Source: Nocardioidaceae bacterium
GTDB lineage: Bacteria > Actinomycetota > Actinomycetes > Propionibacteriales > Nocardioidaceae
DNA length: 64,000 bases
Assembly: GCA_029266455.1 (NCBI GenBank)
Contig: JAQSWV010000009.1
Coordinates: forward strand, 1-64,000
Direction of reading: 5' to 3'
A model generated the notes under the pieces. That model saw nothing but the letters and a program-made list of their open reading frames with translations, was not told where the DNA came from and ran no database searches. Shown piece by piece: positions 1-64,000 of the stretch (position 1 is the stretch's first letter; the number at the start of each line of letters is the position of its first letter). The position numbers were made by a program, and so were the translations under genes.

Positions 1-81
1 CCGTTAGTGATGCTTCAACGCGACCGGTGGGACCAGTTCGCCACTGTCAGCGAACAGACTGACTCAGACGCAGCCGATTAG
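1..81 (+). CDS. C-terminal fragment of an unidentified protein (5' end outside window)
   Basis: The first frame is open from base 1 to a TAG at 79-81 and reads as a 26-residue tail rich in Asp, Gln and Ser. An acidic end like this is common for actinobacterial proteins, but there is too little to name a family. It could equally be chance. If real, the gene enters from the left on the plus strand. Confidence 0.25.
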   Translation, partial: PLVMLQRDRWDQFATVSEQTDSDAAD

Positions 82-469
82 GTTTCGACCTCGATTGCTA
101 GCGCTTGAGGTGACGCTTGGTCAACCGGGACGTCCCGGCGTGCCGGCCAGCGTCTTGGCATGCGAGTCATAGGCGGCGGGGTGACGCACGTGCGCAGCAC
201 GTCCGTTGCCGCCGTAGCTCGCGCAACCTGGATGCTTCGGATAGCCGCCGTGGCGACTGCTCCCGACATCCGTGCCACGGTGACCAGAGCCGATCGCAGC
301 GTTGGTACGTCTCACGAGTGGTACGGCGCATCGCTGTCCGAACCGTGCGGCCCTACCGGCATCGGGAGTACGAAAGTGCCAGGACCGGCCAGCTTCTCGA
401 TCATGTCCAGGGGCCTGGGGGACTGTTGTTGCGCCACGCCACCGGGCGTGCCATCGGTAGCGTTGGAGG
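82..469. other. 388-base stretch without a convincing gene
   Basis: Overlapping open frames exist here on both strands, but none shows a recognisable protein, a ribosome binding site or a consistent actinobacterial third-position GC pattern. The right end holds the promoter-like box of the SulP gene. I see no RNA gene or repeat. Confidence 0.5.
458..463 (+). promoter_or_regulatory. -10-like box TAGCGT of the SulP gene
   Basis: TAGCGT ends 6 nt before the GTG at 470. This is the spacing expected when transcription starts at or next to the start codon, so the transcript is probably leaderless. The GGAGG at 465-469 directly abuts the GTG and cannot act as a normal ribosome binding site for it. 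No clear -35 is seen. Confidence 0.45.
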
Positions 470-2197
470 GTGGTGGGATGGGACGTCAGTCGGCAGCTGC
501 CCGGCTATGCCCGGCTGCGCCGCTACCGGCGGTCCTGGCTTCGGTACGACGTCCTGGCCGGCGTCACCGTTGCGGCGTACCTGATTCCGCAGGTGATGGC
601 GTACGCCGAGGTCGCCGGGCTACCTCCTGTCGTCGGGCTGTGGGCGATCGTGGGCCCGCTACTCGTCTATGCCGTGCTCGGCTCCTCGCGACAGCTGTCG
701 GTCGGGCCCGAGTCCACGACCGCGCTGATGACGGCGGCTGCGGTGGGTTCGATCGCCGCTGACGACCCGGCACGCTATGCCGCCTTCGCGGCAGCGTTGG
801 CGCTAGTGGTCGGTGCGTGGTGCGTCCTTGGCTGGGTCGGCCGACTCGGGTTTCTCGCGGACCTGCTGTCGAAGCCCGTGCTCGTCGGGTACATGGCGGG
901 GATCGCCGCGATCATGGTCGCCAGCCAGTTCGGCAAGCTCACCGGCATCGACGTCGACGCCGACTCGTTCACCAGCGAGATCGCGTACGTAGCCGGCCAC
1001 TTGGACGAGATTCACAGGCCGACACTTGTTCTTGCCGCGTCGGTGCTGGCGCTACTCCTCGTCGGCGCCCACCTGCTGCCCCGTTCGCCAGTTCCCTTGG
1101 TGGGGATGCTCCTGGCCGCAGCAACGGTCGCGGTGTTCGACCTCGAAAGCCGTGGAATCGCTGTCGTCGGAGAGATCCCCGCGGGGCTGCCGGCTCCATC
1201 TCTTCCCTCGGTCACTGCGGGCGACGTAGGGTCCATGCTGCTGCCCGCTGTCGGGGTGGCGATCGTGGCGTACACCGACAACGCGCTGACTGCGCGCACC
1301 TTCGCAGCCCGCAACGGATACGCCATCGACGGCAACCAGGAGTTCCTCGCCCTCGGTGCCGCGAACCTGGCGTCCGGTGTGATGCAGGGGTTCCCGGTGA
1401 GCAGCAGCGGCAGCCGCACGGTGATCGGGGACTCCCTCGGGAGCCGCAGCCAACTGTACTCGCTCGTCGCGCTGGCGACCGTCCTGCTGACACTGGTATT
1501 CCTGCGACCCGTCCTCGCCGTCTTCCCTGCAGCTGCGCTGGGCGCGATCGTGGTCTACGCGGCCATCCGCTTGGTCGACATCGTCGAGTTCCGGCGGATC
1601 GCCCGGTTCCGCCGCAGTGAGCTGTTCCTCGCGCTGACGACGACGGTCGCCGTGCTGGCGCTCGACGTCCTGTACGGCGTCCTCGTCGCGATCGGGCTGT
1701 CCGTCCTGGATCTGCTGCGCCGGGTGGCGCGTCCCCATGACGGGATCCTCGGGTTCGCCCCTGGGATAGCCGGTATGCACGACATCGACGACTACCCGGA
1801 CGCGAGGGCGGTCCAGGGGCTTGTCGTGTACCGCTACGACTCGCCGCTCTTCTTCGCCAACGTCGAGGACTTCAAGCGGCGGGCTCTGGCGTCCCTCGAC
1901 CGGGCCGACGCCCCCACCGAGTGGTTCCTGCTCAACGCGGAGGCCAACGTCCAGGTGGACATCACCGCGATCGACGCCCTCGAAGAGCTCCGCCAGGAGC
2001 TGGACCGCCGCGGCATCGTCTTCGCGATGGCCAGGGTCAAGCAGGACCTGCACGACGAACTCCGCCCATCGGGGTTCGTCGACCGGGTGGGCGAGGATCG
2101 CGTCTTCATGACGCTGCCTACAGCCGTGCTGGAGTACATCCGCTGGTACGAGAACAAGCACGGCGAGGCACCGTCCGGCGCTCCACCGGCCGCCTGA
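470..2197 (+). CDS. SulP family anion transporter with C-terminal STAS domain
   Basis: This 575-residue membrane protein has the SulP (SLC26) layout: an N-terminal transport core of many hydrophobic segments from about residue 25 to 390, then a cytoplasmic STAS domain from about 420 to 555. The family moves sulfate, bicarbonate or other small anions, usually by proton or sodium symport. The substrate cannot be read from sequence, and no cys or carbonic anhydrase gene lies nearby to help. The GTG at 470 is preferred because of the TAGCGT box 6 nt upstream; a second GTG follows at 473. The length is normal for the family. It appears to be a single-gene unit, with tRNA-Lys downstream on the other strand. 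Confidence 0.88.
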   Translation: MVGWDVSRQLPGYARLRRYRRSWLRYDVLAGVTVAAYLIPQVMAYAEVAGLPPVVGLWAIVGPLLVYAVLGSSRQLSVGPESTTALMTAAAVGSIAADDPARYAAFAAALALVVGAWCVLGWVGRLGFLADLLSKPVLVGYMAGIAAIMVASQFGKLTGIDVDADSFTSEIAYVAGHLDEIHRPTLVLAASVLALLLVGAHLLPRSPVPLVGMLLAAATVAVFDLESRGIAVVGEIPAGLPAPSLPSVTAGDVGSMLLPAVGVAIVAYTDNALTARTFAARNGYAIDGNQEFLALGAANLASGVMQGFPVSSSGSRTVIGDSLGSRSQLYSLVALATVLLTLVFLRPVLAVFPAAALGAIVVYAAIRLVDIVEFRRIARFRRSELFLALTTTVAVLALDVLYGVLVAIGLSVLDLLRRVARPHDGILGFAPGIAGMHDIDDYPDARAVQGLVVYRYDSPLFFANVEDFKRRALASLDRADAPTEWFLLNAEANVQVDITAIDALEELRQELDRRGIVFAMARVKQDLHDELRPSGFVDRVGEDRVFMTLPTAVLEYIRWYENKHGEAPSGAPPAA

Positions 2198-2221
2198 GCG
2201 TCGTCGGGCGAGGCGCACCCC

Positions 2222-2236
2222 CTGGTCGCCGACCAG
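2222..2236 (+). terminator. Short hairpin downstream of the SulP gene
   Basis: CTGGTC and GACCAG form a perfect 6-bp stem with a GCC loop, 25 nt after the SulP stop. No T-tract follows, so it is only a possible terminator. Confidence 0.3.
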
Positions 2237-2378
2237 CTCGGCCACGCCAGGCCGTCGATGACACAAGACGTGTACATGAGCCGGCGTGCGGTCGACTCAC
2301 AGGCAGCGCAGGCGCTCGAGGTGGCGCTCGGGACGGATGGCGCCGCGCCCGACTACAGGCCGCTGACCTGCGGCTTCG

Positions 2379-2451
<73 letters not shown>

Positions 2452-2678
2452 AGGTGCGACGGGCGAGTCTAGCAGCGGCCGGTCCGCGTCGACGACCCGG
2501 CAGGAGGGCGGCCGTACTCGGTCCGGCTCGTGCAGCAGGTCTCATCGGCGATACCGCCGAACATCGATGAGATCTGTGGCGCCACGACATTGCGCCCAGT
2601 GGTGAGCGCACCTAGGGTCAGGGGCCGCACGCGGGGCAGGGCCTCCGCGGCTCTCCGACGTCAGAAGGGCTCGCGCGG

Positions 2679-3410
2679 ATGTCACTTGGCACCGTCTTCG
2701 TCTCCGAACTCGCTGGTACGGCGATCCTGCTGCTGTTCGGCTGTGGGGTCGTCGCGAACGTCGCGTTGAACAAGACCAAGGGCCTCAACGGAGGCTTTCT
2801 GCTCGTGAACTTCGGGTGGGCGATCGGCGTCTTCTCCGGCGTCTACGTCGCGTACCGGTCCGGCGGGCACATCAACCCAGCCGTGACGCTGGGCCTCCTG
2901 GCCAGCGGCGTCGAAGAGTATGCCCCCAACGTCGACGTATCCCTCGCCTCCACCGCGGTGTACCTCTCCGCACAGTTCCTCGGAGCCTTCCTCGGCGGTG
3001 TGCTCACGTGGGCGTCCTACAAGAAGCACTTCGACGACACGACCGAGCCCGAGGCGCTGCTTGGCGTCTTCTCCACCGGGCCGGCCATCCGCAGCCCGCT
3101 GTGGAACACGGTGACCGAGGTGATCGGTACGTTCGTGCTGGTCTTCGTGATCCTGACGTTCGGTCAGACGCCCAGCGGGCTCGGGCCGCTGGCCGCCGCT
3201 CTATTGGTGCTCGGTATCGGCAACTCGCTCGGTGGCCCCACGGGGTACGCGATCAACCCGGCTCGTGACCTCGGCCCGCGCGTCGCCCACGCAGTACTGC
3301 CCATCCCGCACAAGGGCAGCAGCGACTGGTCGTACTCGTGGGTGCCCGTGGCGGGCCCCATCATCGGCGGCGTTCTCGCCGGCCTGGTCGGCAACGCGTT
3401 CGTCTTCTGA
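2679..3410 (+). CDS. glpF: Aquaglyceroporin / glycerol facilitator (MIP family)
   Basis: This 243-residue MIP channel has six hydrophobic segments and both pore-lining motifs: NPAVT with Asn66 and NPARD with Asn193. The Asp after NPAR is typical of glycerol-conducting channels rather than strict water channels, so facilitated glycerol entry is the likely role. It heads a cluster with a small repeat protein, glpK and glpD, so channel, kinase and dehydrogenase for glycerol use are co-directional. The start is ATG 2679, with an AGAAGGG-like ribosome binding site about 10 nt upstream. The gap to the next gene is 46 nt. Confidence 0.9.
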   Translation: MSLGTVFVSELAGTAILLLFGCGVVANVALNKTKGLNGGFLLVNFGWAIGVFSGVYVAYRSGGHINPAVTLGLLASGVEEYAPNVDVSLASTAVYLSAQFLGAFLGGVLTWASYKKHFDDTTEPEALLGVFSTGPAIRSPLWNTVTEVIGTFVLVFVILTFGQTPSGLGPLAAALLVLGIGNSLGGPTGYAINPARDLGPRVAHAVLPIPHKGSSDWSYSWVPVAGPIIGGVLAGLVGNAFVF

Positions 3411-3456
3411 GCGGTAGTGCAACGGTCCGTAGTTCCCAGGACGGAGAGGACAGCGA

Positions 3457-3681
3457 ATGAGTCCAGGTGAGTACGACGACAAGGACGTGACGTCCGATCA
3501 ACCCGAGCGAGCCGGCGCGAAGCCGGCTCGGGAGGGCGAGTACGACGACAAGAACGTCGCCGACGACTCGGAACGGTCCGAGGCGGAGCCCGAGGGAAGC
3601 TTCGTCGACAAGGACGTCGCACCCAGAACCGCCACACAGCGCGGCGAAGGTGAGTACGACGACAAGGACGAGAACAGGTAG
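3457..3681 (+). CDS. Small acidic protein with four EYDDKDV-type repeats
   Basis: A 74-residue, strongly charged protein with no membrane segment or signal peptide. It is built on four copies of an eight-residue unit: GEYDDKDV near residue 4, GEYDDKNV near 27, GSFVDKDV near 47 and GEYDDKDE near 65. The linkers of about 12-15 residues are rich in Glu, Arg, Pro and Ala. It is likely disordered, and the Asp/Glu pairs could bind cations or a basic partner. I recognise no family. An AGGACGGAGAGGA-like ribosome binding site precedes ATG 3457. Lying between glpF and glpK in the same direction suggests co-expression with glycerol uptake, but a role there is inference. Confidence 0.75.
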   Translation: MSPGEYDDKDVTSDQPERAGAKPAREGEYDDKNVADDSERSEAEPEGSFVDKDVAPRTATQRGEGEYDDKDENR

Positions 3682-3747
3682 TCGCCGGCCACCAGACCGG
3701 CTGCTAGTTCACCGCGCTTCACCCGTCCCCTGCAGAAGGAGCACAGC

Positions 3748-5265
3748 ATGGCTGACTACGTCGGCGCCATCGACCAGGGCACTACGAGCACACGCTTCAT
3801 GATCTTCGACCACAGCGGCAACGAGGTGGCCCGCCACCAGCTCGAGCACGAGCAGATCCTGCCCCAGTCCGGCTGGGTGGAGCACAACCCTGCGGAGATC
3901 TGGGAGAACACCGGCAAGGTGCTCGAGGAAGGCATGAAGAAGGCCGGCATCTCCCACAGCGACCTCGCCGCGCTCGGCATCACCAACCAGCGTGAGACCA
4001 CTGTCGTGTGGGACAAGACCACCGGCGAGCCGCTCTACAACGCCATCGTCTGGCAGGACACCCGCACCGACAAGATCGCGACGGCACTCGAGCGCGACGG
4101 TCACGGCGACACCATCCGGCACAAGGCCGGGCTGCCGCCTGCGACGTACTTCTCCGGCGGCAAGATCAAATGGATCCTGGACAACGTCGACGGGGTGCGA
4201 GAGGTCGCCGACCGCGGTGATGCATTGTTCGGCAACACCGACAGCTTCTTGGTCTGGCACCTCACCGGCGGGACCGACGGCGGAGTGCACATCACGGACG
4301 TGACCAATGCCAGCCGCACGATGCTGATGGACCTGGAGTCGCTGTCCTGGGACGACGAGCTGCTCGAGATCTTCGACATCCCGCGGTCGATGCTCCCCGA
4401 GATCCGCTCCAGCTCCGAACCCGGCGGGTACGGCAGCACAGTGGCGGACGGCCCGGCGGGCGGCGAGGTGCTGATCACCGGGATCCTCGGTGACCAGCAG
4501 GCGGCCACCGTGGGTCAGGTGTGCTTCGCGCCCGGCGAGGCGAAGAACACCTACGGCACCGGCAACTTCATGATCCTGAACACCGGCACGGAGATCGTCC
4601 GGTCAGAGTCGGGACTGCTGACCACCGTGTGCTACCGCTTCGGCGACGAGGCCCCCGTGTACGCGCTGGAGGGGTCGATCGCCGTCACCGGATCGGCCGT
4701 CCAGTGGCTTCGCGACCAGCTGGAGATCATCTCCGACGCCAGCGAGTCCGAGACACTGGCCTCGCAGGTCGAGGACAACGGCGACATGTACTTCGTACCG
4801 GCCTTCTCGGGACTGTTCGCGCCGTACTGGCGCTCGGATGCCCGGGGGGCAATCGTCGGCTTGTCCCGCTTCAACACCAAGTCGCACCTGGCGCGGGCGA
4901 CGCTGGAGTCGATCTGCTACCAGAGCCGCGACGTGGGCGAGGCCATGGAGAAGGACTCCGGCGTCCACCTCGAGGTGCTCAAGGTGGACGGCGGTGTGAC
5001 GGCCAACGACCTGTGCATGCAGATTCAGGCAGACATCCTCGGCGTGCCGGTCAGTCGTCCCGTCGTCGCCGAGACCACCGCGCTGGGCGCTGCCTACGCT
5101 GCCGGCCTGGCCGTGGGCTTCTGGCAGAACACCGACGAGATGCGGGAGAACTGGAACGAGTCTAAGCGCTGGGAACCGAACTGGAGCGAGGAGAAGCGCG
5201 CTGAGGGCTACGCGGGGTGGAAGAAGGCGGTCGAGCGGACCCTGGACTGGGTGGACGTCGACTGA
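3748..5265 (+). CDS. glpK: Glycerol kinase
   Basis: This 505-residue FGGY-family kinase phosphorylates glycerol to sn-glycerol 3-phosphate with ATP and so traps glycerol entering through GlpF. The N-terminal phosphate-binding loop DQGTTSTR starts at residue 9. The middle holds QRETTVVW and a WQDTRT segment typical of glycerol kinases, and the second lobe carries YGTGNF and DGGVTAND-type motifs. The length is normal. ATG 3748 has an AGAAGGAG ribosome binding site about 7 nt upstream. It follows the repeat protein by 66 nt and precedes glpD by 71 nt. No defect is seen. Confidence 0.97.
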
Positions 5266-5336
5266 CGGCCCGGCCCCACCACCGCCGAAAGGCACCCCCC
5301 TTTCGCCGACCCGACACCGCCAGGAGATCATCGCCC

Positions 5337-7058
5337 ATGAGGTACGTCGCACTCAGCCCTGAACAGCGCCAGCACGCACTGGACGAGATGGCGGGCGACG
5401 AGCTCGACGTGCTCGTGCTGGGCGGGGGGGTCGTGGGCGCGGGAGCGGCGCTCGACGCGGTCACCCGTGGCCTCCGGGTGGGCCTGGTCGAGGCGCGGGA
5501 CTACGCGTCGGGGACGTCAAGCCGGTCGAGCAAGCTCATCCACGGGGGCCTGCGGTACCTCGAGATGCTCGACTTCGGCCTGGTCGCCGAGGCGCTCAAG
5601 GAGCGCGGCCTGCTGATCCAGCGGCTCGCTCCGCACCTGGTGCGCCCCGTGCCGTTCATCTACCCGCTGAAGGGGCGCGGCTGGGAGCGGGTGTACGCCG
5701 GCTCCGGGGTGCTGCTGTACGACAGCCTCGCGATGCTGTCGCGTCGCGGCCGGGGGGTGCCGCACCACCGGCACCTCACCCGCCGCGGCGCGCGACGGAT
5801 CGCCCCGTCGCTGCGCAAGGACGCGCTGGTCGGCGCGCTGCAGTACTACGACGCGCAGGTCGACGACGCGCGGCACACGATGTTCCTGTCCCGGACTGCG
5901 GCGTCCTACGGCGCGCTGGTGGCCTCGCGTGCCCGGGTCACCTCGCTGCTGCGGGAGGGGGAGCGGGTCACCGGGACCGTCGTGCACGACCTCGAGAGCG
6001 GTCGGGAGTTCGAGGTCCGGGCCCGCCAGGTCGTCAACGCCACCGGTGTGTGGACCGACGACACGCAGGGGCTGGCTGCCGAGCGTGGCCTGTTCAGGGT
6101 GCGGGCCAGCAAGGGCATCCATCTGGTGGTGCCGCGCGACCGCATCCGCTCCGAGTCGGGGCTGATCCTGCGTACCGAGAAGTCGGTGCTGTTCGTCATC
6201 CCCTGGGGCCGGCACTGGATCATCGGTACCACTGACACCGACTGGGAGCTCGACAAGGCGCACCCCGCCGCCAGTCGCTCGGACATCGACTACCTGCTCG
6301 AGCACGTCAACGATGTGCTGGAGACGCCGCTCACCCACGCCGACGTCGAGGGTGTGTACGCCGGGCTGCGACCGCTGCTGTCGGGCGAGTCGGAGGCGAC
6401 GTCGAAACTGTCGCGCGAGCATGCCGTGGCACACCCGGTGCCGGGCCTGGTGGTCGTGGCAGGGGGCAAGTACACGACCTACCGGATCATGGCCAAGGAC
6501 GCCATCGACGAGGCCGTGCACGGGCTCGAGTCGGAACTCGACCGGGCCGTGCCCGAGTCGTGTACCGAGGACGTACCTTTGCTGGGCGCCGACGGGTGGG
6601 AGGCCCGGTGGAACCAGCGCCACATCCTGTCCCGCCGGGCCGGACTGCATCTGGTCCGGGTCGAGCATTTGCTGCGCCGCTATGGCTCCCTGGTCGACGA
6701 GGTGCTCGAGCTCATCGACGAGGATGCGTCGTTGGGCGAGCCGCTGCCGGGCGCCGATGACTACCTGCGGGCCGAGATCGTGTACGCCGCCTCCCACGAG
6801 GGGGCACGCCACCTCGACGACGTGCTCACCCGGCGTACCCGCATCTCGATCGAGACCTTCGATCGAGGACTGCGTTGCTGCGAGGAGGTCGCCGGCCTGA
6901 TGGGCCGGGTGCTCGGCTGGAGCGACGGGCAGCTCGCCCTCGAGATCGAGCACTACCAGCAGCGGGTCGCGGCCGAGCGTGAGAGCCAGGAGATGCCCGA
7001 CGACGAGACGGCTGACGCCGCCCGGCTCGGCGCCGCCGACGTCGTCCCGCTGAGTTGA
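5337..7058 (+). CDS. glpD: Aerobic glycerol-3-phosphate dehydrogenase (FAD)
   Basis: This flavoprotein oxidises sn-glycerol 3-phosphate to dihydroxyacetone phosphate and passes electrons to the quinone pool at the membrane. The FAD-binding Rossmann motif VLVLGGGVVGAG lies near residues 22-33, followed by SSRSSKLIHGGLRYLE, a strong family signature. The C-terminal third is the GlpD cap domain. At 573 residues the length is normal. The frame is open further upstream from a GTG at 5217, but that would overlap glpK; ATG 5337 has an AGGAG ribosome binding site about 10 nt upstream. It is the last gene of the glycerol cluster, and a large palindrome begins 10 nt after its stop. Confidence 0.95.
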   Translation: MRYVALSPEQRQHALDEMAGDELDVLVLGGGVVGAGAALDAVTRGLRVGLVEARDYASGTSSRSSKLIHGGLRYLEMLDFGLVAEALKERGLLIQRLAPHLVRPVPFIYPLKGRGWERVYAGSGVLLYDSLAMLSRRGRGVPHHRHLTRRGARRIAPSLRKDALVGALQYYDAQVDDARHTMFLSRTAASYGALVASRARVTSLLREGERVTGTVVHDLESGREFEVRARQVVNATGVWTDDTQGLAAERGLFRVRASKGIHLVVPRDRIRSESGLILRTEKSVLFVIPWGRHWIIGTTDTDWELDKAHPAASRSDIDYLLEHVNDVLETPLTHADVEGVYAGLRPLLSGESEATSKLSREHAVAHPVPGLVVVAGGKYTTYRIMAKDAIDEAVHGLESELDRAVPESCTEDVPLLGADGWEARWNQRHILSRRAGLHLVRVEHLLRRYGSLVDEVLELIDEDASLGEPLPGADDYLRAEIVYAASHEGARHLDDVLTRRTRISIETFDRGLRCCEEVAGLMGRVLGWSDGQLALEIEHYQQRVAAERESQEMPDDETADAARLGAADVVPLS

Positions 7059-7068
7059 CGCGGGTGCA

Positions 7069-7157
7069 AGTTTCGCTGGGTGGGCTGCGAAAGTGACGCC
7101 TCTCGGGCGCTGCAGCGCTATGGGAGTGCAGTTTTCGCAGCCCACCCAGCGAAAACT
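7069..7157. repeat. Long interrupted palindrome, repeat copy A (possible terminator)
   Basis: A 24-bp arm at 7069-7092 (core TTTCGCTGGGTGGGCTGCGA) is repeated inverted at 7133-7157 with one inserted base. Between the arms is a perfect 12-bp palindrome GCGCTGCAGCGC at 7108-7119. A related element without an intact right arm lies at 47444-47515. The element follows the glpD stop closely, so it could end transcription of the glycerol operon. Two related copies suggest a dispersed REP- or MITE-like family. Confidence 0.7.
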
Positions 7158-7193
7158 CCAGCCCGCAAGGAACCCCATCTGCGGCGACGTTGG

Positions 7194-7267
7194 GGTGAGT
7201 GACGGGACTTGAACCCGCGGCCCCCTGGACCACAACCAGGTGCTCTACCGGCTGAGCTACACCCACC
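7194..7267 (-). tRNA. tRNA-His (anticodon GTG)
   Basis: The minus strand gives a full cloverleaf: acceptor GTGGGTG/CACTCAC with one G-U pair, anticodon stem CCTGG/CCAGG around loop TTGTGGT (anticodon GTG), and a T arm with GGTTCAAGTCC. The extra G(-1) opposite C73, diagnostic for tRNA-His, is present at 7267. CCA is encoded at 7193-7191. Confidence 0.96.
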
Positions 7268-7374
7268 AAGTGGCCGCGCGGTGGTGATCTGGCGCGGCGC
7301 GCTGAAGTGTACCGGTCCGGCCGGGTGCTCCGACCGGGGCGTCGGCCCGGGCGGTGGCGGCACCTCGGGCCCGC

Positions 7375-7992
7375 TCAGCCGTCCCTGGTGCCGGTCAACG
7401 ACCCGGCGTGCTGGGCGGCGATCGCGCGGGCGGTCTCGGTGTCCGGGCCCGGCGGTGGCACGAACAGCGCCGCGCGGTAGTAGCGCAGCTCCTCGATGCT
7501 CTCCCGGATGTCGACGAGAGCCCGGTGACCGCCCTGCTTGGCGGGCGCCGCGAAGTAGGTGCGCGGGTACCAGCGCCGGGCGAGCTCCTTGATCGAGGAC
7601 ACGTCGATCATCCGGTAGTGCAGCCACCCGTCGAGCTCGGGCATGTCCCGGGTCACGAACCCCCGGTCGGTCGCGATGCTGTTGCCGGCGAGGGGCGCCT
7701 TGCGGGCCTCGGGCACGTGCTGGCGCACGTAGGCGAGCACCTCCTGCTCGGCCTCGGACAGGGTCACGCCCGCGTCGAGGGCCTCGAGCAGACCGGACGC
7801 CGTGTGCATCTCGCGGACGACGTCGGGCATGGTCTCGAGGGCCTCGGCCGGCGGACGTATCACCAGGTCCACGCCCTGCCCGAGGACGTTCAGGTCGAAG
7901 TCCGTGACCAGCGCAGCGACTTCGACCAGCGCATCCCGGGTCAGGTCGAGCCCCGTCATCTCGCAGTCGATCCACACCACCGTGTCCGTCAC
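7375..7992 (-). CDS. orn: Oligoribonuclease (DEDDh 3'-5' exoribonuclease)
   Basis: A 205-residue exonuclease that degrades 2-5 nt RNAs, including the pGpG product of c-di-GMP turnover, to mononucleotides. The N-terminal motif [12 protein letters not shown] carries the metal ligands Asp9 and Glu11. The remaining DEDDh residues fall in DRGF and in the [11 protein letters not shown] segment near the C-terminus, and YYR is also typical. The start is GTG 7992: a TACCCT box ends 7 nt upstream (8005-8000), pointing to a leaderless transcript. The adjacent GGAGG is too close to act. It diverges from the large carboxylase gene. Confidence 0.93.
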
Positions 7993-7999
7993 CCTCCGC

Positions 8000-8005
8000 A
8001 GGGTA
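8000..8005 (-). promoter_or_regulatory. -10 box TACCCT of orn
   Basis: On the minus strand TACCCT ends 7 nt before the GTG start of orn, the geometry of a leaderless actinobacterial promoter. Confidence 0.45.
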
Positions 8006-8109
8006 CGTGCTACAGACGTCACCGACGGCACCAGCGCGGGGGTCCGTGGTTTGCGACTGGGCAGTAATACGACAGGCTGCTCCTTGACGCCCGCCTCGGC
8101 GCGGCGTCG

Positions 8110-8135
8110 AGCAGACACCGAAAGCAGACACCGAA
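8110..8135 (+). repeat. Tandem 13-bp direct repeat in the orn/carboxylase divergent region
   Basis: AGCAGACACCGAA occurs twice head to tail, followed by a degenerate AGCACAGCAGCC-type run to about 8150. It lies between the two divergent genes and could be a regulator site or replication slippage. Confidence 0.6.
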
Positions 8136-8223
8136 AGCACAGCAGCCAGAGCGCAGCAGCCGAGAAGCACAGAGTCCCGCGAACGCCGGGACGAGATACT
8201 GGCCGATGATGGAGGCGCATGGG

Positions 8224-13758
<5,535 letters not shown>

Positions 13759-13801
13759 CCGTCACCGCACACGCCCAACAATCGCTTCGAAAGGATGTGG
13801 C

Positions 13802-15754
13802 ATGCAGCCATTCGTCCTCAACCGCCACGGCCGGGTCGTCTTCCCCTCGAACATCGTCCCGGAGCTGGACTTGTCCGCCATCGACTCCCTCGACCAGCTG
13901 GACAGCGTCATCCGGCGCGACTTCGAGGCCAAGACCCCGACCGGGACCGACATCCTCGAGCGGGTCGAGAACGGCAAGTACGACAGCCGCTACGAGCTGA
14001 TGCGCGACGTCGCACTGAACATGTTCTGGACCGGCCGGTACGCGCACACGATGTACGTCAAGAGGCCGACCCGGTGGCGCGACGTCCCACGCCGCCGTGA
14101 CGACGTGTTCATGCCGATCCTCACCCCGTGGGAGGACGGTGACAAGAAGGTCGCGGCGGTGCAGAGCGCGTACGACGACCTGCCTCCGACCTGGGAGGAG
14201 GACGCGGAGAACCGGATCTTCCGGATCCTGTTCGACGTGTTCGGGCACCGCAAGCATCACGCCACCGAGCTGTCCGCGATCAAGCCCACGGTGGCCGAGA
14301 TCCTCTCGGACCAGAGCAACCTGACCTTCCGGCTGAACAACTACGACGCCGACTTCCCGACGTACAGCTTCGACGACATCCTGAACTGCGCGGAGTCGAA
14401 GCCCGAGCTGGAGGCGCTGCACCGCTGGGCCATGGTGCTGCACAACCAGTACCCGTGGGACCGTGCGCACGCCGAGCTCGTCGAGGTCGGCAAGCTCGAG
14501 GACGACGACTACGTGGTCGTCTTCGAGCCTCGCGACCAGGAGGTGCGTCACTTCCTCCGGCGACTGCGCACCGGCGGCAACCGCGGGCCCAGCTCGCAGG
14601 CGCAGCCCGCGACCGAGCCGGTTCGTCCGTACCCCGCGGTCAACGTGCGGGAGCACTTCTCGGTCATGCCGCGCATCGAGGCACTCGCGGTGGTGCACGG
14701 GGACCAGATCTGCAGCAACGACGACCTCGTCCGCAACGCGGCGTACAACTGGTCTCCCATGTCAGCCGACGAGATCAGCGCAAAGACCGGGATCGAGCAG
14801 CGGCGGTACTCGTCGAGCACCCTGGAGGAGATGGCGCTGCAGGCGTCGCAGCGGGCTCTGGAGCATGCGGGCCGCGGACCGGAGGACATCGGCGCGGTGC
14901 TCGTCTGTACCTGTACGAGCACGCGGATGATCCCCTCGGTCGCCACCTGGCTCTCCGGCCAGCTGGGCATCCAGCAGACCCACGGCTCGTTCGACATCAT
15001 CGCTGCCTGTGCGGGCATGCCCTACGGCCTGTCCGACGCCACCCGGCTGCTGCAGGAGGTGGAGCGCCCGGTACTGGTGGTCTGCGTCGAGAAGTTCTCC
15101 GACAAGATCGGCAACGTCCGGACCTCGCGGATGATCTTCGGTGACGGCGCGGCCGCCATGGTCGTCGGAGTCGCACCCGACGGCGAGGAGCCCGACATCG
15201 ACTACCTGCAGATGTACGCCAGTGGTCCGGCCACGCAGGTGAACTCCATCATCTGGCCGAACCCCGACTTCGACAACAACATCACGGTCTACGGACCGGA
15301 GGTCAAGTCGCTGGCGGGCCGGTACCTGTCGCAGATGATCGGTGAGCTGCAGGCGCTGCCCGACCCGACGGGCCAGACGGACAGCCTGCTGGACAGCATC
15401 GATCTGGTGGTGCCGCACCAGGCCAACAAGACGATGGTCAGTGACCTCGCCGTCAAGGCGGGGCTTCCGGTGGAGAGCCTGTACTTCAACATCGGTGAGG
15501 TGGGCAACACCTCGTCGGCGAGCATCCCGCTGGCCATCCATGACGCCGTGGTCGACGGGGTGATCACGGAGCCGGTCCGCATCTTCGCGCCCGGGTTCGG
15601 CGCCGGTGCAGTGGCCGGCTACAGCGTGATGCGCATCGACCCAGCCGTGGTGGCGCGGACGTCGACGGGCCGGGCCGACGGCGAGACCGCGATCTCGTCA
15701 CCGGAGCCGGCACCGTCGCAGTCGTCCGACGACGTCCAGCTGGCCTTCGGCTGA
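13802..15754 (+). CDS. 3-oxoacyl synthase III (FabH-like) with an unrecognised N-terminal domain
   Basis: A 650-residue protein in two parts. Residues from about 283 to 625 are a KASIII thiolase-fold condensing enzyme with the catalytic triad Cys403 (in IIAACAGM), His539 (in VPHQANK) and Asn569 (in GNTSSAS). Such enzymes join an acyl-CoA to malonyl-ACP or malonyl-CoA. Residues 1-255 form a domain I do not recognise, with no membrane segment; it is rich in Asp, Arg, Trp and Tyr (FGHRKHH near 142) and joined by a Pro/Gln/Ser linker. Free FabH is about 320-340 residues, so the extension doubles the size. The gene follows the malonyl-CoA-forming carboxylase by 43 nt, suggesting the carboxylase feeds it. 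Acetoacetyl-CoA synthesis (NphT7-like) is one possibility. AAGGAT precedes ATG 13802. Confidence 0.88.
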   Translation: MQPFVLNRHGRVVFPSNIVPELDLSAIDSLDQLDSVIRRDFEAKTPTGTDILERVENGKYDSRYELMRDVALNMFWTGRYAHTMYVKRPTRWRDVPRRRDDVFMPILTPWEDGDKKVAAVQSAYDDLPPTWEEDAENRIFRILFDVFGHRKHHATELSAIKPTVAEILSDQSNLTFRLNNYDADFPTYSFDDILNCAESKPELEALHRWAMVLHNQYPWDRAHAELVEVGKLEDDDYVVVFEPRDQEVRHFLRRLRTGGNRGPSSQAQPATEPVRPYPAVNVREHFSVMPRIEALAVVHGDQICSNDDLVRNAAYNWSPMSADEISAKTGIEQRRYSSSTLEEMALQASQRALEHAGRGPEDIGAVLVCTCTSTRMIPSVATWLSGQLGIQQTHGSFDIIAACAGMPYGLSDATRLLQEVERPVLVVCVEKFSDKIGNVRTSRMIFGDGAAAMVVGVAPDGEEPDIDYLQMYASGPATQVNSIIWPNPDFDNNITVYGPEVKSLAGRYLSQMIGELQALPDPTGQTDSLLDSIDLVVPHQANKTMVSDLAVKAGLPVESLYFNIGEVGNTSSASIPLAIHDAVVDGVITEPVRIFAPGFGAGAVAGYSVMRIDPAVVARTSTGRADGETAISSPEPAPSQSSDDVQLAFG

Positions 15755-15769
15755 GGGACAGGCGGCAGC

Positions 15770-16675
15770 TCAGGCCTCGGCCAGCGCCTTCGCGATGATC
15801 GTCGTCTCGTCATCGAGAGACGACGGCTCGTGGAAGGGCTGGTCGAGGGCGCCGTCGATGTGGACCAGCTGGTCGCGGACCGCCTCGGCCGTGACCTCCG
15901 GCAGCACGACACCCTCCGACTCCGCCACGAAGATCCGGGCGATGCGGCCGCCTGCCACCGAGTAGACGTTGCCGTTGACCGAGCACTCCTCCGACGCGAG
16001 GTAGGCGACGACCGGGCTCACCCACTCGGGGGCCACGCGCGTCGACAGCTCGCCCAGGAGGTCCTCCGTCATCCGGGTGGCCGCGATGGGTGCGATGGCG
16101 TTGACCTTGATGCCGTGACCCGCGCCCTCCAGAGCGAGCACTCGGGTGAGCCCGGCCAACCCGGCCTTGGCCGCGCCGTAGTTGGCCTGTCCGAAGTTGC
16201 CGAACAGGCCTGAGGCCGAGGTGGTGCTGATGATGCGGCCGTAGTGCTGCTCACGCATCACCCGGAATGCCGGCTGCCCGACGTACAGGGCGCCCTTGAG
16301 GTGGACGTCGACGACTGCGTCGATCATGGCGGCGTCCATCTTGTGGAAGGCCTTGTCGCGCAGGATGCCCGCGTTGTTCACGAGGATGTCGATGCGGCCG
16401 AACGCGTCGAGTGCGGACTGCACGATCGCCGCACCGCCCGCGGGGGTCGCGACGCTGTCGGCGTTCGCTGCTGCCTCACCCCCGAGGGCGACGATCTCGT
16501 CGACGACCTGGTGCGCCGCTGACGCGGAGGCGCCGGTGCCGTGCACGGAGCCTCCGAGGTCGTTGACCAGGACCTTCGCTCCTCGACGAGCGAACTCGAG
16601 CGCGTGGGACCGCCCCAGCCCGCCGCCGGCGCCGGTGACAACCGCCACCCGTCCATCGAATCGCAGTTCAGTCAT
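15770..16675 (-). CDS. SDR 3-hydroxyacyl-CoA dehydrogenase, HSD17B4/FOX2 type
   Basis: A 301-residue short-chain dehydrogenase close in pattern to the dehydrogenase part of peroxisomal multifunctional enzyme type 2, which acts on (3R)-hydroxyacyl-CoA. Visible are TGAGGGLGRSHAL near the N-terminus, VLVNDLGG after beta-2, NNAGILRD, the serine in STTSASG, and NYGAAK with the Tyr-x3-Lys pair. R-stereospecific oxidation or reduction would link beta-oxidation intermediates to PHA monomers; that link is inference. ATG 16675 overlaps the stop of the upstream XRE gene by 8 nt, so the pair is translationally coupled. It ends 15 nt from the convergent KASIII gene. Confidence 0.85.
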   Translation of the reverse strand: MTELRFDGRVAVVTGAGGGLGRSHALEFARRGAKVLVNDLGGSVHGTGASASAAHQVVDEIVALGGEAAANADSVATPAGGAAIVQSALDAFGRIDILVNNAGILRDKAFHKMDAAMIDAVVDVHLKGALYVGQPAFRVMREQHYGRIISTTSASGLFGNFGQANYGAAKAGLAGLTRVLALEGAGHGIKVNAIAPIAATRMTEDLLGELSTRVAPEWVSPVVAYLASEECSVNGNVYSVAGGRIARIFVAESEGVVLPEVTAEAVRDQLVHIDGALDQPFHEPSSLDDETTIIAKALAEA

Positions 16676-17231
16676 GGTTCTGGACCTCTTCGTCGCGTGG
16701 TGTCGCCTTCGGCGGTCGCCGACGGCGTGGTGCTCGTGGTGCTCGTGGTGCGCTGGGTTCGGGTGATTCGGGTGATTCGGAGGACTTTGCGGGCTTGGAC
16801 GCATCGCCGCCGCCCTCGGGAGGCTCTCGGTTCGTCACCGACGGAGGGCTGGATGCCGACGGCACCGCGGCGGACGTCCCGACGAACGATCCGAGGACGG
16901 CCAGCAGGGCATGCTTCTGGCCCTCGTCGAGGCGGGCGTCGTGGCGGATGGCCTCCTCGGTGGCGCTCGATCCATGCGGGGACTCGTCGTCGCCGACGAC
17001 TCCGGCTGCCCGCAGCAGCAGGGAGGCGGTGGACACCTCGAGCGCGTCCGCGAGCCCACGCAGCACGGTCACCGAGGGCAGTGCCAGGCCGTGTTCGATC
17101 TGGCTGAGATAGGGGTTGGAGATGCGCGCCATGCCGGCTGCCTGACGTAAGGTCAGCCGCGCCAGCTTGCGCTGGTTGCGCACATAGGCGCCGAAGGCTT
17201 CGTACACCTGGCCACGCGGTGGGTCGCTCAC
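16668..17231 (-). CDS. XRE-family transcriptional regulator, PHA-cluster paralogue 2
   Basis: A 187-residue regulator with an N-terminal helix-turn-helix of the XRE/HTH_3 type (residues about 12-66, with ISNPYLSQIEHG at the recognition helix). A middle segment and a low-complexity tail of Ser, Glu, Pro, Ala and Arg (SPESPEPSAPRAPRAPRRRR) follow; the tail is probably disordered. Its core matches the 122-residue XRE protein at 19889-20257 (shared NPYLSQ, PSV-VL, LADAL/IADAL-VS and RAG patterns), so the two are paralogues within one cluster. GTG 17231 has GGAGGGA about 10 nt upstream. It overlaps the downstream dehydrogenase gene. Control of local acyl-CoA or PHA genes is inference from position. 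Confidence 0.85.
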   Translation of the reverse strand: MSDPPRGQVYEAFGAYVRNQRKLARLTLRQAAGMARISNPYLSQIEHGLALPSVTVLRGLADALEVSTASLLLRAAGVVGDDESPHGSSATEEAIRHDARLDEGQKHALLAVLGSFVGTSAAVPSASSPPSVTNREPPEGGGDASKPAKSSESPESPEPSAPRAPRAPRRRRPPKATPRDEEVQNHD

Positions 17232-17329
17232 GTGGTCAGCTCCCTCCTTGCGGTCGTCTCCTGGAGCGCAACGCCCCCAACAGCGCGATGTGCACATGTT
17301 CTACTAGATGCAGTCTTGCACTTGCTTGA

Positions 17330-18109
17330 TCACACCGCATGTTTATCCGTGCGTGGACGCTGTTCGTGTCGCAGGTCAACCCGTTCGTCCCTGGTCAAGA
17401 ACGGTTCGACGACCTGCGCCAGCTCTCCTGCCGGCCCACGGCGCTGCAGGTCGTGGCCCCCGCGCATCAGGACGAGATCGGCGCCCGGGATGCGCCGGGC
17501 CAGCACGGCGCTGTTCAGCGGCGGAACCACTCGGTCCCGGGCTCCGCTGACGACGAGCGTGGGTGTGCGGATCGCGGCAAGGAACGGAAGGCTCGACCAG
17601 CCGGCGACAGCCAGGGACTGCCACCACGCCCCCACCAGGTTCGGCCGCGGCCACGGATGGGCTTCCAGGGGCTCCCGCAGTGCACGAAGTGCGAAGGCGC
17701 TGCCGGGGGTCGCTCCGAGCCCACAGGACGTGGCCACGAGCACCAGGCGCCGGACTCTCTCCGGTGCCGCGAGGGCCAGCCGCTGCGCGACGACGCCCCC
17801 GTGGGAGTACCCGAGCACGTCGGCCTCGTCCAGGCCGACAACATCCAGCACCCCGGCTGCGATCTCTGCGAGTACGGACATCGGCAGGGGCAGAAGCGGG
17901 GTCGCACTGGCGCCGACACCCGGCGCGTCGAAGGTGACGAGCGTGCGGCCGCTCAGCGCCGCCAGGAACGGCTCCCAGCTCGCCATCGGGCGCGTCCAGC
18001 CGTTGAGCAGGAGCAGCGGGGGGCCTGTGCCTTGCACCCGCATGCTGATCCTCAGCCCGCGGACCCGAGAAGTCTCGACGTCGTGACCCCGCGGACCGGG
18101 GCGGGTCAC
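17330..18109 (-). CDS. Alpha/beta hydrolase, PhaZ-like (possible intracellular PHA depolymerase)
   Basis: A 259-residue alpha/beta hydrolase with the full catalytic set: nucleophile Ser102 in GYSHGG, Asp192 in GARDRVV and His219 in GGHD. The N-terminal LLLLNGWTRPMASWEPF and FDAPGVGAS segments match the intracellular PHA depolymerase group seen next to PHA synthases, and resemble the second hydrolase of this cluster at 24937-25779. Expected activity is hydrolysis of medium-chain polyester or related esters; a general esterase is the alternative. The GTG start (18109-18107) shares GTGA with the stop of the PHA synthase gene, so translation is coupled. Confidence 0.75.
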   Translation of the reverse strand: MTRPGPRGHDVETSRVRGLRISMRVQGTGPPLLLLNGWTRPMASWEPFLAALSGRTLVTFDAPGVGASATPLLPLPMSVLAEIAAGVLDVVGLDEADVLGYSHGGVVAQRLALAAPERVRRLVLVATSCGLGATPGSAFALRALREPLEAHPWPRPNLVGAWWQSLAVAGWSSLPFLAAIRTPTLVVSGARDRVVPPLNSAVLARRIPGADLVLMRGGHDLQRRGPAGELAQVVEPFLTRDERVDLRHEQRPRTDKHAV

Positions 18110-19830
18110 GTGGTGGAGCGCACGTAACTACCAGGAGCGGGTTCGATCGGCGGGTGCTCCTTGCTGCCGAGCTGCCGGGGTGCGGCGACCTTAGGCCCGC
18201 CCTGCTTCGCGATCCACTTGGCCCAGTCCTCCCACCAGGTGGTCTCCTTGAGGGTCGCCCCGTCCTTCCACTCCTGCGGGTCGGCCGGGAGGCTGTCCTC
18301 GTTGACCCAGTGCTTGGCCTTGGGATGGGGAGGGTTGACGATCCCCGCGATGTGACCGGAGGTGCTGAGCACGAACCGGTTGCGCCCGCTGAACAGGTGC
18401 GTGGTCTTGTAGCCCGCGACCCAGGGCACGATGTGGTCGTCGACGGCCGACAGCACGTAGGTGTCGATGTCGACCTTGGCGGGGTCGACCTTCTGCCCCT
18501 CGACCGTGAACTCGTTCTGGGCGAACTCGTTGTTCAGGTAGCACGACCGCAGGTACTGGGAGTGCATGGTGGCCGGCATCCGGGTGCTGTCCTTGTTCCA
18601 GACGAGCAGGTCGAACGCAGGCGGCTTCTTGCCCAGCAGCCAGTTGTTCACGACGTACTGGAACACCAGGTCGTTGGCGCGCAAAGCGTCGAAGGTGTGC
18701 GCCATCTTGTCGGAGTCGAGGAAGCCGCGCTTGGCCATCTGCTTCTCGAGGCCGGCGATCGTCGCCTCGTCGGTGAACACACCGAGCGAGCCGGGGACGG
18801 AGAAGTCGGTGAGGGTGTTGAGGAAGGTTGCCGACTTGATCGACCGGTCGCCGATGGCCGCGTTGTGCGCCAGCCCAATCGCCGTCAGGGTGCCACCGAG
18901 GCAGACCGACAGCGTGTTGACCTCGGGCGCACCGGTGATCTCGCGGACGACGCGAACCGCGTCGAGCGGCCCCTTGCGCAGGTAGTCCTCGAAGCCGAGG
19001 TCGCGCATCGACGCGTCCGGGTTGCGGTAGCTGATGGCGAAGCATGTGTGGCCGTGCTGGACCGCCCACTCGATCAGGCTCTTCCCGGGGGCGAGATCCA
19101 TGATGTAGTACTTGTTGATCCACGGTGGGCAGAACAGCAGCGGCACCTCGTGGACGCGCTTGCCTTGCGGCTCGTACTGGATCAGCTCGATCAGGTCACT
19201 GCGGTAGACGACCGAGCCGGGGGTGGCCGCCATGTTGACGCCCACCTCGAAGTCCGAGCCGTCGACCTGCGACGGCCAGCCGCCGTTGTGGCGGATGTCG
19301 CTGAGCATGTTGCGCGCACCGCGGGCGAGGCTCTTGCCGCCGGTGTCGAAAGCGGCGCGCAGCGCGGCCGGGTTTCCGGGCAGCGTGTTGGTGGGGGCCA
19401 GCGCGTCGATCAGGAACTTCGCCGCGAAACGTGCCTTGACGTCACGGCTGGGATCGAGCCCGGCGGCGTCGAGCAGCTCGTTGACCAGCTGGGCGGCGAG
19501 CAGGTACTGCTGCTCCAGGAGGAAGTACAGGGGGTTCTCGGCGAACGCCGGGTCGTTGAACCGCTTGTCACCCTTGGCGGGGGCGACCGGACCCTCCGAC
19601 TCCAGGCCGATCGTGCGCCCGGCCGCCGCGCGCAGGGCCGAGGCCGTGCCGAGCAGGAGCCGGGCGTTCGCCGCCACGGTGCCGGAGGGGTTCTTCGTGA
19701 GCGCGGCTCCGGCCTGCGCCAGAGAGCGCAGGAAGGACACCGGGTCAGCGCCCACCAGGACGCTCTCGGCGACGCCCAGTCGGTCGAGGACCGCCTTGCC
19801 GCCCGACTCTGTACCCGGTTCTTCCTTCAT
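18106..19830 (-). CDS. phaC: Poly(3-hydroxyalkanoate) synthase, class I-like
   Basis: A 574-residue PHA synthase that polymerises 3-hydroxyacyl-CoA on the granule surface. The catalytic triad is Cys310 in the lipase-like box SVCLGGT, Asp465 in VDDHIVPW and His493 in TSGHIAG. The PHA-polymerase N-terminal domain lies ahead of the alpha/beta hydrolase fold (about 200-540), with PPWINKYYIMDL and SYRNPD typical of the family. ATG 19830 is preferred because GGAGAG lies about 8 nt upstream; an in-frame ATG at 19908 would overlap the preceding XRE gene. Gene order on this strand is PhaB-type reductase, phasin, XRE, synthase, PhaZ-like hydrolase. A second synthase of another type lies at 23238. Confidence 0.93.
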   Translation of the reverse strand: MKEEPGTESGGKAVLDRLGVAESVLVGADPVSFLRSLAQAGAALTKNPSGTVAANARLLLGTASALRAAAGRTIGLESEGPVAPAKGDKRFNDPAFAENPLYFLLEQQYLLAAQLVNELLDAAGLDPSRDVKARFAAKFLIDALAPTNTLPGNPAALRAAFDTGGKSLARGARNMLSDIRHNGGWPSQVDGSDFEVGVNMAATPGSVVYRSDLIELIQYEPQGKRVHEVPLLFCPPWINKYYIMDLAPGKSLIEWAVQHGHTCFAISYRNPDASMRDLGFEDYLRKGPLDAVRVVREITGAPEVNTLSVCLGGTLTAIGLAHNAAIGDRSIKSATFLNTLTDFSVPGSLGVFTDEATIAGLEKQMAKRGFLDSDKMAHTFDALRANDLVFQYVVNNWLLGKKPPAFDLLVWNKDSTRMPATMHSQYLRSCYLNNEFAQNEFTVEGQKVDPAKVDIDTYVLSAVDDHIVPWVAGYKTTHLFSGRNRFVLSTSGHIAGIVNPPHPKAKHWVNEDSLPADPQEWKDGATLKETTWWEDWAKWIAKQGGPKVAAPRQLGSKEHPPIEPAPGSYVRSTT

Positions 19831-19888
19831 GGATCTGCTCTCCTGTCCGGGCGGCAGCGCCCGGGACGACGGCCTGGTCGATGGACGG

Positions 19889-20257
19889 TCAGGACTCTTC
19901 TCGGACATTGGCCTCAACGTAGCTCCGGTAGACGCTCAACAGTGCTCGGCGCTGTGCTTGCGTTAGCCGCTCGTCACTCCGGATCGCCGCCTCGGTCGTC
20001 GGGTCGGCTGGCTTCCCCGTGGCCTCGACGAGTCCGGCCCGCTCGAACAGCGTCTCCGCCGAGACGTTCAACGCATCTGCGATGGACTTGAGCACCCGTA
20101 CGGAGGGCTCGTGCAGCCCTCGCTCCACCTGGCTCAGGTAGGGGTTCGACACCTCGGTCAGTGCCGACAGCTGACGCAGCGACAGGTTGGCCATCTGTCG
20201 CTGCGTCCGGATGAATCCACCCAGCACCCGCCGGGGGTCATCGTCTGCTGTCTGCAT
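19889..20257 (-). CDS. XRE-family transcriptional regulator, PHA-cluster paralogue 1
   Basis: A 122-residue protein with an N-terminal HTH_3 domain (residues about 10-65, recognition segment VSNPYLSQVERG) and a short helical tail. It sits between phasin and PHA synthase in the same direction. Its paralogue at 16668-17231 heads the next group downstream. Control of PHA genes is a reasonable guess from position. It is unlike the classical PhaR family, which has a PHB/PHA-accumulation domain rather than HTH_3. ATG 20257 lies 36 nt after the phasin stop. Confidence 0.85.
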   Translation of the reverse strand: MQTADDDPRRVLGGFIRTQRQMANLSLRQLSALTEVSNPYLSQVERGLHEPSVRVLKSIADALNVSAETLFERAGLVEATGKPADPTTEAAIRSDERLTQAQRRALLSVYRSYVEANVREES

Positions 20258-20293
20258 CGCCGTCCGTGTCTGAGTCGAAGTCGTCAGGTCAGG

Positions 20294-20590
20294 TCAGGCC
20301 GACTTCTCGGGGGCAAGCACGTTGGCCAACTGTACGGCGTAGTCGCGCTGCGCGCTGAGCAGGTCGGCGGCCACGTCGAACGTGTACGTGGTCGCTGCCT
20401 CAACCGCGGGAACGGCGGGGACGCCGGGGACCTTCGGGAGGTCCTTGACGGGGAGCGCCGAGACGGCCTTGACCCACGTCTGAGCAGCGTCGAGGGACAG
20501 CTGCTGGGTCTGCTCGACCGATGAGACGAGGGCGCTGCGGATCTTCTGGGCGAGGTCGGGGCTCGTTGTCGCGGTCTTGGCGGTTGCCAT
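20294..20590 (-). CDS. phaP: Phasin-like PHA granule protein
   Basis: A 98-residue, Ala/Val/Gln-rich, mostly helical protein without membrane segment or signal peptide. It has an amphipathic first half, a central PKVPGVPAVPAVE Pro/Val stretch, and a second helix ending in AVQLANVLAPEKSA. Size, composition and position between a PhaB-type reductase and a PHA synthase fit a phasin coating PHA granules. The start is ATG 20590, with AAGGAG about 7 nt upstream; the same frame reads further upstream without a better signal. An inverted repeat sits upstream at 20658-20675. Confidence 0.75.
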   Translation of the reverse strand: MATAKTATTSPDLAQKIRSALVSSVEQTQQLSLDAAQTWVKAVSALPVKDLPKVPGVPAVPAVEAATTYTFDVAADLLSAQRDYAVQLANVLAPEKSA

Positions 20591-20657
20591 GTCGGTCTCC
20601 TTGAGGGGTGCAGGGTGCGCGGCGTGTTCCGCGTACATGCACACCATACGCACCAAC

Positions 20658-20675
20658 CGCTTGGCATATCAAGCG
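20658..20675. promoter_or_regulatory. Inverted repeat CGCTTG-N6-CAAGCG upstream of phasin
   Basis: A perfect 6-bp inverted repeat with an AT-containing centre lies between the PhaB-type gene and the phasin gene, 68 nt upstream of the phasin start. It is a candidate operator for one of the two XRE regulators. Confidence 0.4.
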
Positions 20676-20699
20676 TCGCACGCGACCGTGAGACCGCCG

Positions 20700-21536
20700 T
20701 CACATGTCGAGACCGCCGTTGACCCCCCAGACCTGACCGGTGATGTAGGCGGAGGCATCTGCGGCCAGGAAGTGGACGACGCGCGCCACCTCCTCGGGGC
20801 GGCACAGCCGACCGACGGGAATCTGGGACCGGATCTTGTTGATGACCTTCTCCGGGACGTTGTCGACCATCTCCGTGGCGACGAAACCGGGCGATACGGT
20901 GTTCACGGTGATCCCGACGCCGTCATCGTCGCGCTTCCCGCCTCGCTCCAGGACGAAGGCGGCCTCCCTGGCGAGGGTCTTCGTCAGGCCGAGCATCCCC
21001 GCCTTCGAGGCGGCGTAGTTGGCCTGGCCCACGTTGCCGGTCTCGCCGATCACGGACGACACGAAGATGATGCGACCGGTTCCGCGCTCGAGCATGTGCT
21101 GCAGCGCGGGCTTGGCCATGTAGAACGAGCCGGACAGGTTCACGGCGAGAACCGTGTCCCAGTCCTCCACCGACATCTTCATGGCCATCTTGTCGATGGT
21201 GATGCCGGCGTTGTTGACGAGGATGTCCAGCCGGCCGTGCTGGTCAAGGACCTCCTCGATCACGCGACTGCAGTCCTCGGGGCGCGAGACGTTGCCCTGG
21301 TGGACGGTGGCGCGTCCGCTGCCGTCGAAGAAGTCGTCGAACTCCTTCAGGAACTGTTCGGCGCGCTCGCGGTTGCCGCTGTAGCCGGCGGCGACCGATG
21401 CGCCCTGGCTGGCCAGGCTGCGGCAGATCGCGGCGCCGATGCCGCGGCTGCCGCCGGTGACCAGGGCCACCTTTCCGGCCAGCTTCTCGCCGGCAATGGG
21501 CGTGGCCCGTTCGTCGGTCTGGTTGAGGGCGTTCAT
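20700..21536 (-). CDS. phaB: Acetoacetyl-CoA reductase-type SDR
   Basis: A 278-residue classical short-chain dehydrogenase. TGGSRGIG at about 27-34 binds NADPH; VNNAGIT, the serine in FVSSVIGE and NYAASKAG (Tyr-x3-Lys) give the active site. The [17 protein letters not shown] pattern is typical of PhaB/FabG enzymes. Reduction of acetoacetyl-CoA to (R)-3-hydroxybutyryl-CoA fits its place directly before phasin and PHA synthase, but a FabG-like role on acyl-ACP cannot be excluded. A short charged insertion (KRDDDG) after the catalytic region is unusual. ATG 21536 has GGAGG a few bases upstream. It diverges from the acyl-CoA ligase gene. Confidence 0.82.
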
Positions 21537-21645
21537 GGTGCCTCCGAGGACAGGTGGGTGGTCGCGGACAGGGACGCGCGTCGCCTTCAGCCGCCAGCTG
21601 GGAGCAGCCGACCGGTTCGGCGTCGATGCTGCCAGATCGTGTGAT

Positions 21646-21665
21646 CCAGGGCACACTGACCCTGG
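21646..21665. promoter_or_regulatory. Inverted repeat CCAGGG-N8-CCCTGG in the divergent PHA control region
   Basis: A perfect 6-bp inverted repeat with an 8-nt spacer lies in the 199-bp region between the divergent PhaB-type and ligase genes. It is a likely operator for shared control of both PHA arms. Confidence 0.45.
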
Positions 21666-21735
21666 TGTCCAGCACTTCCCGACCATGCCGTCGTGCGGCC
21701 TGCACCACGGCCCGCGCCGAACTCCAGGAGCGTGT

Positions 21736-23241
21736 ATGACGACGCTGGCAGACAACCTGACCCGCGCGGCTGAAGCTCATCCCGACCGCCCCGCCGTCCG
21801 GCTGGACGATGCGGTGCTCACCTACGCCGAGCTGTCCGACGAGGCGCGGCGCGTGGCCCGGATGCTGGGCACCCACGGCGTGCGGCCGGGCGACCGGGTT
21901 GGGCTGGTGCTGCCGAACATCCCTCCGTTCCCGGCGCTGTTCTACGGGGCGCTCATGGCCGGCGCGGTCGTCGTACCGATGAACCCGCTGCTCAAGGCGC
22001 GCGAGATCACCTACTACCTGGAGGACTCCGGGGCTGCGGTGGTGTTCGCCTGGCGCGACGTGGCCGACGAGGCCAGTGCTGCCGCGGACAAGGTCGGCAT
22101 CACCTGCGTTCCGGTGGACGCCGCGGGTCTGGGGAACCTGCTGACCCAGCACGAGCCGGTGACCGAGGTCGTCGCCCGCGACGACGAGGACACGGCTGTA
22201 CTGCTCTACACCTCGGGTACGACCGGCCGTCCCAAGGGCGCAGAGCTCACGCATGCCAACCTGGCCACCAACGCCGATTTGACGGCCGAGACGCTGATCT
22301 GCCTCGAGCCCGAGGACGTCGTCATGGGCTGTCTCCCGCTGTTCCACTGCTTCGGCCTGACCTGCGGGCTCAACGCCGCCGTCGTCGCCGGCGCCTGCCT
22401 GACGCTGGTTCCCCGGTTCGACCCGGCGAAGGCGCTGGAGGTCATCGCGCGCGACAAGGTCACGGTCTTCGAGGGCGTCCCGACGATGTACTCGGCGATG
22501 CTGAACGTCCCCGACTCCGACTCGTACGACGTGTCCTCACTGCGCACGTGCATCTCGGGCGGCTCGGCGATGCCGGTCGAGGTGATGCACGGCTTCGAGA
22601 AGACCTTCGGCTGCATCGTCCTCGAGGGGTACGGGCTGTCGGAGACCTCGCCGGTTGCGTCGTTCAACCACCCCGACATGGAGCGCAAGCCCGGTTCGAT
22701 CGGAGTTCCCGTCCGCGGCGTCGAGATGCAGGTCCGCGACGACGACGGCAACGAGGTGCCCGACGGTGACGTGGGCGAGATTGCCATCAGGGGCGAGAAC
22801 ATCATGAAGGGCTACTGGAACCGGCCCGAGGACACCGAGGCAGCCCTGCCGGGCGGCTGGTTCCTGAGCGGGGACGTGGCCAAGAAGGACGAAGACGGGT
22901 ACTTCTACATCGTCGATCGGAAGAAGGATCTGATCATCCGCGGCGGCTACAACGTCTACCCGCGTGAGGTCGAGGAGGCGATGTACGGACACGACGCCGT
23001 GGCCGAGGTCGCCGTGGTCGGCGTTGCCCATGACGAGCTCGGCGAAGAGGTGGCGGCGGCGGTCTCGCTCAAGCCCGGAGCGGAGGCGACGGAGGATGAG
23101 CTGCGGGACTTCGCCAAGGGCGAGCTCGCCGCCTACAAGTACCCGCGCCAGGTCTGGATCGTGGACGAGCTGCCGAAGGGCCCGACGGGCAAGATCCTCC
23201 GCCGCGAGGTCCGCCCTCCCGGTGTCGAGGCGGGGGGATGA
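21736..23241 (+). CDS. Fatty acyl-CoA ligase (AMP-forming)
   Basis: A 501-residue adenylate-forming enzyme that activates a carboxylic acid, probably a fatty acid, to its CoA ester. The phosphate-binding motif [11 protein letters not shown] lies near residue 155, followed by EGYGLSET and the hinge region [20 protein letters not shown]; the catalytic Lys lies in PTGKILRRE near the C-terminus. The length matches short FadD-like ligases. The frame runs open upstream to 21439, but AGGAG 5 nt before ATG 21736 sets the start. It shares ATGA with the start of the second PHA synthase, so it probably supplies that enzyme's precursors. Confidence 0.9.
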
Positions 23242-24953
23242 GCGGGGACGACACCCCTGGCGGCGGGCACCGCGCCGACGAGGCCGGCGCGGACGTCGCC
23301 GCGCCGCTCGACCTGCTGCTCACCGACGCCGCCCTCGGCCCGTTGCGCAGGTTCCTCCCGGGCACGTCCGGCATCCGCTTCGCCGCCAGCCTGGCCAGGC
23401 GGCCGAAGCGCGTCGTCAGCCGGGGCCGCGCGCTCATCGGGGAGCTGGCCAGGATCGGGGTCGGCCGGTCGGAGCTCGCTCCGCACGACAAGGACCGCCG
23501 GTTCGCCGACGAGGCGTGGTCGCAGAACCCAGTGTTTGCCCGAGCGGTCCAGGGCTACCTGGCGGTGGGGGAGGCCGGCCGGGGTCTCGTGGATGACGCA
23601 GAGCTCGGCTGGGGCGATCACCAGCGGATGAGCTTCCTGGTCGGCAACCTGATCGAGGCCGCCGCCCCGAGCAACAACCCGCTGCTGAACCCGACGGTGC
23701 TGAAGGCGGTCATCGACACCGGGGGCGGCAACCTCCTCGAGGGTCTCCGGCGCCTGGTGCGCGACTTCTCCACCCCGCCACGGGTGCCGGCCATGGTCGA
23801 ACCCGACGCGTTCGAGGTGGGCGTGGATCTCGCGGTGACACCTGGGGCGGTGGTGTTGCGCACCGAGGCGTTCGAGCTGCTGCAGTACACGCCGCAGACA
23901 ACGAAGGTGCGCCGGGTGCCCCTGCTGATCGTGCCTCCGACCATCAACAAGTACTACGTGGTCGACCTGGCCGAGCGGCGCAGCCTCGTCGAGCACCTTG
24001 TCCGCAGCGGCCAGCAGGTCTTCGTCATCTCGTGGCGCAACCCTGACGCCCGCCACGCCGACTGGGGCCTGGACTCGTACGGTCAGGCCGTTCTCGACGC
24101 CATGGACGCCGCGCAGAGCATCTGCCGGGAGAAGCGGATAGCCCTGCTCGCCCTGTGCTCCGGGGGAATGCTCGCCTCGATGCTGCTGGGGCATCTCGCC
24201 CATGTCGGCGCCCTGGACCGCGTAGCGGCGTGCGCCCTGGCGGTCACGGTGCTCGACCAGACAAGGGCCGGGGCTCCGAGTGCCCTGCTGTCGCAGCAGG
24301 TGGCCGCGGCCGCGACGGCGGCGTCGCGCCGCCAGGGCTACCTCGACGGGGCAAGGCTTGCCGAGGTCTTCGCCTGGCTGCGGCCGAATGACCTGATCTG
24401 GAGCTACTGGGTCAACAACTACCTGCTGGGCAAGGAGCCCAAGGCGTTCGACATCCTCTACTGGAATGCCGACCCGGTCAGGATGACCGCAGCCCTGCAT
24501 CGCGACTTCATCGAGCTGGCCGTCACGAACTCGGTCACCGAACCCGGTGGGGCGGTGATGCTCGGGTCGCCGGTCGACCTCGGCAAGGTCGACACCGATG
24601 CCTACCTCGTCGCGGGCATCGCCGACCATCTCTGCAAGTGGGAGTCCTGCTACCGCACGACCCAGCTGCTCGGCGGGAACACTCGCTTCGTGCTGTCGAC
24701 GAGCGGGCACATCGCCTCGATGGTGAACCCGCCCGGGAACCCACGGGCAAGCTATCGGATCGCCGACGACAATCCTGCAGACCCACAGCGCTGGCTGGAG
24801 TCGGCGACGACCGTCGACGGCAGCTGGTGGGACGACTACACCGACTGGCTCGCCGCACGCACCGGTCCCGAGCGCAACAGGCCGCGTCGACTCGGGTCTG
24901 CGGCATACCCGCTCGTCTGCGATGCTCCTGGAACCTATGTCCACGACCGCTGA
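23238..24953 (+). CDS. Second PHA synthase, class II-like
   Basis: A 571-residue PHA polymerase with Cys307 in ALCSGGML, Asp463 in GIADHLCKW and His491 in TSGHIAS. The CSGG box resembles medium-chain-length (class II) synthases, whereas the synthase at 18106-19830 has CLGG; two substrate ranges are likely. [12 protein letters not shown] and SWRNPD are typical family segments. ATG 23238 overlaps the ligase stop by 4 nt, and the stop overlaps the downstream depolymerase start by 17 nt, giving a tightly coupled ligase-synthase-depolymerase unit, an order reminiscent of pseudomonad mcl-PHA clusters. Confidence 0.9.
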
Positions 24954-25779
24954 CAGACACCGGCTGACGACACTGGTGGTGAACGGACGAGAGATACGGG
25001 TATCCGTCCGATCTGCGCAGGGACAAGCCGCGACGCAGCCGCCGCTGCTGCTGTGCAACGGCATTGGCGCCAGCATGGAGGTGCTGCAGCCGTTCGTGGA
25101 CGCGCTCGACCCCGACCGAGGCGTCATCCGCTTCGACGTGCCCGGCGTCGGCGGATCGCCCGTACCGCGGCGGCCGTACCTGCTGGCGATGCTGGCTCCG
25201 TGGGTGATGTCGGCGGTCGAGGAGCTCGGTTACCAGCAGGTCGACGTGCTCGGCCTGTCCTGGGGTGGCGCATTGGCGCAGCAGCTGGCCGTGCAGCGCA
25301 AGGAACAGGTTCGACGGCTGGTGCTGGTGGCGACCGGGACCGGCACGCTGATGGTTCCGGCGCATCCCAGGATCCTCACCAAGATGCTGACCCCGCGCCG
25401 GCACCGCGACCCGGAGTACGCGAGACGCATCTCGGCCGACATCTACGGGGGCAGCATGCGCGAGCATCCCGAGCGGGCGGCGCGCCTCCTGCACTCGGCC
25501 AGCCCCACCACCTCGCGGCGCGGCTACTACCTGCAGCTCGCAGCGGCAGCGGGCTGGTGCAGCCTGCCGTTCCTGCGGTTCGTGCCACAGCCGACGCTCG
25601 TGCTGGCCGGCGACGACGACCCCATCATCCCGCTCGTCAACGCGAAGATCCTGGAGCGGTTGATACCGCGTGCCCGGCTGCACGTCTACTCGGGTGGCCA
25701 TCTCGGGATCCTCACCGAGAGCGACGCGCTCGCACCGATCGTGGACCAGTTCCTTTCCGACGCGTCGCTCGACGGGTGA
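24937..25779 (+). CDS. phaZ: Intracellular PHA depolymerase (PhaZ-type alpha/beta hydrolase)
   Basis: A 280-residue alpha/beta hydrolase with Ser108 in GLSWGG, Asp228 in GDDDPI and His255 in GGHLG. NGIGASMEVLQPF and FDVPGVGGSP are close to the mcl-PHA depolymerase family found beside class II synthases. It would release 3-hydroxy acids from stored polymer inside the cell. ATG 24937 is used; an in-frame ATG at 24922 adds five residues. Either start overlaps the end of the synthase gene. It is the last of the coupled ligase-synthase-depolymerase unit, and a dehydrogenase gene follows after 69 nt. Confidence 0.85.
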   Translation: MSTTADRHRLTTLVVNGREIRVSVRSAQGQAATQPPLLLCNGIGASMEVLQPFVDALDPDRGVIRFDVPGVGGSPVPRRPYLLAMLAPWVMSAVEELGYQQVDVLGLSWGGALAQQLAVQRKEQVRRLVLVATGTGTLMVPAHPRILTKMLTPRRHRDPEYARRISADIYGGSMREHPERAARLLHSASPTTSRRGYYLQLAAAAGWCSLPFLRFVPQPTLVLAGDDDPIIPLVNAKILERLIPRARLHVYSGGHLGILTESDALAPIVDQFLSDASLDG

Positions 25780-25848
25780 TAGGCATCGAACCGATCGTGC
25801 GCTTCACCAGGGGAAGTGACACGCCCAACGGCTGGTGGAGCGGATGAC

Positions 25849-27030
25849 ATGGATCTGACCGACGTGCCGGAGTCCGACTTCCTCGGCTTCGAGCTGCTGT
25901 TGCCCGACGCGGACCGCGAGCTCATGGCACGAGTCCGGGAGCACATGACGACGACCGTCGAGCCGGTGATCAACGAGTACTGGACCCGTGCGCAGTTCCC
26001 GCACGAGCTCCTTCCCGGGTTCGCACAGCTCGGTATCGCCGGTGTCCAGTTCGACGGACCGGGATGTCCAGGTCGCAGCAGCCTGGCCGACGGCATGATC
26101 TCCATGGAGCTCGCGCGTACCGACCCCTCCATCGCCACGTTCTTCGGCGTTCACGGTGGTCTTGCCATGGGCTCGGTGCACCTGTGCGGCTCCGACGAGC
26201 AGCGGCAGCGGTGGCTACCGGCGATGGCGAGCATGGACCTGATCGGCGCCTTCGGGTTGACCGAGCCGGACCAGGGCTCCGGCGTCGCGGGCGGACTCGC
26301 CACCAGCGCCCGCCGTGACGGGGATCACTGGGTGCTCGACGGGGAGAAGAAGTGGATCGGCAACGCCACCTTCGCGGACCTGATCGTCATCTGGGCGCGT
26401 GACACCGCGGATGGCCAGGTGAAGGGCTTCGTGGTCGACAAGGGTGCCGAGGGCATGAGCTTCGAGCTGCAGCGGGACAAGATCGCGCTGCGGGCGGTGC
26501 AGAACGCCACCATCCGGCTCGACGGCGTGCGGGTCGCCGAGGAGAACAGGCTGGCGGGAGCGAACTCGTTCGCCGACACGGCGCGGGTGCTCAGGCTCAC
26601 CCGGGCCGGCGTGGCCTGGATGGCCACCGGCTGCGCACGCGGAGCGTACGAGCACGCCTTGCGCTACACCGGCGAGCGTGAGCAGTTCGGCCGGCCTATC
26701 GCGGGGTTCCAGCTGGTGCAGGACCTGCTTGTCCGGATGCTGGGCAACGTCACCGCGTCGACCGCGATGTGCGCCCGGGTGTCGCAGCTGCAGGATGCGG
26801 ACGTGCTGCGGGACGAGCACGCCTCCCTCGCGAAGGCCTTCTGTACGGTGCGCATGCGCGAGACCGTCGGATGGGCGCGCGAGGTGCTGGGCGGCAACGG
26901 CATCCTGTTGGAGCATCACGTCGGTCGGTTCGTCGCCGATGCCGAGGCCATCTACTCGTACGAGGGCACGCGCGAGATCAACACCCTCATCGTCGGCCGA
27001 GCGATCACCGGCATGGGAGCTTTTGTGTGA
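25849..27030 (+). CDS. Acyl-CoA dehydrogenase, glutaryl-CoA dehydrogenase-like
   Basis: A 393-residue FAD-dependent acyl-CoA dehydrogenase. The FAD/substrate motif GAFGLTEPDQGS lies near residue 137, WIGNATFAD follows, and the C-terminal SYEGTREINTLIVGRAITG carries the Glu expected as catalytic base in the glutaryl-CoA dehydrogenase subgroup. Introducing the alpha-beta double bond in an acyl-CoA would feed 3-hydroxyacyl-CoA formation next to the PHA genes; the exact acyl chain is unknown. ATG 25849 has GGAG about 8 nt upstream. An in-frame GTG at 25816 is less likely. Confidence 0.88.
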   Translation: MDLTDVPESDFLGFELLLPDADRELMARVREHMTTTVEPVINEYWTRAQFPHELLPGFAQLGIAGVQFDGPGCPGRSSLADGMISMELARTDPSIATFFGVHGGLAMGSVHLCGSDEQRQRWLPAMASMDLIGAFGLTEPDQGSGVAGGLATSARRDGDHWVLDGEKKWIGNATFADLIVIWARDTADGQVKGFVVDKGAEGMSFELQRDKIALRAVQNATIRLDGVRVAEENRLAGANSFADTARVLRLTRAGVAWMATGCARGAYEHALRYTGEREQFGRPIAGFQLVQDLLVRMLGNVTASTAMCARVSQLQDADVLRDEHASLAKAFCTVRMRETVGWAREVLGGNGILLEHHVGRFVADAEAIYSYEGTREINTLIVGRAITGMGAFV

Positions 27031-27180
27031 CCTGTGAGACGAGCCCGAGCGGCCGAACTCATTCACTTGGCCGGAAAGTGTTTCGGCCCGGAGAGGTCGG
27101 GTACGGGACAAGAAGCGACGCGGCCGGACCCCAAAGAGAGGCTGTCCGGCACACCCCCCGTACGACTCGAAGGAGAGCGC

Positions 27181-27945
27181 ATGATTGCTCAGGACCAGGT
27201 ACAGCAGATCATCGGAACGACCGCCTACGACTCGAACGGTGAGAAGATCGGCAAGGTCGGTCAGATCTACTTCGACGACAACAGCGGCGAGCCGGAGTGG
27301 GCGACGGTGAACACCGGCCTGTTCGGGACCAGCGAGAGCTTCGTCCCGATCCGCGACGCGGAGTTCTCGGGCGACCGCCTCACGGTGCACCACGACAAGG
27401 ACCGCGTGAAGGACGCCCCGCACGTGGGTGACGACGGCCACCTCTCCCCCGAGGAGGAGCGGCGCCTGTACGACCACTACGGCGTGGCGTGGGACACCGG
27501 CACGCAGACCTCGCAGACCACCACCGGCACCGTGGGTCACGACACCTCAGGTCCCACCACGGACCAGGCCATGACCCGCTCGGAGGAGAACCTCCAGGTC
27601 GGCACCACCTCGCAGGAGGCCGGCCGCGCGCGGCTGCGCAAGTACGTGGAGACCGAGCAGGTCACGAAGACGGTTCCGGTGAGCAAGGAGCGGGCCGTGC
27701 TCGAGACCGAGCCGATCACCGACCGCAACGTCGGCGACGCCACCGAGGGCCCGGCCATCTCCGAGGAGGAGCACGAGGTCGTGCTGCACGAGGAGAAGCC
27801 CGTCGTGCAGAAGACGGCGGAGCCGGTCGAGCGGGTGAAGCTCGGCAAGGAGACGGTCACCGACGAGCAGACCGTGTCCGAGGATGTCCAGAAGGAGCGC
27901 ATCACCACCGACGGCGACGTCGGCACCACCGGCACCACCCGCTGA
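27181..27945 (+). CDS. PRC-barrel and DUF2382 stress-type protein
   Basis: A 254-residue soluble protein. Residues about 8-75 match a PRC-barrel (IGTTAYDSNGEKIGKVGQIYFD). A Thr/Gly/Ser linker follows, then from about 140 a charged DUF2382 (YsnF/AvaK-like) region with repeated blocks such as ERAVLETEPITDRNVGDAT and EEKPVVQKTAEPVERVKLGKETV. Such proteins are common in actinobacteria and cyanobacteria and are linked to general stress, but no biochemical activity is established. ATG 27181 has AAGGAGAG about 6 nt upstream. The gene stands alone and a strong hairpin follows at 27993. Confidence 0.85.
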   Translation: MIAQDQVQQIIGTTAYDSNGEKIGKVGQIYFDDNSGEPEWATVNTGLFGTSESFVPIRDAEFSGDRLTVHHDKDRVKDAPHVGDDGHLSPEEERRLYDHYGVAWDTGTQTSQTTTGTVGHDTSGPTTDQAMTRSEENLQVGTTSQEAGRARLRKYVETEQVTKTVPVSKERAVLETEPITDRNVGDATEGPAISEEEHEVVLHEEKPVVQKTAEPVERVKLGKETVTDEQTVSEDVQKERITTDGDVGTTGTTR

Positions 27946-27992
27946 CCGCGGAGTTCACGCACGCGCACGGGTGACCCGTGCCAGAGCGGCAG

Positions 27993-28021
27993 GCGGCCGG
28001 TTCTCTGTGAGGACCGGCCGC
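27993..28021 (+). terminator. Strong hairpin terminator after the PRC-barrel gene
   Basis: GCGGCCGGTTCTC and GAGGACCGGCCGC pair over 13 bp with one G-U pair and a TGT loop. Only two T residues follow directly, as is usual in very GC-rich actinobacteria. It lies 48 nt after the stop. Confidence 0.7.
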
Positions 28022-28070
28022 TTCCGCATGTCTGCGCCCGCTGGAGTCGTGGGGCGCGCATACTCGCCAG

Positions 28071-28223
28071 ATGGAGGAGCAGGTCTTTCCCGCCGTGGTG
28101 GAGGATCCCGTGATCGTCCACCTGCATCGACCCAGCCAGGAATGCAACAGCGGCTGCTACGCCATCCCCGCCGGCGACCTGCAAGGGGTACTGCGGCCCA
28201 GCACGCTTGATCGTCGTTCCTAG
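28071..28223 (+). CDS. Small 50-residue protein with a Cys-x4-Cys motif, unidentified
   Basis: A short frame from ATG 28071 to TAG 28223 encodes 50 residues with ECNSGCYAIPAGDL in the middle and no membrane segment. Codon usage looks coding (mostly G or C in third position). CATACT at 28059-28064 ends 6 nt before the ATG, the same leaderless geometry as at neighbouring genes. I recognise no family; the two cysteines could bind metal or form a disulfide. Confidence 0.4.
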   Translation: MEEQVFPAVVEDPVIVHLHRPSQECNSGCYAIPAGDLQGVLRPSTLDRRS

Positions 28224-28432
28224 GCGGTGCAGACCGGTCGCTTCACCGGGGATCGCGGGGCACGCCATGCCCGGCCCGAGTCGATGGCGACGGCTCCACG
28301 ACGCTCAGGATGACCAGCAACGCGCTCATCGCGACCTCTGGTATCCGTTGCCCACGCGCGCAACCGGGCGCATGGTCCGGGGCGCAGTGCCCGATATCCG
28401 CGCAGAGGACCGGTTGACCTGCCGACGAAGTC

Positions 28433-28438
28433 TAGGGT
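28433..28438 (+). promoter_or_regulatory. -10 box TAGGGT of the cupin gene
   Basis: TAGGGT ends 6 nt before ATG 28445, indicating a leaderless transcript. Confidence 0.45.
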
Positions 28439-28444
28439 GCACTC

Positions 28445-28948
28445 ATGGAGGCAGTCGACATCATCGCGACTCTCGGGCTGCAGCCCGGCGGCACCTGTGG
28501 CTACACCGTGAACACGTTCGTGGCGCCCTTCGAGGTGGCTCCCGACGAGTCGCGGTCGGCTCGTCCCGGCGGTGCCGCGCTGTACTTCCTGGTCACCCCG
28601 GACCATCCTGTCCGGCTGCATGCGATCGCGTCGGACCAGATCTACCACTACTACGCGGGTGAGCCTCTTCAAGTGCTGCTCCTGGCGGACGGCAACGCGA
28701 AGGAGACGCTGGTCGGTCCGGACCTTGTGGCAGGGATGCGTCCGCAGCTGGAGATTCCTGGCCGCACGTACCACACCGCGCACACCACTGGCCGGTGGAC
28801 CCTGCTGGGGACCACTTCATGGCCGGCGGTCGCCGCTGGAGAAGCCGACATCGCGGATCCGGCGGAACTCGCCACGCAATACCCGCAGGCCGCGTCACTG
28901 ATCGACCGCTACGCGGGCGACGCGGCTGCCCGCCCCTGGCCAACGTAG
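28445..28948 (+). CDS. Cupin superfamily protein (DUF985 / Cupin_5)
   Basis: A 167-residue beta-rich protein whose segments AALYFLVTPDHPVRLHAI, SDQIYHYYAGEPLQVLLL and GRWTLLGTTSWPAV follow the Cupin_5 (DUF985) pattern. The putative metal-site histidines lie in RLHAI and YHYYAG. Biochemical function is unknown for most of the family; some related folds bind sugars or act as isomerases. The first 25 residues lack the usual HPEGGWY motif and read GLQPGGTCGYTV instead, so the N-terminal part is divergent. It appears to be a single-gene unit. Confidence 0.8.
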   Translation: MEAVDIIATLGLQPGGTCGYTVNTFVAPFEVAPDESRSARPGGAALYFLVTPDHPVRLHAIASDQIYHYYAGEPLQVLLLADGNAKETLVGPDLVAGMRPQLEIPGRTYHTAHTTGRWTLLGTTSWPAVAAGEADIADPAELATQYPQAASLIDRYAGDAAARPWPT

Positions 28949-29131
28949 GAAGGTCTATGCGAAGGTGGATGTGTCGGGGGCCGGCCCGAGAAGCCACCGT
29001 TGCCACTGCGTGGTCGCGTTGTCTTTCGGGTCCGGAAGTAGTTGTGCGGAAGTGCGCCGGGCCGGCCCGCCAGACTGAAGTCCGCCCGTCGGCGCTCGCG
29101 ACGTTGCCGTGATCATCAGCGGAGGACGTCC

Positions 29132-29137
29132 TACGAT
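29132..29137 (+). promoter_or_regulatory. -10 box TACGAT before a small membrane protein
   Basis: TACGAT is close to the ideal actinobacterial -10 and ends 6 nt before GTG 29144. Confidence 0.4.
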
Positions 29138-29143
29138 GGCAGC

Positions 29144-29281
29144 GTGGGAAATCGACGGATGCCTGCAACCAGCCCCTGGCTTGCGGTCGGAGCACTGGTC
29201 GCCACCGCGGTGGTGCTCGGCTGGCTGGTGCGGAAGCGATGGACAGATCACGACGTGAGCGATCCCGGAGTGACGCTGTAG
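29144..29281 (+). CDS. Small single-pass membrane protein, unidentified
   Basis: The frame from GTG 29144 to TAG 29281 encodes 45 residues: a short basic start, one hydrophobic segment (WLAVGALVATAVVLGWLV, about residues 11-28) and a charged tail RKRWTDHDVSDPGVTL. The Arg/Lys after the helix suggests the tail is cytoplasmic. Support comes from the TACGAT box 6 nt upstream. The same frame is open further upstream to 29042 but without a helix. No family recognised. Confidence 0.45.
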   Translation: MGNRRMPATSPWLAVGALVATAVVLGWLVRKRWTDHDVSDPGVTL

Positions 29282-29304
29282 CCGATTCCGACGCGATGGT
29301 AGCC

Positions 29305-29330
29305 ATGCATGAAGGCGTCATTTCGTGCAT
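29305..29330 (+). terminator. Imperfect hairpin ATGCATGAA-N8-TTCGTGCAT
   Basis: A 9-bp stem with one G-U pair begins 24 nt after the small membrane protein stop. No T-tract follows. It marks the start of a locally AT-richer gap (about 29290-29470) that also contains a run of seven or more T near 29409. Confidence 0.3.
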
Positions 29331-29466
29331 GCCACTCACTCGAGGGCGAATGGCCTTGCTGACATGAAAACAGGCAAACTCTCGCGACAGTAATCATCAT
29401 GCTGAGGCTTTTTTTATTTGCCTCCGGGCTATGTGCGGACGCCGTGACGTTATATGTTCGTTCGCC

Positions 29467-29784
29467 ATGAGGACACGTATTTCCGCTGCCGCTGTGGCCG
29501 TCGGGCTGACGACCGCTGGCCTATTTGTTGCCCTACCTGCTGACGCCGACACCGGAGGCTGCGTCACGCTGCAGGAGTTCCACAAGGTCGAGCGAACGTG
29601 GGCCAAGCACCGGGTCCACCGCGTTTTCGACACTCGCGGAAAACTCGACGCAAGAGTTCGAAGCTGGCAGAACCGCGCGTATCCGACCTGCGCTGGCAAT
29701 GCCTCATCCGAGGTAGAGCTCGACTTCTTCCGCGATGACGGCAGGTGGTGGCTCGCCAGGAAGTCCATTCACATTCGCTCCTGA
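29467..29784 (+). CDS. Small secreted protein, possibly BLIP-like fold
   Basis: A 105-residue protein with a clear Sec signal peptide: MRTRISAAA, a hydrophobic core AVGLTTAGLFVALP, and probable cleavage after ADA near residue 28. The mature part of about 77 residues has two cysteines (near 32 and 75), which could pair outside the cell. The pattern EFHKVERTW-KHRVHRVFDTRG and the FFRDDGRWWLARKS end resemble small actinobacterial proteins related to the beta-lactamase-inhibitor-protein-like fold; this is recognition by eye only. ATG 29467 is preferred to an in-frame start at 29431. The upstream 150 bases are AT-rich compared with the rest, with TATATG near 29451 as a possible -10. Confidence 0.65.
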   Translation: MRTRISAAAVAVGLTTAGLFVALPADADTGGCVTLQEFHKVERTWAKHRVHRVFDTRGKLDARVRSWQNRAYPTCAGNASSEVELDFFRDDGRWWLARKSIHIRS

Positions 29785-30033
29785 ATGCCCGACCGAGACC
29801 TGGCAGTCCGCGGGCTCGGCTCCAGCCCCGCGTCGCCCTCGGCCGAGAAAGCGACCCCGTCGAGCCGGCGGAGCTTGAGCTGACGAGCTGGTGATGCTCA
29901 CCCCCTCGTCCCGGGTCGACGCGGAGGTCAAGAGTCAAGCCGCACTTTGTGGGCGGTGACAGAGGACCGATCGACCGGTCGGCTGGGCTCGACCTCGACC
30001 GGTCTCCGTACGAGCACGTGCTCAGCTCCTGGT

Positions 30034-30615
30034 TCAGGGCTTGTCGGTCTCGACCGTGGTCGGGTCGCCCGCCGTCTCGCCGAGCGCTGCATCTGCGGCC
30101 GGACCCGCTGAGGCCGCGTCTCCCGGCGCCGGTGCGCGCCTGCCCATGGCGACTGCCGCCGCGGAAGCTGCCGCACCTAGGGCCAGACCGCCCAGCGCCC
30201 ATCCCGACCCCCACTCGTCTCGGCCGAGCGCGGCATCCACAGACAGCTCGCCGGGGCCGGTATCGATGAGGGCGACGAGGGCCGCGATGAGAACTGCGTT
30301 GTATTCCCAGCCGCCCTGCGCGGCCCATACGCCTTTCGGCTGGTGAACCTTACGGATCGCGGTCAGCATCGTGCCGATCAGGCTGGACGCCGCCAGTGGA
30401 GTGGCTGCTCCCGCCACGAGCAGCGCGCCCCCGGCAGTCTCGCTGATCCCGGCCGCCAGCGCGTTAGGACGGGTGGGCCGCATGTCCAGCGCCCCCATCA
30501 TCTGTTCGGTGCCCTCCAAGCCTGGGCCGCCGAACCACCCGAAAAGCTTCTGCGTGCCGTGGCCGATGAATAGTCCGCCGATCACCGTGCGGGCAACGAG
30601 TCGTCCGATCTTCAT
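30034..30615 (-). CDS. DoxX family membrane protein
   Basis: A 193-residue integral membrane protein with four hydrophobic segments in the first 150 residues and the family features RTVIGGLFIGHGTQKLFGWFGGPGL at the start and NALAAGISETAGGALLVAG in the middle. The last 45 residues are a Pro/Ala/Gly-rich cytoplasmic tail. DoxX proteins take part in redox or thiosulfate-linked membrane complexes in some organisms, but most are uncharacterised. ATG 30615 is the first codon of the conserved domain; the frame is open upstream to 30777 without supporting features. No gene is obviously co-transcribed. Confidence 0.85.
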   Translation of the reverse strand: MKIGRLVARTVIGGLFIGHGTQKLFGWFGGPGLEGTEQMMGALDMRPTRPNALAAGISETAGGALLVAGAATPLAASSLIGTMLTAIRKVHQPKGVWAAQGGWEYNAVLIAALVALIDTGPGELSVDAALGRDEWGSGWALGGLALGAAASAAAVAMGRRAPAPGDAASAGPAADAALGETAGDPTTVETDKP

Positions 30616-30803
30616 GGCGAGTGGTACCCAAGGGGTCGGCCGACTAACCGCGGGTCTCGCCCAAGGGTCAGCAGCCGCTGTACGAGGGCTATCGTCCCAG
30701 GTAATGGGCGTGAGCCAGGAACACGTTCGCAAGGTGTCACGCCTCGGGTCAGAGCTCGTCGGCCGTCCGCCATGCACCAGGGCTCTGCGCTGCGACGATG
30801 CAG

Positions 30804-30877
30804 TGCGCCCGGCAGGATTCGAACCTGCGACCGGTGGTTTAGAAGACCACTGCTCTATCCAACTGAGCTACGAGCGC
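30804..30877 (-). tRNA. tRNA-Arg (anticodon TCT)
   Basis: A 74-nt cloverleaf: acceptor GCGCTCG/CGGGCGC with one G-U pair, anticodon stem GTGGT/ACCAC around loop CTTCTAA (anticodon TCT, reading AGA), and T arm GGTTCGAATCC. The discriminator is A. Confidence 0.95.
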
Positions 30878-30951
30878 GCGAGCGACTCCCCACGATAACC
30901 AGGCTGGCCCCCCAGCCTCAGCACGGCGACACGGCGGCCACGGCCCGCCCG

Positions 30952-30957
30952 TACGCT
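30952..30957 (+). promoter_or_regulatory. -10 box TACGCT of the PrsW-type gene
   Basis: TACGCT ends 6 nt before ATG 30964, consistent with a leaderless transcript. Confidence 0.45.
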
Positions 30958-30963
30958 TCGAGC

Positions 30964-32229
30964 ATGTCCTGGCCACCGCCCGCGCCGCCCTGGGGGCAGC
31001 AGGTGCCCGCGCCGGCGCGACCCGCCGGCCTACCGCGTCCTCAGCTCGATCGGGGGCGCGGTCGCACGATGCTCATCGTCGTCGTGAGTATCGTGGCGGC
31101 TGTCGGTGTCCTGGGCGTGATCGTCCTCGCGGCCATGCGAAGCGACAGCGCTCAGGGCAGTGCACTGACCCTGGTCCTGGCAGCTGTGCCGGTGCCGGTC
31201 CTGGTCGGCGCGTACCTGTGGCTCGACCGCTACGAGCCCGAGCCCCTGCGCTTCCTCGTCGCTGCCCTCGTATGGGGCGCCGTGATCTCGGTGGTCATCG
31301 CCGGATCGCTCGAGTGGTTGGCACAGGATGCGCTCGGCGCCTCGCAACGCACCCTTGTCGTGGCTGTGGCTCCAGTCGTGGAGGAGCTGGCCAAGGGCCT
31401 GTTCGTCGTGCTGGTCGTCATCTGGCGGCGACACATCGTGGGAGGCATCCTCGACGGCCTCATCTACGCGGGCCTCGTCGGTGTCGGCTTCGCGTTCACC
31501 GAGAACGTCCTCTACTACTCGGGCGCCTACAGCGGCCTGTTGGACCCGGCCATCACCGGAGTGGCGGGAACGAGCTCGGTGTTCTTCGTCCGCGGCCTGC
31601 TCAGCCCGTTCGCCCACCCGTTGTTCACGTCCGCGATCGGGCTCGGCATCGCGCTGGCGGTCATCACGAAGCGCCGGTGGTGGCGGTACACCGCCCCGGT
31701 GCTCGGCGTTGCGGTCGCCATCGGCTTGCACGCGGCCTGGAACGGGTCCGCACTGATCGGTGGCGCCAGGGTCTTCCTGCTCACCTACTTCTGCGCGATG
31801 CTCCCGCTGGTGGCCGCGGGCATCGGCCTCGCCGCCTGGGCTCGCACCCGCGAGCAGACGATTCTGACCCGGGCTCTCGGCGACGCTGCCGGGCGGGGTT
31901 GGCTGCACCCGGCAGAGGTGCACTGGCTGGTGCGACTCGGTGACCGCGCGGCGGCCCGGCGGTTCGCTGCGAAAGTGGCCGGCCCGGACGCGGCCAAGGC
32001 CCTGCATGCCTACCAGCAGGCGTGCACCGAGATGGCCTTCATGCATGACCGCGTGCTGCGCGGCACCGCACCGGCCGACGGCATCCAGCGCGTGCACGCT
32101 CACCTGGAGCGCATGCACAGCTGGCGCCCGTTCGTGGTGATGCCGCCCGTGTCGTGGTCGGCCCCGGTCGGGCCGGTCCCCCCGTCCGGCATGTCACGAA
32201 CGGCGCCGCCTTCGGGGACTCTCCGGTAG
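30964..32229 (+). CDS. PrsW family intramembrane metalloprotease
   Basis: A 421-residue membrane protein with a Pro-rich N-terminal tail (about 1-35), eight or so hydrophobic segments and a cytoplasmic C-terminal part. The three PrsW zinc-site motifs are present: EELAK near residue 140, FAFTEN near 177 and HPLFTSAIG near 219. In Bacillus, PrsW cleaves an anti-sigma factor (RsiW) by regulated intramembrane proteolysis; actinobacterial targets are mostly unknown and no anti-sigma gene lies next to it. ATG 30964 is supported by the TACGCT box. The C-terminal 130 residues are an extra soluble region with no recognised domain. Confidence 0.88.
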   Translation: MSWPPPAPPWGQQVPAPARPAGLPRPQLDRGRGRTMLIVVVSIVAAVGVLGVIVLAAMRSDSAQGSALTLVLAAVPVPVLVGAYLWLDRYEPEPLRFLVAALVWGAVISVVIAGSLEWLAQDALGASQRTLVVAVAPVVEELAKGLFVVLVVIWRRHIVGGILDGLIYAGLVGVGFAFTENVLYYSGAYSGLLDPAITGVAGTSSVFFVRGLLSPFAHPLFTSAIGLGIALAVITKRRWWRYTAPVLGVAVAIGLHAAWNGSALIGGARVFLLTYFCAMLPLVAAGIGLAAWARTREQTILTRALGDAAGRGWLHPAEVHWLVRLGDRAAARRFAAKVAGPDAAKALHAYQQACTEMAFMHDRVLRGTAPADGIQRVHAHLERMHSWRPFVVMPPVSWSAPVGPVPPSGMSRTAPPSGTLR

Positions 32230-32348
32230 CGAGCCTGCCTCCGGCGCCATCGTCGCCCCTCGTCCACAGCCGAGGCGCCCGCGCCCACCAGCCGCTGACT
32301 AGTTCGCGCAGGCTGTGCGCGGATCGGCTGAGCAGACGAGGAGGACGC

Positions 32349-32813
32349 ATGCAGGACGCGACGGTGACCATCGGGGGGTACGTCGGCAGCGACGTGGAGT
32401 TCGTGGAGGGCAACGGCACCAACGCGCGGGCATTGTTCCGGGTGGGTTCCACACCGCGGTGGTACGACCGCTCGTCGGGGGGGTGGCGTGACCAGGAGAC
32501 GATCTGGATCACGGTGAAGGCATGGCGGGGCCTGGCGCACAACGTGAAGGCGTCTGTGCGCAAGGGCGAGCCAGTCATCGTCACCGGCCGCCTGCGGGCC
32601 TCGAAGTGGAAGGACCAGGCGGGGGAGGAACGCAGCCGGCTGGTCGTGGAGGCGATGGCCATCGGCCACGACCTCAACCGCGGAACCACGGCGTACCGAC
32701 GAACCGAGCGGACCACCACGCCGCACGAGGATGACATCGACGACAGCGAGCTGGTGCGGCGCCTCGAGACCAGCCAGGACCCGGGGCCACTGGTGGAGCC
32801 CGGCGCCGCCTGA
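32349..32813 (+). CDS. Single-stranded DNA-binding protein (SSB-like paralogue)
   Basis: A 154-residue protein with one OB-fold domain in residues 1-105 (VTIGGYVGSDVEF, RALFRVGSTPRWYD and TGRLRASKW), followed by a short acidic tail. It lacks the Asp-Phe-Pro-Phe tip used by housekeeping SSB to recruit repair enzymes and has no Gly-rich linker, so it is probably an accessory SSB rather than the essential one. ATG 32349 has a GAGGA ribosome binding site about 5 nt upstream. The ettA gene follows in the same direction but has its own promoter-like box. Confidence 0.85.
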   Translation: MQDATVTIGGYVGSDVEFVEGNGTNARALFRVGSTPRWYDRSSGGWRDQETIWITVKAWRGLAHNVKASVRKGEPVIVTGRLRASKWKDQAGEERSRLVVEAMAIGHDLNRGTTAYRRTERTTTPHEDDIDDSELVRRLETSQDPGPLVEPGAA

Positions 32814-32828
32814 GGGGTCCTCACCACC

Positions 32829-32834
32829 TAGGCT
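32829..32834 (+). promoter_or_regulatory. -10 box TAGGCT of ettA
   Basis: TAGGCT ends 7 nt before ATG 32842; a leaderless start is likely. Confidence 0.45.
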
Positions 32835-32841
32835 CAGCGGT

Positions 32842-34524
32842 ATGGCGGAGTTCGTTTTCACGCTGCGCAACGTGCGCAAGCGCCTCGGTGACAAGGTGGT
32901 TCTCGACAACGTCACGTTGTCGTTCCTTCACGGCGCGAAGATCGGCGTGGTCGGCCCTAACGGCACCGGGAAGTCCACCATGCTCAAGGTGATGGCTGGT
33001 CTGGAGCAACCCAACAACGGCGACGCCATCAAGGACCAGGACGCCACGGTCGGCATCCTCCTGCAAGAACCGCCGTTGTCCGAGGACAAGACGGTGCTCG
33101 AGAACGTCCAGGAGGCGGTGGCTGAGACGCTCGGGCACAAGGAGCGTTTCGACGCCATCTCCGAGGCTCTCGCCGACCCCGAGGCCGACTACGACTCGCT
33201 ACTCGCCGAGATGGGTGAGCTCCAGACCGAGCTGGACCACGCGGGCGCGTGGGATCTCGACTCGCGCCTGGAGCAGGCCATGGACGCGTTGCGCTGCCCG
33301 CCTGGCGACTCACCCGTCGACCACCTGAGCGGGGGCGAGCGCCGTCGAGTCGCCCTGTGCAAGCTGCTGCTCCAGCAGCCCGATCTGCTGCTGCTCGACG
33401 AGCCCACGAACCATCTCGACGCCGAGAGCGTGCAGTGGCTGGAGCAGCACCTGGCGAGCTACCCGGGGGCGGTGCTCGCCGTCACCCACGACCGGTACTT
33501 CCTCGACAACGTCGCCCAGTGGATCCTCGAGCTCGACCGCGGTCGGGCCTTCCCGTACGAGGGAAACTACTCGACATACCTGGAGACCAAGCGGGGCCGG
33601 CTCGTGGTCGAGGGCCGCAAGGACGCCAAGCGGCAGCGGATCCTGGAAAAGGAGCTGGAGTGGGTCCGTTCCAACCCCAAGGCCCGACAAGCCAAGAGCC
33701 GGGCCAGGCTGCAGCGCTACGAGGAGCTGGCGGCGGAGGCCGAGCGCGCCCGCAAGCTCGACTTCGAGGAGATCAACATCCCCTCCGGGCCCCGACTGGG
33801 AGACGTGGTCCTCGAGGCTCGAGACCTCGAGAAGGGGTTCGACGGCCGGAAGCTGTTCGACGACCTGTCGTTCTCGCTGCCGCGTGCGGGCATCGTGGGC
33901 GTCGTGGGCCCGAACGGCGTGGGCAAGTCGACGCTGTTTCGCATGGTGGTGGGGGAGGAGAAGCCGGACGATGGCGTTCTGACCATCGGCAATACCGTGA
34001 CCATCTCGTACGTGGACCAGGGGCGGGGCGGCCTCGACCCGAACAAGAACGTCTGGGAGCTGATCTCCGATGGTCTGGACTTCATCAAGGTGGGCCGTTT
34101 CGAGGTGCCGAGCCGCGCCTACGTGGCGTCGTTCGGGTTCAAAGGCCCCGATCAGCAGAAGCGGGCAGGGGTGTTGTCCGGGGGCGAGCGCAACCGGCTC
34201 AACCTGGCGTTGACGTTGAAGATGGGCGGCAACCTGCTGCTGCTCGACGAGCCGACCAACGACCTTGACGTGGAGACCCTGCAGTCGCTCGAGGACGCGC
34301 TCCTGGAGTTCCCCGGCTGCGGTGTGGTGGTCTCCCACGACCGCTGGTTCCTGGACCGGGTGGCGACGCACATCCTGGCGTGGGAGGGCACGGCCGACGA
34401 CTCCGCGCAGTGGTTCTGGTACGAGGGCAACTTCGCCGACTACGAAGCCAACAAGGTCGAGCGGCTCGGCGTCGAGGCGGCGCGTCCGCACCGGGTGACG
34501 TACCGACGACTCACCCGCGACTGA
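32842..34524 (+). CDS. ettA: Energy-dependent translational throttle protein EttA (ABC-F)
   Basis: A 560-residue soluble ABC-F protein with two ATPase domains and no membrane segments. The first has GPNGTGKST (near 37-45), LSGGERRRVAL and LLLLDEPTNHLD; the second has GPNGVGKST and LSGGERNRLNL with LLLDEPTNDLD. Between them is the helical linker rich in Arg, Lys and Glu. EttA binds the ribosomal E site and couples translation to the ATP level. The PNNGDAIKDQDATVGILLQEP and NPKARQAKSRARL segments are close to canonical EttA. ATG 32842 follows the TAGGCT box. The end overlaps the convergent marR gene by 14 nt. Confidence 0.95.
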   Translation: MAEFVFTLRNVRKRLGDKVVLDNVTLSFLHGAKIGVVGPNGTGKSTMLKVMAGLEQPNNGDAIKDQDATVGILLQEPPLSEDKTVLENVQEAVAETLGHKERFDAISEALADPEADYDSLLAEMGELQTELDHAGAWDLDSRLEQAMDALRCPPGDSPVDHLSGGERRRVALCKLLLQQPDLLLLDEPTNHLDAESVQWLEQHLASYPGAVLAVTHDRYFLDNVAQWILELDRGRAFPYEGNYSTYLETKRGRLVVEGRKDAKRQRILEKELEWVRSNPKARQAKSRARLQRYEELAAEAERARKLDFEEINIPSGPRLGDVVLEARDLEKGFDGRKLFDDLSFSLPRAGIVGVVGPNGVGKSTLFRMVVGEEKPDDGVLTIGNTVTISYVDQGRGGLDPNKNVWELISDGLDFIKVGRFEVPSRAYVASFGFKGPDQQKRAGVLSGGERNRLNLALTLKMGGNLLLLDEPTNDLDVETLQSLEDALLEFPGCGVVVSHDRWFLDRVATHILAWEGTADDSAQWFWYEGNFADYEANKVERLGVEAARPHRVTYRRLTRD

Positions 34525-35014
34525 CGCCGAGCTCCGCGGAGGCGCACTGCGGGTCGAGCCGGCTGGCCGTCGCGGCGAAGACCCGCCCCGCGGCCTCGAA
34601 ATCGCCGGGGTCGCCGACGTCGACCAGGTAGCGGCGAACGCCGTCGACGTGCGTCGGCGCGGCGTCCACCAGCCGGGCGAAGCCCTCGTCGGTCAAGGAG
34701 GCGATGACGCCCCGCCGGTCGGTCGGGCAGGCGGCGCGCGCGACCAGGCCGCTGGCCTCGAGGCGGCTGATGGTGTGGGTGACACGGCTGCGCGAGTGGG
34801 AGACCGACGAGGCCAGCTCGGCCATCCTCAGCCTGCGGTCCGGGGCCTCCGACAGGCGGACGAGCATCTCGTACTCGGCCAGGGACAGATCGTGCTCGAC
34901 GCGCAGGTCGCGCTCGAGCTGGTCGAACAGGCGGGTCGAGCCGAGCAGGAAGCTGCGCCACGCGTGCTGCTGGGCAGGGGTCAACCACTGTGTCGGCGCC
35001 TGGGTCCTGGCCAT
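34511..35014 (-). CDS. MarR family transcriptional regulator
   Basis: A 167-residue winged-helix regulator. The DNA-binding domain lies near residues 50-115 (EYEMLVRLSEAPDRRLRMAELA, SHSRSRVTHTISRLEASGL and the wing DRRGVIASLTDEG), with dimerising helices at both ends. It diverges from a yceI gene across a 101-bp region with two palindromic sites, so it most likely represses yceI and itself. ATG 35014 lies 6 nt after TAGACT (35026-35021 on the minus strand), so its own transcript is probably leaderless. Its 3' end overlaps ettA by 14 nt on the other strand. Confidence 0.9.
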   Translation of the reverse strand: MARTQAPTQWLTPAQQHAWRSFLLGSTRLFDQLERDLRVEHDLSLAEYEMLVRLSEAPDRRLRMAELASSVSHSRSRVTHTISRLEASGLVARAACPTDRRGVIASLTDEGFARLVDAAPTHVDGVRRYLVDVGDPGDFEAAGRVFAATASRLDPQCASAELGVSRG

Positions 35015-35020
35015 GGGGCA

Positions 35021-35026
35021 AGTCTA
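35021..35026 (-). promoter_or_regulatory. -10 box TAGACT of marR
   Basis: On the minus strand TAGACT ends 6 nt before the ATG of the MarR gene. Confidence 0.55.
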
Positions 35027-35036
35027 GCCGAGAGTT

Positions 35037-35091
35037 AGTTGATCTTTTAACTTTCGAGGCGTATCGTCGGAGCTGTTGTTGAACACTCAAC
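35037..35091. promoter_or_regulatory. yceI promoter with two MarR-type palindromes
   Basis: TTGATC (35039-35044) and TATCGT (35062-35067) are 17 nt apart and form a -35/-10 pair for yceI. The palindrome AGTTGA-TCTT-TTAACT at 35037-35052 has one mismatch and covers the -35. A perfect palindrome GTTGA-ACAC-TCAAC at 35078-35091 lies just downstream of the expected start. Both share a GTTGA-N4-TYAAC core, as expected for one MarR dimer type. Confidence 0.65.
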
Positions 35092-35115
35092 CAACTGAGA
35101 CCAAGGAGCACCACC

Positions 35116-35679
35116 ATGACTGCCATTGCCACCGTGGTGCCCGGCCTGACGGCCGGCACCTGGACCATCGACCCCACCCACACCGAGGTCGCCTTCACCG
35201 TCCGTCACTTGATGAGCAAGGTGCGCGGCACCTTCAAGACGTTCGACGGCTCGATCGTGGTGACCGACGACCCGCTGTCGTCGTCCGCGGAGGCCACCAT
35301 CGACCTCTCGTCGGTCGACACCGGCACGCCGCAGCGCGACGACCACCTGCGCTCGAGCGACTTCTTCGACGCCGCGACCCAGCCGACCATGACCTTCCGG
35401 TCCAAGGAGCTGCGCCCGCGTGGTGACGACTTCGTGGCGATCGGGGACCTGACCGTCAAGAGCGTCACCCGTGAGGTCGAGCTGGCTGTCGAGCTGCTCG
35501 GTGTGGGTACCGATGCCTACGGCAACGAGCGCGTCGGCCTCGAGGCGACCGGCCAGATCAGTCGCAAGGACTTCGGCGTCGACTTCAACGTGCCCCTGGA
35601 CGGCGGCAAGCTGCTGATCGGCGACGCGGTCACGATCTCGCTCACCGTGCAGGCCATCCGGTCCACCGACACGGCCTGA
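35116..35679 (+). CDS. YceI family protein
   Basis: A 187-residue lipocalin-like protein of the YceI family (polyisoprenoid-binding in characterised members). Typical segments are TWTIDPTHTEVAFTVRHLMSK at the start, SSVDTGTPQRDDHLRSSDFFDA in the middle and FGVDFNVPLDGG near the end. It has no signal peptide, so it is cytoplasmic here, as in most actinobacterial versions. CAAGGAG precedes ATG 35116 by about 8 nt. Divergent MarR and the paired operators suggest induction by a small ligand or an oxidant sensed by MarR. Confidence 0.92.
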   Translation: MTAIATVVPGLTAGTWTIDPTHTEVAFTVRHLMSKVRGTFKTFDGSIVVTDDPLSSSAEATIDLSSVDTGTPQRDDHLRSSDFFDAATQPTMTFRSKELRPRGDDFVAIGDLTVKSVTREVELAVELLGVGTDAYGNERVGLEATGQISRKDFGVDFNVPLDGGKLLIGDAVTISLTVQAIRSTDTA

Positions 35680-35704
35680 CCTGTCATCCAGGCTCTGGCC
35701 GACG

Positions 35705-35746
35705 CTGACCGTCCGGGCCCGGGCCGCCCTGGGCCCGGGCGGTCAG
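35705..35746. terminator. 16-bp GC-rich hairpin between convergent yceI and thiolase genes
   Basis: CTGACCGTCCGGGCCC pairs with GGGCCCGGGCGGTCAG over 16 bp with one G-U pair and a 10-nt loop. It lies 25 nt after the yceI stop, and its right arm contains the thiolase stop codon, so it can serve both strands. Confidence 0.75.
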
Positions 35747-36960
35747 GCCAGCCGCTCGAGTACGAGGGCCATCCCCTGTCCACCGCCCACGCACATGGTC
35801 ACCAGCGCAGTCTGCTTGTCGTGCCACGACAGTGAGTTGAGCATCGTGGCCTGGAGCCTGGCGCCGGTCATGCCGAAGGGGTGGCCCACGGCGATGGCGC
35901 CGCCGTTGATGTTGAGCCGGTCGATGTCGACCCCGAGGTCCTGGTAGGACGGCACCACCTGGGCGGCGAAAGCCTCGTTGATCTCCACCAGGTCGATGTC
36001 GTCGATGCTCATCCCGGCCCGACTCAGCGCCTGCTTCGACGCCTCCACCGGTCCGAGCCCCATGATCTCGGGGGACAGCGCGGTCACCCCGGTCGAGACG
36101 ATGCGCGCCAGCGGGGTGACGTCGAGCTCGGCGGCCAGACGGTCGGACATCACCACGACGGCGGCCGCGCCGTCGTTGAGTGGGCAGCAGTTGCCGGCGG
36201 TCACAACACCGTCGGGACGGAAGACGGGCTTCAACGCGGACACGCCCTCGTAGGTGACGCCCGGCCGCGGACCGTCGTCCTCGGTCACGAGGTCGCCGGA
36301 GGGAGTGGCGACAGGGGTGATCTCCCGCTTCCAGAAGCCGTCCAGAACCGCCTTCTCCGCGAGGTTCTGGCTGCGTACGCCGAACTCGTCGAGCTCCCGG
36401 CGGGACAGGCCGCGCAGCTGGGCGACGTTCTCGGCGGTCTGACCCATGGCCACGTAGATGTCGGGCAGGTCACCCGCCTCGCGCGGATCGGACCACGGCT
36501 CCCCGCCCTGGGAGCGGCGCTGGGAACGCTCCTGCGCGGAGTGGAAGGCCGGGTTCATCGTGTCCGGTAGTCCGTCCGAGCTGCCCTTGGTGAAGCGCGA
36601 GACGCACTCGACCCCTGCCGAGACGAAGGCGTCGCCCTCGCCGGCCTTGATCGCGTGGAAGGCCATGCGGGTGGTCTGCAGGCTGGACGAGCAGTAGCGG
36701 TTGATGGTGGCGCCCGGCAGGTGGTCGAGACCGAGCAGGGTCGCGACCACGCGGGCCATGTTGTAGCCCTGTTCCCCGCCAGGCAGCCCGCAGCCCAGGT
36801 AGAGGTCGTCGATCCTGGTCGGGTCGAGGGCGGGGACCTGCTCCAACGCCGCTTGGACGATCGCGGCGGTCAGGTCGTCGGGACGCATCTGCGCGAGCGA
36901 GCCCCTGTGCGCCCGACCGATGGGCGAGCGGGCGGCGGCGACGATGACGGCCTCGGGCAT
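35743..36960 (-). CDS. Acetyl-CoA C-acyltransferase (thiolase)
   Basis: A 405-residue thiolase. The acyl-accepting Cys90 lies in INRYCSSSLQ, the His in GHPFGMTGAR and the second Cys in MCVGGGQGMA; NEAFAAQ is also present. The enzyme either cleaves 3-ketoacyl-CoA in beta-oxidation (FadA) or condenses acetyl-CoA; GEQGYNMAR and the overall pattern favour a degradative thiolase. It could supply acetoacetyl-CoA for PHA, but lies about 8 kb beyond that cluster. ATG 36960 opens the conserved MPEAVIVAAARSPIGRA start. It diverges from a thioesterase gene. Confidence 0.92.
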   Translation of the reverse strand: MPEAVIVAAARSPIGRAHRGSLAQMRPDDLTAAIVQAALEQVPALDPTRIDDLYLGCGLPGGEQGYNMARVVATLLGLDHLPGATINRYCSSSLQTTRMAFHAIKAGEGDAFVSAGVECVSRFTKGSSDGLPDTMNPAFHSAQERSQRRSQGGEPWSDPREAGDLPDIYVAMGQTAENVAQLRGLSRRELDEFGVRSQNLAEKAVLDGFWKREITPVATPSGDLVTEDDGPRPGVTYEGVSALKPVFRPDGVVTAGNCCPLNDGAAAVVVMSDRLAAELDVTPLARIVSTGVTALSPEIMGLGPVEASKQALSRAGMSIDDIDLVEINEAFAAQVVPSYQDLGVDIDRLNINGGAIAVGHPFGMTGARLQATMLNSLSWHDKQTALVTMCVGGGQGMALVLERLA

Positions 36961-37031
36961 GTGGCTACTCCTGGGTAACGGGGATCTCAAGCCTACGTGC
37001 TCCGGCCGCCCGGAGGCGCCAGGATGGCCGA

Positions 37032-37454
37032 GTGCCTCGCCACGTGTTCGACCTGAAGCCACGCTGGTCCGACATGGACGCCTACGGGCATGTGAACAAC
37101 GTCACATGGCTGGAGTACCTGCAGGAGGCCCGGGTGGACATGTTCCACGCCTTCTCCTCGCAACCCGGCGGCGGCATGCTGGCCGAGGGGGTGGTCGTGG
37201 CCCGCCTGGTGATCGACTACAAGGCTGCCCTGGTCTTCCGCCCCGAGCCGGTGCGCATCGAGATGTGGATCTCCCGGGCCACGTCGGCCTCGTTCACCCT
37301 CGACTACGAGGCGCTGGACAGGGCCGAGGACGGATCGGAGGTGCGTTACGTGACCGCGCAGACCGTTCTCGTGCCGGTGACGCTGGCCGACGGACGCCCG
37401 CGTCGGATGCGACCTGGCGAGCAGGAGGTGCTGGCACGGTTCGAGGACGACTGA
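37032..37454 (+). CDS. Acyl-CoA thioesterase (hotdog fold, 4HBT type)
   Basis: A 140-residue single-hotdog protein. The active-site motif RWSDMDAYGHVNNVTWLEYLQEARVD near residues 11-36 has the Asp, Gly-His and Asn-Asn of 4-hydroxybenzoyl-CoA thioesterase relatives. Hydrolysis of a short or medium acyl-CoA is likely. The start is GTG 37032; a CAGGAT box ends 6 nt upstream. It diverges from the thiolase gene, so the two may share control of acyl-CoA turnover. Confidence 0.85.
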   Translation: MPRHVFDLKPRWSDMDAYGHVNNVTWLEYLQEARVDMFHAFSSQPGGGMLAEGVVVARLVIDYKAALVFRPEPVRIEMWISRATSASFTLDYEALDRAEDGSEVRYVTAQTVLVPVTLADGRPRRMRPGEQEVLARFEDD

Positions 37455-37463
37455 CCGGGTCGC

Positions 37464-37886
37464 CTAGTGCAGGGGCAGCACGCGCACGTCGTCGTCGTCG
37501 GGGGTGTTGATCATCATCAGCGATGCCCGCTCGACGTACTCCCAGAACTGGGCGTCCAGATGCGCAGGCAGGGCGACCTCGTCGAGTCCCGCCCGGAAGT
37601 GATGAAGCCAGTGCTCCCGCGCCTCGGGCGTGACGGAGAAGGGGGCATGCCGCATGCGCAGGCGAGGGTGTCCACGCTCCTGCGAGTACGTGGTCGGCCC
37701 GCCCCAGTACTGGATGAGGAACTTGGTGAAGCGGTCCTCAGCCGGGGCCAGATCCTCCTCGGGGTAGATCGCGCGCAGCATCGGGTCGGAGCGGACCCCC
37801 TGGTAGAACCGGTGCACGATCCGCTCAATGGTGTCGGCTCCGCCGATCGCCTCGTAGAAGGTCTGCCCTGAGTCCTGCGTCGCCAT
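37464..37886 (-). CDS. glbO: Group II truncated hemoglobin
   Basis: A 140-residue 2/2 hemoglobin. EAIGGADTIERIVHRFYQGV starts the fold. The YWGGPTTYSQERGHPRLRMRH segment contains the GGP turn and the proximal histidine region typical of group II (GlbO/YjbI) proteins, and a Trp follows in REHWLHHF. These proteins bind O2 and are linked to oxygen or oxidant handling at the membrane. CAGGAT (37898-37893, minus) ends 6 nt before ATG 37886, again a leaderless pattern. It ends 9 nt from the convergent thioesterase gene. Confidence 0.92.
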   Translation of the reverse strand: MATQDSGQTFYEAIGGADTIERIVHRFYQGVRSDPMLRAIYPEEDLAPAEDRFTKFLIQYWGGPTTYSQERGHPRLRMRHAPFSVTPEAREHWLHHFRAGLDEVALPAHLDAQFWEYVERASLMMINTPDDDDVRVLPLH

Positions 37887-37892
37887 ACACCC

Positions 37893-37898
37893 ATCCTG
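37893..37898 (-). promoter_or_regulatory. -10-like box CAGGAT of the truncated hemoglobin gene
   Basis: On the minus strand CAGGAT ends 6 nt before the ATG at 37886. Confidence 0.35.
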
Positions 37899-37939
37899 CC
37901 TCGCCGGCTCAGGATCCCCGCCCGGCCCGCCCAACCGGG

Positions 37940-39442
37940 TCAGGGCGTGAGATCGGCGGTCGCGTCGGCGGCGCGCTGCTCGGCCGCCCTGGCGATGTTG
38001 CGTTGCATGCCGCCGAAGACGAGGCCGTGGAAGGGGTAGACCGCCCACCAGTACGCCCGGCCGAGCACGCCACGGGGATGGAAGAGCGCTCGCTGGCGGA
38101 ACTGCGTGCTGTGGTCCCCGTCGCCCGGAACGACCTCCAGCTCCAGCCAGGCAAGCCCCGGCAGCCGCATCTCGGCACGCAGCCGGATGAACCGGCCCTC
38201 GTCGATCTCCTCCACGCGCCACCAGTCCAGCGGGTCGCCGACCACCAGGTCGCGCGGGTTGCGTCGACCTCGGCGCAGTCCCGGGCCGCCGCTGAACCGG
38301 TCGATCCAGCCGCGCACCTCCCAGGCGAGCCAGAAGGAGTACCAGCCGTTGTCGCCGCCGATCTCCTCGATCACTCTCCACAACGCCGCCGGCGGAGCCC
38401 GGACGACCCGGTCGCGGGCATCGACGTACAGGTCGCCGCCGGCCCAGTCGGGGTCGGAGGGCAGCGGCTCGCTCGGCGCACCCACGCCGCTCGCCGACGA
38501 CCACGCGGTCGGCACCTGCAGGTCCTGGATCTTGCCGAGCGCCAGCTCCACGGACCGGTCGAAGCCGATGAGCCCCTCGGCCGGGTCAGGGACGTACCGA
38601 GCGATGTCGCGCTCACCGACCACGGACGTGTGCTTGACGGACTCGACCAGGGGCTTGGCCAGGCCGCTCGGGACCGGTGTCACCAGGCCCACCCAGTGGC
38701 TGGACAGCCGCGGCGTGAGCACGGGCACCCGCACCATCCGGCGGCGCCGCAGACCCTTGATCGCGGCGTAGCGCAGCATCATCTCCTTGTACGTGAGCAC
38801 GTCCGGCCCGCCGACGTCGAACTGTCGATTGACGTCGGCGGGCAGCGTGGCGCAGCCGACGAGGTAGCGCAGCACGTCACGGATCGCTATCGGCTGGAGC
38901 TTGCTGTCGACCCACTTCGGCGTGATCATCACCGGCAGCCGCTCGGTCAGGTGCCGGAGCATCTCGAAGCTGGCCGAACCCGAGCCCATCACCACCGCGG
39001 CTCGTAGCACTGCCGTCGGCACGCCGGAGGCGAGAAGGACCTCGCCCACGCGCTCCCGCGAGGCCATGTGCGTGCTCAGCCTCTCGCCGGCCGGGGCAAG
39101 GCCGCCGAGGTAGACGATCCGACCCACGCCTGCGTCAGCAGCCGCGTCGGCGAAGGTCTGGGCGGTGCGCTCCTCGGTGTCCGCGAAGCCCCTGCCCGAA
39201 CCGATCGAGTGCAGCAGGTAGTAACCGACGTCGACGCCGTCGAGGGCCGCGCGGACCGCCTCGGCGTCGGTGGCGTCGGCGGTGGCCACCTCGACCTCCG
39301 ACGCCCAGTCTCTGCCCTCGACCCGTCGAGCGTCCCTGACCATCACCCGCACCCGGTGCCCGGCGGCCAGCAGCTCGGGGACCAGCCGTCCACCCACGTA
39401 TCCCGTCGCGCCGGTCACCAGACAGAGCCGAGAGGAGGTCAT
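37940..39442 (-). CDS. NAD(P)-binding SDR-like protein with C-terminal DUF2867 domain
   Basis: A 500-residue two-part protein. Residues 1-300 form an atypical extended SDR (Rossmann) domain with VTGATGYVGGRLVPELL and VYLGGLAP. From about 330 the DUF2867 domain follows (RDRVVRAPPAALWRVIEEIGGDNGW, FRQRALFHPRGVLGRAYWW). Such fusions occur in many actinobacteria and are of unknown reaction; the C-terminal part has an SRPBCC-like look. ATG 39442 shares ATGA with the stop of the MscS gene, so the two are translated together. Confidence 0.85.
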   Translation of the reverse strand: MTSSRLCLVTGATGYVGGRLVPELLAAGHRVRVMVRDARRVEGRDWASEVEVATADATDAEAVRAALDGVDVGYYLLHSIGSGRGFADTEERTAQTFADAAADAGVGRIVYLGGLAPAGERLSTHMASRERVGEVLLASGVPTAVLRAAVVMGSGSASFEMLRHLTERLPVMITPKWVDSKLQPIAIRDVLRYLVGCATLPADVNRQFDVGGPDVLTYKEMMLRYAAIKGLRRRRMVRVPVLTPRLSSHWVGLVTPVPSGLAKPLVESVKHTSVVGERDIARYVPDPAEGLIGFDRSVELALGKIQDLQVPTAWSSASGVGAPSEPLPSDPDWAGGDLYVDARDRVVRAPPAALWRVIEEIGGDNGWYSFWLAWEVRGWIDRFSGGPGLRRGRRNPRDLVVGDPLDWWRVEEIDEGRFIRLRAEMRLPGLAWLELEVVPGDGDHSTQFRQRALFHPRGVLGRAYWWAVYPFHGLVFGGMQRNIARAAEQRAADATADLTP

Positions 39443-40539
39443 GATCGAGTCTCACCCGACTGCTCGCCGTCCGCGCGTCCACCGGCAGCGGCACGCTTGT
39501 CCTCCGAGGGAGCCAGGTCCTCGTCGGACCCCGGACCCCCGGGCGACTCGTCGCCGTCCTGACGCAGCCAGACCACGCGCTGGGCGTACGGAATCTCGAT
39601 CGACAGCTCGTCGAAACGCTGCTTGATCCGCTGCCGCAGCTCACGGGCGACATTCCACTGCTCCAGAGGGGCGGTCTTGAGCACCACGCGTACGACCATG
39701 GCGTCGGCGTCCCACCGCTCCACACCCCACACCTCGGGGCGCTCGAGCACGAGGGTCGCGTACTCGGGGTCCTCGTACAGGGCGTCGGCGATCTCGCCGA
39801 GCACGCGCCGGATCCTTGCAAGGTCCTCGCCGAAGGCCACCGGGATGTCCAGCACCGCCCGCGCCCAGTTCTGGCTCTGGTTGCCGACGCGCATGATCTC
39901 GCCGTTGCGGACGTACCAGACCGTGCCGTTGACGTCGCGGAGCCGGGTGACCCGCAGACCGACTGCCTCGACGACACCGGTCGCCTCACCCAGGTCGACG
40001 ACGTCGCCGACGCCGTACTGGTCCTCCAGGATCATGAACACGCCGGACAGGAAGTCCGCGATCAGGCTCTGGGCGCCGAAACCGAGGGCAATGCCGAGGA
40101 TGCCGGCACTGGCGATCAACGGGGCGATGTCGTAGCCCAGCTCGCTGATCGCCATGAAGCCCACGACGGTGAACACGACGCCGGTGGTGATGCTCTTCAG
40201 CAGCGACCCCATCGTGCGCGCGCGCTGTTGGCGCCGCTGCAGCGCGGGGGCGTTGCTGTCGAGCACCTTGGCGGTCCTGCCCCGCTGCAGCACCCCCGGC
40301 ACGGTGCCCTCGGCCGCCTGGGTGGTGATGCGGTTGATGATCCGGTGCAGCAGCCAGCGCACCACCACGCCGACGAGCAGCAACCCGACTATCGCGGCCG
40401 GCTTGGCCACCAGCAGGTTCACCCAGTCAGCCGCGGTGTCGTTGCCGGTGGTGCTGCGGACCAGCGTGCACAGGTAGTCGTCGTCGGTGCAGGCGGCCGT
40501 GGGCAACGTCAGAGCCACGACGGTCCTCTCGGTCGGCAA
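39439..40539 (-). CDS. Small-conductance mechanosensitive channel (MscS family)
   Basis: A 366-residue membrane protein with a signal-like start, a TM near 42-62 and two more TMs near 110-155. The pore helix and beta domain show ASAGILGIALGFGAQSLIADF and YGVGDVVDLGEATGVVEAVGLR, the MscS signature. The C-terminal cage ends in an acidic Ser/Gly/Glu tail. The channel opens under membrane tension to release solutes on osmotic downshock. The start is TTG 40539, or GTG 40518 with AGAGG close upstream; a TACCGT box lies at 40559-40554. It is coupled by ATGA to the NAD-binding gene. Confidence 0.88.
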   Translation of the reverse strand: MPTERTVVALTLPTAACTDDDYLCTLVRSTTGNDTAADWVNLLVAKPAAIVGLLLVGVVVRWLLHRIINRITTQAAEGTVPGVLQRGRTAKVLDSNAPALQRRQQRARTMGSLLKSITTGVVFTVVGFMAISELGYDIAPLIASAGILGIALGFGAQSLIADFLSGVFMILEDQYGVGDVVDLGEATGVVEAVGLRVTRLRDVNGTVWYVRNGEIMRVGNQSQNWARAVLDIPVAFGEDLARIRRVLGEIADALYEDPEYATLVLERPEVWGVERWDADAMVVRVVLKTAPLEQWNVARELRQRIKQRFDELSIEIPYAQRVVWLRQDGDESPGGPGSDEDLAPSEDKRAAAGGRADGEQSGETRS

Positions 40540-40629
40540 CGGGACACGCGACGACGGTAGAAGACGCGGTCCCCGGTCCCAAACCCGTCAGATGCAGGTC
40601 GACGGGTGAGACGCCGGCCCACTCGGGAG

Positions 40630-42081
40630 TCACGCCTGGGCAGCGGTGAACGCCGTGGCCGGGTGCGGCCAGCGGCCCGAGACGGTCGCCGCGTCCTCCA
40701 CCTGGGCGGCCAGGGCGAGCAGCAGGTGATCGTCGCCGGCTCGTCCGGCGAGCATCACCCCCACCGGGAGGCGAGGAGGGGCCTCGGACCAGTGCAGGGG
40801 AAGGGACACGGCCGGCATGCCCGTGACGTTCCACAGCGCGGTGAAAGGGGTGAAGCGCTTCTGGTGGGCGAAGTCACGCGCGGGGTCGTCATCGTCCCGC
40901 AGCCCACCAACGTGCGCCGGCACCTGCGCGAGCGTCGGCGTGAGCACGGCGTCGAACGGGGCCAGCTGCCGACGGATCGCCGCGGCGGTCTGCCGCATCG
41001 CCACCAGCGCATTGGCGAACTCCGGGGCCGGGACGGTTGCGCCCCGGCCGCGGAGCCATCGGGTGAGGGGTCGCAGCTCGGCCTCGCGCGCGGGCGCGAC
41101 CGGCCACGCCGCACAGCCGACCGCCCACACCACCTCGAAGGCCCGCACGGCCTGCTCGGGCAGGGCAAGGTCGATGTCGACGATCTCGTGGCCCAGCCCG
41201 TCGAGCAGCGCGGCGGCACGCTCGTAGCCGGCCAGTACGTCGGCGTCGACGGCGCCGTCGCCGATCGGCGGAGACGCGAACCGCGCAACCCGGAGCCGGG
41301 CCGGGGAGCGCCGGCACCAGCCGAGGTAGGTCTCGTCCGCTGGCAGAGGCGCCGCCCAGGTGGGGTCGCCGACCTCCGGACCGGCCATGGCATCCAGCAT
41401 CGCTGCCGCGTCGCGGACCGTCGTGGCCAGCGGGCCGGGGGTGCCCAGGCCGGTGATGTCCCCGTATACGGGCGCGCTACTGATGCGGCCGCGGCTCGGC
41501 TTGAAGCCGACGACCCCGCATGCGCTGGCCGGAATGCGGATCGAGCCGCCGCCGTCGCTGCCCTGGGCGATCGGCAGGAGTGCTGCGGCCACCGCGGCCG
41601 CCGCTCCCCCCGATGAGCCACCGGCCGAGCGGTCGAGGTCGTACGGCGTGCGGGCCGGTGGCGCCACCTCCGGCTCGGTGTAGCAGGGAGCGCCGAACTC
41701 GGGCGTGTTGGTCTTGCCGAGGCTGACCAGGCCGGCCCGCTCCATGCGGAGCACGACCTCGTCGGACACCGCGGGCACGGTGTCGGCCAGCACAGCGGAG
41801 CCGAACGTCGTGCGCACACCGGCGGTCTGGTTGAGGTCCTTGATCGCGGTCGGGACTCCCAGCAACAGCGGGGCCCCGTCGCCGTCGGCCCGCATGGCTG
41901 CCTCCGCGCGGTCGGCGCCGCGACTGGCCGCCTCTGCGGTCACCGTGACGAACGCGCCCACCGCGTCACCGAAGGCCTCGACGCGGGCCAGCAGGGCGTC
42001 GACGACCTCACGTGGCGAGGTGTCGCCACGGCGGTAGGCGGCAGCAAGGTCGAGCGCGGACAGCTCGTGCAGCTCCGGCAT
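40630..42081 (-). CDS. Amidase (amidase signature family)
   Basis: A 483-residue hydrolase of the amidase signature family with the full Ser-cisSer-Lys triad: Lys81 in GVPTAIKD, Ser156 in AGGSSGGA and Ser180 in QGSDGGGSIRIPA. Substrate is not predictable; aryl or fatty amides are usual. It is not a GatA: no gatC or gatB lies nearby and the sequence is of the general amidase type. ATG 42081 opens the conserved LHELSALDLAAAYRRG segment. It diverges from a small membrane protein gene. Confidence 0.9.
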   Translation of the reverse strand: MPELHELSALDLAAAYRRGDTSPREVVDALLARVEAFGDAVGAFVTVTAEAASRGADRAEAAMRADGDGAPLLLGVPTAIKDLNQTAGVRTTFGSAVLADTVPAVSDEVVLRMERAGLVSLGKTNTPEFGAPCYTEPEVAPPARTPYDLDRSAGGSSGGAAAAVAAALLPIAQGSDGGGSIRIPASACGVVGFKPSRGRISSAPVYGDITGLGTPGPLATTVRDAAAMLDAMAGPEVGDPTWAAPLPADETYLGWCRRSPARLRVARFASPPIGDGAVDADVLAGYERAAALLDGLGHEIVDIDLALPEQAVRAFEVVWAVGCAAWPVAPAREAELRPLTRWLRGRGATVPAPEFANALVAMRQTAAAIRRQLAPFDAVLTPTLAQVPAHVGGLRDDDDPARDFAHQKRFTPFTALWNVTGMPAVSLPLHWSEAPPRLPVGVMLAGRAGDDHLLLALAAQVEDAATVSGRWPHPATAFTAAQA

Positions 42082-42161
42082 GGCCACAGTGTGCCGGGCC
42101 GGTCCGGAGGACCAGCCCCTCGGGCTGCCTTGCCGGGCGAGCCGAGCGGCGGGTCGCCCGA

Positions 42162-42167
42162 TACCCT
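42162..42167 (+). promoter_or_regulatory. -10 box TACCCT before the small membrane protein gene
   Basis: TACCCT ends 7 nt before ATG 42175, a leaderless arrangement. Confidence 0.45.
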
Positions 42168-42174
42168 CTGCGAC

Positions 42175-42582
42175 ATGCGCTACAGGCCCGGCACGGTCGT
42201 ACGGACGATTCGAGCAGCGGCAGTCGTCATCGCACTGGCGGGCGCCCTGACGGTCATCGCTGTCAGTCCCGCGGCGGCCAACACCCCACTGCGCGGCTGG
42301 GAGGACGCCAGCGACATGTCGATGCTCGAGGCGCTGCTGTACTTCGGCGGTGGCTCGCTCGGCATCATCGCCCTCATCACCGCGCTCGTGCTGGCGCCGT
42401 CGATGGCGAGCCGCTCGCGCGACGGGGACCACGTGTCCTGGTGGGGCCAGCCACAGTGGTTCGGCGGAGAGCTGGGCGCCGGTTCGGCCGAGCGTCCACA
42501 GCTCGAGGCCGCCGCGGTAGCGGCCCGCACCGACGATCTCGACGAGGTGGCCGCTGGAGGTGGCGCAAGTGCCCGCTGGTAA
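42175..42582 (+). CDS. Exported/membrane protein of unknown function, partner of DUF5130
   Basis: A 135-residue protein with an N-terminal signal-like helix (TIRAAAVVIALAGALTVIAVS, Ala-rich cleavage region near 36), a second hydrophobic segment at about 57-75 and a charged, Gly-rich tail (WWGQPQWFGGEL). I do not recognise a family. Its last codons overlap the next gene by 14 nt, and the next protein has a TPM-like fold, so the two may act together at the membrane. Confidence 0.75.
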   Translation: MRYRPGTVVRTIRAAAVVIALAGALTVIAVSPAAANTPLRGWEDASDMSMLEALLYFGGGSLGIIALITALVLAPSMASRSRDGDHVSWWGQPQWFGGELGAGSAERPQLEAAAVAARTDDLDEVAAGGGASARW

Positions 42583-42958
42583 CCCGTTCACGCCCGACCA
42601 GCACCGTCAGATCGAGAAGGCACGTACCCGCGCGAGTGCCGACGCAGGACTCGGCTTCCACGTCTACGTGGGACCGCTCGGGAACGATCCCCGGGCCGAG
42701 GCGCAGCGTCTGCACGCCCAGCTGCCGAACTCCGTCTTCGCCGTACTGGTGGCCGTCGACCCTCGTGGGCACGCGCTCGAGATCGTCACCGGCGCGCAGG
42801 CTCGGTTGGTCCTCGACGACGGATCCTGTGGGCTGGCCGCGCTGACCATGCAGACGGCGTTCGCGTCGGGCGACCTCGCCGGGGGGATCGTGCGGGGTGT
42901 CAACCAGCTCGGCGACCACGCCCGGCAACCCGACACCCTGCACACCGAGCACATCTGA
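42569..42958 (+). CDS. DUF5130 (TPM-like) family protein
   Basis: A 129-residue soluble protein with NPFTPDQHRQIEKA at the start, a Rossmann-like core (FHVYVGPLGNDPRAEA, VFAVLVAVDPRGHALEIVTG) and CGLAALTMQTAFASGDLAGGI, as in DUF5130, a TPM-domain relative of unknown function. GTG 42569 is chosen because GGAGG at 42556-42560 is 8 nt upstream; GTG 42560 would abut that site. It is co-translated with the preceding membrane protein. Confidence 0.8.
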   Translation: MPAGNPFTPDQHRQIEKARTRASADAGLGFHVYVGPLGNDPRAEAQRLHAQLPNSVFAVLVAVDPRGHALEIVTGAQARLVLDDGSCGLAALTMQTAFASGDLAGGIVRGVNQLGDHARQPDTLHTEHI

Positions 42959-43073
42959 GCCAGCTGCTCATCTGCGGCAATCCACAGGTTCGCAGGAATA
43001 CGCACGTCTGAGGCAACACGCAGATCTGAGCCAACCGAGCACGTCTACCGAACCCGTCTGAGGCGCACCGAGC
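42947..43073 (+). repeat. Degenerate short repeats around CACGTCTGAGGCAAC
   Basis: Six related words with a GYCTGAG core are spaced about 17-35 nt apart across the end of the DUF5130 gene and the intergenic region: GAGCACATCTGAGCCAGC, GCTCATCTGCGGCAATC, CGCACGTCTGAGGCAACAC, CGCAGATCTGAGCCAAC, GAGCACGTCTACCGAAC and CCCGTCTGAGGCGCACC. They fill the space between two convergent genes. Confidence 0.5.
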
Positions 43074-43084
43074 AGACCGCGGCG

Positions 43085-45667
<2,583 letters not shown>

Positions 45668-45795
45668 GGCAGGCATGCTTGCACGTCCGTCGGCCCCGCA
45701 GCGCGGCGCGGGCGGTGGCAGGCGCATAAACCTCCGAACGGACGGTCACCGACCTCGGCCTGACCTGCTGCGGCGAAGGTGGCAGGCTGCGGATT

Positions 45796-46266
45796 ATGCG
45801 CGTGCACCTGGGATCCGACCACGCCGGCTTCGAGCTGAAGGCCCACCTCCTCGGCTGGCTCGGCGCGCACGGGTACGAGCCCGTCGACCATGGTGCCGAG
45901 ACGTACGTCTCCGATGACGACTACCCGCCGTACTGCCTGGCCGCGGCGCAGGCCGTCGTCGACGAGCCGGGCAGCCTCGGCATCGTCCTGGGTGGCTCCG
46001 GCAACGGCGAGCAGATCGCAGCCAACAAGGTGCCCGGCGTCCGAGCGGCGCTGGCCTGGGACGACGAGACGGCCCGCCTCGCGCGGCAGCACAACGACGC
46101 CAACGTGCTCTCGCTGGGAGCGCGGATGGTCACGCTCGACCAGGCGACCCGTTTGGTGGAGATCTTCTGCGTGACACCGTTCAGTGGCGACGAGCGGCAC
46201 CTGCGTCGCATTCGGCTGCTGACCGACTATGAGCGCGTTCGCGACGGCGGCAACCACCGGGCTTGA
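45796..46266 (+). CDS. rpiB: Ribose-5-phosphate isomerase B
   Basis: A 156-residue RpiB that interconverts ribose 5-phosphate and ribulose 5-phosphate. HLGSDHAGFELK near the N-terminus gives the phosphate-binding Asp-His. GGSGNGEQIAANK carries a Glu where E. coli RpiB has the catalytic Cys, as described for the mycobacterial enzyme. The length is normal. CAGGCT ends 7 nt before ATG 45796. It diverges from pepN and seems to be a single gene. Confidence 0.93.
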   Translation: MRVHLGSDHAGFELKAHLLGWLGAHGYEPVDHGAETYVSDDDYPPYCLAAAQAVVDEPGSLGIVLGGSGNGEQIAANKVPGVRAALAWDDETARLARQHNDANVLSLGARMVTLDQATRLVEIFCVTPFSGDERHLRRIRLLTDYERVRDGGNHRA

Positions 46267-46307
46267 CGTCTCCTGTCGAGTAGCGCATCTTCGGCCGGTC
46301 TGGGCAC

Positions 46308-46313
46308 TACTGT
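46308..46313 (+). promoter_or_regulatory. -10 box TACTGT of the SpoIIE-type phosphatase gene
   Basis: TACTGT ends 7 nt before GTG 46321. Confidence 0.4.
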
Positions 46314-46320
46314 CGACGTC

Positions 46321-47421
46321 GTGGCAGCAGTGCGGCTCAGCAGCACGCGCGAGCGACCTGTTCGGCTGACCGAGCGGGGCTGGCGCCGCTACCGGCTTGC
46401 CGTGCCGCGGTCGCACGACGAGCAGTCGTTCGTGCTGCTCGGCCTGATCAGCCTGTCCGTCGGCGTGCTGCTGTTCACTGTTCTCGAGCCGCTCTGGGTC
46501 CCGACCGCCTGGTTCGCGATCCCGCTGCTGCTCGGCAGCCTCCTGCTCACGATCCGTTCGTTCCTGGGGCTGCTCCTGGTCCAGGCGGTCTGCATCGTCA
46601 TCGTGCTGGCGATCACCGGCCCTAGCACCGCGAGTGTGTCGGTGGTGGCAGCGCTGGTGGTCGCGGCCGTGATCATGACGGCGGCGGTCGCCCGTAGCCG
46701 GCTGGGTCCGATGGGTGAGTCGATGCTCATCGACCTGCGCGACCGGCTCCGGTCGCAGAGCGAGCTCCCCGACCTGCCACCCGACTGGTCGGTGCAGGCC
46801 GTCATCGGCTCGGCCGGCGGGGCGCAGTTCGCCGGCGACTTCGTCGTGGCCGCGACCACGCAGAAGGGAGCGCAGCTCGAGGTCGTGGTGGTGGACGTGT
46901 CCGGCAAGGGTCTCGCCGCGGGCACGCGGGCGCTGCTGCTGTCGGGCGCGTTCGGTGGTCTGCTGGGCGCGTTGCCGCCGGGCGGCTTCCTCACTGCGGC
47001 CAACGCCTACCTCCTGCGCCAGCAGTGGACCGAGGGTTTCGCGACCGCTGCCCACCTCGCGCTCCGTCTCGACACCGGGACCTTCGAGCTGCGTACGGCC
47101 GGGCACCCGCCGGGTGTCCAGCTGCACGCCGGCTCCGGCCGGTGGGAGGTCCTCACGTCCTCGGGACCCGCGCTGGGCCTGCTCGACGACGCGGAGTTCG
47201 ACGGCTTCACCGGGCGGCTGTCCCGCGGCGACGCGCTGATGATCTTCACCGACGGCATGGTCGAGACCGCCGAGCGCGACTTCACCCTGGGCATCGACAA
47301 GCTGCTCGGTGAGGCCGAGGTCATGCTCCGAAAGGGTGATGACGACGTCGCCGAGCGACTGCTCGCCCTCGGCGACTCCACCGCCGATGACCGCACGCTG
47401 CTGTTCCTTCACCGCCGCTGA
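46321..47421 (+). CDS. Membrane PP2C/SpoIIE-type serine phosphatase
   Basis: A 366-residue protein with four hydrophobic segments between about 38 and 130 and a cytoplasmic PP2C-like (SpoIIE) domain from about 155 on: AGGAQFAGDFVVAA, VVDVSGKGLAAGTRALLL, TAGHPPGVQL and FTDGMVETAERD hold the Asp residues that bind metal. Such enzymes dephosphorylate STAS antagonist proteins in partner-switch systems. There is no STAS or anti-sigma gene next to it; the nearest are at 53-54 kb. GTG 46321 follows a TACTGT box. A palindromic repeat relative follows its stop. Confidence 0.88.
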   Translation: MAAVRLSSTRERPVRLTERGWRRYRLAVPRSHDEQSFVLLGLISLSVGVLLFTVLEPLWVPTAWFAIPLLLGSLLLTIRSFLGLLLVQAVCIVIVLAITGPSTASVSVVAALVVAAVIMTAAVARSRLGPMGESMLIDLRDRLRSQSELPDLPPDWSVQAVIGSAGGAQFAGDFVVAATTQKGAQLEVVVVDVSGKGLAAGTRALLLSGAFGGLLGALPPGGFLTAANAYLLRQQWTEGFATAAHLALRLDTGTFELRTAGHPPGVQLHAGSGRWEVLTSSGPALGLLDDAEFDGFTGRLSRGDALMIFTDGMVETAERDFTLGIDKLLGEAEVMLRKGDDDVAERLLALGDSTADDRTLLFLHRR

Positions 47422-47443
47422 CGCTGGGGGTGCTGTCGCGGCG

Positions 47444-47515
47444 GAGTTTTCGCAGGGTGGGCTGCGAAAGCGGCACTCCTGGGGCGCTGCAGCGCTGTGG
47501 AGGCGACGTTTTCGC
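47444..47515 (+). repeat. Repeat copy B, related to the palindrome after glpD
   Basis: GGGTGGGCTGCGAAAG and GGGCGCTGCAGCGCT are shared exactly and in the same order and spacing with copy A at 7069-7157, and the flanks are similar. The right arm is degenerate after TTTTCGC. Like copy A it lies immediately downstream of a gene stop. Confidence 0.7.
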
Positions 47516-47572
47516 CTCGGCAGTGCCCCGGTTCGCGTGGAGCCGGCGGGGCGGGGAGCCGGGTCGACCGGC

Positions 47573-49486
47573 ATGATCGGGCGCGTGCCTGCCCCCGAGG
47601 AGTCCCCCCCGCCCGCCCGGAGCACCGACGTGCGCACCGACGCCTGGGGCATCGACACCCGCTGGGTGGACGCCCAGGGCGAGGCGCAGACCGTCGCACC
47701 CGACACGCTCGAGACGCTCCGCCAGCTGATCGGCCGACCTCCGGAGGACCTGGAGCTGCGCGCACCGCTGGTCACCCGCCGCGGACGGCCCCTGGAGGGG
47801 AGGACGGGGCGGGTCGAGTGCGAGGACGGCACGGAGCGCCGGCTCGCAGAGCAGGTGCCGGACGACTTTCCGCTGGGGTACCACCTGCTGCACGACGAGG
47901 ACGGCGGCACCCGTCGGCTGATCGTGTCGCCCGGTCGGTGCTGGCTGCCGGATCAGTGGCGGGCGTGGGGCCTGGCCGTTCAGCTGTACGCCGCGCGGTC
48001 GCGCTCCAGCTGGGGAATCGGCGACCTCGCCGACCTGCGCGCCCTGCGCGAGTGGCTGCAGCGGGCCGGAGCCGGGTTCTGCATGGTCAACCCGCTGCAT
48101 GCCGTCGCGCCGACACCGGAGCAGGAGACGAGCCCGTACCTGCCGGCGACGCGCCGCTGGCGCAACCCTCTGTACCTGCGGGTCGAAGAGGTTCCCGGCG
48201 CCGACGGTGTCGACCTGACCGGCGCAGCCGCGGCCGGCCGAGCGCTCCTGGACGAGCCGTTCGTCGACCGTGACGCCGTGTGGCGGCTGAAGCGGGCGGC
48301 GCTCGAGCAGGTCTTCGCGGTACGGGGGAGGGACGACCGGTTCGACGAGTGGCGCTCCCGCCACGGCACGTCGCTGGAGGACTTCGCCCGGTGGTGCGCA
48401 CTGGCCGAGGTGCACGGACCCGACTGGCGGAGCTGGCCGTCCGAGGTGCGCCGTCCGGACGGGGCCGCGGTCGACCGCTTCGCCGCGCAGAACGGCGACC
48501 GGGTCGCCTTCCACGCGTGGGTGCAGTGGGTGCTCGACCTCCAGCTGGAGCGGGCCAGCGGCGACCTCACCGTCGTCCAGGACCTGCCGATCGGCGTCGC
48601 CGGGGGAGGGGCCGACGCCTGGGCGTGGCAGGACCAGATCGCCGCCGGTGTGGAGGTCGGGGCACCCCCCGACGTCTTCAACCCCCGCGGCCAGAAGTGG
48701 GGCTCGCCACCCTTCATTCCGTGGCGCCTCCGGGAGGAGGGGTACGACGCCTTCATCGCCACGATCCGCGGCACCATCGCCGGCGCCGGCGGGCTCCGCA
48801 TCGACCATGTGATGGGGCTGTTCCGGCTCTGGTGGGTCCCGCCCGGCGGGTCGCCCGTCGACGGTGCGTACGTGCGCTACCCCAGCGCCGACATGCTCGA
48901 CATCGTGGCGCTGGAGAGCCAGCGCGCCGCCGCCATCGTGGTCGGAGAGGACCTCGGCACCGTCGAGCCGGGCGTACGCGAGACTTTGGCGGCGACCGGG
49001 TTGCTGGCGTACAAGCTGCTCTGGTTCGAGCACGACGATCCTGAGGACTGGCCGGTCTCGTCGATGGCCGCGGTCACCACGCACGACCTGCCAACGGTGG
49101 CGGGGCTCTGGACGGGAGCCGATCTCGAGGAGCAGCGCCAGCTCGGCGTCGGGGAGGACGACGAGCTGACCCAGGGACGAACCCAGCTGATGGAGCGCCT
49201 CATGCAGCCCACCGGGCTGGATGACACCGACTCGCCCGGCGAGGCGGTCGTCGCGGCCCACCGGCTGCTGGCCCGGGCGCCGTCCACGCTGCTCGTCGCC
49301 ACTCTCGAGGACGCGGTGGCCGACGAGCGTCGGCCGAACATGCCAGGCACGACCGAGCGCCCCAACTGGTCTGTACCGCTGCCGGTGCTGGTCGACGACC
49401 TGGAGAGCCATCCCACGGCGAGAGCCGTGACCGACCTGCTCGCCGCGGCGGTGCCGACGCAGGGACAGCCTGGGGACGAGTCATGA
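47573..49486 (+). CDS. malQ: 4-alpha-glucanotransferase (amylomaltase, GH77)
   Basis: A 637-residue GH77 enzyme that transfers alpha-1,4-glucan segments between maltodextrins. AVQLYAARSRSSWGIGDLADL, NPLHAVAPTPEQETSPYLPATRR, GLRIDHVMGLFRLWWVP (catalytic Asp in RIDH), GEDLGTVEPGVRE and TTHDLPTVAG are diagnostic, so the catalytic residues are present. ATG 47573 is used; GTG 47585, which follows a CATGAT box by 7 nt, is a good alternative four codons later. The stop shares ATGA with the start of the next gene, so the two are coupled. Confidence 0.93.
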   Translation: MIGRVPAPEESPPPARSTDVRTDAWGIDTRWVDAQGEAQTVAPDTLETLRQLIGRPPEDLELRAPLVTRRGRPLEGRTGRVECEDGTERRLAEQVPDDFPLGYHLLHDEDGGTRRLIVSPGRCWLPDQWRAWGLAVQLYAARSRSSWGIGDLADLRALREWLQRAGAGFCMVNPLHAVAPTPEQETSPYLPATRRWRNPLYLRVEEVPGADGVDLTGAAAAGRALLDEPFVDRDAVWRLKRAALEQVFAVRGRDDRFDEWRSRHGTSLEDFARWCALAEVHGPDWRSWPSEVRRPDGAAVDRFAAQNGDRVAFHAWVQWVLDLQLERASGDLTVVQDLPIGVAGGGADAWAWQDQIAAGVEVGAPPDVFNPRGQKWGSPPFIPWRLREEGYDAFIATIRGTIAGAGGLRIDHVMGLFRLWWVPPGGSPVDGAYVRYPSADMLDIVALESQRAAAIVVGEDLGTVEPGVRETLAATGLLAYKLLWFEHDDPEDWPVSSMAAVTTHDLPTVAGLWTGADLEEQRQLGVGEDDELTQGRTQLMERLMQPTGLDDTDSPGEAVVAAHRLLARAPSTLLVATLEDAVADERRPNMPGTTERPNWSVPLPVLVDDLESHPTARAVTDLLAAAVPTQGQPGDES

Positions 49487-50685
49487 GCCTCGACGTCGCC
49501 GAGGTCCGCTCGGCCTTCCCGGCACTGGCCGACCGGGTGGCCTACTTCGACGGTCCTGGAGGGTCACAGGTGCCGAGCGCGGTGGCTGACGCAGTCGCCG
49601 GCACCCTGCGCAGCGGCATCTCCAACCGGGGCACCGTGACGGCCGCTGAGCGCCGCGCCGACGCCATCGTGCTGGCGGCCCGGGCGGCGGTCGCCGACCT
49701 TCTGGGCGCACAGCCGGGCGGCGTGGTGTTCGGCCGGTCCATGACGCAGCTGACCTTCGACCTGGCTCGCTCGCTCGCGGCGCAGTGGGGCCCCGGCGAC
49801 GAGGTGGTCGTGACACGGCTCGACCACGACGCCAACATCCGGCCGTGGGTGCACGCGGCCGCGACCACCGGTGCCACGGTGCGTTGGGCCGACTTCGACC
49901 GCCGGAGCGGAGAGCTCGCCGTCGAGGCCGTCACCGGTCTGCTCGGCAGCCGTACCCGGGTGGTCGCCGTCACCGGCGCCTCCAACCTGCTCGGCACCCG
50001 TCCGGACGTGCCGGCGATCGCGTCGGCCACCCACGCAGCCGGCGCGCTGCTCTTCGTGGACGGCGTGCACCTGACGCCGCACGCGCCGGTCGACGTGCGC
50101 AGCCTCGGAGCGGACTTCTACGCCTGTTCTCCGTACAAGTTCTTCGGGCCGCACCTGGGAGTACTGGCTGCCGACCCGCTGCTGCTCGAGTCCGTGCAGC
50201 CGGTCAAGCTCAGGCCACAGACGGGCGCGGTCCCCGAGCGGTTCGAGCTCGGCACCCTGCCGTACGAGCTGCTGGCCGGGGTCACCGCGGCGGTCGACTT
50301 CATCGCCGGACTGGTGCCCGGGTCCGGCGACCGGCGCTCGCGGGTGCTGTCGTCGATGGCGGCCGTGCACGCACACGAGGAGGACCTGTTCAACTCCTTG
50401 CTGAGCCGGCTGGGCGAGCTCGAGGCGGTGACCCTGCACGGGCGGCCCGCGCAGCGTACGCCGACCGCCCTGTTCTCCGTACGCGGCCAGACTCCTCAGG
50501 CGGTCTACGAGCTGCTGGCCGAGCGGGGCGTCAACGCGCCGGGTGGCAGCTTCTACGCGCTGGAGGCCGCGGAGTGGATGGGACTGGGACCGGCCGGTGC
50601 CAATCGCGCCGGCCTGGCTCCGTACACCGACGACTCCGACGTGGACCGGCTGGTCGGTGCCGTGGCGGAGGTCGCGGCCGCCTAG
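49483..50685 (+). CDS. Cysteine desulfurase-like PLP enzyme (class V aminotransferase)
   Basis: A 400-residue class V aminotransferase-fold protein with the PLP lysine Lys219 in ACSPYKFFGPH and the FVDGVHLTPH segment that positions the cofactor. YFDGPGGSQVP and the GISNRGT region fit the cysteine desulfurase-like group with no proven substrate, rather than IscS or SufS: no Cys-loop is visible and no sufE or sufU gene is adjacent. It is coupled to malQ by ATGA, though a functional link to maltodextrin metabolism is not obvious. Confidence 0.85.
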   Translation: MSLDVAEVRSAFPALADRVAYFDGPGGSQVPSAVADAVAGTLRSGISNRGTVTAAERRADAIVLAARAAVADLLGAQPGGVVFGRSMTQLTFDLARSLAAQWGPGDEVVVTRLDHDANIRPWVHAAATTGATVRWADFDRRSGELAVEAVTGLLGSRTRVVAVTGASNLLGTRPDVPAIASATHAAGALLFVDGVHLTPHAPVDVRSLGADFYACSPYKFFGPHLGVLAADPLLLESVQPVKLRPQTGAVPERFELGTLPYELLAGVTAAVDFIAGLVPGSGDRRSRVLSSMAAVHAHEEDLFNSLLSRLGELEAVTLHGRPAQRTPTALFSVRGQTPQAVYELLAERGVNAPGGSFYALEAAEWMGLGPAGANRAGLAPYTDDSDVDRLVGAVAEVAAA

Positions 50686-50759
50686 CCCCCTACGAATGTC
50701 CGTGCCGGCTGTCACACTGTCTGGACCGAGGGGGACAAGGAGCGCGAAGGGATCGACGG

Positions 50760-51770
50760 ATGACGGATCTGGCCACCCAGACGGCTCTGGGCGCGGAGTC
50801 ACGCGACGACACCCCCTTGGACTCGCGGCTGGCCGACTACCGCGGCGAGCTGACCGGCTACTGCTATCGGATGCTGGGCTCCGCGTTCGACGCGGACGAC
50901 GCTGTTCAGGAGACCATGGTGCGCGCCTGGCGCGGCCTGGACCGGTTCGAGGGCCGGTCGGCGCTGCGGTCCTGGCTCTACCGGATCGCTACCAACGTCT
51001 GCCTCGACCTGCTCGCCGGCCGGCAGCGGCGGGCACGGCCCATGGACCTGTCGTCGGCGGCCTGGCAGCCGGTCGAGGCGTCGTTGGCCGCGCGCCAGCC
51101 GGAGGCCACCTGGGTCGAGCCGATCCTCGACAGCCAGGTGCTCACCTCGGCCGGTGACCCCGCCGAGCTCGCCGTGGAGCGCGAGTCGATCCGGTTGGCG
51201 TTCGTCGCCGCCCTGCAGTACCTGCCACCCCGCCAGCGCGCCGTGCTGATCCTGCGCGACGTCCTGCGCTGGAAGGCCGATGAGGTTGCCGAGCTGCTGG
51301 AGTCGTCCGTGGCGTCGGTCAACAGCGCGCTGCAGCGGGCACGGACGACTCTCGGCTCCGACCGCGTCCGCGACAACGCCAGCATCGACCCCCTCGACGA
51401 CGACGACCAGGCGCTGCTGACGCGGTACGTCGCCGCCTTCGAGAGCTATGACATCGAAGCGTTCGTGGCGCTGCTGCACGAGGACGCCACCCAGAACATG
51501 CCGCCGTTCGAGATGTGGCTGCAGGGCCGCCACGACATCGGTGCCTGGATGGTCGGGCCCGGGCACGGATGCAGGGGTTCGCGGTTGATACCTACGCGGG
51601 CCAACGGCCGGCAGGCGTTCGCCCACTACCGCCCCAGCGGGCCGGGAGGCCGGCACGAGCCGTTCGCGCTCCAGGTCCTGGAGATCGCGGACGGCAGGGT
51701 CGTCGCAATCAGCAGCTTCCTGGACACCGCGCTGTTTCCCCTGCTCGGACTTCCCGAACACCTCGACTGA
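50760..51770 (+). CDS. ECF RNA polymerase sigma factor with SnoaL-like C-terminal domain
   Basis: A 336-residue sigma-70 family factor. Region 2 (GELTGYCYRMLGSAFDADDA to LDLLAGRQR, about 27-95) and region 4 (LPPRQRAVLILRDVLRWKADEVAELL to NSALQRARTTL, about 155-205) are complete. From about 215 an SnoaL/NTF2-like domain follows (LLTRYVAAFESYDIEAFVALLHEDA), as in SigG/SigJ-type long ECF factors, where the tail can replace a separate anti-sigma factor. The R-P-E-x-T-W-V/L-E-P segment between regions is typical. ATG 50760 is 75 nt after the preceding gene. The signal is unknown. Confidence 0.9.
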   Translation: MTDLATQTALGAESRDDTPLDSRLADYRGELTGYCYRMLGSAFDADDAVQETMVRAWRGLDRFEGRSALRSWLYRIATNVCLDLLAGRQRRARPMDLSSAAWQPVEASLAARQPEATWVEPILDSQVLTSAGDPAELAVERESIRLAFVAALQYLPPRQRAVLILRDVLRWKADEVAELLESSVASVNSALQRARTTLGSDRVRDNASIDPLDDDDQALLTRYVAAFESYDIEAFVALLHEDATQNMPPFEMWLQGRHDIGAWMVGPGHGCRGSRLIPTRANGRQAFAHYRPSGPGGRHEPFALQVLEIADGRVVAISSFLDTALFPLLGLPEHLD

Positions 51771-51864
51771 TCCACTGCTCCCGCAGCCGGCTGGTCCACC
51801 ACGCGATCGGCTGCCGCGGGTCAGCGAAGCCACGCGAGCGGGTCTGACCAAGGATCATGGGCGC

Positions 51865-52212
51865 ATGACGGTGAAGCGAGTAGTGCCCGACCTGGCCACT
51901 CCCACGATGGAGGCGTCCCAGCGTTTCTACGCGGACGTGCTCGAGCTGGTGCCGGTGATGGATCAGGGCTGGATCGTGACGCTCGCGGGGAGTGCGGGTG
52001 TCGGTCAGGTCAGCCTGATGACCCACGACGCGACCGCGCCGGTCGTGCCCGCCATGTCGATCGAGGTCGACGACGTCGACGCGGCGTACGCGGCGGCGGT
52101 CGCCACGGGTGCCGAGATCGTCCACCCGCTGACCGACGAGCCGTGGGGGGTGCGGAGGTTCTTCGTGCGTGACCCCGCCGGGCACGTGGTGAACGTGCTG
52201 GCCCACGACTGA
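51865..52212 (+). CDS. VOC family (glyoxalase/bleomycin-resistance fold) protein
   Basis: A 115-residue vicinal-oxygen-chelate protein with two beta-alpha-beta-beta-beta modules: VKRVVPDLATPTMEASQRFYADVLEL and SIEVDDVDAAYAAAVATGAEIVHP, ending with FVRDPAGHVVNVL, where a metal or substrate residue normally lies. Its substrate cannot be inferred. AAGGA about 11 nt upstream is the only ribosome binding site; GATCAT ends 6 nt before ATG 51865. The sigma factor gene lies 94 nt upstream. Confidence 0.85.
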   Translation: MTVKRVVPDLATPTMEASQRFYADVLELVPVMDQGWIVTLAGSAGVGQVSLMTHDATAPVVPAMSIEVDDVDAAYAAAVATGAEIVHPLTDEPWGVRRFFVRDPAGHVVNVLAHD

Positions 52213-52306
52213 GCCGGCAGGGCGCTGACACCGGTTCGCCTGGAGCGGCCCGCGGCTGCACCTGGATCAGCCCCCTGATCGGAGGCTCTCCTCGCTCACC
52301 GGCGGA

Positions 52307-53077
52307 TCAGCCTCGACGGCCCCGGACCGGCGCGCCGAGCATGTACACCGCCGACCGGATCGCCGACGAGTGCCAGACATTCGTCCAGCGCGACCACTGA
52401 CGTCGCTTGTCCACGCACACCACCTGGACGTCGACGTCGACCTCGCGTGCCGGTTCGATCTGGCCGGCCAGGTTGCGCAGTGTCTGTACCCAGAACTGGT
52501 CCTCCTGCTTGTGCCCGCCCAGCATCAGGCCCATCTCGAAGATGGGGTCGGAGGCACGCATCAGCACCTGTGCCTGCGCCACCGTCTCGTCCTCGACCTC
52601 GGTCGCGCTGAACGTGATCCACCCCGCGAACATGTGTCCCTGGGGCGTCATCAGGGTGAAGGACTCCTCGTCGGCGTACAGCACCATGACGCCTGTCGAC
52701 AGCTTCATCCGGCCGGGCAGCGTCATGTTGAGCAGTGCGACCTCGCCGGGGGCGATTCCGGTCAGCGGGCCGTAGAAATTGTTGCCCTCGGGCCAGAAGT
52801 CAGGGAAGCGCTGCTTCCACGTCGCCACCAGGTCCACCGCCGACATCGTGGCCCTGGGAAGGCGCGCTTGGTACGTCTTCTGCCACATCTTCCCGAATCC
52901 CTGCACCGGCCCGGCCAGGCGTTTGCCGGTCACGTTCAGGTTGATGGCTCCCTCGGGAACCTCCGACACCCTCAGCCGCGACACCGCCTTCGCCCAGTGG
53001 GTGGCGTCACGCGCGGCAGCCTGCTGCTTCTCGACGTTCTCGACGTTCTTGACGGTGCGGTCGTCCAGCTCAGCCAT
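52307..53077 (-). CDS. Unrecognised 256-residue protein at the end of the partner-switch operon
   Basis: A soluble protein with a charged helical start (about 1-25) and a mixed alpha/beta body with GNNFYGPLTGIAPGEVALLNMTLPGRM, MVLYADEESFTLMTPQGHMFAGWI and GLMLGGHKQEDQFW. There is no signal peptide. The middle part has an SRPBCC/START-like look, but I cannot assign a family. It lies 16 nt downstream of the STAS gene in the same direction, so it is probably part of that operon. The C-terminal end is basic (RGRRG). Confidence 0.75.
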   Translation of the reverse strand: MAELDDRTVKNVENVEKQQAAARDATHWAKAVSRLRVSEVPEGAINLNVTGKRLAGPVQGFGKMWQKTYQARLPRATMSAVDLVATWKQRFPDFWPEGNNFYGPLTGIAPGEVALLNMTLPGRMKLSTGVMVLYADEESFTLMTPQGHMFAGWITFSATEVEDETVAQAQVLMRASDPIFEMGLMLGGHKQEDQFWVQTLRNLAGQIEPAREVDVDVQVVCVDKRRQWSRWTNVWHSSAIRSAVYMLGAPVRGRRG

Positions 53078-53093
53078 CGTTGTCCTCCGTCGC

Positions 53094-53444
53094 CTACATC
53101 GCGCCGGCAGCGCGGAGCGCCGCCTGCTCGGAGTCGTGGATGCCGACCGCCTCGTCGAGGCGGGTCAGCTCGAAGATCTGCCGGTAGTGGTCGGACAGGC
53201 CGTACGCCAGCAGCTGTTGCGAGTTCCGGTTGGCACGCACCAGCAGCGTCACCAGCAGCCCGATCCCCCCACTGTTCATGTACGACAGGTCCGAGAAGTT
53301 GAGCACAATGGCCTTGGCGTCGCCGGCCGAGTCGTAGGCCGTCATCAGCACCTCCTCAGAACCCGCCGTCACGTTGCCGCGAATGTCCACCACGCCGGCC
53401 GGTCCCTGCCGGCGCACGTCGAACACCGCCGTCGCCTCAGTCAT
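53094..53444 (-). CDS. STAS domain protein, anti-sigma factor antagonist 2
   Basis: A 116-residue single STAS domain. VFDVRRQGPAGVVDIRGNVT is the first strand region and LSYMNSGGIGLLVTLL carries the Ser that is normally phosphorylated in antagonists. QIFELTRLDEAVGIHDSEQAAL ends the fold. It is a diverged duplicate of the STAS protein encoded directly upstream (shared YGL-HYR-IFE-TRL pattern). ATG 53444 overlaps that gene by 4 nt (ATGA) and has GGAGAGGAG upstream. It presumably binds the HATPase part of the large phosphatase protein, or another anti-sigma factor. Confidence 0.88.
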   Translation of the reverse strand: MTEATAVFDVRRQGPAGVVDIRGNVTAGSEEVLMTAYDSAGDAKAIVLNFSDLSYMNSGGIGLLVTLLVRANRNSQQLLAYGLSDHYRQIFELTRLDEAVGIHDSEQAALRAAGAM

Positions 53445-53803
53445 GCGCTGCTCCTCTCCACGCCGAGAACGGCGCTGTCCTCGTCCGGATTGATCGCCAG
53501 GAAGTCCGCCAGCCGGGTGATCTCGAAGATCTCGCGGTAGTGCGGGGTCAAGCCGTACGCCCGGATCGGAATGGACCGGGCGCGGCCGGCGGCCAGCAGC
53601 CCGACGATCAGGGCGATGCCGGTCGAGTTGATGAAGCCCGCGCCCTCGAAGTTGAGGACGACCGCGTCGGGACGCTCGCGGGTGGCCTCCGCCCACGCGG
53701 CCTCCAGCGAGTGCTCGGCGCGTGCGTCCACGGCACCGACCACGTCGATGACGGCGACGTTGTCTCGCCGACGGACGACGATCGGCAGCTCACTGGTCGT
53801 CAT
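53441..53803 (-). CDS. STAS domain protein, anti-sigma factor antagonist 1
   Basis: A 120-residue STAS domain with VVRRRDNVAVIDVVGAVDA at the start and GAGFINSTGIALIVGLL holding Ser-Thr at the phosphorylation site. HYREIFEITRLADFLAI matches its neighbour. ATG 53803 lies after GAGGAAGG and overlaps the end of the phosphatase-kinase gene by 14 nt; GTG 53809 is a less likely start. It is part of the coupled string phosphatase/HATPase - STAS - STAS. Confidence 0.88.
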   Translation of the reverse strand: MTTSELPIVVRRRDNVAVIDVVGAVDARAEHSLEAAWAEATRERPDAVVLNFEGAGFINSTGIALIVGLLAAGRARSIPIRAYGLTPHYREIFEITRLADFLAINPDEDSAVLGVERSSA

Positions 53804-55427
53804 GATCACCTTCCTCTGGGGTCGTGCGGTCGTCGTGGAGGTACATCACCAGCTCCAGCGTGTGCAGATGCCCGTCGCTGGCCTCGTGTGCCTCGTCGAC
53901 CATGTTCTTGATCAGGAACAGGCCCCAACCGCGGGGCCGCTGCAGACCGGCAAGCTTGGCCTCGATGTCGGGCACCTCGGTCTCGCGGTCGGCCGGCGCG
54001 CCGCCGTGGTCGGTGATCTGGACGCGTACCCGGTCCGGCTCCCCCACGACCCGTACGGTCACTGGCTTGTCGGTGTCGTAGTTGTTGCCGTGCTCCATCG
54101 CGTTCATGGTGGCTTCGGCGACCGCGGTCTCGAGCCGCTTGAGATTGGCATCAGACATCCCGAGCGGCGCTACGACGCCGCTCACCTGAGCCAGCGCCAG
54201 TCGTTCGTTGCCCTCAGCGCTTGGCACCTCGAACTCGACCACCTGCTGCGGTACCGACCCACCCCCTGCTGCCATCGGGACCACGGCCCGGGCGAGGACG
54301 ACCATGGTGATGTCGTCCTCCTGCTCGGCGTCTGGCCCGGTGTGCGCGGCAAGATCGGTCAGCACGCGGTCGATCAGCTCGCCACCTCCGGGGTACGTCG
54401 CCACAGCGGCCTTCAGCCGGGGAAAGCCGAACATGTCCCCCTCAGGGTTGTGCGCCTCGACCACACCGTCGGAATGCAGCAGCAGTGAGTCGCCCGGTGC
54501 GAGAACGGTCTCCTTCTCCTCGTAGCGCATCCCCGGCATCAGGCCCAGCGGCATGCCTCGCGCCCGTAGTTCCACAGACCCGCCGGCGGTCTTCACGTAC
54601 GGCAGGTCATGGCCTGCGTTGGCGAACCGGAATCTCCCCGTGGCAGGCTCCAGGACCCCGTACAGGCACGTGACGAACATCTTCGCGGGCATGTCCGGAC
54701 ACAGGTGCTCGTTGACGCGCTCGAGCACCTCACACGGGTTGACGAGCCGTTGCGCCGACGCGCGTAGCACGCTGCGGGTGGCGGCCATCACCAGTGCGGC
54801 CGGTACACCCTTGTCGGTGACGTCACCGATGACGAATCCGAGTTGACCATCACCGAGCGGGATCACGTCGTAGAAGTCGCCCCCGACCTCTCGCGCAGGC
54901 CGGTAGTAGGCCGCGATCTGCCAGCCTGGCAGCTCGGGCAGCTGCTTGGGCAGGAAGTTCTGCTGGATCAGCCGCGCGACCTCGAGCTCCTGCTCGAACC
55001 GCTGGCGGGTCCGCGCCTCGGCCTCCTGCTGACGGACCAGCTGTCCGACCCGCAGCGCCGGTGCCGCCTGCGCCGCCAGGTTGTCGAGCAGCTTGCGGTC
55101 GTCGGTGGAGTACTCCTGCTCGGAGCGCCGAGGTCCGAGGTTGAGCACGCCGATCAGCTCGCCCTGGCTCACCAACGGCACCGCCAGCTTGACCCCGGCG
55201 GCTTTCAGGGCGGTGACGCCGGGGGAGTCGAGCTCGAGCGACTCGACGTCAACGGCACCGCTGGCACTTTGCAGGTACGCCAGGAGTGGGTCGTTCGGGG
55301 CGAAGTCGACAGGCGCCACGTCGTCGGCAGGGGCCGCCACCGGCTCCGTCGGCCGCCGCGAGGAGCGCTCGGCTGCCACCGACCGGCCGAGAAACCGGCG
55401 GCGGATGGATCCGGTGAGTGCAGTCAT
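53790..55427 (-). CDS. GAF - SpoIIE phosphatase - HATPase fusion protein
   Basis: A 545-residue protein that joins both enzymes of a partner-switch. After a charged start, a GAF domain (about 45-128, AVPLVSQGELIGVLNLGPRRSE) and a helical linker come first. The PP2C/SpoIIE domain (about 165-390) follows, with GGDFYDVIPLGDGQLGFVIGD and LLHSDGVVEA. Last is an RsbW-like HATPase (about 400-535): AVAEATMNAMEHGN is the N box, ITDHGGAP and GWGLFLIKNMVDEA the glycine boxes. It could phosphorylate and dephosphorylate the STAS proteins encoded directly downstream, with the GAF domain sensing a ligand. ATG 55427 shares ATGA with a short upstream frame. No sigma factor gene is adjacent. Confidence 0.92.
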   Translation of the reverse strand: MTALTGSIRRRFLGRSVAAERSSRRPTEPVAAPADDVAPVDFAPNDPLLAYLQSASGAVDVESLELDSPGVTALKAAGVKLAVPLVSQGELIGVLNLGPRRSEQEYSTDDRKLLDNLAAQAAPALRVGQLVRQQEAEARTRQRFEQELEVARLIQQNFLPKQLPELPGWQIAAYYRPAREVGGDFYDVIPLGDGQLGFVIGDVTDKGVPAALVMAATRSVLRASAQRLVNPCEVLERVNEHLCPDMPAKMFVTCLYGVLEPATGRFRFANAGHDLPYVKTAGGSVELRARGMPLGLMPGMRYEEKETVLAPGDSLLLHSDGVVEAHNPEGDMFGFPRLKAAVATYPGGGELIDRVLTDLAAHTGPDAEQEDDITMVVLARAVVPMAAGGGSVPQQVVEFEVPSAEGNERLALAQVSGVVAPLGMSDANLKRLETAVAEATMNAMEHGNNYDTDKPVTVRVVGEPDRVRVQITDHGGAPADRETEVPDIEAKLAGLQRPRGWGLFLIKNMVDEAHEASDGHLHTLELVMYLHDDRTTPEEGDHDDQ

Positions 55428-55579
55428 TGTGCTGCCTTTCTAGTCGCGCGACGTCCACCCATCGTTACGGCGCATGGGCGGTACCGGCGTCCTCGGCCTC
55501 CAGGATGGCCGTCAGCGTGGCGCAGCTCGACGTCCTCGATCGGGCGCTCGATCACCACGGTGTGCTCGAACGTGGTCAT
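55424..55579 (-). CDS. 51-codon frame coupled to the phosphatase gene; SRPBCC-like start
   Basis: ATG 55579 has a strong GGAGGAG about 5 nt upstream, and the frame ends in TGA overlapping the ATG of the phosphatase gene (ATGA). The first 17 residues, MTTFEHTVVIERPIEDV, look like the start of an SRPBCC (polyketide cyclase-like) protein, but the rest (ELRHADGHPGGRGRRYRP and onward) does not fit that fold. The simplest reading is a gene remnant whose translation start now couples to the next gene; a leader peptide is the alternative. Confidence 0.5.
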   Translation of the reverse strand: MTTFEHTVVIERPIEDVELRHADGHPGGRGRRYRPCAVTMGGRRATRKAAQ

Positions 55580-55640
55580 CTCGTCTCCTCCATGCCTCGT
55601 GGACCTGGAGGACATCCTCGACCTCGACGTCCGCACATCG

Positions 55641-56882
55641 TCACGGCCGGAGCCAGACGGTGACGTGGACCGGCTGCACCGTCTCGGACACCACCCCGCG
55701 CAGGTCGGCGCTCACCGACGCGAGGTCGACCTGGTCGCGCAGCCGGGCGGTGAACGCCTCCAGCGTCCGCACGGAGTCGTAGCGGCTGCGGAAGAAGCGA
55801 CGGTCGACGCCGGCCTGAATGCGCGCACGCGCCGGCCGGAACAACGCGGCGACCGCCAGCGTCGACCCGGCGACGGCAAGGTCGGACTGGTCGGTGAACG
55901 GGTTGAGCACCAGTTGCAGGGACAGGACCGACCCGAGGTACGCGGCGGCGAGGGTGACGGTGAGTGAGCCGTAGACCAGGGCGCGGTTGATGACCCGGTC
56001 CAGGTCGTACAGCTGGTAGCGCAGGATGGCTATGCCGATCGCAACCGGCAGGAGCACGAACGACAGGAGCCGCACCGTGTCGAGCACCTTGAGCCACGCG
56101 GGCTGCGGGTCGGACGACAAGGCTGCCGCCAGCTCGGTGGCGGCAATGGACAGTACGAGCAGGGACGCCTGCACGGTTCCCGCGGCGGCGAGCCACTTCA
56201 GCTGCAGGCGCTCCAGGCCGTGGGCGCGACGCAGGCGACGCACCAGGGCGACCGCGCACGCAACCACGCAGATCCACAGCAGCGTGATGAAGAAGGCCAG
56301 CGAGACATCGATCACCGGCGCTGCTGACTCCAGGCCCAGCGGGTTGTCCTGGTCGGGCAGGACGGTCAGCGTGAGCCGCCCGGGTGACAGGTCTGCCAGC
56401 ACCGTGACCGCAATGATCGACACGGCGGACACCCAGGCCACCGAGCGCCAACGTTGCGAGGGCAGGTGACCGTCCGGGTAGAGCAGCAGCAGGAGCGTCC
56501 CTGCCAGGCCGATCCCGGGAGCCCAGCTGCCCTCGCCGATCGCCGCTGCCACGTCCGGTCGCGGCAGACGTCCGGACCCCAGCAACAGGCTCAGCCGGAC
56601 ATAGTTCTCGGTGAGTCCGCTGAGGCCCCACCCGAAGCCGATGCCTACCAGTAACCAGCCGATGGTGTTGCGTGGCTGGTGTCGCAGGATCAGCAGACCG
56701 GTGAGAGGGAAGGTCCAGATGATGCCGGCCCAAAGAACCGCCCGGACGGTCTCACTGGTCGGCGGGGATGCTGCACCGGACGGCTCGACGAACAGCAGTG
56801 GCACCTGGACGGCGATGACCAAGGACAGGAACCACCAGCCCGCCCAGGCCAGCCGTCGCAGAGCGTGATCCGACAGTGTCAC
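55641..56882 (-). CDS. Multi-TM sensor-like protein without output domain, paralogue 5
   Basis: A 413-residue membrane protein with about nine hydrophobic segments and a short cytoplasmic tail. Shared array features are FPLTGLLILRHQPRNTIGWLLVGIG, LLLYPDGHLPSQRW, LRYQLYDLDRVINRALVYGSLTV, SDLAVAGSTLAVAALFRPARARIQ and VDRRFFRSRYDSVRTLEAF, ending at HVTVWLRP. In ComP-like histidine kinases a similar TM block and linker lead into GAF or kinase domains; here the protein stops at that point. GTG 56882 overlaps the previous gene by GTGA. It is the last of five tandem copies, 61 nt before the short coupled frame. Confidence 0.8.
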   Translation of the reverse strand: MTLSDHALRRLAWAGWWFLSLVIAVQVPLLFVEPSGAASPPTSETVRAVLWAGIIWTFPLTGLLILRHQPRNTIGWLLVGIGFGWGLSGLTENYVRLSLLLGSGRLPRPDVAAAIGEGSWAPGIGLAGTLLLLLYPDGHLPSQRWRSVAWVSAVSIIAVTVLADLSPGRLTLTVLPDQDNPLGLESAAPVIDVSLAFFITLLWICVVACAVALVRRLRRAHGLERLQLKWLAAAGTVQASLLVLSIAATELAAALSSDPQPAWLKVLDTVRLLSFVLLPVAIGIAILRYQLYDLDRVINRALVYGSLTVTLAAAYLGSVLSLQLVLNPFTDQSDLAVAGSTLAVAALFRPARARIQAGVDRRFFRSRYDSVRTLEAFTARLRDQVDLASVSADLRGVVSETVQPVHVTVWLRP

Positions 56883-58102
56883 GGCGTGCTCCGGAGCCAG
56901 AGCGAGACATGGGTGGGTTGAACCGTCTGCTTGACCGCAGTCCGCAGCTCGTGTCCGACGGATTCCAGATCGACCTCGTGGCGCAGCCGGCCAGCGAAGG
57001 CGTCCAGGGCCAGGGCCGCGTCGTAGCGCTGGCGATAGAAGCGCCTGTCGACGAGGCCCTGGATCTGTGCACGGATCGGCCTGAACAAGGCCGCGACCGC
57101 GAGCGTGGACCCGGCCACCGCGAGGTCGGACTCGTCGGTCAGCGGGCTGAGGACCAGCTGGAGCAGCAGCACCGAGCCGAGGTACACGACTGCCAGAGAG
57201 ACGGTGAGCGAGCCATACACCAACGCGCGGTTGATGACGACGTCGATGCTGTAGAGGCCGTGCCGAAGGATGGCAATCCCGATGGAGATCGGCAGCATGG
57301 CCCACAGGAGGAAGGACACCTGGTCGAGCACGAGCATCCAGGCGGGTTCGCGACCGGCGGGCGCGGCCACCGCCGACGTGACGATGCTGACCAGGAACAC
57401 GGAGGCCACCACCGCACCAGCTGTGGCCAGCCATTTCAGCTGTTGGCGCTCGACGCCGCGCGAGCGCCGGAAGCGGCGTACGAGGCCGACGGCGCACGCC
57501 ACGAAGCACGACGCGAACAACGGCAGCAGGACGAGCAACGCGGCCTCGAGGACCGGCTGCGCCGACTCGACGGCGAGCGGGTTCGTCAGGCCAGGTGTCG
57601 GCGCCTCGATCAACTCGCCCGGGGACAGGTAGAGGACGATGGTCAAGGTGAGGATCGTCGCTCCTGACAGCCACGCCACCGGTCGCCACCTGGGTGAGGG
57701 CAGGTGCCCGTCGGGGTACAGGAGGATCAAGAACGTGCCCATCAGACCCAGCGCCGGAGCCCAGATGCCGCTGGCGACCAGTGCGCCCACTGCCGGGCCG
57801 GGCAGTGATCCGGGGTTCACCAGCAGCCCGTAGGTGGCGTAGTTGTCGCCGAGCCCTCCCAGGCCCCAGACGAATCCGATACCCACGAGCAGCCAGCCGA
57901 CGGTGTTGCCTGGTTGGCGGCGCAGGATCAGCAAGCCGGTGAGCGGAAAGGCGGAGAGGACGACGAGGAAGCTCAGATCGGCGCTCAGCGACCTCGTAGT
58001 GCCGTCGAAGAATGACAGGAGTGCGGCGAGGGCGAACATGGCAGCGAAGAACCACCAGGCGGCCCAGGCGAGTCGTCGAAGCGCCGCATCCGACATCGCC
58101 AT
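56879..58102 (-). CDS. Multi-TM sensor-like protein without output domain, paralogue 4
   Basis: A 407-residue homologue with the same nine-TM layout, GLYSIDVVINRALVYGSLTV, SDLAVAGSTLAVAALFRP and VDRRFYRQRYDAALALDAF, ending HVSLWLRSTP. ATG 58102 shares one base with the upstream TGA (TGATG); ATG 58096 (MSDAALRRLAW) is also possible. The 3' end overlaps the next gene by GTGA, so translation runs through the array. There is no kinase, cyclase or HD output domain. It could sense a membrane signal and hand it on by protein contact, which is inference. Confidence 0.8.
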   Translation of the reverse strand: MAMSDAALRRLAWAAWWFFAAMFALAALLSFFDGTTRSLSADLSFLVVLSAFPLTGLLILRRQPGNTVGWLLVGIGFVWGLGGLGDNYATYGLLVNPGSLPGPAVGALVASGIWAPALGLMGTFLILLYPDGHLPSPRWRPVAWLSGATILTLTIVLYLSPGELIEAPTPGLTNPLAVESAQPVLEAALLVLLPLFASCFVACAVGLVRRFRRSRGVERQQLKWLATAGAVVASVFLVSIVTSAVAAPAGREPAWMLVLDQVSFLLWAMLPISIGIAILRHGLYSIDVVINRALVYGSLTVSLAVVYLGSVLLLQLVLSPLTDESDLAVAGSTLAVAALFRPIRAQIQGLVDRRFYRQRYDAALALDAFAGRLRHEVDLESVGHELRTAVKQTVQPTHVSLWLRSTP

Positions 58103-59346
58103 CACCGCCGCAGCCACAACGAGAGGTGAACCGGCTGTACGGTCTCGCGCACGGCTGTGCGCAGATCGTCACCGACCGCATCCAGGTCCACCTGGTGTCG
58201 CAGCTGGTCGACGAAGGCGTCCAGCGTCAGGGAGGCGTCGTATCGACTGCGGTAGAAGCGCCGGTCGACGCCTGCCTGAATCCGTGCGCGCGCCGGGCGG
58301 AACAGTGCGGCGACGGCGAGCGTGGATCCGGCGACGGCCAGGTCGGACTGGCTGGTGACCGGCTCGAGCACGAGCTGCAGCAGCAGCACCAAGGCGAGGT
58401 AGACAGCCGCGAGAGCGGCGGTGAGCGAGCCGTAGACCAACGCGCGATTGATGACGACGTCGACGTCGTACAGCCGGTGCTGCAGGATGGCGACTCCGAT
58501 CGCGACGGGCAGGAGCACGAACGCCGGCGTCGACACCGTTTGCAGCACGGTGACCCAGCCGGGTGTGGGCGACGTTGCCGGGGTGAGGATGGTCGCGATG
58601 ATGGTGACGAGGAAGACGGTGGCCACCGCCGCGCCCGCTGTCGCAAGCCACTTCAGCTGCTCGCGCTCGATGCCGCGCGAGTGACGGAAGCGGCTGAACA
58701 GGCCGACAGCGCAGGCGACGATGCACAGTGCGAACAGGGGCAGCAGGACCGCCAGCGCAACCTCGAGCACGGGCGCCGCCCACTCCTGCGCGAGCGGGTT
58801 GGCCAACGTGGGCACCGGGCTCTCCTCGAGTCGACCGGGGCTCAAGGCGACAGCGACCGGCAGCAGCACGATCGTCACCGCGCACAGCCACGCCACCGGT
58901 CGCCATGCTCGGGACGGCAGGTGTCCGTCAGGGAAGAGCAGGATGAGGAACGTCCCCATGAGCCCGATCCCCGGTGCCCAGATGCCTTCGTTGAGAGCAG
59001 CCACCACATCGGCCCCCGGTAAGCTTCCGGGGTCCTCGACCAGGCCGTACCTGGCGTAGTTGTGGGCAAGAGCGCCGAGCCCCCACACCAGCCCGACGGC
59101 CTGCAACAGCCAGCCGATGGTGTTGCGCGGCAGGCGCCGCAGGATGAGCAGGCCGGTCAACGGGAAGGCCAGCACCATCACCACGAACGCCACGTCGGCG
59201 GCGCTCCCCTGGACGCCACCCCATGACTCCGCTGAGCGTGAGTTCTCGGTGAGTGCGAGCGGCAGGTCCACGGCGACCAACGCGAGGAAGAACCACCACA
59301 GCGCCCAGGCCAGTCGGCGTAGCGTCTGGTCCGATACCGAGATCAC
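58102..59346 (-). CDS. Multi-TM sensor-like protein without output domain, paralogue 3
   Basis: A 414-residue member of the same array. After the first hydrophobic segment come SWGGVQGSAADVAFVVMVLAF, LLQAVGLVWGLGALAHNYARYGL, LLFPDGHLPSRAW, RFRHSRGIEREQLKWLATAG, LYDVDVVINRALVYGSLTAA and VDRRFYRSRYDASLTLDAF, ending HLSLWLRR. GTG 59346 shares GTGA with the upstream stop. The LFPDGHLPS and ERxQLKW loops are conserved in all copies and face the same side as the tail if the topology is regular. Confidence 0.8.
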   Translation of the reverse strand: MISVSDQTLRRLAWALWWFFLALVAVDLPLALTENSRSAESWGGVQGSAADVAFVVMVLAFPLTGLLILRRLPRNTIGWLLQAVGLVWGLGALAHNYARYGLVEDPGSLPGADVVAALNEGIWAPGIGLMGTFLILLFPDGHLPSRAWRPVAWLCAVTIVLLPVAVALSPGRLEESPVPTLANPLAQEWAAPVLEVALAVLLPLFALCIVACAVGLFSRFRHSRGIEREQLKWLATAGAAVATVFLVTIIATILTPATSPTPGWVTVLQTVSTPAFVLLPVAIGVAILQHRLYDVDVVINRALVYGSLTAALAAVYLALVLLLQLVLEPVTSQSDLAVAGSTLAVAALFRPARARIQAGVDRRFYRSRYDASLTLDAFVDQLRHQVDLDAVGDDLRTAVRETVQPVHLSLWLRR

Positions 59347-60611
59347 TGGCGCCTTCCGTCCGTCGGGAGCCACAGCGACAGGTGAGCGGGGTGGACGGTC
59401 TCGCGGACGGCGGTGCTGAGGTCGGCGCCGACGGCGTCCAGATCCACCTGGTGCCGCAGCCGGTCGGCGAAGGCGTCCAGGATCAGCGCGGCGTCGTACC
59501 GGCTGCGGGAGAAGCGCCGGTCCACCCCTGCCTGGATCCGGGCGCGGGCAGGGCGGAACAGTGTGGCGACGGCGAGCGTCGAGCCGGCCACGGCCAGGGA
59601 GGACTGGTCGGTGAGCGGGCTGATCGCCGCCTGCAGCAGGAGCACCGAGCCGAGGTAGATGGCGGCCAGGGTGGCGGTGAGTGCGCCGTACACGAGTGTG
59701 CGGTTGATCACGACATCGATGTCGAACAGGCCGTGCCGGAGGATCGCGATGCCGATCGCGGTCGGCAGCAGCACGAACGAGAGGATCGAGACCTCTTGCA
59801 GCGCGGACACCCACGGGGGTTGCTCCGCCTCGAACGACCCCGCCAGGCTCGCCGCCATCGTGATCAGATAGAGGAACGCCACCAGGGCGCCGCCGGTCGC
59901 CAGCCACTTGATCTGTTCGCGCTCCACGCCGTGTGAGCGGCGGAAGCGACGGACGAGCGCGACAGCCGAGGCGACGATGCTGAGCGGCAGTAGCGGCAGG
60001 GCGATGCCGAGCACGACGAGAGTCACGGGCTCCAGCGACTCCAGTCCCAGCGGGTTGTCCAAGGCGGGGATCGGACTCTCTTCCATCCCACCCGGCGTGA
60101 CGGTGATGCCGATCGCACCGACGACAACCGCGACGCCTGCGACCCAGGCAACCGGTCGCCAGCGCGGTGAGGGGAGCCTGCCATCGGGGAAGAGCAGGAT
60201 GAGAAAGATGCCCATCGTGCCGATGCCGAACGTCCAGGTGCCCTCGTTCAGCGCCGCCACCACATTTGGCGCCGGCACCGAACCCGGGCGCACGACGAGC
60301 CCCCAGTGGGCGTAGCTGTCGAGCAGCTGGGGGAGTCCCCAGGCAAGCCCGACAGCCTCGAGCAACCACCCCACCCGGTTGCGTGGTTGCTGGTACAGGA
60401 CCAGCAGGCCGATCATCGGAAACGCCAAGATGACGACAAGGAAGCCCACCTCGCCAAGCAGCCCCCCGCCGCCCCATGTCCCGGCAGGCACGCCCGGCTC
60501 GATGGACGTGACCACCAGGTTGGTCACAGCGGATGCGACGACAAGGCAGCACACGGCGAGCGCCCACAGGCGCAGCGCACGATCCGACAGGTGGGGCAGT
60601 GCCGAGGTCAC
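59343..60611 (-). CDS. Multi-TM sensor-like protein without output domain, paralogue 2
   Basis: A 422-residue member. GLLVLYQQPRNRVGWLLEAVGLAWGLPQLL, LLFPDGRLPSPRW, VEREQIKWLATGG, LFDIDVVINRTLVYGALTAT, LAVATLFRPARARIQAGVDRRFSRSRYDAALILDAF and HLSLWLPTDG follow the array pattern. Its first 40 residues differ most from the other copies. GTG 60611 lies 22 nt after the upstream stop; this is the only intergenic gap inside the array, and GGAGGG about 15 nt upstream is a weak ribosome binding site. Confidence 0.78.
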   Translation of the reverse strand: MTSALPHLSDRALRLWALAVCCLVVASAVTNLVVTSIEPGVPAGTWGGGGLLGEVGFLVVILAFPMIGLLVLYQQPRNRVGWLLEAVGLAWGLPQLLDSYAHWGLVVRPGSVPAPNVVAALNEGTWTFGIGTMGIFLILLFPDGRLPSPRWRPVAWVAGVAVVVGAIGITVTPGGMEESPIPALDNPLGLESLEPVTLVVLGIALPLLPLSIVASAVALVRRFRRSHGVEREQIKWLATGGALVAFLYLITMAASLAGSFEAEQPPWVSALQEVSILSFVLLPTAIGIAILRHGLFDIDVVINRTLVYGALTATLAAIYLGSVLLLQAAISPLTDQSSLAVAGSTLAVATLFRPARARIQAGVDRRFSRSRYDAALILDAFADRLRHQVDLDAVGADLSTAVRETVHPAHLSLWLPTDGRRQ

Positions 60612-60633
60612 GGAGCACCACCGACCCTCCGGC

Positions 60634-61851
60634 TCACGGCCGGTTCCCGGAGCGTCGTAGCCACAGTGAGACGTGAGCCGGCCGCATCGTCTCGGTGACG
60701 ACACGGCGAAGATCGCTGTCCAGCGTCTCGAGGTCGAGCTCGGTGCGCAGGCGCTGCGAGAAGCCCTCGAGCGTACGGGCCGTGTCGTAGCGGGACCGGT
60801 AGAAGCGCCGGTCGACGACGGACTGAACCCGCGCACGCAGCGGCCGGAACAGCGCGGCGACGGCCAGTGTCGATCCGGCGACGGCCAGCTCGGACTCGCC
60901 CGTCACCGGGCTCAGCAGCAGGCGGAACACCAGTACCAGCCCGAGGTAGGTGACCACCAGGGTCGCGGTCAGCGCGCCATAGACAAGAGTGCGGTTGATG
61001 ACCAGGTCGATGTCGTACAGCCGATAGCGCAGGATCGCGAGGCCCGCGGCAAGCGGGACCGCGGCCAGGAACAGCGCCAGCATGACGTTGACGTAGTCGC
61101 CGCCGGTGTCACCGCCGGTCGAGTCGACGACCATGGCGGTCACCAGGAATGCCGGCAGCAGACCAGCCGACCACACGAACCACTTCAGCTGCTGGCGTTC
61201 CACCCCCTGCGACCGCCGGAACCGGAGCACCAGCGACCATGCGGCGAGGATCACGCAGACCAGGCACGTCGCCCACCCGACCACCTGCAGGCCGTCGGCG
61301 AGCGTGGGGTCGGCGATCCCCAGCGGGTTGTCCACCTCGGGCGCCGGCGTGTCCGTCATCTTGCCCGGAGCGAGGGCCGAGCCGGTCACCAAGCAGGTCA
61401 CGCCGATGGCCAGCAACGGAACGACCCAACGCCAGCGATCGCTCAATGGACGTCCGTCCGGGAAGAGCAGGAACAGCAGGCAGGGCACTGCCAGCAGAGC
61501 CGGCGCCCAGCTCCACGAGCTCACCCATGCGGCGGCCAGTCCACCTGGAGGCAGGCGGCCTCGGCCGTCGAGGGCGATGGCGGCGTACCCGTAGGTCACC
61601 GAGGTCACCCCCAGGAGGAGCCCAGCAGCGCAGAACAGCCAGCCGATCGGGTTCGCCGGCAGCCGAGCAGAGACCACGGCGCCGACCGTGACGAAGACCA
61701 GCACCATCACGCTGAACGCCAACGACACCAGCGGTGACTCGTCGGCGGACGCACCCAGGGATGAGCTACTGGTGAGAAACAAGATCTCGCCGGCCGCATA
61801 CGTGACGGCGCTGACCACTGCCAGTGTCAGGGCGAGTCGCGCCGACGTCAT
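60634..61851 (-). CDS. Multi-TM sensor-like protein without output domain, paralogue 1
   Basis: A 405-residue member and the most diverged intact copy. MTSARLALTLAVVSAVTYAAG gives the first segment. It keeps LPANPIGWLFCAAGLLLGV, LLFPDGRPLSDRWRW, VERQQLKWFVW, LYDIDLVINRTLVYGALTAT, SELAVAGSTLAVAALFRPLRARVQSVVDRRFYRSRYD and HVSLWLRRS. ATG 61851 has GGAG about 7 nt upstream and shares ATGA with the stop of a decayed copy just upstream, showing that the array was once one gene longer. Confidence 0.8.
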   Translation of the reverse strand: MTSARLALTLAVVSAVTYAAGEILFLTSSSSLGASADESPLVSLAFSVMVLVFVTVGAVVSARLPANPIGWLFCAAGLLLGVTSVTYGYAAIALDGRGRLPPGGLAAAWVSSWSWAPALLAVPCLLFLLFPDGRPLSDRWRWVVPLLAIGVTCLVTGSALAPGKMTDTPAPEVDNPLGIADPTLADGLQVVGWATCLVCVILAAWSLVLRFRRSQGVERQQLKWFVWSAGLLPAFLVTAMVVDSTGGDTGGDYVNVMLALFLAAVPLAAGLAILRYRLYDIDLVINRTLVYGALTATLVVTYLGLVLVFRLLLSPVTGESELAVAGSTLAVAALFRPLRARVQSVVDRRFYRSRYDTARTLEGFSQRLRTELDLETLDSDLRRVVTETMRPAHVSLWLRRSGNRP

Positions 61852-62080
61852 GGTGAGCTCCGTAGCCACAGAGACACATGTGCCGGCCGGATCGTATCGC
61901 CGATGACACGGCGCAGGTCAGCAGCGAGGCCGGCCGTCACCGGCAACGCGCGGAGGACCCCGGCGAAGACCAGTCCGCCGACCGTTGACACGAACGAAGC
62001 CTGCCGCAGCCGGGACGTCCCCGGTCCCCGGCGGCAGCCAGGACGTGTCCGAGTGTGCCCACGAGGTGCCGGAGTCGCAT
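61848..62080 (-). pseudogene. Decayed sixth copy of the sensor-like gene
   Basis: ATG 62080 has a strong GGAGGAAGG ribosome binding site and opens MRLRHLVGTLGHVLAA, but this frame stops at 61937. A different frame from about 61980 to TGA 61848 encodes VTAGLAADLRRVIGDTIRP then AHVSLWLRSSP, the conserved C-terminal end of the array proteins. Almost the whole membrane part is missing, and the ends are in different frames. The TGA overlaps the ATG of paralogue 1, as between intact copies. Most likely this was the first gene of the operon, lost by deletion and frameshift. Confidence 0.7.
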
Positions 62081-62291
62081 GCGGTCGCCCTTCCTCCAGG
62101 TGTGCACAGCACTGTCCACGGCACCCGTTCCGGGATCGTTACGGCGCGATCGCGTGGTGGACTCTGCATGACGGGGTCGCGCCCCCTGGTCCGGCGCTCC
62201 GGCTCGTCCCGGCGCCTCCCCAGGGCGCGGCCGGGTTACCATCCAGACACCGCCCGGTACGCGGTGACGATCGATTCGCGGGACAACACGT

Positions 62292-64000
62292 GTGATAGAG
62301 GTCAGTCTGCTGGGTCCGCCGAGGGTCCACCGCGACGGCGTGCTGGTGGCGTTCGACACCCGCAAGGCGGTGGCCCTGCTCGCCCATCTCGCGCTCACCG
62401 ACCGCCCGCGTCCGCGCGATGCACTCGCCGACCTGCTGTGGCCCGGTACCGATCCCGCGCACGCCCGCGGTGCCCTCCGGCGCACACTGTCCACCCTGCG
62501 CGGTGCCATCGGCGCCGAGCTGGTCGAGGCGACCCGTGACCACGTACGGCTGCGAAAGGGCCCCGCGATCTCGGTCGACGTCGACCGCTTCCGTGCCCGC
62601 CGCGCCGCCGGCGACCTCGATGGAGCCGTCGCGGAGTTCCGGGGCGACTTCCTCGAGGGATTCTCGGTGCGGGAAGCACCCGAGTTCGAGGACTGGGTCC
62701 AGAGCGAGGGCGCGGCGCTGCGACGCGAGCTCTCGAGCACCCTGGCCGGACTGGCCGCCGTCCATGAGGCCGCCGGCACCCCGGCTGCTGCCGTGGCGGC
62801 GGTCCAGCGGTGGCTTGCGGTGGATCCGCTGCACGAGCCCGCGCACCGGGCCCTGATCCGGCTGTACGCCGCGAGTGGCGACCGAGCGGCCGCGCTTCGG
62901 CAGTACCGCGAGTGTGTCCGCACGCTCTCCCGCGACCTGGGCGTGCCGCCGCTGGCCGAGACCACGCAGGTGTACGAGGCGGTCAACCGGGGATCGTACG
63001 GACCACCGGAGCCGACGCAGGCCCCGGTCCCCGTCCCGGGGCGGCAGCCGGTGACCGCGGCCTTCGTCGGCCGCGACGACGACCTGCGCGCGCTCCGTCG
63101 GCTGTACGACGGCATCGCCGTGGACGGCCGGGTGGTGCTGCTCGAGGGGGAGGCGGGGATCGGCAAGACCCGGCTGGCCGAGGAGCTTGTCTCCGGCCTG
63201 CGCCGTTCGGGCGCCCACGTGCTGACGGGCCGGGCGTACGAGGACGAGTCCGGCCTCGCATACTCGCCGATCGTGGACGCCCTCCGCGACCGGTCGCGCG
63301 ACGGTGACGGCTGGCTCGGTGGCGTGCCGCGTCAGGCCCTGCAGGAGGCGGCCCGGCTGGTGCCCGATCTGGTCAGCGACCGGCCGGCGGGCAACGACAG
63401 GCTCACCGACAGGCCCGGAGCCGAAACGCGCTTCCTCGCGGGCGTGTGGGACACGTTGGCGGCGGCTGCATCCGGCAGCGCCCCCGGCGTGCTGGTCATC
63501 GATGACGCGCAGTGGGCCGATGACGCAACCCTCGGGCTCCTCGCGTACGGGCTGCGCCGGCTGGCCGGTCGCCCGCTGCTGGTCGTTCTCACCTGGCGGA
63601 CGCCGCACGACCACCCGCTGCGCGGGATCGCGATCGAGGTCGCACGAACCGGCGGAGGAAGCGTGCTCCGCCTGGAACGTCTGGACGAGGACGCGGTCGG
63701 CGCGCTGGTTCGCGCCGCCCGGCCGGACGAGGACGACCCGGCGGTCGCACGGCGGCTGTGGGAGACGACCGAGGGCGTGCCACTGCTGCTGGTCGAGTAC
63801 CTGCGCACGCTGAGCGACGAGCGCGACCACACGTCAGTGCCGACCGGGGCGCGCCGGTTGCTGCAAGCGCGGCTCGGACCGATCAGCGAAACGGGTCGAC
63901 AGGTGCTCGCCGCGGCAGCCGTGCTGGGCCGGTCGTTCGGCGTGGACACCGTCCGGGCCGTCAGCGGGCGCACCGACGAGGAGACCGTGGCGGCGCTGGA
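62292..64000 (+). CDS. AfsR/SARP-type regulator with ATPase domain (3' end outside window)
   Basis: At least 569 residues, open to the right edge. Residues 1-90 form the OmpR-like SARP DNA-binding domain (SLLGPPRVHRDGVLVAFDTRKAVALLAHL). The bacterial transcriptional activation domain (BTAD) of about 95-240 follows (DVDRFRARRAAGDLDGAV, ALIRLYAASGDRAAALRQYRECVRTL). Then comes an AAA-type ATPase with Walker A GEAGIGKT (Lys292) and Walker B LVIDDAQWADD. Proteins of this kind control secondary metabolism or morphogenesis, and many end in TPR repeats, which would lie outside the window. GTG 62292 fits the expected start. It diverges from the sensor array across about 210 bp. Confidence 0.9.
   Translation, partial: MIEVSLLGPPRVHRDGVLVAFDTRKAVALLAHLALTDRPRPRDALADLLWPGTDPAHARGALRRTLSTLRGAIGAELVEATRDHVRLRKGPAISVDVDRFRARRAAGDLDGAVAEFRGDFLEGFSVREAPEFEDWVQSEGAALRRELSSTLAGLAAVHEAAGTPAAAVAAVQRWLAVDPLHEPAHRALIRLYAASGDRAAALRQYRECVRTLSRDLGVPPLAETTQVYEAVNRGSYGPPEPTQAPVPVPGRQPVTAAFVGRDDDLRALRRLYDGIAVDGRVVLLEGEAGIGKTRLAEELVSGLRRSGAHVLTGRAYEDESGLAYSPIVDALRDRSRDGDGWLGGVPRQALQEAARLVPDLVSDRPAGNDRLTDRPGAETRFLAGVWDTLAAAASGSAPGVLVIDDAQWADDATLGLLAYGLRRLAGRPLLVVLTWRTPHDHPLRGIAIEVARTGGGSVLRLERLDEDAVGALVRAARPDEDDPAVARRLWETTEGVPLLLVEYLRTLSDERDHTSVPTGARRLLQARLGPISETGRQVLAAAAVLGRSFGVDTVRAVSGRTDEETVAAL

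Follow-up and report, generated by a model that had tools for sequence, protein, structure and literature searches.

The window, a 64,000-nt stretch of DNA from a Nocardioidaceae bacterium (GCA_029266455.1, contig JAQSWV010000009.1, positions 1 to 64,000), carries five intact, homologous genes on the minus strand between 55641 and 61869, each encoding an orphan membrane sensor with ~10 TM segments: S1 (60634..61869, 411 aa, with an ATG start at 61851 also possible), S2 (59343..60611, 422 aa), S3 (58102..59346, 414 aa), S4 (56879..58117, 412 aa) and S5 (55641..56882, 413 aa), the last of the array. S1 shares 39-42% identity with the others, and S3 and S4 are 64% identical. S1 and S2 are separated by 22 nt, whereas S2/S3, S3/S4 and S4/S5 overlap by 4, 16 and 4 nt, respectively, so there is little room for separate promoters. 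A crude hydropathy scan gave about 8-12 hydrophobic segments, and the AlphaFold model of S1 (TM block pLDDT ~97) is consistent with about 10 TM helices. No Pfam or NCBIfam model passed its cut-off against the sensors, and HisKA and HATPase domains were absent from S1-S5. Pfam HisKA_7TM scored 18.8 bits against S2 (cut-off 28.6) and was hit weakly by 4 of 60 sensors among relatives at E ≤ 0.01 (best 1.3e-5). Similarly, the TM block had no PDB sequence relative and no significant fold match (best E 0.1, to GPCR-like seven-helix bundles, which we took as noise).

All five sensors stop within a few residues of a conserved HVSLWLR-like point, 2-9 residues after its W-L. The segments leading to this point, comprising in S1 a signalling helix plus GAF alpha1-beta1 ending at SLWL, lie at 60658..60861 (S1), 59367..59570 (S2), 58111..58314 (S3), 56894..57097 (S4) and 55650..55853 (S5), all on the minus strand. 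A remnant of a sixth sensor, of which only 28 residues of tail (..LAADLRRVIGDTIRPAHVSLWLRSSP) survive, lies upstream of S1 on the same strand (61848..61931, E 4.8e-5). Downstream of the array, the minus strand encodes a 545-aa phosphatase-kinase (53790..55427) composed of the C-terminal part of a GAF domain (55023..55316, residues ~38-135), a SpoIIE (PPM phosphatase) domain (PF07228, E 2.7e-52) and HATPase_c_2 (PF13581, E 8.8e-19), with the latter two domains found in 21 of 21 relatives. This is followed by two STAS proteins (PF01740) at 53441..53809 (..FINSTGI.., E 1.5e-11) and 53094..53444 (..YMNSGGI.., E 3.1e-11), one of the pair elsewhere often reading NFxG, and by DUF256 (52307..53077), a conserved cassette protein without Pfam, NCBIfam or PDB relative. 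A divergent BTAD (SARP-type)/AAA_16 regulator (62292..64000, plus strand) borders the array on its other side and runs off the window. The initial annotation described five tandem sensors without any output domain leading directly into the phosphatase. The array itself is confirmed, but two corrections are required: the last ~45 residues of each sensor are, by homology, the first part of a GAF domain, and 213 nt lie between S5 and the phosphatase gene, holding what looks like a broken gene start (from 55579), although gene order and strand are as described.

Recurrence and conservation of the cassette

The arrangement is not local. The cassette of divergent BTAD/AAA regulator, a variable number of sensors, GAF-SpoIIE-HATPase, two STAS proteins and DUF256 recurs in Nocardioidaceae, Kribbella, Thermoleophilia, Rubrobacteria and Chloroflexota, in two bacterial phyla, with up to 13 tandem sensors and with the regulator bordering it in most lineages. 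Of 48 distinct half-GAF phosphatase genes with context, 41 had sensors within eight genes, STAS followed in 45 of 45 and DUF256 in 41 of 42. Part of this set was found through the sensors, which inflates linkage; by our count, about 16 of 20 loci found through the phosphatase were linked. In contrast, 9 of 43 genomes reached through sensor loci (draft assemblies of unknown completeness) had no detected half-GAF phosphatase, as did genome G108, with 16 matches, and in genome G510 two sensors and DUF256 were present but no phosphatase was found. No sigma factor or other target was recognised as conserved in the cassette in the gene contexts compared; in the window, an ECF sigma factor at 50760-51767 lies on the other strand.

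The end point of the sensors is also conserved. Across 220 orphan sensors from related loci, the median protein ended 7 residues after the conserved W-L, and 95% ended after 18 or fewer. Information content was 3.2 bits in QPxHVSLWLR, 0.7 just after it and 1.2-1.8 in the input part. S3 grouped with sensor 2, and S4 with sensor 3, of genome G001, the latter pair being 75% identical with a dN/dS of 0.26, and dN/dS between orthologous sensors ranged from 0.18 to 0.30, indicating purifying selection. Orthologous, position-specific clades were also kept across Kribbella species. Interestingly, in genome G365, a single contig of 5.1 Mb, six orphan sensors are scattered far from the only phosphatase, so they must act in trans.

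Homology of sensor tail and phosphatase to two parts of one GAF domain

The phosphatase starts inside a GAF domain and lacks alpha1-beta1, the piece to which the sensor tail is homologous. In the window, the half GAF matched Pfam GAF_2 over profile positions 87-135 of 136 and GAF_3 over 50-127 of 129, and 46 unfused phosphatases all lacked the same N-terminal part, the half GAF starting at residue ~1-81, while SpoIIE paralogues such as L195 carried a complete GAF (1-133). Against Pfam GAF (PF01590), the half alone covered only positions 61-133 of 133 (32.1 bits), whereas the tail of the last sensor in Kribbella, read through its stop into the phosphatase, covered 1-133 (38.6 bits). For the window's own pieces the match was weak: joining tails to the half raised the score by only ~1-3 bits over reversed-tail controls, and the match extended to the tail for S2 and S5 only. 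As the initial annotation stated, the same TM block precedes GAF and kinase domains in full-length kinases: the tail profile matched the start of the GAF region of TM-GAF-HisKA_3 histidine kinases (E 1e-5 in kinase L092, tail positions 1-60; others are L094/L130 and L129), with the half-GAF profile matching after it. These kinases continue through the whole GAF into HisKA_3 and HATPase, while the orphans stop after the first strand.

Natural single-chain versions also exist. Chloroflexota genome G373 encodes two fusions, L230 (973 aa, TM-GAF-SpoIIE-HATPase, beside STAS and DUF256) and L231, in which the GAF match (2-130 of 133) spans the joint, and this genome has no orphan sensor. A first search among the closest SpoIIE paralogues of Rubrobacteraceae and Chloroflexota had found only other inputs (CHASE-like, SnoaL-like and complete GAF), and true fusions came only from the Chloroflexota survey. 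In genome G434, where no sensor was found, the cassette phosphatase has what reads as a TM-HAMP input in place of the half GAF. AlphaFold folded tail, leader and half GAF into one predicted GAF domain (pTM 0.71; tail strand pLDDT ~88, half GAF ~95, leader disordered), which Foldseek matched to PDB GAF domains over both halves (~200-230 columns; e.g. 5w10, TMt 0.60-0.63), whereas in the sensor alone the same strand was unformed (pLDDT ~50). The pieces were, however, joined in one chain, which favours contact, rather than predicted as two chains, and the half GAF was not folded alone; the joint fold is a prediction.

A proposed many-to-one signalling system

Taken together, we consider it fairly likely that the cassette is a many-receptors-to-one-effector signalling system built on a split GAF domain. 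Each sensor would dock by inserting its helix and strand, completing the GAF fold in trans and tying the phosphatase to the membrane; a signal in the TM block would then move through the neck helix into the completed GAF and its coiled-coil linker, changing the SpoIIE phosphatase (and perhaps the fused kinase), which sets the phosphorylation of the two STAS antagonists. As sensors differ in input and share the plug, they would compete for one phosphatase. Binding in the cell, competition, the sign of the effect, STAS proteins as substrates and the final target are all inferred, without binding or activity data. The suggestion of the initial annotation that several sensors feed one partner switch through direct contact is supported, and the contact can now be named, although physical contact itself is not shown and rests on homology, natural fusions and structure prediction. 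More broadly, and rather more likely than not, this may represent a general receptor architecture in which independently evolving, interchangeable sensors each carry a short 'key' to one shared phosphatase-kinase, so that a cell can add inputs by gene duplication without adding effectors and integrate them by competition. How many different signals reach one partner switch is an open question, with stressosomes and paralogous phosphatases as known answers. Our reading would assign a predicted partner to a large set of unnamed membrane proteins, and suggests a natural split-domain module for synthetic multi-input circuits.

We found no description of a split GAF domain or of this array in the open-access literature searched. 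RsbU/RsbP/RsbZ-type PPM phosphatases of RsbV/RsbW partner switches likewise combine a SpoIIE-type phosphatase bearing an N-terminal sensory domain and helical linker with an anti-sigma-type HATPase and STAS antagonists, and coiled-coil linkers carry signals from GAF, PAS and other domains into such phosphatases (eLife 2025, PMC12143880). Here, the GAF domain is cut between two proteins, its N-terminal piece being supplied by any of several membrane sensors, and the kinase is fused to the phosphatase. M. tuberculosis Rv1364c and S. coelicolor OsaC are single proteins joining sensory domain and SpoIIE phosphatase (Rv1364c also anti-sigma and anti-anti-sigma domains), with complete sensory domains in the same chain and one input set per phosphatase (architectures as given in PMC12143880). 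In RsbT-RsbU, a phosphatase is also switched by a separate protein acting on its N-terminal part (PMC12143880), but RsbT is soluble and binds a complete domain and linker, not a missing piece of a fold. B. subtilis ComP, to which the initial annotation compared the sensors, also has a polytopic N-terminal membrane sensor, but is one complete kinase.

Within the split-GAF reading, docking could instead inhibit, with sensors sequestering the phosphatase at the membrane and releasing it on a signal. This opposite sign is not separable by sequence, and a comparable sequestration logic appears to be used for RsbT by the stressosome, but we regard it as the less likely sub-case: in the fused proteins release is impossible, so at least there the signal must pass through an assembled GAF. 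Also unlikely is that sensors and phosphatase share a pathway without the tail completing the GAF, the tail serving as a dimerisation element or docking to another surface, and the half being a short, self-sufficient GAF-like fold. The half alone does score above Pfam GAF cut-offs, and AlphaFold was run only with both pieces in one chain, but the shared truncation of the unfused phosphatases, the natural fusions joining tail and half exactly at the missing piece, and the ordering of the tail strand only in the presence of the half GAF all argue against it. It is very improbable that the orphans are decayed histidine kinases or leftovers of array duplication with a vestigial tail. Full-length kinases with the same TM block do occur in the same genomes, and some copies are broken (the sixth remnant, and a 285-aa degenerate copy in G001), but the uniform end point, conservation peaking near the very end and collapsing after it, purifying selection, the Kribbella clades and linkage across two phyla oppose decay. 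Finally, stop-codon readthrough joining only the last sensor to the phosphatase, prompted by Kribbella, where the two are in one frame with a single TAG and 9 nt between them, was rejected, as the TAG is followed by AAAGG and a start codon resembling an ordinary ribosome-binding site, the frames elsewhere differ or the gap is long (213 nt in the window), and sensors are also found downstream of the phosphatase or scattered in the genome.

A conserved sensor–phosphatase cassette

The five tandem orphan sensor genes (S1 to S5) proposed in the initial annotation were present and intact, read right to left from 61869 to 55641. They are paralogues, with S1 39-42% identical to the rest, separated by overlaps of 4-16 nt or a 22-nt gap, and all end 2-9 residues after a conserved tryptophan-leucine. 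A broken sixth copy, of which only the tail remains, precedes S1 (61848-61931). Downstream of the array, after 213 nt, come a GAF-SpoIIE-HATPase gene (53790-55427), two STAS genes and a gene for a 256-aa protein, here called DUF256 (52307-53077), which is a conserved part of the cassette with no Pfam, NCBIfam or PDB relative. Within the 213 nt between S5 and the phosphatase lies a short open start (MTTFEHTVVIERPIEDV..; 55437-55579, minus strand) that reads like a broken SRPBCC-type gene, and locus L025 has an intact ~150-aa gene at the same place. The window belongs to a 3.4-Mb draft genome of Nocardioidaceae type; G001, a genome of the same genus, appears to be the record labelled Nocardioidaceae bacterium MGR_bin155, as its contig has the same length and layout as locus L035. 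A further intact orphan sensor (393 aa, ending QHLSLWLPGRS) lies on another contig of the window's own genome (G000:C19:21537-22712, locus L124), so that the genome has at least six for one phosphatase.

A profile of the five sensors identified tandem orphan sensors in Kribbella (3-5 copies), other Nocardioidaceae, Thermoleophilia, Rubrobacteria and Chloroflexota, with up to 13 in a row in locus L084. Gene calls over these loci repeatedly gave the same order: a divergent BTAD/AAA regulator, sensors, a half-GAF phosphatase, STAS, STAS and DUF256, often then a ~480-aa protein that reads like a phytoene-desaturase-type FAD oxidoreductase (L012:12819-14267, L035:10596-12035, and loci L048, L059 and L077), although not in the window. 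Of 48 distinct phosphatase genes of this type with context, 45 of 45 had STAS downstream, 41 of 42 had DUF256 and 41 of 48 had sensors within eight genes. Sensors sat before the phosphatase in most loci, but after DUF256 in loci L204, L227, L236 and L237, so linkage survives rearrangement. Loci found through the phosphatase rather than through the sensors also showed this linkage, in about 16 of 20 cases by our count. In several lineages (loci L015, L044, L232 and L233) the phosphatase is split again, with half-GAF-SpoIIE and HATPase encoded by two adjacent genes. In Kribbella loci L019, L021, L022, L043 and L051, in locus L023 and at 55420-55445 in the window, the end of the last sensor and the phosphatase start share RNDSRT codons and/or TAGAAAGG before the start codon, which is probably the ribosome-binding site, but its conservation is striking.

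Across 197 genomes of the class, 7 carried orphan sensors and 6 the phosphatase; 5 shared both at the first threshold, and a sixth (genome G094) showed a phosphatase fragment on targeted search, whereas genome G108 had only sensors, and genome G115 had the phosphatase and only weak sensor fragments. In 251 genomes of the phylum of genome G290 (Chloroflexota), 15 carried clear orphan sensors by our reading of open-frame lengths and tail coverage, and all 15 had the phosphatase. Two further genomes need comment: in G426 the array is cut by the contig end, and G510 has two sensors and DUF256, but no phosphatase was found. The two G510 sensors (L244:5128-7964) have an extra N-terminal segment that reads like a PDZ-type domain and sit next to DUF256. 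In contrast, two genomes with the phosphatase lacked orphan sensors: G373, which has natural fusions, and G434, in which what reads as a TM-HAMP input replaces the half GAF. Of 43 genomes reached through sensor loci, we counted 34 with a half-GAF phosphatase; the other nine are drafts, and in two of them sensors lie next to STAS or DUF256 genes.

Sensor tails and the start of the GAF domain

In full-length TM-GAF-HisKA_3 kinases with the same membrane block, the sensor tail profile matched the start of the GAF region and the phosphatase half-GAF profile matched after it, and Pfam placed the start of GAF in one such kinase (L130) inside the tail region. For the phosphatase alone, Pfam GAF covered 61-133 of 133 positions, but for the Kribbella sensor tail read through its stop into the phosphatase it covered 1-133. 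For the window's own pieces the gain was small: S2 and S5 extended the match to the tail, S1, S3 and S4 did not, and scores rose by 1-3 bits over reversed tails. Information content was 3.2 bits per column in QPxHVSLWLR, 0.7 after it and 1.2-1.8 in the first two thirds of the protein, a pattern of variable inputs with one conserved plug. The cassette of genome G373 has a single 973-aa protein with TM block, tail, half GAF, SpoIIE and HATPase (locus L230), and a second TM-GAF-SpoIIE protein is encoded elsewhere in the same genome (locus L231). Pfam recognised one nearly complete GAF (2-130 of 133) spanning the joint in these fusions, and no orphan sensor was found in that genome.

AlphaFold prediction on the 226-residue Kribbella stretch comprising sensor tail, phosphatase leader and half GAF (54 sequences, most rows covering one half only) gave a pTM of 0.71. 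In this model the tail strand (VSLWL) was formed with a pLDDT of ~88, the leader was disordered and the half GAF was at ~95, with the caveat that the pieces were in one chain. Foldseek against the PDB returned GAF domains over 200-230 alignment columns, long enough to take in both pieces. In contrast, the S1 sensor modelled alone had a confident TM block (~97), but the same strand was unformed, with a pLDDT of ~50.

Sensors in trans and the putative partner switch

In genome G365, a single 5.1-Mb contig, six orphan sensors are scattered and none lies near the only phosphatase, and G290 has about 15 sensors and one phosphatase. Kribbella sensors at positions 1, 2, 3 and 4 form separate clades across species, so the repertoire is old, and dN/dS was 0.18-0.30 between orthologues.

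In PPM phosphatases of this kind, signals have been reported to pass from N-terminal domains, GAF among them, through a coiled-coil linker to the phosphatase dimer (PMC12143880). We infer that a sensor completes the GAF in trans and thereby controls linker and phosphatase, that the STAS proteins are substrates, and that sensors compete. The output side has the phosphatase, kinase and STAS features of a partner-switching module, but no sigma factor was recognised as conserved in the cassette; an ECF sigma factor with a C-terminal SnoaL-like domain lies near the cassette on the other strand (50760-51767, plus strand). The input side, a GAF domain cut between many receptors and one effector, matched nothing in the open-access papers that could be searched, and it is this receptor architecture that we regard as new. 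Elsewhere, Rubrobacteraceae carry SpoIIE phosphatases whose N-terminus reads like a SnoaL-type domain (L185:7580-8725 and L187:2261-3427).
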